From contig CALWFV010000033.1 of the NCBI GenBank assembly GCA_944377745.1, forward strand, positions 1 through 40,004: DNA of 40,004 nucleotides. The letters run 5' to 3'. Numbering within the stretch: the stretch's first letter is position 1; each line of letters opens with the position of its first letter. Below are positions 1 to 40,004 of the stretch, in pieces. The notes under the pieces were generated by a model that made no database searches, was not told the origin of the DNA, and saw nothing but the letters and a program-made list of their open reading frames with translations. This stretch comes from an uncultured Mediterraneibacter sp. (GTDB lineage: Bacteria; Bacillota; Clostridia; Lachnospirales; Lachnospiraceae). The position numbers were made by a program, and so were the translations under genes.

Positions 1-76
1 CCGCTTGCGGAACCGCATGAGCGGTGGTGTGAGAGGTCGGAAATTCCTCAATCAGAGGAATTTCCTCCTACTCGAT
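1..76 (+). ncRNA. 3' end of a group II intron (domains V and VI)
   Basis: Positions 1-26 fold into a short hairpin with a GAA-containing tip and a bulged 3' arm, like domain V of bacterial group II introns. Positions 39-49 and 55-65 form a perfect 11-bp stem with a five-base loop, followed by CCTACTCGAT, which matches the typical end of domain VI with a bulged branch-point A and a final AY. The 3' splice site would be just after position 76. The rest of the intron, including any reverse-transcriptase gene, would lie before the window. The call rests on remembered family structure, not on a covariance search. Confidence 0.6.
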
Positions 77-119
77 TTCTGGTAAAAAATGGAGAAATGC
101 AAAAACAGAAATAAAAAAG

Positions 120-148
120 TTGACAGATAAAGAATTTTGTAATAGAAT
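120..148 (+). promoter_or_regulatory. Sigma-A promoter upstream of the wall hydrolase
   Basis: TTGACA at 120-125 and TAGAAT at 143-148 are separated by exactly 17 bases, a near-consensus vegetative promoter. It would give a leader of about 100 nt before the hydrolase gene at 255. A second, weaker -10 (TATATT at 200-205) has no good -35 and could be an activator-dependent start. Confidence 0.65.
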
Positions 149-154
149 AGCCCC

Positions 155-180
155 TGTAACAATTTTGTAATATCTGTAAT
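155..180 (+). promoter_or_regulatory. Candidate WalR (YycF) box
   Basis: TGTAAC at 155-160 and TGTAAT at 166-171 are spaced by five bases. This matches the Firmicutes WalR consensus, a direct repeat of TGTWAH separated by five. Further TGTAAT half-sites lie at 138-143 and 175-180. The WalRK two-component system controls cell-wall hydrolase genes in Firmicutes, and the next gene is one. Relative to the promoter at 120-148 the box would overlap the start site (repression). Relative to the weaker -10 at 200 it would sit in an activator position. Confidence 0.4.
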
Positions 181-254
181 AAAAATGAAAACAACTACAT
201 ATATTTTAATTAAGATACGTGTAAAGATATTGCAATAAGTTAGAGGAGGAGTAT

Positions 255-899
255 ATGAAACAACATAAAAACAGGCGGATCCTTATGCCTATTTATGCCG
301 CCGCAACAAGTATGACGATCCTGACAGGCTTTACAAGCTTTGCAGCAGAGACAGAACCGATCAGTGTTCAGCCGTCAGTCTCGAGGGAGGAGACAGCGGA
401 ATGGGGATTTTCCGATATTGCAGGGGAGATGCACGAGGAAGTCCTTGCTGACACGAAAACAGCGGCGGAGGAAGCACGCGAGGCATATATTAAAAAGGAG
501 GAGGAGAGAAAAGCCGCAGAGGAAGCTGCGCGTATTGCCGCGGAGAAGGCAGCCGCTGAAGCAGCTGCGCAGGCGGATAAAGAACTTCTGGCTTCCCTGA
601 TCTTCTGTGAAGCGGGAAATCAGCCTTATGAGGGCCAGGTAGCAGTTGGTGCAGTGGTCATGAACCGTGTGAAGAGCGGATCCTATCCGGATTCGATCGC
701 TGACGTCATTTACCAGTCCGGACAGTTTACTCCGGCGATGACAGGATGGCTTGATTCTGTCCTGGCAAGCGGAGGTTATACAGAGTCTGCTATGCAGGCG
801 GCGGAAGACGCCCTTGCGGGCAGCAATCCGGTGGGAGACTGCCTCTACTTCAGCACAGGCGGCTGGGGAATGCAGATTGGCGATCATTTCTTTCATTAA
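255..899 (+). CDS. Secreted cell-wall hydrolase, SleB/CwlJ family
   Basis: The 214-aa product starts with a basic stretch and a hydrophobic signal segment (about residues 9-30, ending near FAAETEP), so it should be exported. Residues about 65-110 are Ala/Glu/Lys-rich and probably form a helical linker. The C-terminal ~100 residues match the Hydrolase_2 (SleB/CwlJ) fold: FCEAGNQPYEGQVAVGAVVM holds the expected catalytic glutamate, followed by VMNRV and a YFSTGG segment. Members cleave peptidoglycan, often as lytic transglycosylases in spore cortex lysis, but vegetative relatives are common in Lachnospiraceae and the linker fits that. The start is set by GAGGAGG just before ATG 255. The gene is monocistronic, with its own promoter and a possible WalR box upstream and a strong hairpin after it. 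Confidence 0.85.
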   Translation: MKQHKNRRILMPIYAAATSMTILTGFTSFAAETEPISVQPSVSREETAEWGFSDIAGEMHEEVLADTKTAAEEAREAYIKKEEERKAAEEAARIAAEKAAAEAAAQADKELLASLIFCEAGNQPYEGQVAVGAVVMNRVKSGSYPDSIADVIYQSGQFTPAMTGWLDSVLASGGYTESAMQAAEDALAGSNPVGDCLYFSTGGWGMQIGDHFFH

Positions 900-939
900 T
901 ATAATGTAGAAACACAAAATTTTATACAGACAGTGAGCA

Positions 940-983
940 AGAAGCTCCTGATAAGGACTGGCAGTCTCTTATCAGGAGCTTCT
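940..983. terminator. Perfect 16-bp hairpin after the hydrolase gene
   Basis: Positions 940-955 and 968-983 are perfectly complementary with a 12-base loop. It lies about 40 bases after the hydrolase stop. No run of T follows, so it may act as an RNA stabiliser or a non-canonical terminator. Confidence 0.5.
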
Positions 984-1051
984 GCGTGTGATATACTGGA
1001 TGCGTTATATAGAACATATTTCTGAGATCATTATTTTGGAGGAAAAGGAAA

Positions 1052-1543
1052 ATGAAGGTAAAAGTGAGAAAATAAGAGGTCTGTGATACGATCCTGGCCG
1101 TAAATATATGGAATCAGGTTGTTGAAGAAGGCGTTGCATTTCCACAGGAAGAAATGCTGACAGAGGAGACGGGAAAGGCGTTTTTTGAAGAACAGTCCTT
1201 TACCGGGATCGCGTATGACGACGAAACGGGGGAAGTCGTGGGGATGTATATCCTGCATCCGAACAATGTAGGAAGATGCGGACATATCTGTAATGCAAGC
1301 TACGCGGTGAGGCGGGATCTGCGTGGAAACCGGATCGGTGAGACGCTGGTCACACATTGCCTGAAGACTGCAAAGGAGATGGGGTTTAAGATCATGCAGT
1401 TTAACGCGGTGGTGCGTAGCAACACCTATGCACTTCGGTTGTATAAAAAGCTTGGATTTGTGCAGCTTGGGGTTATCCCGGAGGGATTCAGGATGAAGGA
1501 TGGGCATTATGAGGATATCGTTCCACATTACTGTGTTTTGTAA
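1052..1543 (+). pseudogene. GNAT-family N-acetyltransferase with a premature stop
   Basis: A strong ribosome binding site (GGAGG at 1038-1042) precedes ATG 1052, but codon 8 is TAA (1073-1075). The same frame then continues without interruption as an N-terminal GNAT segment (IWNQVVEEGVAFPQEE) into the rest of the fold: GMYILHPNN, SYAVRRDLRGNRIGETL with the acetyl-CoA-binding loop (R-x-x-x-G-x-G/I), and the C-terminal YALRLYKKLGFVQLG. The part after the stop could start at ATG 1154, but that would lack the first strand and helix. The family transfers acetyl groups from acetyl-CoA to amines; the substrate here is unknown. It is either a recent nonsense pseudogene or a gene expressed only by reinitiation or readthrough. 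A sequencing error is the other explanation. Confidence 0.7.
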
Positions 1544-1615
1544 ATTGTGTCCAATTTGTGTCCGGTGCCGTGTACTTGGTACAAAGTACACGGCACCTGT
1601 TAAAAAAATCACAAA
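1544..1615. repeat. Palindromic intergenic repeat, copy 1
   Basis: GGTGCCGTGTAC at 1564-1575 and its exact complement at 1586-1597 form a 12-bp stem with a 10-base loop. The hairpin is flanked by TTTGTG to the left and CACAAA to the right (about 1554-1615), giving short outer inverted ends, with GTTAAAAAAATCAC on the right side. The element begins at the stop codon of the broken acetyltransferase. Two more copies lie at 3319-3401 and 23292-23347. Confidence 0.75.
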
Positions 1616-1759
1616 TCTCATGCGATGTTTTCTGAATAACTTCTTTACATTCAAATCAGTATTTCCCAATGAATTTAAAGAGAAAATGTCCCCAAATGCT
1701 TTTCTGTGGTGTGTATATATCAGATAGAGAAATTTGTTTGTGGAACTGGGGGGATGGAA

Positions 1760-2212
1760 ATGGACGAAGAACTGCTCCTGAAGTATATGGACCAGCTGTA
1801 TCGGATCGCATTTTTTATGACTTCGAACAGTCACGATGCGGAAGATGCGGTCCAGGAGACGTGTATCAGATATTTTATGCGGGAACGCGGATTTCATGAT
1901 GAAGAGCATGTCCGGGCGTGGCTGATACGGGTATGTATCAATCAGTGTCGAAACCAGATCAGGAGAGCAAAAAGACATCCGCTTATAGAGTATGACGGGA
2001 AGGAAAAGGTATTTGGAAATGATGCTGAAGTCCTGGAAATTATGGATGCGGTACACAGACTGCCGGACAGGCTGAAAGATACGGTCATTCTTTATGCAGT
2101 GGGAGGTTACAGTGTGAGAGAAACCGCGGAAATATTGAGGATTTCAGAAGAGGCTGTGAAAAAGCGGCTTCAGCGGGGACGTAAGATTTTGAAGAAAGTA
2201 TTGGGGGAATAA
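1760..2212 (+). CDS. ECF-type RNA polymerase sigma factor
   Basis: The ~150-aa product has region 2 (LLLKYMDQLYRIAFFMTSNS, then DAEDAVQETCIRYF) and a C-terminal region 4 helix-turn-helix (LPDRLKDTVILYAVGGYS, then AEILRISEEAVKKRLQRGR), the normal length and layout of extracytoplasmic-function sigma-70 factors. ATG 1760 is preferred because a GGGGGG run at 1748-1753 ends directly at the alternative ATG 1754 and sits at a workable distance from 1760. The next gene begins two bases after the stop and encodes a membrane protein with a cytoplasmic N-terminus, a typical sigma/anti-sigma pair. Such pairs sense envelope stress in Firmicutes; the signal here is unknown. I see no clear autoregulated promoter in the ~150 bases upstream. 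Confidence 0.88.
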   Translation: MDEELLLKYMDQLYRIAFFMTSNSHDAEDAVQETCIRYFMRERGFHDEEHVRAWLIRVCINQCRNQIRRAKRHPLIEYDGKEKVFGNDAEVLEIMDAVHRLPDRLKDTVILYAVGGYSVRETAEILRISEEAVKKRLQRGRKILKKVLGE

Positions 2213-2214
2213 AG

Positions 2215-3318
2215 ATGGAGCGAATTCAGAAAATTGCAAAAAGAGTGGAAATGAACGAAGAAAAAAAGAAAATGATTTTGGAGAACAGCAGAAAGGAGGC
2301 GACAGAACGTAGCGGGATGAGAAAGAGGATGAGGCTGGCGGGAGCTGTAGCAGCTGCATGTCTGATCCTGTCAGTGCTGTTCTATGAAGGTACTACAAAT
2401 ATGTGCGAAATGGTATCCGGGTTTACTGTGTATGCAAAAGAAGCTGAGGGGATGCAGAAGGTTGATCTGACCAGGGATGGTACGGTGAGGCTGGAAAAAA
2501 CGGAGACGCCTCTCGGTGAAGGATATGAGATTGAAGTTTTGCTGGATGAGGGATGGGAGTATGTCTGTACTCCCTCAGAAGAAAACTCGGGGCTTGAGAC
2601 TGTTTTTACTCAGGGAGATACGCTTTACTGGCTGCCGGACGGCGGTTGGATTGACAGCGCAGAAATATATGATGAAAATGGGGAGAAACTGGACTGGAAA
2701 TCCGAGACCGTGACGGACAGTGTGGATATTGTGTACAGTGTGTTTGATGAGGATGAGAATCTCAGATATACTGTGAAGCTGCAGCTGTCCCGGCAGGAGG
2801 GGGAAGCGGATCTGACAGTTCTGGGAGTAGACTCATATCCGACAGAGAGCAAAACACTTGATGTGATCACAGAACCGGATGAGATCAGCCGGATCGCAGA
2901 GGAGAATCCGAGAGTAAAAGAGGCGCTGTTAGAAAATGAAGTGCTGGCGGAGATTACGGAAGTAACTGAAAGCAGGGAGGCTGAAGAAATATACAGGAAT
3001 GATCCTGACGTTGAGACTGCTCTGGACCAAAATGACAGAGCATGTCTTGTCTTTATTTCGGGAGAAGGTGCAAAGATAAGAAAAAATCCGGATATGAAGA
3101 GTGAGTGCGCCGTAGAAATCGGGACGAATGAAAGAATCTGGGCGGTTCTGAGCGGAGACTATGTGATCAAAGATAAATTTCTCTGGTGGGAAGTGTTGGA
3201 CAGTTCTAAAGAGTGCTCTGGATGGATTGCCGGTGATTATCTGTATCTTTATCCTGGTGAACCGGATGTGGAAGATGTAGAGGTGGATATGGAGATATTC
3301 CAATATAAGAGAGGTTGA
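2215..3318 (+). CDS. Membrane anti-sigma-like protein with extracellular SH3-like domain
   Basis: The 367-aa protein has a charged cytoplasmic N-terminus of ~40 residues, one transmembrane helix (about 42-60, LAGAVAAACLILSVLFY) and a long extracytoplasmic part. Residues about 75-260 look like a DUF4179-type beta-rich ectodomain, recognised only by general layout. The C-terminal ~65 residues resemble a bacterial SH3 domain (GEGAKIRKNPDMKSE, then WWEVLDSSKECSGWIAGDYL), a fold that often binds peptidoglycan. Gene order and topology suggest it holds the ECF sigma factor at the membrane and releases it on a wall signal sensed outside. No zinc-binding anti-sigma motif (HxxxCxxC) is seen in the short N-terminus, so the inhibitory contact would have to be different. 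It is translationally coupled to the sigma gene. Confidence 0.65.
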   Translation: MERIQKIAKRVEMNEEKKKMILENSRKEATERSGMRKRMRLAGAVAAACLILSVLFYEGTTNMCEMVSGFTVYAKEAEGMQKVDLTRDGTVRLEKTETPLGEGYEIEVLLDEGWEYVCTPSEENSGLETVFTQGDTLYWLPDGGWIDSAEIYDENGEKLDWKSETVTDSVDIVYSVFDEDENLRYTVKLQLSRQEGEADLTVLGVDSYPTESKTLDVITEPDEISRIAEENPRVKEALLENEVLAEITEVTESREAEEIYRNDPDVETALDQNDRACLVFISGEGAKIRKNPDMKSECAVEIGTNERIWAVLSGDYVIKDKFLWWEVLDSSKECSGWIAGDYLYLYPGEPDVEDVEVDMEIFQYKRG

Positions 3319-3401
3319 ATTGTGTCCGGTGCCGTGTACCTTGTACAAAGTGCACGGCACCTATGACGCAGGTACACGACACCCGTTAAAAAAATCACAA
3401 T
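3319..3401. repeat. Palindromic intergenic repeat, copy 2
   Basis: GGTGCCGTGTAC at 3328-3339 pairs with GTGCACGGCACC at 3350-3361 with one wobble. The outer ends AATTGTG and CACAATT are exact complements. The right part (GTTAAAAAAATCACAA) is the same as in copy 1. The element starts at the anti-sigma stop codon and runs into the last codon and stop of topB on the other strand, so it separates two converging genes. Confidence 0.75.
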
Positions 3402-5641
3402 TTTATGTTCTTAAATGCATCCGCAAACGCAGTGTTGATCGGCTCTTTTGTCTCTTTTGCCTGCTTCTTCATATAGTTGGCGACATCCCGTTTGTTGACG
3501 CCTCGCCCTTCTTTCGCCCGGCGCTCCTGGAAAGCGGTAAGTTTTTCTTTATGTCCGCAGGAGCAGACAAACCGCTGCGCGTCGCCCTTTCCTACGAGCT
3601 CCATCTTCTTGTGGCAGACCGGGCAGCGGGCGTTGGTGTGCCGGGAGATAGTCTCCCGGTATCCACATTCTCTGTCCTGGCAGACCAGCATCTTCCCGTG
3701 CTTTCCGTTGACTTCCAGCATGAATTTCCCGCACTGGGGGCACTTGTGCCGGGTCAGGTTATCGTGGCGGAAGGTGCCGGAGGCGCTGCGGATCTCCTGG
3801 ATCAGGGATTTCGTATAGTCCTCGATCTCAGACATGAACTTCCGGTCGGATTCCTTCCCCTTTGCGATCGCCTGGAGACGGAGTTCCCACTGAGCGGTCA
3901 GTTCCGGGCTTTTGAGATCAGCGGGGACAAGGGAGAGGAGCTGGCGCCCTTTGGACGTGATGTGGATCTCATTTCCCTTCTTTTCCATGAGAAAATTGTT
4001 GAACAGCTTCTCGATGATATCCGCCCGGGTGGCGACGGTCCCAAGCCCTCCGGTCTCGCCCAGAGTGCGGACCAGCTTCTTATCTTTATGCTCCATATAT
4101 TTTACCGGGTTTTCCATTGCCGCAATGAGCGTGCCTTCTGTGAAATATGCCGGCGGCTTTGTCTTTCCTTCTGTGACCTTGAGAGAGGTGACAGTCAGAT
4201 CCGCACCCTCCCGGATCACAGGGAGAACGGCGTTGGATGGATCAGACGCAGAAAGCAGATCCCGGTCTGCGAAAAGATCAGAAGAGAATCCGGATGACCC
4301 GTCCCCGTCGTCATCCTCCTCCATATCCTGCCATCCTGCTTCATATACTTCCTTCCACCCTGCCTTCAGGATCACATTTCCCTTTGCATGGAACTGTTCC
4401 GTCCCTATCGTCCCGGTGATCGATGTCTCTTCGTACTCACATGCAGGGGAGAGAACAGCGAGAAAACGGCGGACAACCAGGTCGTAGATCTTTCTCTCGT
4501 CACTGCTCATGTGTTCCAGCTGGACATACTGCTCTGTGGGGATGATGGCGTGATGGTCTGAAACTTTTGCGTTGTCAACGAAAGATTTGTTTGCCCGGAT
4601 CTCCTGCATGGACAGACGTGCCGCCGCTTTTCTGTAAGGTCCCACGGCACATGCCTTCAGCCGTTCTTTCAGCGTCCCAACCATATCGGATGTAAGGTAC
4701 CGGGAATCCGTCCTGGGGTAAGTCAGGACTTTGTGGTTCTCGTACAGGCGCTGCATGATGTTCAGAGTCATCTTTGCGGAGTAGCCGTATCTCTGGTTCG
4801 CCTCCCGCTGGAGCGCTGTCAGGTCGTAGAGAGCGGGGGAGAAGGTTTTCTTTGCTTTTTTCTTTACTTCTGTGACATGCAGTTTATCTCCTGCGTTTCG
4901 GTAAATGGCGTCGATCCGGTCCCGGTCAAAGGTGCGGCCGGAATTTGTTTTACTGTCCGCCCAGGTAAATGTGACCTTTCCGGCGGAAGCTTTTAATCCA
5001 TAATAGGTCTGCGGCCTGAATTTTCGGATCTCATCCTCCCGCGCCGCGATCATGGCGAGGGTGGGAGTCTGGACCCTGCCGCAGGAGAGCTGTGCATTGT
5101 ACTTGCATGTCAGCGCGCGGGTAGCGTTGATGCCTACCACCCAGTCGGACTCAGCCCGGGCAACCGCCGCGTGATAGAGGTTTTCGTAATCCTTACCCGG
5201 CCTGAGATGAGCGAATCCCTCCCGGATCGCCTTGTCTGTGACGGAAGAGATCCACAGTCGTTTCAGAGGCTTCTGGTTCCCCGCCTTGTCAAGGATCCAC
5301 CGTGCCACCAGTTCGCCCTCTCTCCCGGCGTCGGTGGCGATGATGATGTCAGATACATCCTTCCGGAAGATCTGCTCTTTTACTGCATGGTACTGTTTTG
5401 AGGTCTGTTTGATGACGACCAGTTTCCAGTGTTTCGGCAGCATGGGAAGAGTATCCATGTTCCATGTCTTATACTGCTCCCCATACTGTTCCGGGTCCGC
5501 AAGGGTCACCAGATGGCCCAGAGCCCAGGTGACGATATAGTCTTTTCCTTCCATATATGAACTGGTTTTCTTTCCGCAGCCAAGGACACGGGCAATGTCC
5601 CTTGCCACGGACGGTTTTTCTGCGATCACAAGATGTTTCAT
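3395..5641 (-). CDS. topB: DNA topoisomerase III (type IA)
   Basis: The 748-aa protein is a full-length type IA topoisomerase that relaxes negative supercoils and decatenates DNA by cutting one strand. The TOPRIM domain lies at the N-terminus (MKHLVIAEKPSVARDIA, then IATDAGREGELVARWI). The active-site tyrosine is in LTYPRTDSRYLT near residue 320. The C-terminus carries two or more zinc-ribbon units (CPQCGKFMLEV, CQDRECGYRE, CPVCHKKMEL, CSCGHKEKL) that bind single-stranded DNA. The start is supported by GAGGAG a few bases before the ATG at 5641 on the minus strand. It is a single gene between the repeat element and the YitT gene. TopB copies also occur on conjugative elements, but no such genes are seen here. 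Confidence 0.95.
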   Translation of the reverse strand: MKHLVIAEKPSVARDIARVLGCGKKTSSYMEGKDYIVTWALGHLVTLADPEQYGEQYKTWNMDTLPMLPKHWKLVVIKQTSKQYHAVKEQIFRKDVSDIIIATDAGREGELVARWILDKAGNQKPLKRLWISSVTDKAIREGFAHLRPGKDYENLYHAAVARAESDWVVGINATRALTCKYNAQLSCGRVQTPTLAMIAAREDEIRKFRPQTYYGLKASAGKVTFTWADSKTNSGRTFDRDRIDAIYRNAGDKLHVTEVKKKAKKTFSPALYDLTALQREANQRYGYSAKMTLNIMQRLYENHKVLTYPRTDSRYLTSDMVGTLKERLKACAVGPYRKAAARLSMQEIRANKSFVDNAKVSDHHAIIPTEQYVQLEHMSSDERKIYDLVVRRFLAVLSPACEYEETSITGTIGTEQFHAKGNVILKAGWKEVYEAGWQDMEEDDDGDGSSGFSSDLFADRDLLSASDPSNAVLPVIREGADLTVTSLKVTEGKTKPPAYFTEGTLIAAMENPVKYMEHKDKKLVRTLGETGGLGTVATRADIIEKLFNNFLMEKKGNEIHITSKGRQLLSLVPADLKSPELTAQWELRLQAIAKGKESDRKFMSEIEDYTKSLIQEIRSASGTFRHDNLTRHKCPQCGKFMLEVNGKHGKMLVCQDRECGYRETISRHTNARCPVCHKKMELVGKGDAQRFVCSCGHKEKLTAFQERRAKEGRGVNKRDVANYMKKQAKETKEPINTAFADAFKNIKL

Positions 5642-5715
5642 ATGATAATTCTCCTCGTCAGACTGCTGTCTGTTTCTATTTGATTCCGGTCAATTCCGAA
5701 ATGAGATGAAAGCCG

Positions 5716-5801
5716 GGCAGGCCAGGCTATAGCTGTGAAAGCCCGCCTGTCAGGCTGCAGCTGTGAAAACCCGGTAAGCCAGGTTATACGCTGTGGAAGC
5801 C
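5716..5801. repeat. Three ~29-bp tandem repeats at the 3' end of the YitT gene
   Basis: Three imperfect units start at 5716, 5745 and 5773, each with a core like CAGGCTATAGCTGTGAAAGC. The unit at 5773-5801 covers the last codons (Gly-Phe-His-Ser-Val) and stop of the YitT gene, so the others look like duplications of the gene's tail into the intergenic region. Confidence 0.7.
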
Positions 5802-6626
5802 TTTTCCGATGATCTCGCTTGTATTTGAGATCAGGATAAAGGCATCCGGTTCATTCTGCTTGATAAAGTTTCTGAGCCGCACCGCCTGCACCCGGTTGAG
5901 CGCGGTCAGTATGATGTGCTTTTCCTTTCCGGAATAGGCTCCGCGTGCCTCGAACACACTGGCGCTGCGGACAAGGGTATGGACGATGTAATCGCAGATC
6001 GGCTCAGGATGGTCGCACACGACAGTGAAATATTTCGACAGGTTAAAACTCTCGATAAAGGTATCCACCATGAAGGAACGGATCGCCAGTCCGAGAAGGG
6101 AATAGAGACCTGTCTCAACGTCGAATACAAAGAAGCTGAACGCAGTGATCACAGCGTCTGTGATCAGCAGCGCACGGCCGATATCAAAACTTGAGTATTT
6201 TTTCAGGATCATGGCAATAATATCGGTACCGCCGCTGGAAGAACCGATATTGAAAAGAACAGCGGAGCCCAGCGCCGGAAGGGCAATGGCGAAACACAGC
6301 TCCAGCATGGGCTGGTCTGTGAGCGGTCCGTTCATCGGCCAGATACGTTCCATGACAGAAAGAGCCAGCGACAGCAGGATGCTGCAGTAAGCTGTCTTTG
6401 CGGCGAATTTTTTTCCGAGTATAAGCATCCCTATCACCAGAAGGATCATGCTGGCGATCAGGTTGAAATCACTGGCGGAGATAACTCCGGTCTTTGCCAC
6501 AAGGACTGCAAGGCCGGTGATGCCCCCGAACGTAAAGTTGTTGGTAAATTTGAAAAAATAGGTTCCGACTGCCATAATCAGCGTGCTTCCGGTCAGAAGC
6601 AGAAAGTATTTGATCTTGATTTTCAT
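5784..6626 (-). CDS. YitT-family membrane protein (DUF161 + DUF2179)
   Basis: The 280-aa protein has about five or six hydrophobic helices in the first ~170 residues (FLLLTGSTLIMAVGTYFF, then GGITGLAVLVAKTG, then MILLVIGMLILG) with the glycine-rich GSSSGGTDIIA signature of the YitT family. A soluble C-terminal domain of ~90 residues follows (ILTALNRVQAVRLRNFIKQN, then DAFILISNTSEIIGKGFH), which is DUF2179. The transported substrate of the family is not established. ATG 6626 is chosen over an upstream ATG (6656) because AGGGGGAAC lies at the right distance. It is monocistronic on the minus strand, and its last codons lie inside the tandem repeat described separately. Confidence 0.88.
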   Translation of the reverse strand: MKIKIKYFLLLTGSTLIMAVGTYFFKFTNNFTFGGITGLAVLVAKTGVISASDFNLIASMILLVIGMLILGKKFAAKTAYCSILLSLALSVMERIWPMNGPLTDQPMLELCFAIALPALGSAVLFNIGSSSGGTDIIAMILKKYSSFDIGRALLITDAVITAFSFFVFDVETGLYSLLGLAIRSFMVDTFIESFNLSKYFTVVCDHPEPICDYIVHTLVRSASVFEARGAYSGKEKHIILTALNRVQAVRLRNFIKQNEPDAFILISNTSEIIGKGFHSV

Positions 6627-6725
6627 CTGTCTGTTCCCCCTGTTATTTATATACACCTAAACGAATTGTAATCTCTGGAATATAAAAAGTCAACGCATTA
6701 ACAGGCAGGCGGCAGGAAATAATAA

Positions 6726-8066
<1,341 letters not shown>

Positions 8067-8074
8067 TCCAAAGA

Positions 8075-8125
8075 GGTCAGGTCCATGTGCAAAGGGGGCA
8101 GACCCTTTTGCACATGGACCTGACC
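8075..8125. terminator. Very stable hairpin after enolase
   Basis: Positions 8075-8093 (GGTCAGGTCCATGTGCAAA) are exactly complementary to 8107-8125. With a one-base bulge the stem extends to about 22 pairs with a short loop. It is followed by CTTTTGCG, a weak T-run. It could end enolase transcription, but its length and clean symmetry also fit a mobile palindromic unit. Confidence 0.6.
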
Positions 8126-8145
8126 CTTTTGCGCCTTCTTCCCTA

Positions 8146-8207
8146 TTGACAAAGGACAGAGTTATATGTACTATTGTATTAAAATGATAATACAATAATA
8201 ATACAAT
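8146..8207 (+). promoter_or_regulatory. Promoter and palindromic operator of the PH-domain operon
   Basis: TTGACA (8146-8151), a 17-base spacer and TACTAT (8169-8174) form a good promoter. ATTGTATTA (8173-8181) and TAATACAAT (8188-8196) form an exact inverted repeat over the start site, and a second TAATACAAT follows at 8199-8207. The layout suggests repression; the site resembles operators of GntR-type (YtrA-like) regulators, but the regulator is not in the window. Confidence 0.6.
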
Positions 8208-8246
8208 AAGGGCGGGATATTTTCTGCCGGTGTTCAGGAGGAGATC

Positions 8247-8789
8247 ATGGGGAAAGAATATGGATCAAAGGAAAGCCGGACAGGCGCGGCAACATATGAA
8301 AAACTTTCAAAGCGGGCGCTTTACTGTATGTATCTGGCAGGGGCGGCAGGGGGAGCTGTCATCCTTGCCATCATAGGGGCGGTCAATGTGTTCTGGCTGT
8401 TTCCGGAGGAGATCACGGTGGGAAAGTGGATCTCCCTCGGACTTGCCGCTGCCACTCTGCTGGAGGTCCTGGTCAGCCCTTACTTCAGATACCACCGCTA
8501 CCGGTACAGCATCAACGAGGAGTGCATTGACATTATAGAGGGGTATCTGTTTGTCAAGCGCAGTATCGTGCCGATCGAGAGGATACATAAACTTCAGAAC
8601 GCGAAAGGGCCTTTTGACCAGATCTTTAAAGTGGCGAAAGTGATCGTGACCACAGGAGGAGGGGACGTGACGCTTTCTTTTGTGGAGGAAGAGAAGGCGG
8701 AGCAGATTGCGGACAGTCTCCGAAGGAGGATCAATGAGATCGTGAAGGAGCAGAGGGCAGAGGAGAGAGCGGAAGATGGAAGAGAATAG
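8247..8789 (+). CDS. Membrane protein with bacterial PH domain (YdbS-like)
   Basis: The 180-aa protein has two transmembrane helices (about residues 30-52 and 60-78) followed by a bPH2 domain of the YdbS type (YSINEECIDIIEGYLFVKRS, then IERIHKLQNAKGPFDQIF, then VIVTTGGGDVTLSFVEE) and a charged helical tail. In Bacillus, YdbS and YdbT form a membrane pair reported to affect bacteriocin resistance; a molecular role is not settled. GGAGGAGATC precedes ATG 8247. The gene overlaps the next one by 14 bases, so the two products are surely made together. Confidence 0.8.
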   Translation: MGKEYGSKESRTGAATYEKLSKRALYCMYLAGAAGGAVILAIIGAVNVFWLFPEEITVGKWISLGLAAATLLEVLVSPYFRYHRYRYSINEECIDIIEGYLFVKRSIVPIERIHKLQNAKGPFDQIFKVAKVIVTTGGGDVTLSFVEEEKAEQIADSLRRRINEIVKEQRAEERAEDGRE

Positions 8790-10275
8790 AAGATTTCGGA
8801 ATCATATATCGATCATCATCGAGCAGATCGGAGCAGGGATCGTTGCCCTGGCTGTACTGGCAGTCTCTATTCTGGTGCAGAATGTGGAGGAAATGGCTGA
8901 GGCGGATATGTCTTTTCTGCAGGGAAGAGGGCTGATCATATTTCTTGGAGCAGTGCTCCTTCTGGCGGTTTCCGTGGGAAACCGGATTTTCGCCTGGGCG
9001 AATACATACATCTGCATTGAAGAAAATGCGATCGTCATAGAACGGGGAAAAGTCAATAAAAAGAAAAATACCATCGGGATCCGGAACATTTCGAATATCA
9101 ATATCGAGCAGAATCTGTTCGAGATGATCCTTGGAACGTGCAAGGTGAAGCTGGATACAAACAGCCGGTCCACGGCGGACAGCACGGATGTAACGATCGT
9201 GCTGAAAAAGGCGGACGCCTCAAGATTGAAAGCAGAGATCACCCGGAGGCTGCAGGGACAGCCAGAGCAGGAGATATCCGGTCAGGAGCGGTTCAGAAGC
9301 GAGGGCGCAGCAGAAGATGAGACATTTGACGTCAGGGCGGAGTTCAGCGATGTCTTCCGCCACGGGCTTTTCTCAGTAAATATCTTTTCCATGCTTATCC
9401 TGATCGGAGCTGTAATCGGAACAGTGACGACCGTGCTCCAGCTTCTGGAACAGCCGCACCTGATGAGTTCGCTTCTGGGAGCGGCGGCCGGGATCATCGT
9501 GGCAGCCGGCATCGTGCTGTCCGCGCTGTGGGACACAGTGAAAGATTTTATCCGATATTATGATTTCCGCGCGAAACGCCGGGGAGACAAGATCTATATC
9601 AAATACGGCTTCCTGAAAAAGATGGAGTACACGATCCCGGTGGACAAGATCCAGGCGCTCAAGATCCGGCAGTCATTTGTGGCGCGGGTGTTCCGCAGAT
9701 ATATGGCGGAGATCGTGAATGTGGGGATGGGAGATGAGAAGGAGGAACAGAATTCGTTCCTTATACTTTATACGACAGAGGAGAAACTGAAGGATCAGCT
9801 GGAACTCCTTCTGCCGGAATTTGCGCCGACGGCAAAACAGAAAGTAGAGCGGCTTCCCGCCGCTGTCTGGGCTGCCTGGGCCGTACCGGGGGTGATCTAT
9901 GCTGTTCTTGTCTGCGCATCGGCGGCAGTATGCGCATTGCTCCTGGAAGAACACACAATCCTGATCTGGATGGGAGCAGCGGGGCTGATCCTTATCCTGC
10001 TGATCGGGATGGTGCTCAAATATCTGACGGACGGCAGCGGGTGCGACGGGACTTTCCTGAAGCTCTGCCACGGGTATTTCGGAAAGAACTATATCTCTGT
10101 CAGGTACAGTCAGATCCAGTATATGGAGATAAAGCAGAACTTTATTGCAAAAGCCTTCGGCATCCGAAAAGGACAGATACATCTTCTTGCTTCTTCAGCA
10201 AATTCGTCTCATGGGATACCGTACTTTAAGGGGGATAAGGATGAAAGAATCCGGCGGGGGATGCTGGGGATGTAG
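8776..10275 (+). CDS. Membrane protein with repeated bacterial PH domains (YdbT-like)
   Basis: The 499-aa protein alternates pairs of transmembrane helices with soluble bPH2 domains: helices near 18-35 and 55-70, a PH domain at about 77-165 (CIEENAIVIERGKVNKKKNT, then ISNINIEQNLFEMILGTCKV), helices near 210-250, a second PH domain at about 260-345 (KIYIKYGFLKKMEYTIPVDK), helices near 365-410 and a third at about 420-495 (YFGKNYISVRYSQIQYMEIK). This is the YdbT layout. The conserved pattern of R/K-x-x-x-IP-x-x-x-IQ in each domain fits lipid or protein contact at the membrane, but no ligand is known. It overlaps the YdbS-like gene and ends the operon with a 22-bp hairpin. Confidence 0.8.
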   Translation: MEENRRFRNHISIIIEQIGAGIVALAVLAVSILVQNVEEMAEADMSFLQGRGLIIFLGAVLLLAVSVGNRIFAWANTYICIEENAIVIERGKVNKKKNTIGIRNISNINIEQNLFEMILGTCKVKLDTNSRSTADSTDVTIVLKKADASRLKAEITRRLQGQPEQEISGQERFRSEGAAEDETFDVRAEFSDVFRHGLFSVNIFSMLILIGAVIGTVTTVLQLLEQPHLMSSLLGAAAGIIVAAGIVLSALWDTVKDFIRYYDFRAKRRGDKIYIKYGFLKKMEYTIPVDKIQALKIRQSFVARVFRRYMAEIVNVGMGDEKEEQNSFLILYTTEEKLKDQLELLLPEFAPTAKQKVERLPAAVWAAWAVPGVIYAVLVCASAAVCALLLEEHTILIWMGAAGLILILLIGMVLKYLTDGSGCDGTFLKLCHGYFGKNYISVRYSQIQYMEIKQNFIAKAFGIRKGQIHLLASSANSSHGIPYFKGDKDERIRRGMLGM

Positions 10276-10290
10276 AGAGTAACCTGCAAC

Positions 10291-10347
10291 TGCGGCCCTC
10301 ATAAGCAGTCTCAAATCTGGAACAGGAGATTGTTTATGAGGGCTGCA
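10291..10347. terminator. 22-bp hairpin after the PH-domain operon
   Basis: Positions 10291-10312 pair with 10326-10347 over 22 positions (three G-T wobbles) around a 13-base loop. No T-run follows. Confidence 0.5.
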
Positions 10348-10404
10348 ACTGTGTGTGAACAGCATATTCCATATCTTAGAATTGAAATATCCATATCCGG
10401 TGTA

Positions 10405-10467
10405 TTGACATCCTCCGCGGATTGTATTAATATAAATGCAAAGCAAAAACCGAAACGTTTCGGTTTT
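10405..10467 (+). promoter_or_regulatory. Promoter and LacI-type operator of the sugar operon
   Basis: TTGACA (10405-10410), 17 bases and TAATAT (10428-10433) give a near-perfect promoter with a start near 10440. Just behind it, 10446-10467 is a perfect 22-bp palindrome with core AACCGAAACGTTTCGGTT, the even CG-centred symmetry of LacI-family operators. Binding there would block the start. The likely regulator is the LacI gene second in the operon. Confidence 0.8.
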
Positions 10468-10488
10468 GAGAATAAGGAGGAGAAAAAT

Positions 10489-11340
10489 ATGCCATTAGTT
10501 ACATCGGAAAAAATGCTTCTGGACGCCCAGAAGGGCGGCTATGCCGTAGGTGCGTTCAATGTGGAGAACATGGAGATGGTAAAAGCCGTGATCGCGGCAG
10601 CGGAAGAACTGAGAGCCCCGGTCATGCTGCAGACAACACCGTCCACGATCAAGTACGGCACTGTGGAGACTTATGCGGCGATCGTGAGATCAGAGGCGGA
10701 GAGGGCTTCCGTGCCGGTCTGCCTGCATCTGGATCACGGGAACAGCTTTGAACTTGCTGTCCAGGCGATGAAAGCAGGATATACCTCAGTCATGATCGAC
10801 GGTTCCGGCGAGGATTTTGAGACGAACATCGCGCTGACCAAAAAGGTTGTTGATGTGGCGAAGGCGATCGGCATCCCGGTCGAGGCGGAGCTCGGAAAAG
10901 TGGGTGGAAAAGAGGATGATCTGGAAGCGGATGCGGACACGAATACAGATCCCGCAGAGGCAAAAGAGTTTGCGGAGCGCACAGGTGTGTCCTCCCTGGC
11001 AGTGGCGATCGGTACGGCTCACGGATTTTATGTAGGAACGCCCGTCCTTGACAAGCCAAGGGTAAGCGCCATCAAAGAACTGGTTTCTGTGCCGCTGGTG
11101 CTTCACGGAGCGTCCGGCTTAAGTGAGGAAGACGTAAGAGAGTGTGTACAGCGGGGAATGTGCAAAGTGAATTTCGCGACAGAACTGCGCGCGGCTTATA
11201 CAGATGCTGTCAAGAAACTGCTGGAGGAGAAGCCGGAGACTTATGACCCGAAGAAATACGGCGTTGTGGCAATGGAAGCGGTCAAAGAGCAGGTCAAACT
11301 CCGCATGAAGATGTGCGGCTGTGACGGAAAGGCAGAGTAG
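10489..11340 (+). CDS. Class II ketose-bisphosphate aldolase (fructose/tagatose-bisphosphate type)
   Basis: The 283-aa enzyme belongs to the zinc-dependent class II aldolases, which split ketose 1,6-bisphosphates into dihydroxyacetone phosphate and glyceraldehyde 3-phosphate. Visible marks are GAFNVENMEMVKAVIAAAEE, the zinc-site histidines in VCLHLDHGN and in AIGTAHGFY and LVLHGASGL, and the active-site VMIDGSGEDFE. It is closer in style to GatY/KbaY/FbaA-like proteins than to the longer E. coli Fba. Given a LacC-like kinase and a GatD-like dehydrogenase in the operon, tagatose 1,6-bisphosphate is as likely a substrate as fructose 1,6-bisphosphate. ATG 10489 follows AAGGAGGAG. It is the first gene after the LacI operator. 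Confidence 0.9.
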   Translation: MPLVTSEKMLLDAQKGGYAVGAFNVENMEMVKAVIAAAEELRAPVMLQTTPSTIKYGTVETYAAIVRSEAERASVPVCLHLDHGNSFELAVQAMKAGYTSVMIDGSGEDFETNIALTKKVVDVAKAIGIPVEAELGKVGGKEDDLEADADTNTDPAEAKEFAERTGVSSLAVAIGTAHGFYVGTPVLDKPRVSAIKELVSVPLVLHGASGLSEEDVRECVQRGMCKVNFATELRAAYTDAVKKLLEEKPETYDPKKYGVVAMEAVKEQVKLRMKMCGCDGKAE

Positions 11341-11410
11341 AGAAAAGGATTTCGGTGCAGAAAGATCTGACGCATGATAAGAAGATAAAAGGAGAAGGGA
11401 GCAGACGTAC

Positions 11411-12451
11411 ATGGGAGCAACGATGAAGGATATCGCGAAACGCACGGGGCTCGGACTGGCAACGATCTCTTCTTATCTGAATGGAGGAAATGTCCGTGAG
11501 AAGAACCGGATCAAGATCGAGGAAGCCATCGAGGAGCTTCATTTCGAAGTAAATGAGGTCGCCAGGGGGCTGAAGACCAACCGGACAAAGACCATCGGGA
11601 TCGTCATCCCGGAGCTGAACAATATCTTCTTTGCGGAGATCATCACGGAGACAGAGGATATCCTCAGGAACCACGGGTATGCCACCATGATCTGCGACTG
11701 CCGCTCCGACGAGAAGCGGGAGGAGGAAGCAGAGGAATTTCTCTTTCACCGCAGAGTGGACGGCCTGATCCTTATGCCCACGGGAAACGGAGAGAAAGGG
11801 ATCCAGCGTTTTCTTCGGGCGGGAAAGCCGGTAGTCCTGATCGACCGGAAGATGGAGCGGACGGACTGCGACTGCGTGCTGGTGGACAACGAGGGCGCTG
11901 CCGAGGAAGCGGTGGAGCGGCTGTTTGCAGCCGGCCACAGGAAGATCGGGATCATCGCCGGTCCGGACAACATCTATACGGCAAAGGAGAGGCTTTCCGG
12001 CTATCGGAAGGCTTTCCGCGGGAAAGGGCTGACGCCGGAGGAAGAGCTGATCGCGAGAGGAGACTACACCATCGCCGGAGGCGCCAGGGCCATGAGAGAA
12101 CTGATGGAGAAGAACAAAGAGATGACGGCAGTGTTTATCTCCAACTATGAGATGACCGTGGGAGCCATGATGGAACTCAATGACCTGGGTGTTTCTGTCC
12201 CGGAAGAACTTTCCGTCATCGGGTTTGACAACGAGGATTTCGCGAAGGCGCTTCGCCCCAGGCTTTCCATTGTGACACAGCCCAGCGGGGAGATCGCCCG
12301 ATGCGCGGCGGAACTTCTTCTGGGTCGGCTGGAGCGAGAACCGGCAAGAGAGACTGGGACAGCGGAGTCTGGAAACTCAGAAGAAGAGCGGCCGGAGACA
12401 GTGATACTGAAGACCGGGTTTGTGGAAGGCAGATCCGTGAAATATCTGTAA
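11411..12451 (+). CDS. LacI-family transcriptional regulator
   Basis: The 346-aa protein starts with the LacI helix-turn-helix (MKDIAKRTGLGLATISSYLN, then FEVNEVARGLKTNRTKTIGI with the hinge helix) and continues into a periplasmic-binding-like effector domain (VIPELNNIFFAEIITETEDI, DGLILMPTGN, VLIDRKMERTDCDCVLVDNE, VIGFDNEDFAKALRPRLSIV). It should bind the CG-centred palindromes at 10446-10467 and 12495-12506 and release on binding a sugar or sugar phosphate. It lies inside the operon it is likely to control, which gives autoregulation. ATG 11411 has AAGGGAG nine bases away; ATG 11423 is a possible alternative. Residues 305-330 before the C-terminus are rich in E/G/R and unlike the usual tight end of the family. 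Confidence 0.9.
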   Translation: MGATMKDIAKRTGLGLATISSYLNGGNVREKNRIKIEEAIEELHFEVNEVARGLKTNRTKTIGIVIPELNNIFFAEIITETEDILRNHGYATMICDCRSDEKREEEAEEFLFHRRVDGLILMPTGNGEKGIQRFLRAGKPVVLIDRKMERTDCDCVLVDNEGAAEEAVERLFAAGHRKIGIIAGPDNIYTAKERLSGYRKAFRGKGLTPEEELIARGDYTIAGGARAMRELMEKNKEMTAVFISNYEMTVGAMMELNDLGVSVPEELSVIGFDNEDFAKALRPRLSIVTQPSGEIARCAAELLLGRLEREPARETGTAESGNSEEERPETVILKTGFVEGRSVKYL

Positions 12452-12494
12452 ACGGGCGGAATGAGCCATGCCGCACCGGAAGATACATTTGGAC

Positions 12495-12506
12495 CGAAGC
12501 GTTTCG
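12495..12506. promoter_or_regulatory. Second LacI-type operator core before the kinase gene
   Basis: CGAAGCGTTTCG differs by one base from the core CGAAACGTTTCG of the main operator. It lies 11 bases before the kinase ATG, at the ribosome binding site. It could allow a DNA loop with the first site about 2 kb away, or act as a roadblock inside the operon. Confidence 0.5.
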
Positions 12507-12517
12507 AGGAGGACGTG

Positions 12518-14038
12518 ATGGGAGAATATTTATTGGGAATCGATATCGGGACGAGCGCCTGCAAGATCGCTGTTTTTAACAGGGAAGGACATGTGATGGC
12601 AGCGGGCAGCGGGGACTATCCCGTATATTATCCGCATCCCGGATGGGCGGAGCAGGATCCGGACGAATGGTGGGATGCGATCTGTCGGACGATCCCTTCC
12701 GTGCTGGAAAAAGCGGGGATTGTCCCGGAAGAGATCAAAGGGATCGGGATCGACGGGCAGAGCTGGTCCGCGATCCCGGTTGACAGAGACGGGAACGTGC
12801 TGGCGAGGACGCCGATCTGGATGGATACCAGAGCGGCGGACATCTGTGAGGAATATAACAGGAAGATTGGAGAAAAACGGATCTTTGATCTGTGCGGCAA
12901 TTCACTCCAGCCGTCCTACACCACGGCGAAGATCATCTGGTACAGGAAGAATTTTCCGGAGATGTACGAAAAGATCTGGAAGATCCTCCAGTCCAACAGT
13001 TACATCGCTTACAGGCTGACCGGAGTGATGAGCCAGGACCTTTCTCAGGGATACGGGCTTCACTGCTTTGATATGCGAAAAGGGGCCTGGGACCGGGAAA
13101 TGTGCCGGGAGTTCGGATTTTCGGAGGAGATCCTGCCGGAGATCTATCCCTGCCATGAGATCATCGGAAAGGTGACTCCGGAAGCGGCTGGTCAGGTGGG
13201 ACTCGCTGCAGGAATCCCGGTGGCGGCAGGCGGGCTTGACGCGGCCTGCGGGACCCTGGGGGCAGGAGTCATCCACAGCGGCGAGACCCAGGAACAGGGC
13301 GGTCAGGCAGGCGGCATGAGCATCTGCACGGATACATACCGGGCGGACGAGAGGCTGATCCTGGGGTTCCATGTTGTGCCAGGACACTGGCTCTTACAGG
13401 GCGGCACCACCGGAGGCGGCGGTGTGATGCGCTGGCTGGAGAAGGCGTTCGGAGATTATGAGAGAGAAGAGGGCAAGAGGCAGGGAAAGAGTTCCCTGGA
13501 CCTTTTCAACGAGGAAGCGGCGGCAGTCCCGCCGGGAAGCGACGGGCTGATCTTCCTCCCGTATATGGCGGGGGAGAGGACGCCGATCTGGGATCCGGAC
13601 GCAAAGGGCGTCTATTACGGGATTGATTTCAGCAAGACGAAAGGCCACTTTATCCGGGCAGCCATGGAAGGAACAGCCTATGCGCTGAAACATAACCTGG
13701 ATGTGGCAGAAGAGGCAGGAGCCGGGGTGAGCGTGCTCCGTGCCATGGGCGGTTCTGCGAATTCTCTGCTGTGGACGCAGATCAAAGCGGATATCACGGG
13801 AAAACCGATCATTGTTCCCTCATCAGATACTGCCACAACTCTGGGAGCGGCGCTCCTGGCAGGCGTGGGGATCGGGATGTATGAAGATTTTGACGAGGCG
13901 GTGAGACTGACGGTCCGTGACAAGAGAAGCCACGAACCGGATCCGGAAAGGACCGCGCAGTATGAGAAAGATTATGAGACTTACATAGAACTTTATCAAC
14001 AGTTAAAGGGTATCATGAAAAAAAGAGGAGGAAGATGA
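12518..14038 (+). CDS. FGGY-family carbohydrate kinase (xylulokinase-like)
   Basis: The 506-aa protein has the two-domain actin-like FGGY fold. GIDIGTSACKIAVFNREGHV (phosphate 1) opens it, and KGIGIDGQSWSAIPVDRDG with WMDTRA holds the sugar-binding residues and the base-like aspartate region (GGLDAACGTLGAG). The second domain has LPYMAGERTPIWDPDAKG, FIRAAMEGTAYALKHNL and RAMGGSANSLLWTQIKADIT, the FGGY signature. It phosphorylates a sugar or ketose with ATP. The exact substrate cannot be read from motifs: xylulose, tagatose and other ketoses are all possible. ATG 12518 follows GAGGAGGACGTG; the longer in-frame start at 12461 would include the operator-like site. The next gene starts one base after the stop. 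Confidence 0.88.
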   Translation: MGEYLLGIDIGTSACKIAVFNREGHVMAAGSGDYPVYYPHPGWAEQDPDEWWDAICRTIPSVLEKAGIVPEEIKGIGIDGQSWSAIPVDRDGNVLARTPIWMDTRAADICEEYNRKIGEKRIFDLCGNSLQPSYTTAKIIWYRKNFPEMYEKIWKILQSNSYIAYRLTGVMSQDLSQGYGLHCFDMRKGAWDREMCREFGFSEEILPEIYPCHEIIGKVTPEAAGQVGLAAGIPVAAGGLDAACGTLGAGVIHSGETQEQGGQAGGMSICTDTYRADERLILGFHVVPGHWLLQGGTTGGGGVMRWLEKAFGDYEREEGKRQGKSSLDLFNEEAAAVPPGSDGLIFLPYMAGERTPIWDPDAKGVYYGIDFSKTKGHFIRAAMEGTAYALKHNLDVAEEAGAGVSVLRAMGGSANSLLWTQIKADITGKPIIVPSSDTATTLGAALLAGVGIGMYEDFDEAVRLTVRDKRSHEPDPERTAQYEKDYETYIELYQQLKGIMKKRGGR

Positions 14039-14039
14039 C

Positions 14040-15089
14040 ATGAAAGCTGCTGTTGTAGTTGCAAACGAAGATGTACAGTACCTGGATTATGAGGAGCCGA
14101 CCCCGGGACCGGGAGAAGTCAAAGTGAAAGTGAAGGCTTCCGGTATCTGTGGATCCGACATTCCCAGAGTGCTGAACCACGGAGTTCATTTCTACCCGAT
14201 CGTGCTGGGACATGAATTTGCCGGCGACGTTGTGGAAGTGGGCGAGGGAGTGACAAAAGTGAAGGTCGGGGACCATGTATCCGGCGCTCCGCTGAAGCCC
14301 TGTATGAAATGCGACGACTGTCAGAACGGGAACTATTCTCTCTGCAAACACTACAGCTTTATCGGCTCCAGGGAGCAGGGCAGCAACGCGGATTATGTGG
14401 TAATCCCGGAGCAGAACGCCATTGTCTATGATCCGTCTATCCCCTATGAGCAGGCGGCCATGTTCGAGCCTGCCACGGTGGCGCTCCACGGAGTCTATCA
14501 GAATGACTACCAGGGCGGACAGTATGTGGCCATCCTGGGCGGCGGAACGGTTGGGATGTTCACCATGCAGTGGACAAAGATCTTCGGCTCCAAGAAGGTG
14601 GTCGTGTTCGATATCAGCGACGCGAGACTGGAACTTGCCAAACGTCTGGGCACGGACGAAGTGATCAATACCACGAAGGAAAACTTCATGGAGGAAGCCC
14701 TTGCCATCACCGGAGGAAAGGGATATGGTTATGTCTTCGAGACGGCGGGCCAGGTCCCGACCATGCACATGGCATTTGAGCTGGCAGCGAACAAGGCACA
14801 CGTATGCTTTATCGGAACTCCTCATGAGGAACTGTCTTTCACACCGGCACAGTGGGAGAATATGAACCGCAAGGAATTCAAGCTGACCGGCTCCTGGATG
14901 TCTTACAGTTCTCCGTTCCCGGGCAAAGAGTGGGATCTGACCGCTCATTATTTCGCGACGGGACAGCTTCAGTTCGATCCCGGGTTCATCTATAAAAAGA
15001 TGCCCATGAGCCAGGCGCAGGAGGCATTCCAGATGTTCAAGACACCGGGACTGGTCAAAGGAAAACTGATGCTGGTCAATGAAGACTGA
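14040..15089 (+). CDS. Zinc-dependent polyol dehydrogenase (GatD/sorbitol dehydrogenase-like)
   Basis: The 349-aa medium-chain dehydrogenase has the GroES-like N-terminal half with catalytic zinc ligands in SGICGSDIPR and GHEFAGDVVE, the structural zinc loop CMKCDDCQNGNYSLC, the catalytic Glu in FEPATVALHG, and a Rossmann NAD-binding half (VAILGGGTVGMFTMQ, then VVVFDISDARLELAKRLG). It resembles galactitol-1-phosphate 5-dehydrogenase, which turns a polyol or polyol phosphate into the ketose. It is placed directly behind the kinase (1-base gap) and before the PfkB kinase, so its product is probably the kinase substrate. The aspartate after the Rossmann glycines (FDISD) points to NAD rather than NADP. 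Confidence 0.87.
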   Translation: MKAAVVVANEDVQYLDYEEPTPGPGEVKVKVKASGICGSDIPRVLNHGVHFYPIVLGHEFAGDVVEVGEGVTKVKVGDHVSGAPLKPCMKCDDCQNGNYSLCKHYSFIGSREQGSNADYVVIPEQNAIVYDPSIPYEQAAMFEPATVALHGVYQNDYQGGQYVAILGGGTVGMFTMQWTKIFGSKKVVVFDISDARLELAKRLGTDEVINTTKENFMEEALAITGGKGYGYVFETAGQVPTMHMAFELAANKAHVCFIGTPHEELSFTPAQWENMNRKEFKLTGSWMSYSSPFPGKEWDLTAHYFATGQLQFDPGFIYKKMPMSQAQEAFQMFKTPGLVKGKLMLVNED

Positions 15090-15109
15090 GGCCCGCAAGG
15101 AGGAAAGAT

Positions 15110-16042
15110 ATGATACTGACAGTGACGCTGAATGCGGCCATTGACAAGAGATATGTTGTGGACGGATTCCAGGTGGGTGAGGTGAACCGTGTCAGGGAAT
15201 GTGCCTACACGCCTGGCGGGAAGGGGCTCAATGTATCCAAGCCGGCGGCCATTGCCGGAGCGGAAGTGACTGCCACCGGATTCGTGGGCGGTCATGCGGG
15301 GCATTATATTGAGGATGCCCTGAAGCCTTTTGGGATCAAAAGTGACTTTTATCATATGGAGCAGGAGAGCAGGTCCTGCATCAATATCTGGGATGAGAAG
15401 AATCATGTTCAGACCGAGTTCCTGGAACCCGGATTTACAGTGTCGGAAGAGGATTTCGTCAGATTCGAGGAACATTTCTCCGGACTGGTCCGCAGAGCGG
15501 ACGTGATCGCCATGTCAGGGAGCGTGCCCGGAGGGCTGGACGGGACCGCTTATCAGAGACTGGTGAAGATCTGCCGGGACGCCGGGAAAAAAGTGATCCT
15601 GGATACCAGCGGAAAGCTGCTGGAGATGGGAATTGAGGCAAAGCCCACCATGATCAAGCCGAACCTGGACGAGATCCGGATGCTCACCGGAAAGCAGTGT
15701 GATCACATGGAAGATATGGTCGAGGCGGCAAAGGTGGTCCACGAAAAAGGAGTGGAGATCGTTGCGGTATCCCTGGGAGGAGAAGGATCCTTTGTGGTGT
15801 GCGGGGACGGCATTTTCCGGGCGAGAGTGCCGAAGATCGACGCGGTGAACACTGTGGGATGCGGCGATTCCATGATCGCCGGGTTCGCGCTGGGGCTGAG
15901 CGAAGGACTTTCTGTGGAGGAGACCCTGCGAAAGGCAAGCGCGATCTCCGCGGCGGCAGCTCTCCGGGAAGAGACCGGATTTTTTGTGAAGGAAGATATG
16001 GAGCGGATCCTTCCGCAGATAGAGATTGAAAAAATATCATAA
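15110..16042 (+). CDS. PfkB-family kinase (1-phosphofructokinase / tagatose-6-phosphate kinase type)
   Basis: The 310-aa enzyme has the PfkB fold: LTVTLNAAIDKRYVVD at the start, the first signature TPGGKGLNVSK, and the second with the catalytic aspartate, VNTVGCGDSMIAGFALGLS. MIKPNLDEIRMLTG and VSLGGEGSFVV are also typical of FruK/LacC. It adds a phosphate to a ketose monophosphate to give the 1,6-bisphosphate cleaved by the aldolase at the head of the operon. FruK or LacC specificity is not decided by sequence; the operon has no PTS fructose transporter, which speaks against a plain fru operon. A ribosome binding site (AAGGAGGAAAG) precedes the ATG. Confidence 0.88.
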   Translation: MILTVTLNAAIDKRYVVDGFQVGEVNRVRECAYTPGGKGLNVSKPAAIAGAEVTATGFVGGHAGHYIEDALKPFGIKSDFYHMEQESRSCINIWDEKNHVQTEFLEPGFTVSEEDFVRFEEHFSGLVRRADVIAMSGSVPGGLDGTAYQRLVKICRDAGKKVILDTSGKLLEMGIEAKPTMIKPNLDEIRMLTGKQCDHMEDMVEAAKVVHEKGVEIVAVSLGGEGSFVVCGDGIFRARVPKIDAVNTVGCGDSMIAGFALGLSEGLSVEETLRKASAISAAAALREETGFFVKEDMERILPQIEIEKIS

Positions 16043-16061
16043 ATAAAAAAGGAGGCAGACT

Positions 16062-17075
16062 ATGGGAGCATATATTGATCCGGCGATCGTGCCGAAAGTA
16101 AAGGTGTATACAGGGGAAGAGATCCCCTGCATCGGAATGGGAACCTTCGGTTCCGACAGATTCTCGGCGGAGGAAGTGTCCGCAGCAGTGGCGGGAGCGA
16201 TCCGCTGCGGCTACAGGATGTTCGACTGCGCGGCATGCTACGGAAACGAGCATCAGATCGGGGAAGTGTTCAAGGCAGCGTTTGACGAAGGCGTTGTAGA
16301 GAGAAAAGATCTTTATATCATGACAAAGGTATGGAATGACATGCACGAGAGAGTGGAGGAGTCCTGCAGGAAGAGTATTGCGGATCTCCAGTGCGATTAT
16401 ATTGACATGTTTTTCATCCACTGGCCTTTCCCGAACTATCATGCACCGGGATGCGATGTGGATTCCAGAAATCCAAACTCCAAACCGTTCAGTGTGGAAG
16501 AGTTCATGAACACCTACAGACAGTGTGAGAGCCTGGTGGAAAAAGGGCTGATCCGCCATATTGGGATTTCCAACATGACGATCCCGAAGCTGGAGGCAGT
16601 CCTGCCGCTCATGAAGATCAAGCCGGTGGCATGCGAGCTAGAACTCCATCCCTGTTTCCAGCAGCAGGAACTGTTTGATTATCTGGTGGCTCATGACCTT
16701 CAGCCTATCGGCTACATGCCTCTCGGCTCACCCAAGAGACCGGAGAGAGATATGATGCCGGAGGACGTCGCCGATATGGAGATGCCGGAAATGCGTGAGA
16801 TCGCGGCGGCGCATAACTGCCATCCAGCCCTTGTCGCGCTGAAATGGGCGCATCAGAGAGGACAGATCCCGATCCCGTTCTCGATCCATGAGGCGAACTA
16901 CGTGAGCAATCTGAAATCCATGACAGAGGATCCGCTCACGGAGGAAGAGATGGCGAAGATCGCCACATTGGAGCGGAACAACCGTCTTGTAAAGGGACAG
17001 GTATTCCTCTGGCCGGGAGCAAAAGACTGGCATGACCTCTGGGATGAGGACGGAAAGATCGTGACAGTGGAGTAG
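16062..17075 (+). CDS. Aldo/keto reductase
   Basis: The 337-aa protein is a TIM-barrel oxidoreductase of the AKR superfamily, using NAD(P)H to interconvert carbonyls and alcohols. The catalytic tetrad is visible: Asp and Tyr in MFDCAACYGNE, Lys in MTKVW and His in MFFIHWPFP. GISNMTIPKLEAVLPLMKIK, ELHPCFQQQELFDYL and PIPFSIHEANYVSNL follow the usual order, the last being near the cofactor site. It is the last gene of the operon, 19 bases after the kinase. It could reduce an aldose to the polyol used by the dehydrogenase, or handle a by-product. The N-terminal ~20 residues before the barrel are slightly longer than usual. Confidence 0.88.
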   Translation: MGAYIDPAIVPKVKVYTGEEIPCIGMGTFGSDRFSAEEVSAAVAGAIRCGYRMFDCAACYGNEHQIGEVFKAAFDEGVVERKDLYIMTKVWNDMHERVEESCRKSIADLQCDYIDMFFIHWPFPNYHAPGCDVDSRNPNSKPFSVEEFMNTYRQCESLVEKGLIRHIGISNMTIPKLEAVLPLMKIKPVACELELHPCFQQQELFDYLVAHDLQPIGYMPLGSPKRPERDMMPEDVADMEMPEMREIAAAHNCHPALVALKWAHQRGQIPIPFSIHEANYVSNLKSMTEDPLTEEEMAKIATLERNNRLVKGQVFLWPGAKDWHDLWDEDGKIVTVE

Positions 17076-17100
17076 GTTTTGAAAAAGTGAACAAAAAACA

Positions 17101-17137
17101 GAAACAGGCGGATTAGTCAGATTGATTCGCCTGTTTC
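17101..17137. terminator. Bidirectional terminator between the sugar operon and a small minus-strand gene
   Basis: GAAACAGGCG (17101-17110) pairs exactly with 17128-17137 around a 17-base loop. On the minus strand it is followed by a TTTTTT run. The stop codon of the small minus-strand gene lies in the loop. Confidence 0.65.
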
Positions 17138-17304
17138 GCATATAAAAGAGTCTCCTCGGTCAGATCAGCGGGGAGGGAGCGGTAGATTTCCTCGTCGGTA
17201 CCGTCCCACAGAGGACTGTTCAGTATGGAACGGACCAGTTCCACGTATTCCTGCTGTATGGGGGCAGCTTTTTTCTTCTTTCTGGAAAATAAATGAAAAA
17301 ACAT
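17113..17304 (-). CDS. Small hypothetical protein (63 aa)
   Basis: The product begins MFFHLFSRKKKKAAPIQQEY and ends in an acidic, tyrosine-containing tail (SLPADLTEETLLYAKQANQ). I do not recognise a family. GGAGG lies at the right distance before ATG 17304 on the minus strand, which is why I take this start rather than the upstream in-frame ATG at 17451. The basic N-terminal patch after a hydrophobic start could touch membrane or nucleic acid, but that is a guess. The middle (YVELVRSILNSPLWDGTDEE) looks helical and folded. It is divergent from the helicase IV-like gene and ends in the shared terminator. Confidence 0.65.
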   Translation of the reverse strand: MFFHLFSRKKKKAAPIQQEYVELVRSILNSPLWDGTDEEIYRSLPADLTEETLLYAKQANQSD

Positions 17305-17480
17305 GTGTATCCTCCATCTGTCTTTGATATAATGAGTGCACATAATGTACGGGAATTGTTCCGTAAAGATTATATCAGAAAGACAGCACGCTGTCACCAG
17401 ATCTATAAAAAGGACAGGCTTTCCCTGCAGGATCATCAGCGTGGACCGCAATGTAAAATTTTGGACAGGGTGGGAACAAA

Positions 17481-20183
17481 ATGGCTCAGATCGCTTTTTT
17501 TGACACAGAACAACTGAAAAAAGAAATCCTGGATTTTATCGATACGTTTGTCAGGATGAAATTTGAAAACCGGTATCTGCCGGAACATGAGACAGAGGAA
17601 GCATTTACTCCTTTCCGGGAGAGTTTTGAGGGACTTTCCAGGATCCGGGACCTTTCGGGAGTAAAGGAACAGCTCGGGATATCCGGCGAGAAACTGGACT
17701 TTTTCATGGACAGAATGGGGCGCATAGAGGAAGAATTCGCGGAGCATAATGAGCGGTATACAAAAACGGAACTTGACCTGGAAAAGCTTTATCTGGATGA
17801 TATTTTAAAGAGTGTCGACCCGAAGATCCGTCTTGATACGGAGCAGAGAAAAGTAGTGATCGACGATTCCGACGCCTCTCTTGTGGTGGCGGGAGCAGGC
17901 GCGGGAAAGACCACCACAATGGCCGCAAAGGTAAAATACCTGGTGGAAAAGCAGCACGTGGATCCGGAGGAGATCATCGTGATCTCGTTTACCCGGAAAG
18001 CGGTAAAGGAGCTTCAGGACAAGATCCAGAAGCAGCTCGGTATCCCCGCAAAGGTCACGACATTCCATGCATTTGGAAACGAGATCATAAGAGGGAATTC
18101 AGAGGACTATCCGGAGATCGAGACGTATAAGAGAAAGTACTTTATCGACATACTCAAAAACCGTATTTACGACAAACATGTCCTTCTGAAAAATATCCTT
18201 CTGTTTTTCGGGTATTATATGGATATCCCGGAGGAAGCGCTGAAATTTGATAATCTTGCTCAGTACCACATGTACAGATGCTCCAGAGATTTCGAGTCCA
18301 TGAAGAGCATTATGGGAAGCTATTCAAAAGAAGTGATCGACAATCTGACCAGACAGACGAGGACAATAAAGGGAGAATTTCTCCGGTCCGTTCAGGAGGT
18401 GCAGATCGCGAATTTCCTGTATCTCCACAATATCGACTACGAGTATGAAAAGGTATATGAGTTTGACATTTTAAATGCAAGGAAAAAGTACACTCCGGAC
18501 TTTTTCCTGCGCCAGGGAGAAAAAGAAGTATATCTGGAGCATTTCGGGATCCATGAGGACGGCACCTCTTCGTTTTTTACAGAACAGGAACTGGGAAAAT
18601 ACAAGAAGAGCGTGCGGGACAAGATCGCTCTGCACAGAAGATACGGTACAAAGCTGATCTACACTTTTTCGGGATACACTGATCAGAGAACTCTGCTGGA
18701 ACATCTGGAGGCACTGCTGAGAGAACAGGGATTTGAACTGAATGAGAAGGACGATGAAGAGGTTTACAGGCAGCTTGTGAAGCTGGAGAGTGACAAATAT
18801 ATCTTCCGTTTTGCCATTTTCATGGAGACATTTATCAGCCGGTTCAAGACAAACGGGTATGTTGAGAAAGATTTCGACATCCTGAAGAAGCGGACGGATA
18901 ATGTCAGGAGCCGGCTGTTCCTTGATATCGCGAGAGAAGTGTACCGGGAATATCAGGCCATGCTCATCCAGAACAGAAAGATTGATTTTGAGGATATGAT
19001 AAACCGGGCGGAAGAGATCCTGAGGGACTCGGATGCGGGCAGAGAACTGAAGTATAAATATATCATCATCGACGAGTATCAGGATATTGCCCGTCAGAGG
19101 TTCAACCTGACAAAACGGCTGGCGGAGGTGTGCAGGGCAAAGATCATCGCGGTGGGAGACGACTGGCAGTCCATCTACGCGTTTTCCGGATCAGATATCA
19201 CCCTGTTTACCCAGTTCATACAGCTGATGGGGCACGGAAAGATGCTGCGGATCACAAAGACATACCGGAATTCCCAGGAACTGATCGATATCGCGGGGAA
19301 TTTCATACAGGAAAACAAAAGCCAGATCTCAAAGCGGCTGCAGTCTCCAAAGCATATCAAAGATCCGGTGGTCATTAAGTTATACGACGATTCGGAGAAA
19401 AAGATGCAGCATAAGGCGGAGGCCCTGAACAGCGTCCTCGGATCCATAGGGGAGGAATTCGGTGAGAAAGCGGAGGTGCTTCTGATCGGGCGGTACGGAT
19501 TTGAGATCAATCAGTTCTGCAAGACAGGGGAGTTCAGCCAGAAAGATAATAATAAAACGCGGGTATACAGCAGACGATATCCAAAGATGAAGCTTTCCTA
19601 CATGACAGCACACAGTTCAAAGGGACTGGGATACGACAATGTGGTCATACTGAATGGAGCGGAAGGAAAATTCGGATTTCCCTCCCAGATCGAGGACGAT
19701 CCGATCATGAAGCTGGTGACGGTAGAGGACCGGTCCCTGCCGTTTGCAGAGGAAAGGCGGCTCTTCTATGTAGCGCTGACGAGGACAAAGAACCGGACTT
19801 ATATCCTCACGCCGGAAAACCATCCCTCCCGGTTTGTATTTGAACTTGTGGAAAAATACGGCCTTCCCGTGGAGAGAAAGCTGGTATATCAGCCCCATGC
19901 GGGCAGCAGCCTGCAGCTCTACTGCCCGGTCTGCGGGAGTCCTTTAAAGAAGGAGTATAACCGGAATTACGGGCTTACTCTTTATATGTGTACAAATGAA
20001 CCGGAAATCTGTGATTTTATGGCAAACCGGAGCGACTGCCTGAAAGATATCCACAAATGCCGTGCCTGCGGGAAAGGTTATATGATCGTCAAGCAGAACC
20101 GGAAGACCGGACAGTATTTCTTCGGGTGTACCAACTGGGATACGAAGGGGATCCGGTGCAAAAACTCGGAGCGGGTGGAATAA
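17481..20183 (+). CDS. UvrD/helicase IV-like SF1 helicase with inserted nuclease-like domain and zinc ribbons
   Basis: The 900-aa protein is a superfamily 1A DNA helicase. Walker A is VVAGAGAGKTTT (about 136-147), then ISFTRKAVKEL (Ia), IIIDEYQDIARQRF (Walker B), AVGDDWQSIYAFSGS (III), KTYRNSQELIDIA (IV), MTAHSSKGLGYDNVVILNG (V) and RRLFYVALTRTKNRTY (VI). Between motifs I and II, residues about 300-360 carry EVQIANFLYLHNIDYEYE, then YTPDFFL and VYLEHFGI, which fits a PD-(D/E)XK nuclease fold. The last ~75 residues have two CxxC zinc ribbons (CPVCGSPL, CRACGKGY), like topoisomerase tails. Helicase IV relatives act in DNA repair and recombination. The binding site is a weak GGGTGGG before ATG 17481. 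It is probably transcribed alone. Confidence 0.87.
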   Translation: MAQIAFFDTEQLKKEILDFIDTFVRMKFENRYLPEHETEEAFTPFRESFEGLSRIRDLSGVKEQLGISGEKLDFFMDRMGRIEEEFAEHNERYTKTELDLEKLYLDDILKSVDPKIRLDTEQRKVVIDDSDASLVVAGAGAGKTTTMAAKVKYLVEKQHVDPEEIIVISFTRKAVKELQDKIQKQLGIPAKVTTFHAFGNEIIRGNSEDYPEIETYKRKYFIDILKNRIYDKHVLLKNILLFFGYYMDIPEEALKFDNLAQYHMYRCSRDFESMKSIMGSYSKEVIDNLTRQTRTIKGEFLRSVQEVQIANFLYLHNIDYEYEKVYEFDILNARKKYTPDFFLRQGEKEVYLEHFGIHEDGTSSFFTEQELGKYKKSVRDKIALHRRYGTKLIYTFSGYTDQRTLLEHLEALLREQGFELNEKDDEEVYRQLVKLESDKYIFRFAIFMETFISRFKTNGYVEKDFDILKKRTDNVRSRLFLDIAREVYREYQAMLIQNRKIDFEDMINRAEEILRDSDAGRELKYKYIIIDEYQDIARQRFNLTKRLAEVCRAKIIAVGDDWQSIYAFSGSDITLFTQFIQLMGHGKMLRITKTYRNSQELIDIAGNFIQENKSQISKRLQSPKHIKDPVVIKLYDDSEKKMQHKAEALNSVLGSIGEEFGEKAEVLLIGRYGFEINQFCKTGEFSQKDNNKTRVYSRRYPKMKLSYMTAHSSKGLGYDNVVILNGAEGKFGFPSQIEDDPIMKLVTVEDRSLPFAEERRLFYVALTRTKNRTYILTPENHPSRFVFELVEKYGLPVERKLVYQPHAGSSLQLYCPVCGSPLKKEYNRNYGLTLYMCTNEPEICDFMANRSDCLKDIHKCRACGKGYMIVKQNRKTGQYFFGCTNWDTKGIRCKNSERVE

Positions 20184-20342
20184 ACCAGCGGGAAAAACAG
20201 CGCCTTTTAAAGAGGGAAAGTTAGTGTTATACTAAGAAACATGGGAAAATACTTTTTATCCGTCTGATGGAAACATGCGGAAAGATGCGGACCGTCAGGC
20301 GCAGATGAGAAGAATAGCAGAGACAAGGAGATTGACTGAAAT

Positions 20343-23270
20343 ATGAGCATATATGATCTGACAGCATATGAAGTAGTACAGACGGAAGACCTTTCTGACC
20401 TGAAGTCGAAAGGGACCCTTTTAAGACACAGAAAGAGCGGGGCGAGAGTCCTCCTTATGGAGAATGACGATGAGAACAAAGTGTTCGCCATCGGCTTCCG
20501 CACACCGCCCTCGGACAGCACGGGAGTTCCTCACATCATGGAACACTCCGTCCTGTGCGGTTCCAGGGACTTTCCAGTGAAGGATCCTTTTGTGGAACTG
20601 GTGAAGGGGTCACTGAATACGTTCCTGAACGCGATGACCTATCCGGACAAGACGGTATATCCGGTGGCAAGCTGTAATGACAAGGATTTCCAGAACCTGA
20701 TGCATGTTTACATGGACGCAGTGTTCTATCCGAATATCTATAAACACGACGAGATCTTCCGCCAGGAGGGATGGAGTTATAAGATGGACGATCCGGACGG
20801 GGAACTGACCATAAGCGGCGTCGTCTACAATGAGATGAAAGGAGCGTTCTCCTCTCCGGAGGGCGTGCTGGACCGGGTGATCCTCAACTCCCTTTTCCCG
20901 GATACATCCTATGCAAATGAATCCGGCGGGGATCCGGAAGTGATCCCGGAGCTGACCTATGAGCAGTTCCTTGATTTCCACAGAAAATACTATCACCCGT
21001 CCAACAGCTATATTTACCTGTACGGGGATATGGATATGGAAGAGAAACTCCGCTGGCTGGATGAGAATTATCTCTCGGACTTTGACGTGGAAGAGGTGGA
21101 CTCGAAGATCCGCTACCAGGAGCCTTTTAAACAGATGAAAGAGGTGGTGCAGGAGTATTCCATCACCAGCGATGAGAGCGAGGAGGACAACACCTACCTG
21201 TCCTGGAACAAGGTGATCGGGACCTCACTGGATGAGAAGCTGTACCTTGCGTTTCAGATCCTGGATTATGCCCTCCTGTCCGCCCCGGGAGCGCCTCTCA
21301 AGAAAGCGCTGGTGGATGCGGGCATCGGAAAAGACATTATGGGGTCCTATGACAACGGGATCTATCAGCCGATCTTCTCTGTCATCGCCAAGAATGCCAA
21401 CATGGAACAGAAAGAAGAGTTTGTCCGCGTTATTGAGGATACGCTGGGTGAGATCGTGGAGAAGGGGATCGATAAGAAGTCTCTGAGGGCGGGGATCAAT
21501 TACTACGAGTTCCGTTTCCGTGAGGCGGATTTCGGAAATTATCCGCGGGGACTCATGTACGGACTCCAGCTTTTTGACAGTTGGCTTTATGACGATGAGA
21601 AACCTTTTATCCACATGCAGGCGATCCCGACTTTTGAATTCCTGAAGAGTCAGGTGGAGACAGGGTATTTTGAAGAACTGATCCGCACCTATCTTCTGGA
21701 CAATACGCACGGTTCGATCGTTATCATCCGACCGGAGCGGGGGCGCACGGCGAAGATGGATCAGGCGATGGCTCAGAAGCTGGATGCTTATAAACAGAGC
21801 CTGACCCGGGAAGAGAGAGAGAAGCTGGTGGAGGCAGCCCGGGAACTGGAAGCCTACCAGGAGGGGGAAGACAGTCCGGAAGATATGGCAAAGATCCCGG
21901 TCCTGAAGCGGGAGGATATTTCCCGGGAGATCGCACCGATCTATAATGAAGAGAAGGAAGTCAGAGGCGTGAAGGTGATCCACCATAATGTGGAGACAAA
22001 CGGGATCGGCTATGCCACGCTGATGTTCGACCTGTCCGGCGTCCGCGAGGAGCTTCTGCCGTATGTGGGGATCCTGCAGAGTGTGCTGGGGATCATTGAT
22101 ACAAACAATTACGAATATGGGGAACTGTTCAACGAGATCAACGTCCACACCGGCGGGATCGGCACATCCCTGGAGCTGTATACAGATGTGACGAAAGTGA
22201 AAGAAAAGGAATTCCGCGCCACCTTTGAGATGAAGGGAAAAGCGCTCTATCCGAAGATGGACGTACTCTTCTCCATGATGCGGGAGATCCTGATGGAATC
22301 CAGGCTAGACGATGAGAAGAGGCTGAAGGAGATCCTTGCCATGCTCAAATCAAGACTGCAGATGTCCTTCCTGTCCTCCGGACACACCACGGCGGCGCTC
22401 CGTGCCCTGTCCTATACATCTCCCATGGCAAAGTTCAAGGATGATACGGACGGCATCGGTTTTTATGAGGTGGTCAAGAAGATCGAAGAGGACTTCGACG
22501 AGCATAAAGAGGAACTTATCCGGAACTTAAAAGAGATCGCACAGCGCATCTTTCGGGAGGACAACCTGATGGTGAGCTACACGTCCTCTCAGGATGGACT
22601 GGAACCTATGGAGAAAGCATTTGCGGCGATCACGGGGAAACTCAATAACGGCGCAGAGCTTCCGGCGGAGAACTGCATCCTCCACTGCAAGAAACGGAAC
22701 GAAGGATTCAAGACTTCCTCGAAAGTGCAGTATGTGGCACGGGTCGGCAATTTCATTGACGGAGGCGAAGAGTATACCGGAGCGCTCCAGATCCTTAAGG
22801 TGATCCTGGGATACGATTACCTGTGGCAGAACATCCGTGTCAAAGGCGGCGCATACGGATGCATGAGCAATTTTAACCGGATCGGAGAGGCATACCTTAT
22901 CTCTTACAGGGATCCAAACCTGGAGAAGACCATGGAAGTGTACGAGAATGTGGTGGATTACCTGAAGAACTTTGACGTCAGCGACAGGGACATGAACAAA
23001 TTCATCATCGGTACTATGAGCAATATCGACCGGCCCATGAACCCGTCGGCGAAAGGTTCCCGATCCATGAATCTCTACATGAATCATGTCTCAGAGGAGA
23101 TGATCCGCACTGAGCGGGCACAGATCCTGGACGCAGACCAGGAAGATATCCGGGCACTCGCAGATGTGCTCCAGGCAATGCTGGATCAGCATCTACTGTG
23201 CGTGATCGGAAGCGAGGAGAAGATCGAAGAACAGAAAGAAATGTTCATGGAAGTGAGGACACTGAATTAA
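20343..23270 (+). CDS. M16C zinc metalloprotease (insulinase family, presequence protease-like)
   Basis: The 975-aa protein is a full-length M16C peptidase that degrades peptides inside a closed chamber made of two halves. The inverted zinc motif HIMEH is at residues 64-68, and the distal glutamate lies in the VYNEMKGAFSSPEG stretch near residue 165. GGAYGCMSNF, holding the C-terminal Arg/Tyr-type contacts, is in the second half. The linker around 470-520 is rich in Glu/Arg and separates the two M16 halves. There is no signal peptide, so it should act in the cytoplasm. AAGGAG lies 12 bases before ATG 20343, slightly far; no better start exists because the nearer TTG frame stops at once. It is probably a single gene, followed by copy 3 of the palindromic repeat. 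Confidence 0.92.
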   Translation: MSIYDLTAYEVVQTEDLSDLKSKGTLLRHRKSGARVLLMENDDENKVFAIGFRTPPSDSTGVPHIMEHSVLCGSRDFPVKDPFVELVKGSLNTFLNAMTYPDKTVYPVASCNDKDFQNLMHVYMDAVFYPNIYKHDEIFRQEGWSYKMDDPDGELTISGVVYNEMKGAFSSPEGVLDRVILNSLFPDTSYANESGGDPEVIPELTYEQFLDFHRKYYHPSNSYIYLYGDMDMEEKLRWLDENYLSDFDVEEVDSKIRYQEPFKQMKEVVQEYSITSDESEEDNTYLSWNKVIGTSLDEKLYLAFQILDYALLSAPGAPLKKALVDAGIGKDIMGSYDNGIYQPIFSVIAKNANMEQKEEFVRVIEDTLGEIVEKGIDKKSLRAGINYYEFRFREADFGNYPRGLMYGLQLFDSWLYDDEKPFIHMQAIPTFEFLKSQVETGYFEELIRTYLLDNTHGSIVIIRPERGRTAKMDQAMAQKLDAYKQSLTREEREKLVEAARELEAYQEGEDSPEDMAKIPVLKREDISREIAPIYNEEKEVRGVKVIHHNVETNGIGYATLMFDLSGVREELLPYVGILQSVLGIIDTNNYEYGELFNEINVHTGGIGTSLELYTDVTKVKEKEFRATFEMKGKALYPKMDVLFSMMREILMESRLDDEKRLKEILAMLKSRLQMSFLSSGHTTAALRALSYTSPMAKFKDDTDGIGFYEVVKKIEEDFDEHKEELIRNLKEIAQRIFREDNLMVSYTSSQDGLEPMEKAFAAITGKLNNGAELPAENCILHCKKRNEGFKTSSKVQYVARVGNFIDGGEEYTGALQILKVILGYDYLWQNIRVKGGAYGCMSNFNRIGEAYLISYRDPNLEKTMEVYENVVDYLKNFDVSDRDMNKFIIGTMSNIDRPMNPSAKGSRSMNLYMNHVSEEMIRTERAQILDADQEDIRALADVLQAMLDQHLLCVIGSEEKIEEQKEMFMEVRTLN

Positions 23271-23291
23271 AAGTGTGAAAAAACTGTGAAC

Positions 23292-23347
23292 GGTGCCGTG
23301 TACCTTCGTATAAGGTGCCGTGTACCTGCGACAAAGTACACGGCACC
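23292..23347. repeat. Palindromic intergenic repeat, copy 3
   Basis: GGTGCCGTGTAC occurs twice in direct order (23292-23303 and 23314-23325), and its exact complement lies at 23336-23347, 10 bases after the second. The stem and loop length equal copy 1. The outer TTGTG/CACAA ends of copies 1 and 2 are not conserved here, so this may be a rearranged copy with a partial duplication. Confidence 0.75.
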
Positions 23348-23398
23348 ATCGAGGGTAAATATTCAGAAAATATTGAAAATTTCATTCAAGGAGGATAC

Positions 23399-24295
23399 AT
23401 GAGAGAAGATTATAAATCAGGATTTGCCACGCTGATCGGCAGGCCGAACGTTGGAAAATCTACGTTGATGAACCGTCTGATCGGACAGAAGATCGCGATC
23501 ACATCCAACAAACCCCAGACTACGAGAAACCGGATCCAGACTGTACTTACCACAGAAGAGGGGCAGATCGTTTTTGTCGATACCCCGGGAATCCACAAGG
23601 CGAAGAACAAGCTGGGCGAGTATATGGTGAACATTGCGGAACGCTCACTAAATGAAGTGGATGTAGTGCTCTGGCTGGTGGAACCCACCACGTTTATCGG
23701 CGCCGGTGAGCGTCATATCATTGATCAGCTCAAGAGAGTGAAGACGCCGGTGATCCTTGTGATCAACAAGATTGATATGGTGAAGAAGGAAGAACTCCTT
23801 CCTGCCATCGACGTCTACCGGAAAGAGTATGATTTTGCGGAGATCGTCCCGGTGTCCGCACGCAGCGGGGACAATACGGATGAGCTGGTAAAGGTGATCC
23901 TGAAATACCTTCCCTACGGGCCGCAGTTCTATGATGAGGATACGATCACAGATCAGCCGGAGAGGCAGATCGTGGCGGAACTGATCCGGGAGAAAGCGCT
24001 CCACTGCCTGAATGAAGAGATCCCTCACGGCATTGCGGTGGCTATTGACCGGATGAAGATGGAGAGAAAAGTTATGCATATCGATGCTACGATCATCTGT
24101 GAGAGGGATTCCCACAAGGGAATCATCATCGGAAAGCAGGGCAGTATGCTCAAGAAAATCGGCAGCACGGCACGCTATGAGATCGAGCGCATGCTGGACT
24201 GCAGAGTGAACCTGAAATTGTGGGTAAAAGTGCAGAAAAACTGGCGAGACAGCGATTATCTGATGAAGAATTTCGGGTATCGGGAAGATGAATAA
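23399..24295 (+). CDS. era: GTPase Era
   Basis: The 298-aa essential GTPase binds the 3' end of 16S rRNA and helps mature the small ribosomal subunit. G1 is GRPNVGKST (residues 14-22), G3 is DTPGIHKAKN, G4 is NKID and G5 is in VPVSARSGDN. The C-terminal KH RNA-binding domain contains ATIICERDSHKGIIIGKQG, then KIGSTARYEIE. ATG 23399 follows AAGGAGGATAC; a longer reading frame from 23315 would translate the palindromic repeat and is rejected. In many Firmicutes era is followed by yqzL and recO; here about 3 kb of mobile-element genes separate them. Confidence 0.95.
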   Translation: MREDYKSGFATLIGRPNVGKSTLMNRLIGQKIAITSNKPQTTRNRIQTVLTTEEGQIVFVDTPGIHKAKNKLGEYMVNIAERSLNEVDVVLWLVEPTTFIGAGERHIIDQLKRVKTPVILVINKIDMVKKEELLPAIDVYRKEYDFAEIVPVSARSGDNTDELVKVILKYLPYGPQFYDEDTITDQPERQIVAELIREKALHCLNEEIPHGIAVAIDRMKMERKVMHIDATIICERDSHKGIIIGKQGSMLKKIGSTARYEIERMLDCRVNLKLWVKVQKNWRDSDYLMKNFGYREDE

Positions 24296-24362
24296 TCTTT
24301 AAAGGTGATCTTACAGCTCTGAAGAATAAAAACTTTTCGCAGTAAAAATACCAGATATTCTC

Positions 24363-24422
24363 TACTTTTCTCCTGATAGGTGTAAAATAGAATAAAAAAA
24401 TTTTACGCACAGGAGAAAAGTA
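24363..24422 (+). promoter_or_regulatory. Hairpin hiding the transposase ribosome binding site
   Basis: TACTTTTCTCCTG (24363-24375) is exactly complementary to 24410-24422, a 13-bp stem. Inside it a second pair, TGTAAAAT with ATTTTAC, continues the structure. The 3' arm contains the AGGAG binding site and the A of the transposase ATG at 24422. Transcripts entering from era would fold the start shut. Confidence 0.7.
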
Positions 24423-25813
24423 TGCAGAAAAAGAAGATGAAGAAAAAAGCAGACTGGCTTACAAAAGCAAAGAAACGTAAGGCGAAGAAAAAGGACCGGG
24501 GAATCGTGGATGTGATAATGCTTATGCGCCACTTTTTTAAAGAACTTCCACAATGGCTGGATGAGATGACGGATCCGCGGAACCTTTCCTATATCATCTA
24601 TACCCAGTCCGACCTGGTGTTGATGGGAATCCTGAAAAATATGTGCGCAGTAAAAAGCATGCGCTCGATGGAAGAAACATTCAATGAGCAGCAGTGTATT
24701 GATACACTCCGCCTTCTGTTCGGGGACCAGAGTTTGATGGAAATGCCGCATGCAGACACGCTGAATTATTATCTGGAACGCCTGTCACCGGCATGTCTGG
24801 CGAATGTAAGGAAAAAGATGGTAAAAAGCCTGATCCGGAAGAAAAGCTTTTACCGTTCCAAACTTCTCGGAAAATACTGGCGTATCATCATAGATGGTAC
24901 GGGGCTTTTCTATTTCCGTGAAAAACACTGTAAGAATTGTCTTGTGACAACCATTACGCGGGAAGAAGATGGAAAAGAGGTCAAACTGAAAAGGTATTAT
25001 CATAAAGTTCTGGAGGCAAAGCTGGTACTGGCTCCGGGAATCATCATCAGTCTGGACACTGAGTTTATAGAAAATGAGAACGAGGACGTCAGCAAGAATG
25101 ATTGTGAACTCAATGCGGCAAAAAGACTGCTGGAACGGTTGAGCCGGGATTATCCGAGACGGCCCATCTGTCTGCAGGGAGATGCGCTCTATGCGGCAGA
25201 GCCGGTTATGAAGATCTGCCGTGGACATGGTTGGAAATATATCCTGACTCAGAAGGCGTCACGCCAGAAAGTCCTGTCAGAGAGTTATGACTGGATTGCC
25301 GAGGGAGGCGGAGCGGAGACAGTAGAGGGAATAGGAAAAGAAGGGGGGAGCGGAGAATATATCAACCATGTAGAGAAAACAGCGGGGAAGGAAGAAGAAG
25401 CAAATATGTACCGTTACTGGTATGAAACAGGAGAGGCAAACAAGAAAGAAGCACATGAATTCCAGTGGATAACAAACATTGAACTGAGCAAGAAAAACCT
25501 GGATGAAATGATAGAAGCGGGGCGAGGGAGATGGAAAATAGAGAATGAGGGATTCAATAATCAGAAAAACGGGATATACGATATAGAGCATTTAAACAGC
25601 CGAGACAGCAATGCGATGAAAAACCATTATCTTATCACCCAGATAGCGGATATCATTATGCAGATCTATCTGTCGTTCAGTACATTAAGGAAAGAGATCG
25701 GACAGAGCATAAAAAATACATCTTCAAGGTTACTGGAAAGTTTTCGAAGCCACACAGTAACGGATGAAGATGTATCCTACATCACAAGATATACAACAGT
25801 ATATCTTGAATGA
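24422..25813 (+). CDS. DDE transposase (IS4-like superfamily)
   Basis: The 463-aa protein starts with a very basic, lysine-rich stretch and continues into an RNase H-like DDE transposase domain. The first Asp is in IIIDGTGLFYF (D158), the second in CLQGDALYAAEPV (D254), and the Glu in RGRWKIENEGFNNQKNG (E374 or E376), similar to the Y-R-E-K signature of IS4-like enzymes. The family catalyses cut-and-paste transposition of its insertion sequence. All three acidic residues are present and the frame is intact, so it may still be active. The residues about 294-330 form a Gly/Glu-rich insertion. Terminal repeats of the element are not certain. It is inserted between era and yqzL-recO, and its start codon is inside an RNA hairpin. 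Confidence 0.85.
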   Translation: MQKKKMKKKADWLTKAKKRKAKKKDRGIVDVIMLMRHFFKELPQWLDEMTDPRNLSYIIYTQSDLVLMGILKNMCAVKSMRSMEETFNEQQCIDTLRLLFGDQSLMEMPHADTLNYYLERLSPACLANVRKKMVKSLIRKKSFYRSKLLGKYWRIIIDGTGLFYFREKHCKNCLVTTITREEDGKEVKLKRYYHKVLEAKLVLAPGIIISLDTEFIENENEDVSKNDCELNAAKRLLERLSRDYPRRPICLQGDALYAAEPVMKICRGHGWKYILTQKASRQKVLSESYDWIAEGGGAETVEGIGKEGGSGEYINHVEKTAGKEEEANMYRYWYETGEANKKEAHEFQWITNIELSKKNLDEMIEAGRGRWKIENEGFNNQKNGIYDIEHLNSRDSNAMKNHYLITQIADIIMQIYLSFSTLRKEIGQSIKNTSSRLLESFRSHTVTDEDVSYITRYTTVYLE

Positions 25814-26302
25814 CAAGGTTATTATACAACAGGCGGTGGTCGAATGGAAGATGCAATTTAAGTAAATATCGACATATTTGGGATGATGGATCCTTGTGGC
25901 CAGGGAATGTGGATAACTTTTCTAATACGAATATCCCTGGTGGAAAAGAGTTAGAACCAATATATCCAGGCTGTAAAATTCGTATTTTCAATATTTATTC
26001 TTTGGCGCTGGTGATCTTAAAATTCGGTTGCTGTACAGGGGATTTTGTGATATTCTATTTTTGTCGAGACGGCGTTCTTGCCGTCCCGGGTATCTATTGA
26101 CTTCGCCACAGAAAGCTGTGGTGCTATTCTCATTTTCATAGCCTGAATTCCAGGCATTGGTCCAATGAGGAATAGAAAATAAACAATTTAATACCGGAGC
26201 AATGCGCGGATCAGGAGATGCCTTTGACACGTTGCACAGATGTGATAAGATAGAAATATAAGGCTTTCCTTTCATGCATTGCAGAAAAGAAAGGAGAACT
26301 TT
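25814..26302. other. Gene-free remnant region between transposase and Rpn gene
   Basis: No convincing gene is seen. A 96-aa frame (25810-26100) overlaps the transposase stop, has no binding site and resembles nothing I know. Two small hairpins occur: GACGGC/GCCGTC (26069-26086) and CCACAG/CTGTGG (26106-26121). The right end holds a promoter for the Rpn gene: TTGACA at 26224-26229, 16 bases, TAAGAT at 26246-26251. The rest is probably decayed mobile DNA. Confidence 0.5.
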
Positions 26303-27238
26303 ATGACAGAGAGAAAGAAAAAGTGTGCAAAAGACAGCTTCAGGGACAAAAATTTTATTATGCTTCCCACTGTGGACGTATGTTTCAAAGGGTTGATGAA
26401 CAATTCCAAGGTAAGAAAGGGATTTATAGCTGCTCTGTTAAAAGAGGATCCCAAGGAGATCCGGAAGACTTTTCTCCTTCCGACGATGCTCCGTCAGGAT
26501 TATCCAGATGATAAACTGGGAGTCCTCGATGTGCGGGTGATGATGGAAGACGGCAGACAGCTCGATATGGAGAGGCAGGTCGCATACTTCGAATACTGGG
26601 ATGCGCGTATCCTGTTTTATCTGAGCAAGATCTTTACGGATCAGTTGAAAAAGGGAGAACCGTATGAAAACCTGAAGAAATGTATCCATGTGAGTATTCT
26701 CGATTTTATTCATTTTGAACATGACGAGGAATGTTACAGGCAGATCACTTTCTGTGATAAAAAGACAGGAAAAGAGTATACGGATCTCATGGAGATTCAG
26801 ATATTGGAACTGCAAAAGCTGCCTGAAGATCAAAAAGATGGAAATGGTCTCCTTAACTGGATGCGTTTCCTTGGAGGAAAGAACCGAAGGGAGTTTGAAG
26901 AGATGGCAAAGACAGACGAATATATTGGAGAAGCCTACAGAGAACTTGAGAAACTCAGCGCTGATGAGAAGGCAAAGCTGGAATATGAAGCCCGTGAGAA
27001 AGCAATCCGGGATTACAATTCCCAGATGAGCAGCGTGCTCCGACGAGGGATGGAAAAGGGAATGGAGCAAGGAATGAAAAAGGGAATGGAACAGGGGATA
27101 GAGCAGGGCAGACAGGACCTGATTATCCATATGCTTCAAAGCGGTACAGCGCCGGAGGAGATCATCCGCCTGACCGGGGCGGAACCGGAAGAAGTGAAAA
27201 AAGCCGCGGAAGCCGCGGGTGTCAAGGCTTCCCTCTGA
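26303..27238 (+). CDS. Rpn-family recombination-promoting nuclease (PD-(D/E)XK)
   Basis: The 311-aa protein matches the Rpn/YhgA-like family, which cuts DNA and raises RecA-independent recombination. The fold marks are DVCFKGLMNN near residue 25, then LGVLDVRVMMEDGRQLDMER with Asp76 and the E90-x-Q92 pair, the PD-(D/E)XK core. ILFYLSKIFTDQLKKGEPYE and CIHVSILDF follow as usual. The C-terminus has the typical short repeats of Gly-Met-Glu-Lys/Gln (residues about 250-275) and a helical tail. ATG 26303 follows AAAGGAGAAC; the earlier ATG (26279) has no site. It has its own promoter in the preceding gap. Many paralogues are usual in Lachnospiraceae, often beside transposases. Confidence 0.88.
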   Translation: MTERKKKCAKDSFRDKNFIMLPTVDVCFKGLMNNSKVRKGFIAALLKEDPKEIRKTFLLPTMLRQDYPDDKLGVLDVRVMMEDGRQLDMERQVAYFEYWDARILFYLSKIFTDQLKKGEPYENLKKCIHVSILDFIHFEHDEECYRQITFCDKKTGKEYTDLMEIQILELQKLPEDQKDGNGLLNWMRFLGGKNRREFEEMAKTDEYIGEAYRELEKLSADEKAKLEYEAREKAIRDYNSQMSSVLRRGMEKGMEQGMKKGMEQGIEQGRQDLIIHMLQSGTAPEEIIRLTGAEPEEVKKAAEAAGVKASL

Positions 27239-27329
27239 AAAAGAACTGGTATTTTTTACGAAGTATAGTGTTTTTCGAAATCGGAGAACCTAAGTGTATA
27301 GCTTTTAACACTTAAGAAGAGGTGAGACG

Positions 27330-27503
27330 ATGCGAGGAACATACTGGGACCGGTTCATGCTGACAGGAAGCGTAGAAGATTATCTCAATTATAAAATGGA
27401 GGAGGAACAGGAAAGTCCTTCTCCGGACAGAAGGAAGGAACAATGTGAATCAGATCGTACTTACAGGGATGGTGCTCTCCACAGCTCCGGTTGGAGAATA
27501 TGA
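27330..27503 (+). CDS. yqzL: YqzL-family small protein
   Basis: A 57-aa frame begins MRGTYWDRFMLTGSVEDYLN and continues YKMEEEQ. This matches the YqzL pattern W-x-x-F-x-x-T-G-x-I/V-x-x-Y-L-x-Y-K, a short protein of unknown role encoded directly before recO in many Firmicutes. GAGGTGAG precedes ATG 27330. After the conserved ~27 residues the tail is polar and runs into the recO coding region, ending at TGA 27501-27503, so the two genes overlap by about 59 bases in different frames. The usual family length is near 45-50, so the tail may simply be unconstrained. The overlap suggests coupled translation with recO. Confidence 0.75.
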   Translation: MRGTYWDRFMLTGSVEDYLNYKMEEEQESPSPDRRKEQCESDRTYRDGALHSSGWRI

Positions 27504-28185
27504 CCGTCGGGTCGTGATACTTACGAAAGAACAGGGGAAGATTTCCGCTTTTGCGAAGGGATCCAGAAGACCGAACAGCCCTCTTGTGGGCGCGGTTAAT
27601 CCGTTTTCTTTCGGGGAGTTTACCATGTATGAGGGCAGGACTTCCTACACGATCCAGTCTGCAAATATATCCAATTATTTTGCGGAACTGAGGGAGGATG
27701 TGGTGGGCGCCTACTATGGCTTTTATTTTCTCGAATTTGCCAGCTATTATACAAAAGAATACAACGATGAGAGAGAAATGCTTAAACTTCTCTATCAGAC
27801 TCTTCGAGCCCTGATCAATCCCCATATCCCGGATCTGCTGATCCGGTACATATTTGAGCTGAAGGCACTATGCATCAACGGACAGGGACCTCAGGTGTTT
27901 CAGTGCGTGCAATGTGGAGCTTCGGACAGACCGGCTGTGTTCAGCGCAGTGAAAGGAGGTTTGGTCTGTGAGAAATGCGGCGGGGATGTGATCGACGGCA
28001 TTCTTCTGGATAATTCGACATTATATAGCATGCAATATATTGAGAGTGCGAAAATAGAGAAATTATATACATTCACAGTGTCAGACAAAGTTATGGAAGA
28101 ACTGGGGAAAGTAATGAAACGCCTGACAGAGATTTATGTGGACAGGCACTTTAAATCACTGGAGATCCTGGAGACTTTGCTGTGA
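27445..28185 (+). CDS. recO: DNA repair protein RecO
   Basis: The 246-aa RecO helps RecR load RecA onto SSB-coated single-stranded DNA in the RecFOR pathway. The N-terminal OB fold is visible (GMVLSTAPVGEYDRRVVILT, then EQGKISAFAKGSRRPNSPLV), followed by the helical domain (YYGFYFLEFASYYTKEYNDE). A zinc-binding loop has C-x2-C (CVQCGAS) and C-x2-C (CEKCGGD). The start is GTG 27445 with AAGGAAGG before it: ATG at 27443 is followed directly by a stop in its frame. Part of the coding start overlaps yqzL. The length is normal and no break is seen, so the upstream mobile DNA did not damage it. Confidence 0.93.
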   Translation: MNQIVLTGMVLSTAPVGEYDRRVVILTKEQGKISAFAKGSRRPNSPLVGAVNPFSFGEFTMYEGRTSYTIQSANISNYFAELREDVVGAYYGFYFLEFASYYTKEYNDEREMLKLLYQTLRALINPHIPDLLIRYIFELKALCINGQGPQVFQCVQCGASDRPAVFSAVKGGLVCEKCGGDVIDGILLDNSTLYSMQYIESAKIEKLYTFTVSDKVMEELGKVMKRLTEIYVDRHFKSLEILETLL

Positions 28186-28267
28186 GAAAACTACAGAAAA
28201 AGAAGCCTGGGCAGGCGCGGCGGAAGGAAATAGTGCCCTGTGCTCTTCCGCGGGGATGGAAATACCT

Positions 28268-28296
28268 TGAAAAAACAGCATACAGCCGTTATAATA
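28268..28296 (+). promoter_or_regulatory. Promoter of glyS
   Basis: TTGAAA (28268-28273), 17 bases and a perfect TATAAT (28291-28296). The start would be near 28303, leaving about 34 nt of leader, too short for a T-box riboswitch. Confidence 0.75.
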
Positions 28297-28336
28297 AGTA
28301 CCGATTGAGATGAAAAAAGAATGTGAGGAACATAAA

Positions 28337-29737
28337 ATGGTTGAAAAGACAATGGATAAGATCGTAGCACTTGCGAAATCAAGAGGATTTGTATACCCTG
28401 GTTCCGAGATCTACGGAGGTCTGGCAAACACATGGGATTATGGGAATCTCGGTGTAGAGCTGAAGAACAATGTGAAGAAAGCATGGTGGAAAAAGTTCGT
28501 ACAGGAGAATCCTTATAATGTAGGCGTGGACTGCGCGATCCTGATGAACCCCCAGACATGGGTGGCTTCCGGTCATCTTGGAGGATTCAGCGATCCGCTG
28601 ATGGACTGTAAGGAATGCCATGAGCGCTTCCGCGCGGATAAACTGATCGAAGACTACTGCGAGGAGAAAGGAATCGAGCTGGAGGGCTCTGTGGACGGAT
28701 GGTCCCAGGAGCAGATGACAGCGTTCATCGAGGAACATCAGATCCCGTGTCCGACCTGCGGAAAGCATAACTTTACTGATATCCGTCAGTTCAACCTGAT
28801 GTTCAAGACATTCCAGGGTGTGACAGAGGACGCGAAGAACACGGTTTATCTCCGCCCGGAGACAGCCCAGGGAATCTTTGTGAACTTTAAGAATGTGCAG
28901 CGTACTTCCAGGAAGAAACTTCCCTTCGGTATCGCGCAGATCGGAAAATCCTTCCGAAATGAGATCACACCCGGAAACTTTACATTCCGTACAAGAGAGT
29001 TCGAACAGATGGAGCTGGAGTTCTTCTGTAAACCGGATACAGATCTTGAGTGGTTTGATTACTGGAAGAGCTTCTGCCTGAACTGGCTGTCCTCTCTCGG
29101 ACTGAAAGACGATGAAGTGCGTTACCGCGATCACGACAAGGAAGAACTTTCCTTCTACAGCAAGGCGACCACGGACGTTGAGTTCCTGTTCCCGTTCGGA
29201 TGGGGCGAGCTGTGGGGCATCGCTGACCGTACAGATTACGACCTGACCCAGCATCAGAACGTATCCGGACAGGATCTGACCTATTTCGACGACGAGACAA
29301 AGGAAAAATACATCCCGTATGTCATCGAGCCGTCTCTGGGTGCGGACCGTATGGTACTGGCGTTCCTTTGCAGCGCTTACGACGAGGAAAATATCGGAAC
29401 AGAAGAGAAACCGGATATGAGAACAGTACTCCACTTCCATCCGGCGCTGGCTCCGGTGAAGATCGGCGTGCTTCCGCTGTCCAAGAAACTGGCTGAGGGC
29501 GCAGAGAAGATCTACACGGAACTAAGCAAATATTACAACTGTGAGTACGATGACCGTGGAAATATCGGAAAACGTTACCGTCGTCAGGATGAGATCGGAA
29601 CTCCGTTCTGCGTGACTTACGATTTCGATTCCGAGGAAGACGGAGCAGTGACAGTCCGCGACCGCGATACCATGGAGCAGGAGAGGATCAAGATCGAGGA
29701 TCTGAAAGCATACTTTGAGAAAAAGTTTGAGTGGTAG
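28337..29737 (+). CDS. glyS: Glycine--tRNA ligase, dimeric (eukaryotic/archaeal-like type)
   Basis: The 466-aa class II synthetase charges tRNA-Gly with glycine. It shows the conserved start ([20 protein letters not shown], then [20 protein letters not shown]), motif 2 ([20 protein letters not shown] with [10 protein letters not shown]) and motif 3 ([16 protein letters not shown]), then the anticodon-binding domain ([14 protein letters not shown] to [20 protein letters not shown]). It is the single-chain alpha2 type, not the alpha2-beta2 form. ATG 28337 follows GTGAGGAAC; the upstream in-frame ATG 28310 has no site and lies only ~7 bases behind the predicted start. It has its own strong promoter despite being next to recO. 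Confidence 0.95.
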
Positions 29738-29748
29738 AAAGACGAGGG

Positions 29749-29787
29749 ATGAGGGGGAATATTTCCATGAGAAATATTCCCCCTCAT
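29749..29787. terminator. Perfect 17-bp hairpin after glyS
   Basis: Positions 29749-29765 and 29771-29787 are exact complements with a five-base loop. It starts 11 bases after the glyS stop. No T-run follows it on the plus strand. Confidence 0.6.
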
Positions 29788-29891
29788 GTGCGATAAGCCC
29801 GGTAGATGCGGTATCTTCAAACAGTATAATACACAGACCTTGGAGAGGGTCTATAAACACTACTACTTTATAATACGAGGTGGAATAGAAA

Positions 29892-31295
29892 ATGGCAGGG
29901 AAAAATATCTGGACAACCTACAAGGAAGCCCAGCTCGCGGAGCTGGACGCGATCAATGAGAAGTATAAAGAGTGTCTTGACGCCGGAAAGACGGAGAGAG
30001 AGTGCGTGGAACTGTGCGTCCGCATGGCGGAGGAATCCGGGTACAGAAGCCTGGAAGAGGTGATGTCGTCAGGGAAAAAGCTGAAAGCCGGAGATAAGAT
30101 CTACGCGGTGAATATGAAAAAGATGCTGGCTCTTTTCCGGCTCGGCGAGGAACCGATCTCATCCGGGATGAATATCCTGGGAGCTCATATTGACTCGCCA
30201 CGTATCGATGTGAAGCAGAACCCGCTCTATGAAAACGAGGGACTTGCCTATCTGGATACGCATTACTATGGCGGCATCAAGAAATATCAGTGGGTGGCAC
30301 AGCCACTGGCGCTGCACGGCGTGATCGTAAAGAAGAACGGAAGAGTAAAGAAGGTGAGCATCGGCGAGGAAGAAAATGATCCGGTATTCGTGATCACAGA
30401 CCTCCTTGTACATCTTGCACAGGAGCAGATGGAAAAGAAAGCTTCCAAAGTCATCGAGGGAGAGAAACTGGATCTGCTCATCGGAAACTGCCCGGTGGAT
30501 GAAGTGCTGGACGGAGATAACAGGAAAGAACAGAAAGAGGCGGTCAAGGCGAATGTCCTCCGCCTGCTGAAAGAAAAATACAGCATGGAGGAAGATGATT
30601 TTGCCTCCGCGGAACTGGAAATCGTACCGGCAGGGAAGGCACGCGACTGCGGTCTGGACCGGAGCATGATCCTTTCCTACGGACAGGATGACAGGGTGTG
30701 TGCGTTTACCTCGCTGTTCGCCATGCTGGATGTGACGGACGCGAAGAAGACCGGATGCTGCCTGCTGGTGGACAAAGAGGAGATCGGCAGCGTCGGCGCC
30801 ACCGGGATGCACTCCCGCTTCTTTGAAAATACAGTGGCGGAGCTGATCGCCCTGACAGAGGGAGAATCGGACCTGAAGGTACGCCGTGCCCTTGCAAACT
30901 CCAGGATGCTGTCCTCGGATGTCAGCGCGGCTTATGATCCCATGTATGCCGAGGCCTTCGAGAAGAGAAGTTCCGCGTTCTTTGCCAACGGGCTGACCTT
31001 CAACAAATTCACAGGAAGCCGCGGAAAATCCGGATCAAACGACGCAAACGCAGAGTATATTGCTTCCCTTCGAAAGGCTCTGGATGATGAAGAAGTGACG
31101 TACCAGTTCGCAGAGCTTGGCCGCGTGGATCTGGGCGGCGGCGGCACCATCGCCTATATCATGGCAAACTACGGGATGGAAGTGATCGACAGCGGCGTTG
31201 CTGTCCTGAACATGCATGCACCCTATGAGGTGTCCAGCAAGGCGGATGTCTACGAAGCAGTGAGAGGATACCGCGCGTTCCTGAAGATGCAGTGA
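29892..31295 (+). CDS. M18-family aminopeptidase
   Basis: The 467-aa protein is an M18 metallo-aminopeptidase, which removes N-terminal residues from peptides using two metal ions. The first metal histidine is in ILGAHIDSPRIDVKQNPLYE, the bridging Asp in LDRSMILSYGQDDRVCAFTS, the catalytic/ligand Glu pair in LLVDKEEIGSVGATGMHSRF, and the last ligand His in VLNMHAPYEVSSKADVYE. The length is typical for the bacterial aminopeptidase 1 branch. No signal peptide is seen, so it works in the cytoplasm. GAGGTGGAAT lies before ATG 29892. TATAAT-like boxes at 29825-29830 and near 29870 suggest a separate promoter, but the -35 parts are poor. Its place between glyS and ppdK is common in Lachnospiraceae-like order. 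Confidence 0.9.
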   Translation: MAGKNIWTTYKEAQLAELDAINEKYKECLDAGKTERECVELCVRMAEESGYRSLEEVMSSGKKLKAGDKIYAVNMKKMLALFRLGEEPISSGMNILGAHIDSPRIDVKQNPLYENEGLAYLDTHYYGGIKKYQWVAQPLALHGVIVKKNGRVKKVSIGEEENDPVFVITDLLVHLAQEQMEKKASKVIEGEKLDLLIGNCPVDEVLDGDNRKEQKEAVKANVLRLLKEKYSMEEDDFASAELEIVPAGKARDCGLDRSMILSYGQDDRVCAFTSLFAMLDVTDAKKTGCCLLVDKEEIGSVGATGMHSRFFENTVAELIALTEGESDLKVRRALANSRMLSSDVSAAYDPMYAEAFEKRSSAFFANGLTFNKFTGSRGKSGSNDANAEYIASLRKALDDEEVTYQFAELGRVDLGGGGTIAYIMANYGMEVIDSGVAVLNMHAPYEVSSKADVYEAVRGYRAFLKMQ

Positions 31296-31407
31296 CAGGA
31301 AGAACTGCAGCGATAAACGGTCAGAGAGTTTTGCGATCACAGGTGCATAGTGTTACAGATATACAAAAAATCAGGGGAAAGATTGTGTATATTTACAGAC
31401 AAAACGC

Positions 31408-31476
31408 TTGACGCATGCCTGTGAAACCATTAAAATATTATATGCGAAATATTACGGAAATATTTGCAAATTTTTT
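31408..31476 (+). promoter_or_regulatory. ppdK promoter and possible attenuator
   Basis: TTGACG (31408-31413), 17 bases and TAAAAT (31431-31436) form the promoter. Behind it an AT-rich hairpin (31444-31453 with 31459-31467, one bulge) is followed by six T (31471-31476), directly before the GAGGAGG binding site. The structure could act as a weak attenuator. Confidence 0.5.
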
Positions 31477-31493
31477 GAGGAGGTCATTGGAAC

Positions 31494-34121
31494 ATGGCAA
31501 CAAAATGGGTTTATATGTTCACAGAAGGTAACGCGACAATGAGAAACCTTCTTGGTGGAAAAGGTGCGAACCTCGCTGAGATGACAGGTCTGGGACTCCC
31601 GGTACCGCAGGGATTTACTGTTACGACTGAGGCTTGTACACAGTACTATGAGGACGGCAGACAGATCAACGACGAGATCATGGGACAGATCATGGACGCT
31701 ATGACAAAGCTTGAGGAGATCACAGGAAAGAAATTCGGAGACAAAGAGAATCCGCTTCTCGTTTCCGTACGTTCCGGTGCAAGAGCTTCCATGCCTGGTA
31801 TGATGGACACAATCCTGAACCTTGGTCTGAACGAGGAAGTTGTTGAGGCCCTGGCAGAGGCGTCAGGCAATCCTCGCTGGGCTTGGGACTGCTACAGAAG
31901 ATTCATCCAGATGTATTCTGATGTGGTTATGGAAGTCGGTAAGAAATACTTTGAAGAGCTCATCGATAAGATGAAAGAAGAAAAAGGCGTTACACAGGAC
32001 GTTGAGCTGACGGCAGAGGATCTGAAGACTCTGGCAGGACAGTTCAAGGCTGAGTACAAAGAGAAGATCGGCTCAGACTTCCCGTCTGATGCGAAAGAGC
32101 AGCTGGTAGGCGCTGTTAAGGCTGTATTCCGTTCATGGGACAATCCGAGAGCTAACGTATACCGCCGTGACAACGATATCCCGTATTCATGGGGAACAGC
32201 TGTCAATGTACAGATGATGGCATTCGGTAACATGGGAGATGACTGTGGAACAGGTGTTGCCTTCACACGTGACCCGGCTACAGGAGCAAAAGGACTCTTC
32301 GGAGAGTTCCTTACAAACGCACAGGGCGAGGACGTTGTTGCCGGCGTTCGTACTCCGATGCACATTTCCGAGATGGAAGAGAAATTCCCGGAAGCTTTCA
32401 AACAGTTCAATGAAGTGTGCCATACACTGGAGACACACTACAGAGATATGCAGGATATGGAGTTTACTGTAGAGCACGGTAAACTGTACATGCTCCAGAC
32501 ACGTAACGGTAAGAGAACAGCTCAGGCTGCTCTGAAGATCGCATGCGACCTTGTTGACGAGGGCATGAGAACAGAGGAAGAAGCTGTAGCTATGATCGAT
32601 CCGCGTAACCTTGATACACTGCTTCATCCGCAGTTCGATGCTGATGCACTGAAAGCTGCTACACCGATGGGAAAAGGTCTCGGCGCTTCACCGGGGGCTG
32701 CCTGCGGTAAAGTTGTCTTCACAGCTGACGATGCTGTAGAGTGGGCAGAGAGAGGCGAGAAAGTTATCCTTGTCCGTCTTGAGACATCACCGGAAGATAT
32801 CACAGGTATGAAATCTGCTCAGGGTATCCTGACAGTTCGTGGTGGTATGACATCTCACGCAGCCGTTGTTGCACGTGGTATGGGTGAGTGCTGCGTATCC
32901 GGATGCGGCGACATCGTTATGGACGAGGCTAACAAGAAATTCACACTTGGCGGAAAAGAGTTCCACGAAGGAGATGCGATCTCTATCGACGGTACAACAG
33001 GTAACATCTACGACGGAATCATCCCGACAGTAGACGCTACGATCGCAGGTGAGTTCGGACGTATCATGGACTGGGCTGACAAGTACAGAACAATGAAGGT
33101 TCGTACAAACGCTGATACACCGGCTGACGCTAAGAAAGCAGTTGAGCTTGGCGCTGAGGGTATCGGACTCTGCCGTACAGAGCATATGTTCTTCGGCGAG
33201 GGAAGAATCGATGCATTCCGTGAGATGATCTGTGCTGAGACAGAGGAAGAGAGAGAGAAAGCTCTTGAGAAAGTCCTTCCGTATCAGCAGGGAGACTTCG
33301 AGGCTCTGTATGAGGCTCTCGAGGGCAACCCGGTAACGATCCGTTTCCTTGATCCGCCGCTTCACGAGTTCGTTCCGACAGAGGAAGAGGATATCAAGAA
33401 ACTGGCTGACGCTCAGGGCAAGACAGTTGAGCAGATCAAAGCGATCATCGATGGACTTCATGAGTTCAACCCGATGATGGGACATCGTGGATGCCGTCTG
33501 GCAGTCACATATCCGGAGATCGCTAAGATGCAGACAAGAGCTGTTATCCGTGCGGCTATCAATGTGAAGAAGGCTCATCCGGACTGGAACATCGTTCCGG
33601 AGATCATGATCCCGCTTGTTGGAGATGTGAAAGAGCTGAAATATGTTAAGAAGTTTGTTGTTGAGACAGCTGACGCTGAGATCGCAGCAGCAGGCAGCGA
33701 CCTGAAGTATGAGGTTGGTACAATGATCGAGATCCCGAGAGCTGCTCTTACAGCTGACGAGATCGCTAAAGAGGCTGACTTCTTCTGCTTCGGTACAAAC
33801 GACCTTACACAGATGACATACGGATTCTCCCGTGATGACGCTGGTAAGTTCCTCAACGCTTACTATGACGCTAAGATCTTTGAGAACGATCCGTTCGCAA
33901 AACTGGATCAGGTTGGCGTTGGCAAGCTGATGAAGATGGCAATCGAGTTAGGAAAACCGGTTAATCCGAACCTGCACGTTGGTATCTGCGGCGAGCACGG
34001 TGGAGATCCGAGCTCTGTAGAGTTCTGCAACAGCATCGGACTTGACTACGTATCCTGCTCACCGTTCCGTGTACCGGTTGCAAGACTGGCAGCGGCTCAG
34101 GCAGCTATCAATCAAAAGTGA
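31494..34121 (+). CDS. ppdK: Pyruvate, phosphate dikinase
   Basis: The 875-aa enzyme interconverts pyruvate, ATP and phosphate with phosphoenolpyruvate, AMP and pyrophosphate; in anaerobes it often works toward ATP. The ATP-grasp N-terminus is seen in LLGGKGANLAEMTGLGLPVP and VSVRSGARASMPGMMDTILN. The phosphohistidine is in GGMTSHAAVVARGMGECCVS. The PEP/pyruvate barrel has GIGLCRTEHMFF, MGHRGCRLAVTYPEI, EIMIPLVG, FGTNDLTQMTYGFSRDD and GICGEHGGDPSS. The length is normal. Codon choice (many GCT, GTT, ACA) differs from the neighbours and fits a highly expressed gene. It has its own promoter, a GAGGAGG site and a clear terminator. Confidence 0.97.
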   Translation: MATKWVYMFTEGNATMRNLLGGKGANLAEMTGLGLPVPQGFTVTTEACTQYYEDGRQINDEIMGQIMDAMTKLEEITGKKFGDKENPLLVSVRSGARASMPGMMDTILNLGLNEEVVEALAEASGNPRWAWDCYRRFIQMYSDVVMEVGKKYFEELIDKMKEEKGVTQDVELTAEDLKTLAGQFKAEYKEKIGSDFPSDAKEQLVGAVKAVFRSWDNPRANVYRRDNDIPYSWGTAVNVQMMAFGNMGDDCGTGVAFTRDPATGAKGLFGEFLTNAQGEDVVAGVRTPMHISEMEEKFPEAFKQFNEVCHTLETHYRDMQDMEFTVEHGKLYMLQTRNGKRTAQAALKIACDLVDEGMRTEEEAVAMIDPRNLDTLLHPQFDADALKAATPMGKGLGASPGAACGKVVFTADDAVEWAERGEKVILVRLETSPEDITGMKSAQGILTVRGGMTSHAAVVARGMGECCVSGCGDIVMDEANKKFTLGGKEFHEGDAISIDGTTGNIYDGIIPTVDATIAGEFGRIMDWADKYRTMKVRTNADTPADAKKAVELGAEGIGLCRTEHMFFGEGRIDAFREMICAETEEEREKALEKVLPYQQGDFEALYEALEGNPVTIRFLDPPLHEFVPTEEEDIKKLADAQGKTVEQIKAIIDGLHEFNPMMGHRGCRLAVTYPEIAKMQTRAVIRAAINVKKAHPDWNIVPEIMIPLVGDVKELKYVKKFVVETADAEIAAAGSDLKYEVGTMIEIPRAALTADEIAKEADFFCFGTNDLTQMTYGFSRDDAGKFLNAYYDAKIFENDPFAKLDQVGVGKLMKMAIELGKPVNPNLHVGICGEHGGDPSSVEFCNSIGLDYVSCSPFRVPVARLAAAQAAINQK

Positions 34122-34164
34122 GCTAACGCTGAATAGCCCCAAATAGTGTAAAAACGTAAAAAAG

Positions 34165-34204
34165 TGCCTTATCTCTGGCTTTGGCTAGGGATAGGGCATT
34201 TTTT
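34165..34204 (+). terminator. Rho-independent terminator of ppdK
   Basis: TGCCTTATCTCT (34165-34176) pairs with AGGGATAGGGCA (34187-34198), two wobbles, followed directly by six T (34199-34204). The AT-rich island starts right behind it. Confidence 0.85.
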
Positions 34205-34237
34205 GTGCCTTTTTATGTAATTCTGTACAAAAATATG

Positions 34238-34266
34238 TCGACTGGTGGGAGGTGTTTTGATATGAT
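34238..34266 (+). promoter_or_regulatory. Possible promoter of the methyltransferase-helicase operon
   Basis: TCGACT (34238-34243), 17 bases and TATGAT (34261-34266) are a fair match. A GGGAGGTG site with ATG at 34262 opens a frame of only three codons (Met-Ile-Lys-stop) before the real gene. That leaves little room for a normal leader, so the promoter might lie elsewhere. Confidence 0.35.
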
Positions 34267-34293
34267 TAAATAAAAATATATGTGAGGTGGGCT

Positions 34294-36177
34294 ATGAGTA
34301 AAGAGGTAGATGAATTTTTTTCTTATTTATCCATGATAAGTAATATCCACATTACACGTAATACACGTAAGTCTATAACTGATGAGGAGAAGGATGAGTT
34401 ATATAAGCTAAAAACGGCTAAGACGCTTGAAGAGGCTTGCAAGATTTTAGTTCCTGTTTATTTAAACTATAAAAAGAATCCTAATGAAATATCAACTGAG
34501 GATAAGAAACGCTCTGTTTCGCCACCAAAAGAATTGGTTGATAGTATATATTATGTGATATTTAATCAATGTCTTGAGATCTATAAGGCTGAAAGGCAAA
34601 TTTTTAAGAATATCTTAGAGACAGCTATGAAGACTGGTCAGTCTGTGGATGTACTTTTAAAAAATCATGCCAGAGAGACTAATACAAGAAAAATAGAAAT
34701 GCTTTCTGAAGATGCCTGTTTACGTAAGAGACAGTTTTTAGCTATTTCAAAAAAGGTGTTTAAAGCACTAGAACCCAATATAAAGAATCCAGAAAGTAAA
34801 CGAGAGAAGATGGGAATCAGACCTGAGAAAGACTTTTTCATGATGTATTTTAAGTCTGTTAACCTCTTTTCCTCTGAAAGAAAGGGAAGAACGTTTATTG
34901 GACTTATAAGAACAGTTCTTAGTTTGGTAGAATACCCTATGATAGTTGATTTGACTGGTGACGTTACAATTTTTGAAGATATTTTTTATACAAAGCATGA
35001 GTTTATTTGTTGCCGTAATATTAACGTGGCATGTTTTTATTACACGGTTGCAAATAAGTATAAAGACTTGTGCCAGGAATTGGAAGAACTCATAGGAGAG
35101 TGCGATATAGATGAATTAAAAGATTGGAAAAATGAAATATTAGAAAGAGAGAAGCAGGAAACTATAAAAGAGTTTGAAGATTTTATAGATTCAGAACTTT
35201 TAGACAAGCTGGTGGATAAAGCAGATAATACAGGCAATATACTTTTGTATCCTTTGACCGATGAAATAGAAGAAGAGATTACTTTTGCGAGTAAGTATTT
35301 ATTTCTCAGACTATACGCTAGGTATAAGATACAAATGGCGGATGATGAGAGAGAGGAAGAAACCTTAGAGAAATTCAAAGAAATGCTAGAGGAGAATAAG
35401 AGTGATTTATTTACAAAGTTAAAGTGGCTTAGTTTACGCTTGAGGAATGTTAACCTAGTCTGTGGTGGGTTAAAGAGTCTACTAGAAGAGATTACTCAAC
35501 CTAATCTCAACATGTTTTATTTGGGCGAAGACAAAGTTGTAACAAAGGGGATATTAGAAAGAAATGGCGGATTCTTTGTAAATGACGAAGATAGGGCGAA
35601 GAATGGAAAAACACGTTCATATGTATCAAAACGTATGAAGAGAGGCGTGATGTTTTATGACTACACTATAAGGAGTGATAAGAAAGAACTTATAAAATTT
35701 GCGGATTTTATAAATAGTAAGAGTTGTTGGTGGATTCTTATTGCTAAGAAGAGTGATGTTTTTGTAAGAGGGGTCGTTGAGGATAAAGGCAGGTATAGTG
35801 TATGCCTAAACATACCTGATGAGATGGAATACTTTTTGGATGCTTCAGTTTTATCAAAAGAAATTAATTCTAAGGATTTGATTCTGTATACTAACATAGA
35901 TGTGACCAGGAGATATTTATATAATCCTGATATAGAAAACTCAGAATTGTTTTATTTTCTCAATGCAGTATACTATGCCGACAAGAAGCGTGATACAGCA
36001 CACGATGCCGACAAGAAGCGTGATACAGCACACGATGCCGACAAGAAGCGTGATACAGCACACGATACCGACAAGAAGCGTGATACAGCACGTGATGCCG
36101 ACAAGAAGCCTGATTATGAAAAAATTGTAATTCAAAAGTTATGGGATGAAAACAGAAAAGGATATATGTTTATTTAG
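34294..36177 (+). CDS. Inactive D12-methyltransferase-like partner protein with decapeptide repeat
   Basis: The 627-aa protein matches no family at first sight. Set beside the methyltransferase half of the next gene, its parts fall in the same order: a GRTFIGLIRTVLS helix, then IVDLTGDVTIFEDI (217-230) where the partner has FFDVFGGTGIVT, RNINVACFYY where it has NEFDVEVANFF, FASKYLFLRLYARYK against AAFYFYYINSFASR, WLSLRLRNVNLV against WISEFHKRVKGVKV, MFYLGEDKVVTKG (407-419) against IYYLDPPYFLTKQ, and INSKSCWWILIAKKS against RTTKCKWILSCKS. The SAM-binding FGGTG and catalytic DPPY are both lost, so it should not methylate. About 180 unmatched residues precede this. Residues 562-606 hold a charged 10-residue repeat. 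ATG 34294 follows GAGGTGG; a GTG at 34282 overlaps that site. The next gene starts two bases after the stop. Confidence 0.6.
   Translation: MSKEVDEFFSYLSMISNIHITRNTRKSITDEEKDELYKLKTAKTLEEACKILVPVYLNYKKNPNEISTEDKKRSVSPPKELVDSIYYVIFNQCLEIYKAERQIFKNILETAMKTGQSVDVLLKNHARETNTRKIEMLSEDACLRKRQFLAISKKVFKALEPNIKNPESKREKMGIRPEKDFFMMYFKSVNLFSSERKGRTFIGLIRTVLSLVEYPMIVDLTGDVTIFEDIFYTKHEFICCRNINVACFYYTVANKYKDLCQELEELIGECDIDELKDWKNEILEREKQETIKEFEDFIDSELLDKLVDKADNTGNILLYPLTDEIEEEITFASKYLFLRLYARYKIQMADDEREEETLEKFKEMLEENKSDLFTKLKWLSLRLRNVNLVCGGLKSLLEEITQPNLNMFYLGEDKVVTKGILERNGGFFVNDEDRAKNGKTRSYVSKRMKRGVMFYDYTIRSDKKELIKFADFINSKSCWWILIAKKSDVFVRGVVEDKGRYSVCLNIPDEMEYFLDASVLSKEINSKDLILYTNIDVTRRYLYNPDIENSELFYFLNAVYYADKKRDTAHDADKKRDTAHDADKKRDTAHDTDKKRDTARDADKKPDYEKIVIQKLWDENRKGYMFI
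35977..36114 (+). repeat. 30-bp in-frame tandem repeat, 4.6 copies
   Basis: Units start at 35977, 36007, 36037, 36067 and 36097. The first three are identical, the fourth differs by three bases, and the last is partial. Each encodes Ala/Thr-Asp-Lys-Lys-Arg-Asp-Thr-Ala-His/Arg-Asp. The unit has a richer G+C content than the gene around it. Because 30 is a multiple of three, copy-number change alters linker length without breaking the frame. Confidence 0.95.
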
Positions 36178-36179
36178 CT

Positions 36180-39100
36180 ATGGAGAAATTTAATATACTT
36201 GTAAAGAATGGAAAAGAGTCAGAGATGTACTATTATCAGGATGAGGCGATTAAGGCATTAGAATTGCTAGATAAAAAATATCCTGAATTTTATAGAACCT
36301 TGATTGTCATACCAACTGGAGGCGGTAAGACAAGGACAGCTATAAAGTATGTATACAAAAATGTTTTAAATAAAAAAGGTGGCAAGGTTCTATGGATTTG
36401 CGAAAGACTTCTTTTGCAAGAACAGTCATATAACAGTTTCAGAAACATGGCTATTAATGCTAATCTTAGAAACCGTAATGTATCAAAAATAATTGCCGGA
36501 GTATATTCTGGTGAAGCAGGGGATTTTACAAAAGATAATCTGAAAGATGCTGAGTTAGTATTTGTTACGCAGCAGACGCTCAATATAAGTTTGAGTGGTA
36601 ATAGTTCAAAGGCAAATCCGTTAAATGATTGGATTTCTTTCGAGGATTCTTTAACAGTTATTATTGATGAGGCACACCATGCAACATCTAAAAACTATAA
36701 AAATATATTGAGAGCCTTAGAAGATTTAAAAGAATCTAAAAACATAAGACTTCATATCATAGGCTTAACGGCAACACCAAAGTTAAAAGAGACCAGACAA
36801 GCAACGGATATTGAAAGAATATTTACTCATGGTGTTGAGAACAATATTGCAAGCACAAATACATGTTACGCATGTAGAGTATCCATACACGAGTTAGTGG
36901 CTAATGGTTTCTTGTCAAAGCCTTATCTGGTGAGAATTGATGATAGCTATGAGGGAGAGTCCAATAAGCGTATGAATGAGGTAATTGTTTCCGCATACCT
37001 ATCAAAGCTAAAAGGTAAGCCGGTGGAATGTGGTGACATTTTAGCGGGAAGAGAAGACTCTCTCCCTACGGACGAGTTAGGGAAAACTGTGATTTTTGTA
37101 AATAGTCGTGTTCAGGCAGTCCTTTTAAAGAATGAGTTTGAAGCTGTTGGTTTAAAGGAAAAATGCGGATTAGCTATTTCTGTTGATAAATCACTTTGGC
37201 AACAGAAGGAATTACAAGGTATTATACCGATTGCCGACAAAGATGTAAGTAAGGATATTGAAGATTTTAAGCATGGTACTAAGACGATACTTATCAGCGT
37301 GGATATGTTGCTTGAAGGTATCGATATTCCTACGATTCAAACTGTCTTTCTGGCAAGAAAAACGGAAAATTCAAAGCTCATTACTCAAATGGTTGGACGG
37401 GGACTGAGAGGTTTAAAAGTAGACGGAACAGAAGTAGCCTACGTGGTGGATTTTGGTAATAATAAGCTAGATAAAATATTGTGGGAAACACCTGATGCGT
37501 CTAAAAATAACGTTTTTGACCCGATAAGGGGATATAAGATTATAGCAACTGACTTCGGAGGACTTAGTGGTGGCGGAGGCAGAGGAAAGCTGTCAGATGA
37601 CGAAAAATTTGGTATGTTGAAAGATGCCATGATGCAACCATATTTTCTGAAAGATGACAAAACTATGGAAAGATGGTTGCAAGAGAAAGGTATGGAAAAC
37701 TTTATGGAGGTAGGACAAATACCTTATGGATACTTCCATTTTGACGGGAGGTATCTTTTGGCATGGTATCGTACAAAGGATTGGATTGAGGATATTTATA
37801 ATGCTATCAGCACAAATCATATACCCTATAAGAGATTAAAAGAATCATTGGAGTCTTTTTTGGTTTTTAGGCGTAAGAGGAGAAGTGTATTAAAAAATTT
37901 TGATGGGTTAGAAGAACGATATAATACTATAAAGAAGAATGACAAAGAACTAATAGAAATCTTTCTCCGATATGTTTATTATACGCTTTATAACATATGC
38001 ATAGTCAACAAGAAAGTGATTCCTTCTGAGTTCAAATTTACTCAATTTCAGACGAATATTAACGATAATATGAAGAATGTGTTAATTGGTGCAGTTGATT
38101 GTGATGAATCAAAATTAGAAGATTATCTTGATAAGGAGTGGAAAAAATATCCAGATCAAAATTTTTGGAAAAAAGACGAATTTAAACGTTATGTGAGGAA
38201 ACAAATTGAGGAGTATAAAAACATACCAGAACTTTCGGAGAGTGGTTTTCAAATAGTAAGAATTTACAGGAATGGCAAAAAACGTCAAAATCTTATTGAT
38301 ATGGTGAGAACTATATCGCAAGAGTATATTTTGACTCAAAAGAATCCTGAGGAGATTGGCTTTTTTGATGTCTTTGGCGGTACAGGTATTGTGACTGCAA
38401 ATATGTCTGATGTTATTGCAGGTAAAAGATATTATAATGAGTTTGACGTTGAAGTGGCTAATTTCTTTGATTGCTTAAATAGATTTGAGCATATAGGGAG
38501 CGACTTTACAAAATATTTAGCGAAGATGGAAAGTGACTTGTCGATGCAAGTCATAAGTGCTCAAATGGAACTCGAAAAGGATTTGGAGGTGATGAAAAAT
38601 TTTGAGTTGTCCACTACTACTGATTATCGCAAAGAGGCAGAAGAATACCTAGATAAGAAAAAAGACAAGCTCAGTGAAACCTCTGAGTTTTTGAAACTTT
38701 TAATAAGACTCTTGAAAGACAAGGATGTTGAAGAATATGTAAAACTTTATATTGCATATTATCGTCAGTTTAAAGAAAATTTAGAGAAAATCAAAGAAAA
38801 AGGAGAAACAACATGGAAGAGTATTTATCACGAAAGGTTTGAGGCAGAATTTAATAACAGAGCAAGACCGAAAGGGGATAGTGAGTGCATAAACGAAATG
38901 AAGACTGCAGCCTTTTACTTTTACTATATCAATAGTTTTGCCAGTAGAGCGGTATCAAATAGTGATATCACGGGGGTAGACCCATATGGTATTGCTCAGC
39001 TTAAGAAAAGTATTTCAGAGTATGGTGTAAATTGGATATCTGAGTTTCATAAGCGGGTAAAAGGTGTAAAGGTTTTCTCCGAAGATTTTGCAAAAATACT

Positions 39101-39656
39101 TAATGAAACAAATAAGTTAAATACGATATACTATTTAGACCCACCCTACTTTTTGACCAAGCAATATGCTGAAGGGTTTCCTGACGAGTTTCATCTTAAA
39201 ATGCTAGAGTGGTTTCGTACTACTAAATGTAAATGGATTTTATCCTGTAAGTCATGCCCAACCAATACGCAGACATGGTTAGAAAAAAGGAAAGGTGAGA
39301 ACAATGTGCTTATTGAGTATACAGATAATAAAGAAGGCAATTATTATGAAAATCGAGATTGGCTAAACCATGATAAAGGTAATTTATCCATGAAAGAATA
39401 TTTTCGCCTATTTATTTATGAGGAGATGAAGCCTGAAACTAAAGATAGTATAAAATTTTACAAGGCAGATGTTAAATCAGCTAGAAGTAACAAAGAAAGA
39501 TTATTTGTGTATCACGGGCAGAATGCGGTTGAGGAACACTTTGAAATTATAATAAGTAACATCAAAGTTCCAGATGAGCACCAGTACATATTGGAGAACA
39601 GCGGTATTATAATGGAGCCGTTTGAGGTGTTCTTCAGACCGTTACTCAAAGATTAA
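36180..39656 (+). CDS. SF2 helicase fused to a D12-class adenine methyltransferase
   Basis: The 1158-aa protein has an N-terminal superfamily 2 helicase like those of type I/III restriction enzymes: Walker A IPTGGGKT (44-51), Walker B/DEAH IIDEAHHATS (161-170), GLTATPKLK (195-203), VIFVNSR (304-310), ISVDMLLEGIDIPTIQ (372-387) and QMVGRGLRG (403-411). After a middle region (~470-690) comes an N6-adenine methyltransferase of the alpha-type D12 class: motif I FFDVFGGTGIVT (728-739) and motif IV IYYLDPPYF (983-991), with about 250 residues between them, partly coiled coil (~790-875), that would hold the target-recognition part. It should translocate or remodel DNA and methylate adenine. No nuclease motif is seen. 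ATG 36180 is two bases after the partner gene with only a weak site, so translation is probably coupled. Confidence 0.85.
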   Translation: MEKFNILVKNGKESEMYYYQDEAIKALELLDKKYPEFYRTLIVIPTGGGKTRTAIKYVYKNVLNKKGGKVLWICERLLLQEQSYNSFRNMAINANLRNRNVSKIIAGVYSGEAGDFTKDNLKDAELVFVTQQTLNISLSGNSSKANPLNDWISFEDSLTVIIDEAHHATSKNYKNILRALEDLKESKNIRLHIIGLTATPKLKETRQATDIERIFTHGVENNIASTNTCYACRVSIHELVANGFLSKPYLVRIDDSYEGESNKRMNEVIVSAYLSKLKGKPVECGDILAGREDSLPTDELGKTVIFVNSRVQAVLLKNEFEAVGLKEKCGLAISVDKSLWQQKELQGIIPIADKDVSKDIEDFKHGTKTILISVDMLLEGIDIPTIQTVFLARKTENSKLITQMVGRGLRGLKVDGTEVAYVVDFGNNKLDKILWETPDASKNNVFDPIRGYKIIATDFGGLSGGGGRGKLSDDEKFGMLKDAMMQPYFLKDDKTMERWLQEKGMENFMEVGQIPYGYFHFDGRYLLAWYRTKDWIEDIYNAISTNHIPYKRLKESLESFLVFRRKRRSVLKNFDGLEERYNTIKKNDKELIEIFLRYVYYTLYNICIVNKKVIPSEFKFTQFQTNINDNMKNVLIGAVDCDESKLEDYLDKEWKKYPDQNFWKKDEFKRYVRKQIEEYKNIPELSESGFQIVRIYRNGKKRQNLIDMVRTISQEYILTQKNPEEIGFFDVFGGTGIVTANMSDVIAGKRYYNEFDVEVANFFDCLNRFEHIGSDFTKYLAKMESDLSMQVISAQMELEKDLEVMKNFELSTTTDYRKEAEEYLDKKKDKLSETSEFLKLLIRLLKDKDVEEYVKLYIAYYRQFKENLEKIKEKGETTWKSIYHERFEAEFNNRARPKGDSECINEMKTAAFYFYYINSFASRAVSNSDITGVDPYGIAQLKKSISEYGVNWISEFHKRVKGVKVFSEDFAKILNETNKLNTIYYLDPPYFLTKQYAEGFPDEFHLKMLEWFRTTKCKWILSCKSCPTNTQTWLEKRKGENNVLIEYTDNKEGNYYENRDWLNHDKGNLSMKEYFRLFIYEEMKPETKDSIKFYKADVKSARSNKERLFVYHGQNAVEEHFEIIISNIKVPDEHQYILENSGIIMEPFEVFFRPLLKD

Positions 39657-39660
39657 AAAA

Positions 39661-39692
39661 TTCTCCCTTATGTCATATCGGCATAGGGGAGA
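39661..39692. terminator. Terminator between the operon and the XRE gene
   Basis: TTCTCCCTTATG pairs with CATAGGGGAGAA (one wobble) around a nine-base loop. The minus strand has a run of six T right after it, so it clearly ends the XRE transcript. On the plus strand the T-run is missing and it acts weakly at best. Confidence 0.75.
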
Positions 39693-39693
39693 A

Positions 39694-39906
39694 TCAATCA
39701 TTGTCACTTGGTATAATTTCAAACAGATCGTTTGGAGTACATTCGAGAATGACACACAACTTTTCGATATTCTCAAAACGGATAGAGGAGGTTTCATCTT
39801 TCATCATATGGCTTAGGTTGTGGTAGTCGATATTCATCTGGTTGTGAAGCCAGTATTTGGTACGACCTTTTTCTTCAAGCAGTTCTTTAATGCGTAAATG
39901 AATCAA
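39694..39906 (-). CDS. Small XRE-family transcriptional regulator
   Basis: The 70-aa protein is a single Cro/C1-type helix-turn-helix domain: IRIKELLEEKGRTKYWLHNQ-like start, then MNIDYHNLSHMMKDETSSIR as the recognition region, and FENIEKLCVILECTPNDLFE at the end. This is the short, domain-only form seen as controllers in restriction-modification and toxin-antitoxin loci. AAGGAGG (39915-39921 on the other strand) precedes its ATG at 39906. It converges on the helicase-methyltransferase operon and has an inverted repeat in its upstream region, so it may repress itself and perhaps genes beyond the window edge. It does not lie upstream of the operon, so control of that operon is only a guess. 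Confidence 0.85.
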   Translation of the reverse strand: MIHLRIKELLEEKGRTKYWLHNQMNIDYHNLSHMMKDETSSIRFENIEKLCVILECTPNDLFEIIPSDND

Positions 39907-39928
39907 GGCTAAGTCCTCCTTCCTCAGT

Positions 39929-40000
39929 TATAGTGTCTACACATACAATCCCATAATACATGAAACTGAGGCTTTACTTAACTGGTCTACAGACACTATA
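39929..40000. repeat. Hyphenated inverted repeat upstream of the XRE gene
   Basis: TATAGTGTCT (39929-39938) and its exact complement AGACACTATA (39991-40000) are 52 bases apart. A second, inner pair CCTCAGT / ACTGAGG overlaps it (39922-39928 and 39965-39971). On the minus strand a promoter fits between them (TTAAGT, 17 bases, TATTAT). The arms could be two operator half-sites, or the ends of a mobile unit. Confidence 0.55.
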
Positions 40001-40004
40001 ATGG

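Follow-up and report, generated by a model that had tools for sequence, protein, structure and literature searches.

Towards the end of the window (the whole 40,004-nucleotide stretch of DNA that was analysed), two genes lie in tandem on the forward strand: gene A (34294–36177, +; 627 aa) and gene B (36180–39656, +; 1158 aa), with a gap of two bases between them. Both are genuine genes, and together they make up a rare, low-GC, accessory two-gene insert behind ppdK. The peptides and coordinates quoted for both proteins in the first-pass annotation were located as claimed, and gene A is taken to start at the ATG at 34294 rather than at the GTG at 34282 because the open reading frame of its sole relative opens at the same ATG. 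Ahead of the insert, the last gene of the genus backbone (31494–34121, +) is ppdK-like and presumably encodes pyruvate phosphate dikinase. A query spanning 33600–34230 was matched in 47 of the 58 genus genomes (own genome counted), and among the matches listed outside its own genome all stop at or before window position 34119 (query position 520). The contig ends 348 bases past B, after a 70-aa open reading frame on the opposite strand (39694–39906, −) which, its family judged by eye, looks like an HTH regulator of the Cro/C1 type; given this opposite-strand frame, the A–B transcript probably terminates there.

One other copy of A was found (locus L012 in genome G181), itself cut off by a contig end. 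Identity with L012 begins near 34219, such that the leader of gene A (34219–34293, +) is common to both copies and forms the left part of the common unit, while the upstream neighbours differ: the ppdK-like gene here, and what we take to be a prfA-like gene there. B was not found in G181. When genome contigs were scanned for A and its relative by two peptide patterns, which detect close relatives only, the known copy was recovered. Searches of plasmids and phages with A (tblastn) and of plasmids with the insert (blastn) gave no match, and neither A nor the methyltransferase half of B was confirmed in viral contigs, where searches with DNA patterns for FDVFGGTG and DPPYFLTKQ hit a single locus, an unrelated one. 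For B in plasmids and phages, only the helicase part was hit among the matches listed (10 of 42 records in one search); its methyltransferase half gave 3 and 6 records, with partial methyltransferase matches. Two candidate relatives were rejected: a third match to A in G113 (30% over about 100 residues), which falls within a flagellar operon and is attributed to chance, and a 1251-aa open frame in G336, considered as a second B-type fusion, which is a helicase with other ends.

Protein B, a helicase–methyltransferase fusion

B clearly joins an SF2 helicase of the ResIII type to an adenine methyltransferase of the D12 class whose motifs are intact, as the first-pass annotation had proposed. The helicase (B8–448; 36201–37523, +) was recognized through Pfam (ResIII, 3.6e-25; Helicase_C, 2.7e-9), phrog_16 (covering B11–448) and the positions of its motifs (Walker A PTGGGKT at 45, DEAH at 163, QMVGRGLRG at 403). 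The methyltransferase half (B688–1158; 38241–39653, +) was delimited by phmmer and alignment; its best phmmer match among order-level D12 proteins was 1.7e-16, and PF02086 was found in all five of its relatives that were scanned. It carries motif I, YN(D/E) and DPPY in D12 order. Motif I, FFDVFGGTG (B728–736; 38361–38387, +), was intact in a column comparison with 66 D12 proteins, as was motif IV (B987–990; 39138–39149, +), DPPY being present in 66 of the 66. The peptides WISEFHK, YYLDPPY and KWILSCK lie at B952, B984 and B1018, and alignment with D12 proteins also reveals that the YNE helix is followed by a long insertion.

The Pfam D12 model PF02086 did not match B itself at E up to 10, and Pfam silence on A therefore says little. 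No nuclease family was found by Pfam in A or B at E up to 1; since Pfam also misses the methyltransferase of B, a divergent nuclease could escape such a search.

Protein A, a putative degenerate D12 relative

A is probably a catalytically dead D12-like methyltransferase protein, composed of an N-terminal region, a D12-like domain (about residues 185–540) and a tail in which a charged 10-residue repeat, ADKKRDTAHD, occurs in four copies and part of a fifth (35977–36108, +). It had been proposed that both catalytic motifs were replaced while their surroundings persisted. The scaffold blocks (N, F, D, K and E) do occur in A in D12 order and the catalytic pieces score negative, with the scaffold fold itself partly supported. 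At the start of the domain, A186–208 (34849–34917, +), the counterpart of B690–712 in the motif X region, was placed by the segment chain and has a D12 block score of −3.2; the peptide LIRTVLS lies at A204. The degenerate motif I, IVDLTGDVT (A217–225; 34942–34968, +), retains a single glycine in place of the glycine-rich motif, and the corresponding block, set at A213, scores −0.4 to −3.3. This altered motif is unchanged in the second copy of A, and purifying selection maintains it (dN/dS of about 0.15 for codons 181–264, two copies).

A235–254 (34996–35055, +), which corresponds to the EVYND helix block of D12 proteins, scores 8.8 with a profile lacking B, 9.7 with B at 30% weight and 6.7 at 60%, and is the second-best hhalign local match, with YND itself lost. 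A weak counterpart of the DIQRAARFF block at A325–346 (35266–35331, +; −0.4 to 0.0) precedes that of the RL..V.IEN..F..LI..YD...FY block at A375–408 (35416–35517, +), which scores 10.3 without B, 9.3 with 30% B and 5.0 with 60% B; here lie WLSLRLRN (A378) and the best hhalign local match (A371–413). At the DPPY position, MFYLGEDKVVTKG (A407–419; 35512–35550, +), which opens with MFYLGEDK (A407), motif IV is missing: stretching the block over these residues lowers its score from 10.3 to −3.2 without B, and from 9.3 to −4.1 with 30% B. A pattern search of A for a DPPY-like motif gave only SPPK at residue 76. Further on, A462–491 (35677–35766, +), with INSKSCWWILIAKKS at A473, corresponds to the H..L...L....KGKWILS block (9.4 with 30% B, 2.6 without), and KDLILYTNI (A527–535; 35872–35898, +) possibly to the last D12 strand (ELIIxN), with a score of 4.4 when B is included; without B this block moves to A532 and scores 2.2.

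The D12 profile combined 26 proteins from order-level genomes with 40 viral proteins kept after clustering 75 usable ones (80 loci, 77 ORFs). Background proteins were drawn from G072 and G117 (213, of which 212 were used); the one dropped was mostly masked, had the top score in the gapped-alignment test, and is still included in the catalytic-motif block test with free spacing that gave p 0.04 to 0.59. By standard searches A resembles neither B nor the family significantly: BLASTP against B gave a best E of 1.1, hhalign of the two single sequences P 0.37, and hhalign against the D12 profile E 0.08 (0.10 without B), with 3 (5) of the 80 background proteins taken from the 212 scoring equally high. 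An hmmsearch score of 2.2 bits was reached by 14 of the 282 shuffles, out of 300, for which scores were printed (as they were for 116 of the 212 background proteins), and Pfam, NCBIfam, PADLOC and PHROGs returned nothing relevant for A.

Gapped alignment of A161–560 with the methyltransferase half of B gave z 4.2–5.1, top among the 212 usable background proteins. With scaffold blocks and spacing limits, the score of A was equalled or exceeded by none of the 212 background proteins and by 0, 0 and 4 of 500 shuffles at 30% B weight, and by 1 of 212 and by 3, 9 and 28 of 500 with the profile lacking B; the block test was run in several variants, and the spacing windows were chosen after A had been inspected. 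Without these limits the scaffold blocks were weakly positive (3 to 167 of 1000 shuffles), and ordered blocks including the catalytic motifs were not significant (p 0.04 to 0.59; 39–244 of 1000). Catalytic blocks under spacing limits were matched by 2, 2 and 12 of 300 shuffles and no background protein of 212 at 30% B, and by 28, 33 and 42 of 300 and 2 of 212 without B. In the segment-chain test, A180–560 reached z 2.4–3.7 against 4.05–5.35 for the best of 290 background windows.

Five MAFFT alignments disagree in register. Only alignment A8 (33 of the 40 viral D12 proteins plus segments of A and B) pairs both MFYLGEDK with IYYLDPPY and SCWWIL with KCKWIL, and it misplaces motif I; KWIL and DPPY are shifted in A5 and A6, and the DPPY block in A7 and A9. 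That the favourable register appeared in one run of five slightly lowers the odds of a D12 domain in A. AlphaFold2 without D12 rows gave a mostly helical model at pLDDT 35, which is worthless as evidence and was rejected. With the D12 alignment, it gave a Dam-like fold whose confidence is high in two stretches. The D12 rows steered this model; its input was A8, the most favourable of the five, with A trimmed to residue 500 to that end. Foldseek found no match to this steered model at E ≤ 0.001 (best 1.1e-3, Mcbe1; DpnM 4.2e-3). The refuting result named in the first-pass annotation, a profile or structure lacking a Rossmann methyltransferase fold, was not obtained, and neither was a clean confirmation, one model having failed and the other having been led by its alignment.

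As regards the further proposal that A follows the methyltransferase half of B, the ordered blocks and gapped alignment speak for it and the standard searches do not: the similarity appears to exceed chance and is not decisive, a dead relative of the B methyltransferase half is plausible at the edge of detection, and we consider the presence of a degenerate D12 domain in A fairly likely. Of the idea of a duplicated enzyme that was kept, the keeping is supported by purifying selection on A; a recent duplication was rejected because the divergence is too large (17–26% identity to B in forced alignments).

A possible two-subunit machine and its rivals

We suggest, with somewhat less than even confidence, that A and B are the subunits of a single ATP-driven complex for DNA modification, with motor and active site in B and a non-catalytic related fold in A. 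B would supply both the driving SF2 helicase and the catalytic D12 adenine methyltransferase, whereas A, its SAM-binding and catalytic motifs lost from a related methyltransferase fold, would bind or position DNA and keep the methyltransferase of B in active shape, much as ModA does for ModB in EcoP15I and MTA9 for MTA1. The helicase would couple recognition of a site to travel along DNA. As no nuclease was found, invading DNA would be acted on through modification or blocking, or else by the product of a gene past the contig end. The pair may serve in defence, the one pointer to which is the company of its helicase relatives. The fuller reading of A–B as a helicase-driven adenine methyltransferase split into a motor-fused active subunit and a dead D12 recognition subunit, an independent, nuclease-free, Type III/ISP-like bacterial counterpart of METTL3/METTL14, seems to us rather unlikely.

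A doubtful but serious alternative is that A is unrelated to methyltransferases: a fast-evolving, mostly helical partner of B (adaptor, effector or regulator) whose likeness reflects chance and a charged, helix-rich composition. The silent standard searches, the non-significant catalytic-motif blocks under free spacing, segment-chain values within background range, unstable registers and the mostly helical D12-free model (pLDDT 35) all fit this, but ordered scaffold blocks that exceed 212 (or 211) of the 212 background proteins, hhalign local matches in register and the high-confidence stretches of the Dam-like steered model argue against it, and the silence of Pfam weighs little given that B also escapes the D12 model. 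Rossmann methyltransferases are diverse beyond the amino-methyltransferases, and A could be a D12-like domain that works otherwise (SAM binding, a non-adenine target), or else a functionless, decaying enzyme; the lack of a DPPY-like motif and the single glycine in motif I speak against the former, and dN/dS of 0.15–0.27 between the two known copies contradicts decay as a pseudogene, which leaves this pair of readings very improbable. That A–B belongs to a larger restriction–modification system of Type I-like logic, with A as a specificity-type subunit and a nuclease or specificity gene past the contig end, would accord with the closeness of that end, with the HNH domains of helicase relatives and with the PglZ and GmrSD genes near one of them; it is unlikely, as the transcript probably ends at the opposite-strand frame after B and no specificity-subunit family in Pfam matches A.

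If the pairing of a helicase–methyltransferase with a dead relative is confirmed, A–B would stand out among bacterial machines for DNA marking or phage defence as an unusual one. With a natural motor-methyltransferase in which recognition is separate from catalysis, the coupling of the two could be tested directly, as could, if the system is defensive, the way in which a cell is protected with no evident nuclease.

Comparison with known systems

Type III enzymes share with B the combination of a Res-type SF2 helicase and an adenine methyltransferase. In EcoP15I (Mod2Res1; PMC4490356), ModA makes most base contacts and ModB methylates; the Mods, however, are two copies of one beta-class protein apart from Res, which has a nuclease domain, whereas B unites helicase and D12 methyltransferase in one chain, a separate, degenerate gene would provide the second subunit, and the search for a nuclease family found none. 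The Type ISP enzymes LlaGI and LlaBIII (PMC4666363) run helicase, coupler and methyltransferase in a single chain, the same helicase–methyltransferase order as in B. Their chain starts with an Mrr nuclease and finishes with a recognition domain, whereas B opens with its helicase (matches begin at residue 11–20, leaving no room for Mrr) and its methyltransferase is D12-type.

Within PF02086, Dam, DpnM and T4 Dam resemble the methyltransferase half of B, and A by scaffold blocks and the D12-steered model only; B differs in the helicase that precedes it and in the long insertion behind its YNE helix, and A in having no catalytic motifs. The PADLOC model PD-Lambda-5_B matches B951–1052 at 2.2e-7, a match confined to the methyltransferase core of B, with nothing in PADLOC for A; PD-lambda-5 itself is described as a compacted RM+Abi system (PMC9519451). 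The helicases closest to that of B (31–36% identity) belong to four Lachnospiraceae-family proteins (L005–L008) that end in HNH (by Pfam for two, by eye for the other two) and have a small partner gene; phmmer found no A-like gene in the five regions searched near them.

We know of no bacterial D12 methyltransferase with a dead partner, and none appeared among the literature matches listed, as judged from titles and abstract openings. In eukaryotes such pairing is well described. METTL3–METTL14 joins an active and an inactive methyltransferase-fold subunit, as does the ciliate 6mA complex MTA1–MTA9, and this is their likeness to the arrangement suggested for A–B. Both belong to the MT-A70 family, with DPPW and without a fused helicase; A and B, compared with that family by Pfam alone, gave no MT-A70 match, A having neither DPPW nor DPPY and B carrying DPPY.

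A rare two-gene insert

The first-pass annotation had proposed a catalytically dead D12-like methyltransferase paralogue adjoining a helicase–methyltransferase fusion, and both genes were confirmed where it had placed them: gene A (34294–36177, + strand, 627 aa) and, after a gap of two bases, gene B (36180–39656, + strand, 1158 aa). The window is the entire contig C33, which ends 348 bases past B. GC content is 34–37% from about 34 kb onward, against about 51% immediately upstream. With a query running from the end of ppdK (a pyruvate phosphate dikinase-like gene) into the insert, 47 of the 58 genus genomes gave matches (window's own counted); among the matches listed, all those in other genus genomes ended at or before 34119, the ppdK stop codon. 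Gene A was present in one of the 58 genus genomes, two of 299 family genomes (one chance match excluded) and one of 398 phylum genomes, the window's own counted in each set. From the match ends at the ppdK boundary and these low counts, we conclude that A–B is a rare accessory insert. At the contig's extreme end lies an inverted repeat (39931–39998; TAGTGTCT / AGACACTA), each arm of which occurs once in the window; it could point to a repeat or mobile element at which the assembly broke off.

The sole relative of A found lies on contig C19 of genome G181 (same record as locus L043), with 85% identity across the first 264 residues before the contig end truncates it. Its left neighbour differs from that in the window and the common DNA starts near window position 34219; thus the unit holding A has moved. 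B was not found in the G181 genome, a weak result, as the contig breaks inside A. Nei–Gojobori type counts between the two copies gave dS 0.26 and dN 0.07 (ratio 0.27), and a ratio of 0.15 over codons 181–264, a stretch that takes in the region of motif I; both copies carry the same altered form of this motif, IVDLTGDVT. Judged from these ratios and the unchanged motif, A is a maintained protein. The end of gene A (35977–36108) carries a 10-residue charged repeat in four copies plus a partial fifth, a possible site of length variation.

Protein B and its relatives

Residues 8–448 of B form an SF2 helicase (ResIII, 3.6e-25; Helicase_C, 2.7e-9; phrog_16, 8.2e-47) in which Walker A, DEAH and motif VI are all present. 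Its C-terminal half belongs to the D12 adenine methyltransferases and matches stand-alone proteins of the order at E-values as low as 1.7e-16; motif I (FDVFGGTG), YNE and DPPY are preserved, and a long insertion follows the YNE helix. B itself gave no match to PF02086, although all five relatives scanned did.

Searches of order, family and phylum genomes found no second helicase–D12 fusion. The methyltransferase query matched 45 of 295 order genomes, with open frames of at most 464 aa among the matches listed outside the window's own; at 1e-12, only the window's own passed among 398 phylum genomes. Full-length B at 1e-30 matched six of 299 family genomes, five of them within the helicase part alone.

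The closest helicases are helicase–HNH proteins from the same family (Lachnospiraceae). A group of ResIII helicase–HNH proteins is encoded with a downstream partner at L145:6150–9130, L146:7672–10480, L147:7028–9837, L148:8431–11222 and, split into two ORFs, L165:4310–6407. Each partner gene (about 150–235 aa) lies directly 3' of its helicase–HNH gene; the three scanned (L145, L147, L148) matched no Pfam family at E 0.01. Helicase–HNH plus small partner is a possible two-gene defence candidate. At L145, one of the closest helicases, GmrSD and PglZ lie two and three genes upstream, the sole hint of a defence context. A 1249-aa protein (L164:5970–9716) has a repeat-rich N-terminal region and a helicase of this type followed, by eye, by ends that resemble HNH and a DnaQ exonuclease; a further helicase of this type (L149:7885–10494) has, by eye, a HELLH metallopeptidase-like stretch and, by Pfam, a C-terminal zinc ribbon. 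Effector ends seem to have been swapped within this helicase family.

Comparison with known systems

PADLOC models matched B's helicase and D12 part separately and gave no match to A. Among the matches listed from titles and abstract openings of the open-licence literature, none described a bacterial helicase and methyltransferase with an inactive partner. Excerpts of a BREX diversity paper describe degenerate, inactive domains as common in defence proteins and name no dead methyltransferase partner (PMC12839542). Confirmation of A's fold would make a bolder reading of A–B possible.

EcoP15I has an SF2 helicase motor and two methyltransferase subunits, ModA reading DNA and ModB methylating (PMC4490356); in MTA1–MTA9, the non-catalytic partner may shed SAM and catalytic residues and retain a structural role (PMC9174199); and in Type ISP enzymes a single chain runs from helicase to methyltransferase, as it does in B (PMC4666363). 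By analogy, B would supply motor and active site and A a recognition or assembly subunit, so that A–B might join features of all three in one system. Unlike Type III enzymes, A–B has a fused D12 methyltransferase and an unlike second subunit; unlike Type ISP enzymes, B leaves no room for an N-terminal nuclease. Since A–B thus departs from both types in defining features, at most it works like them.
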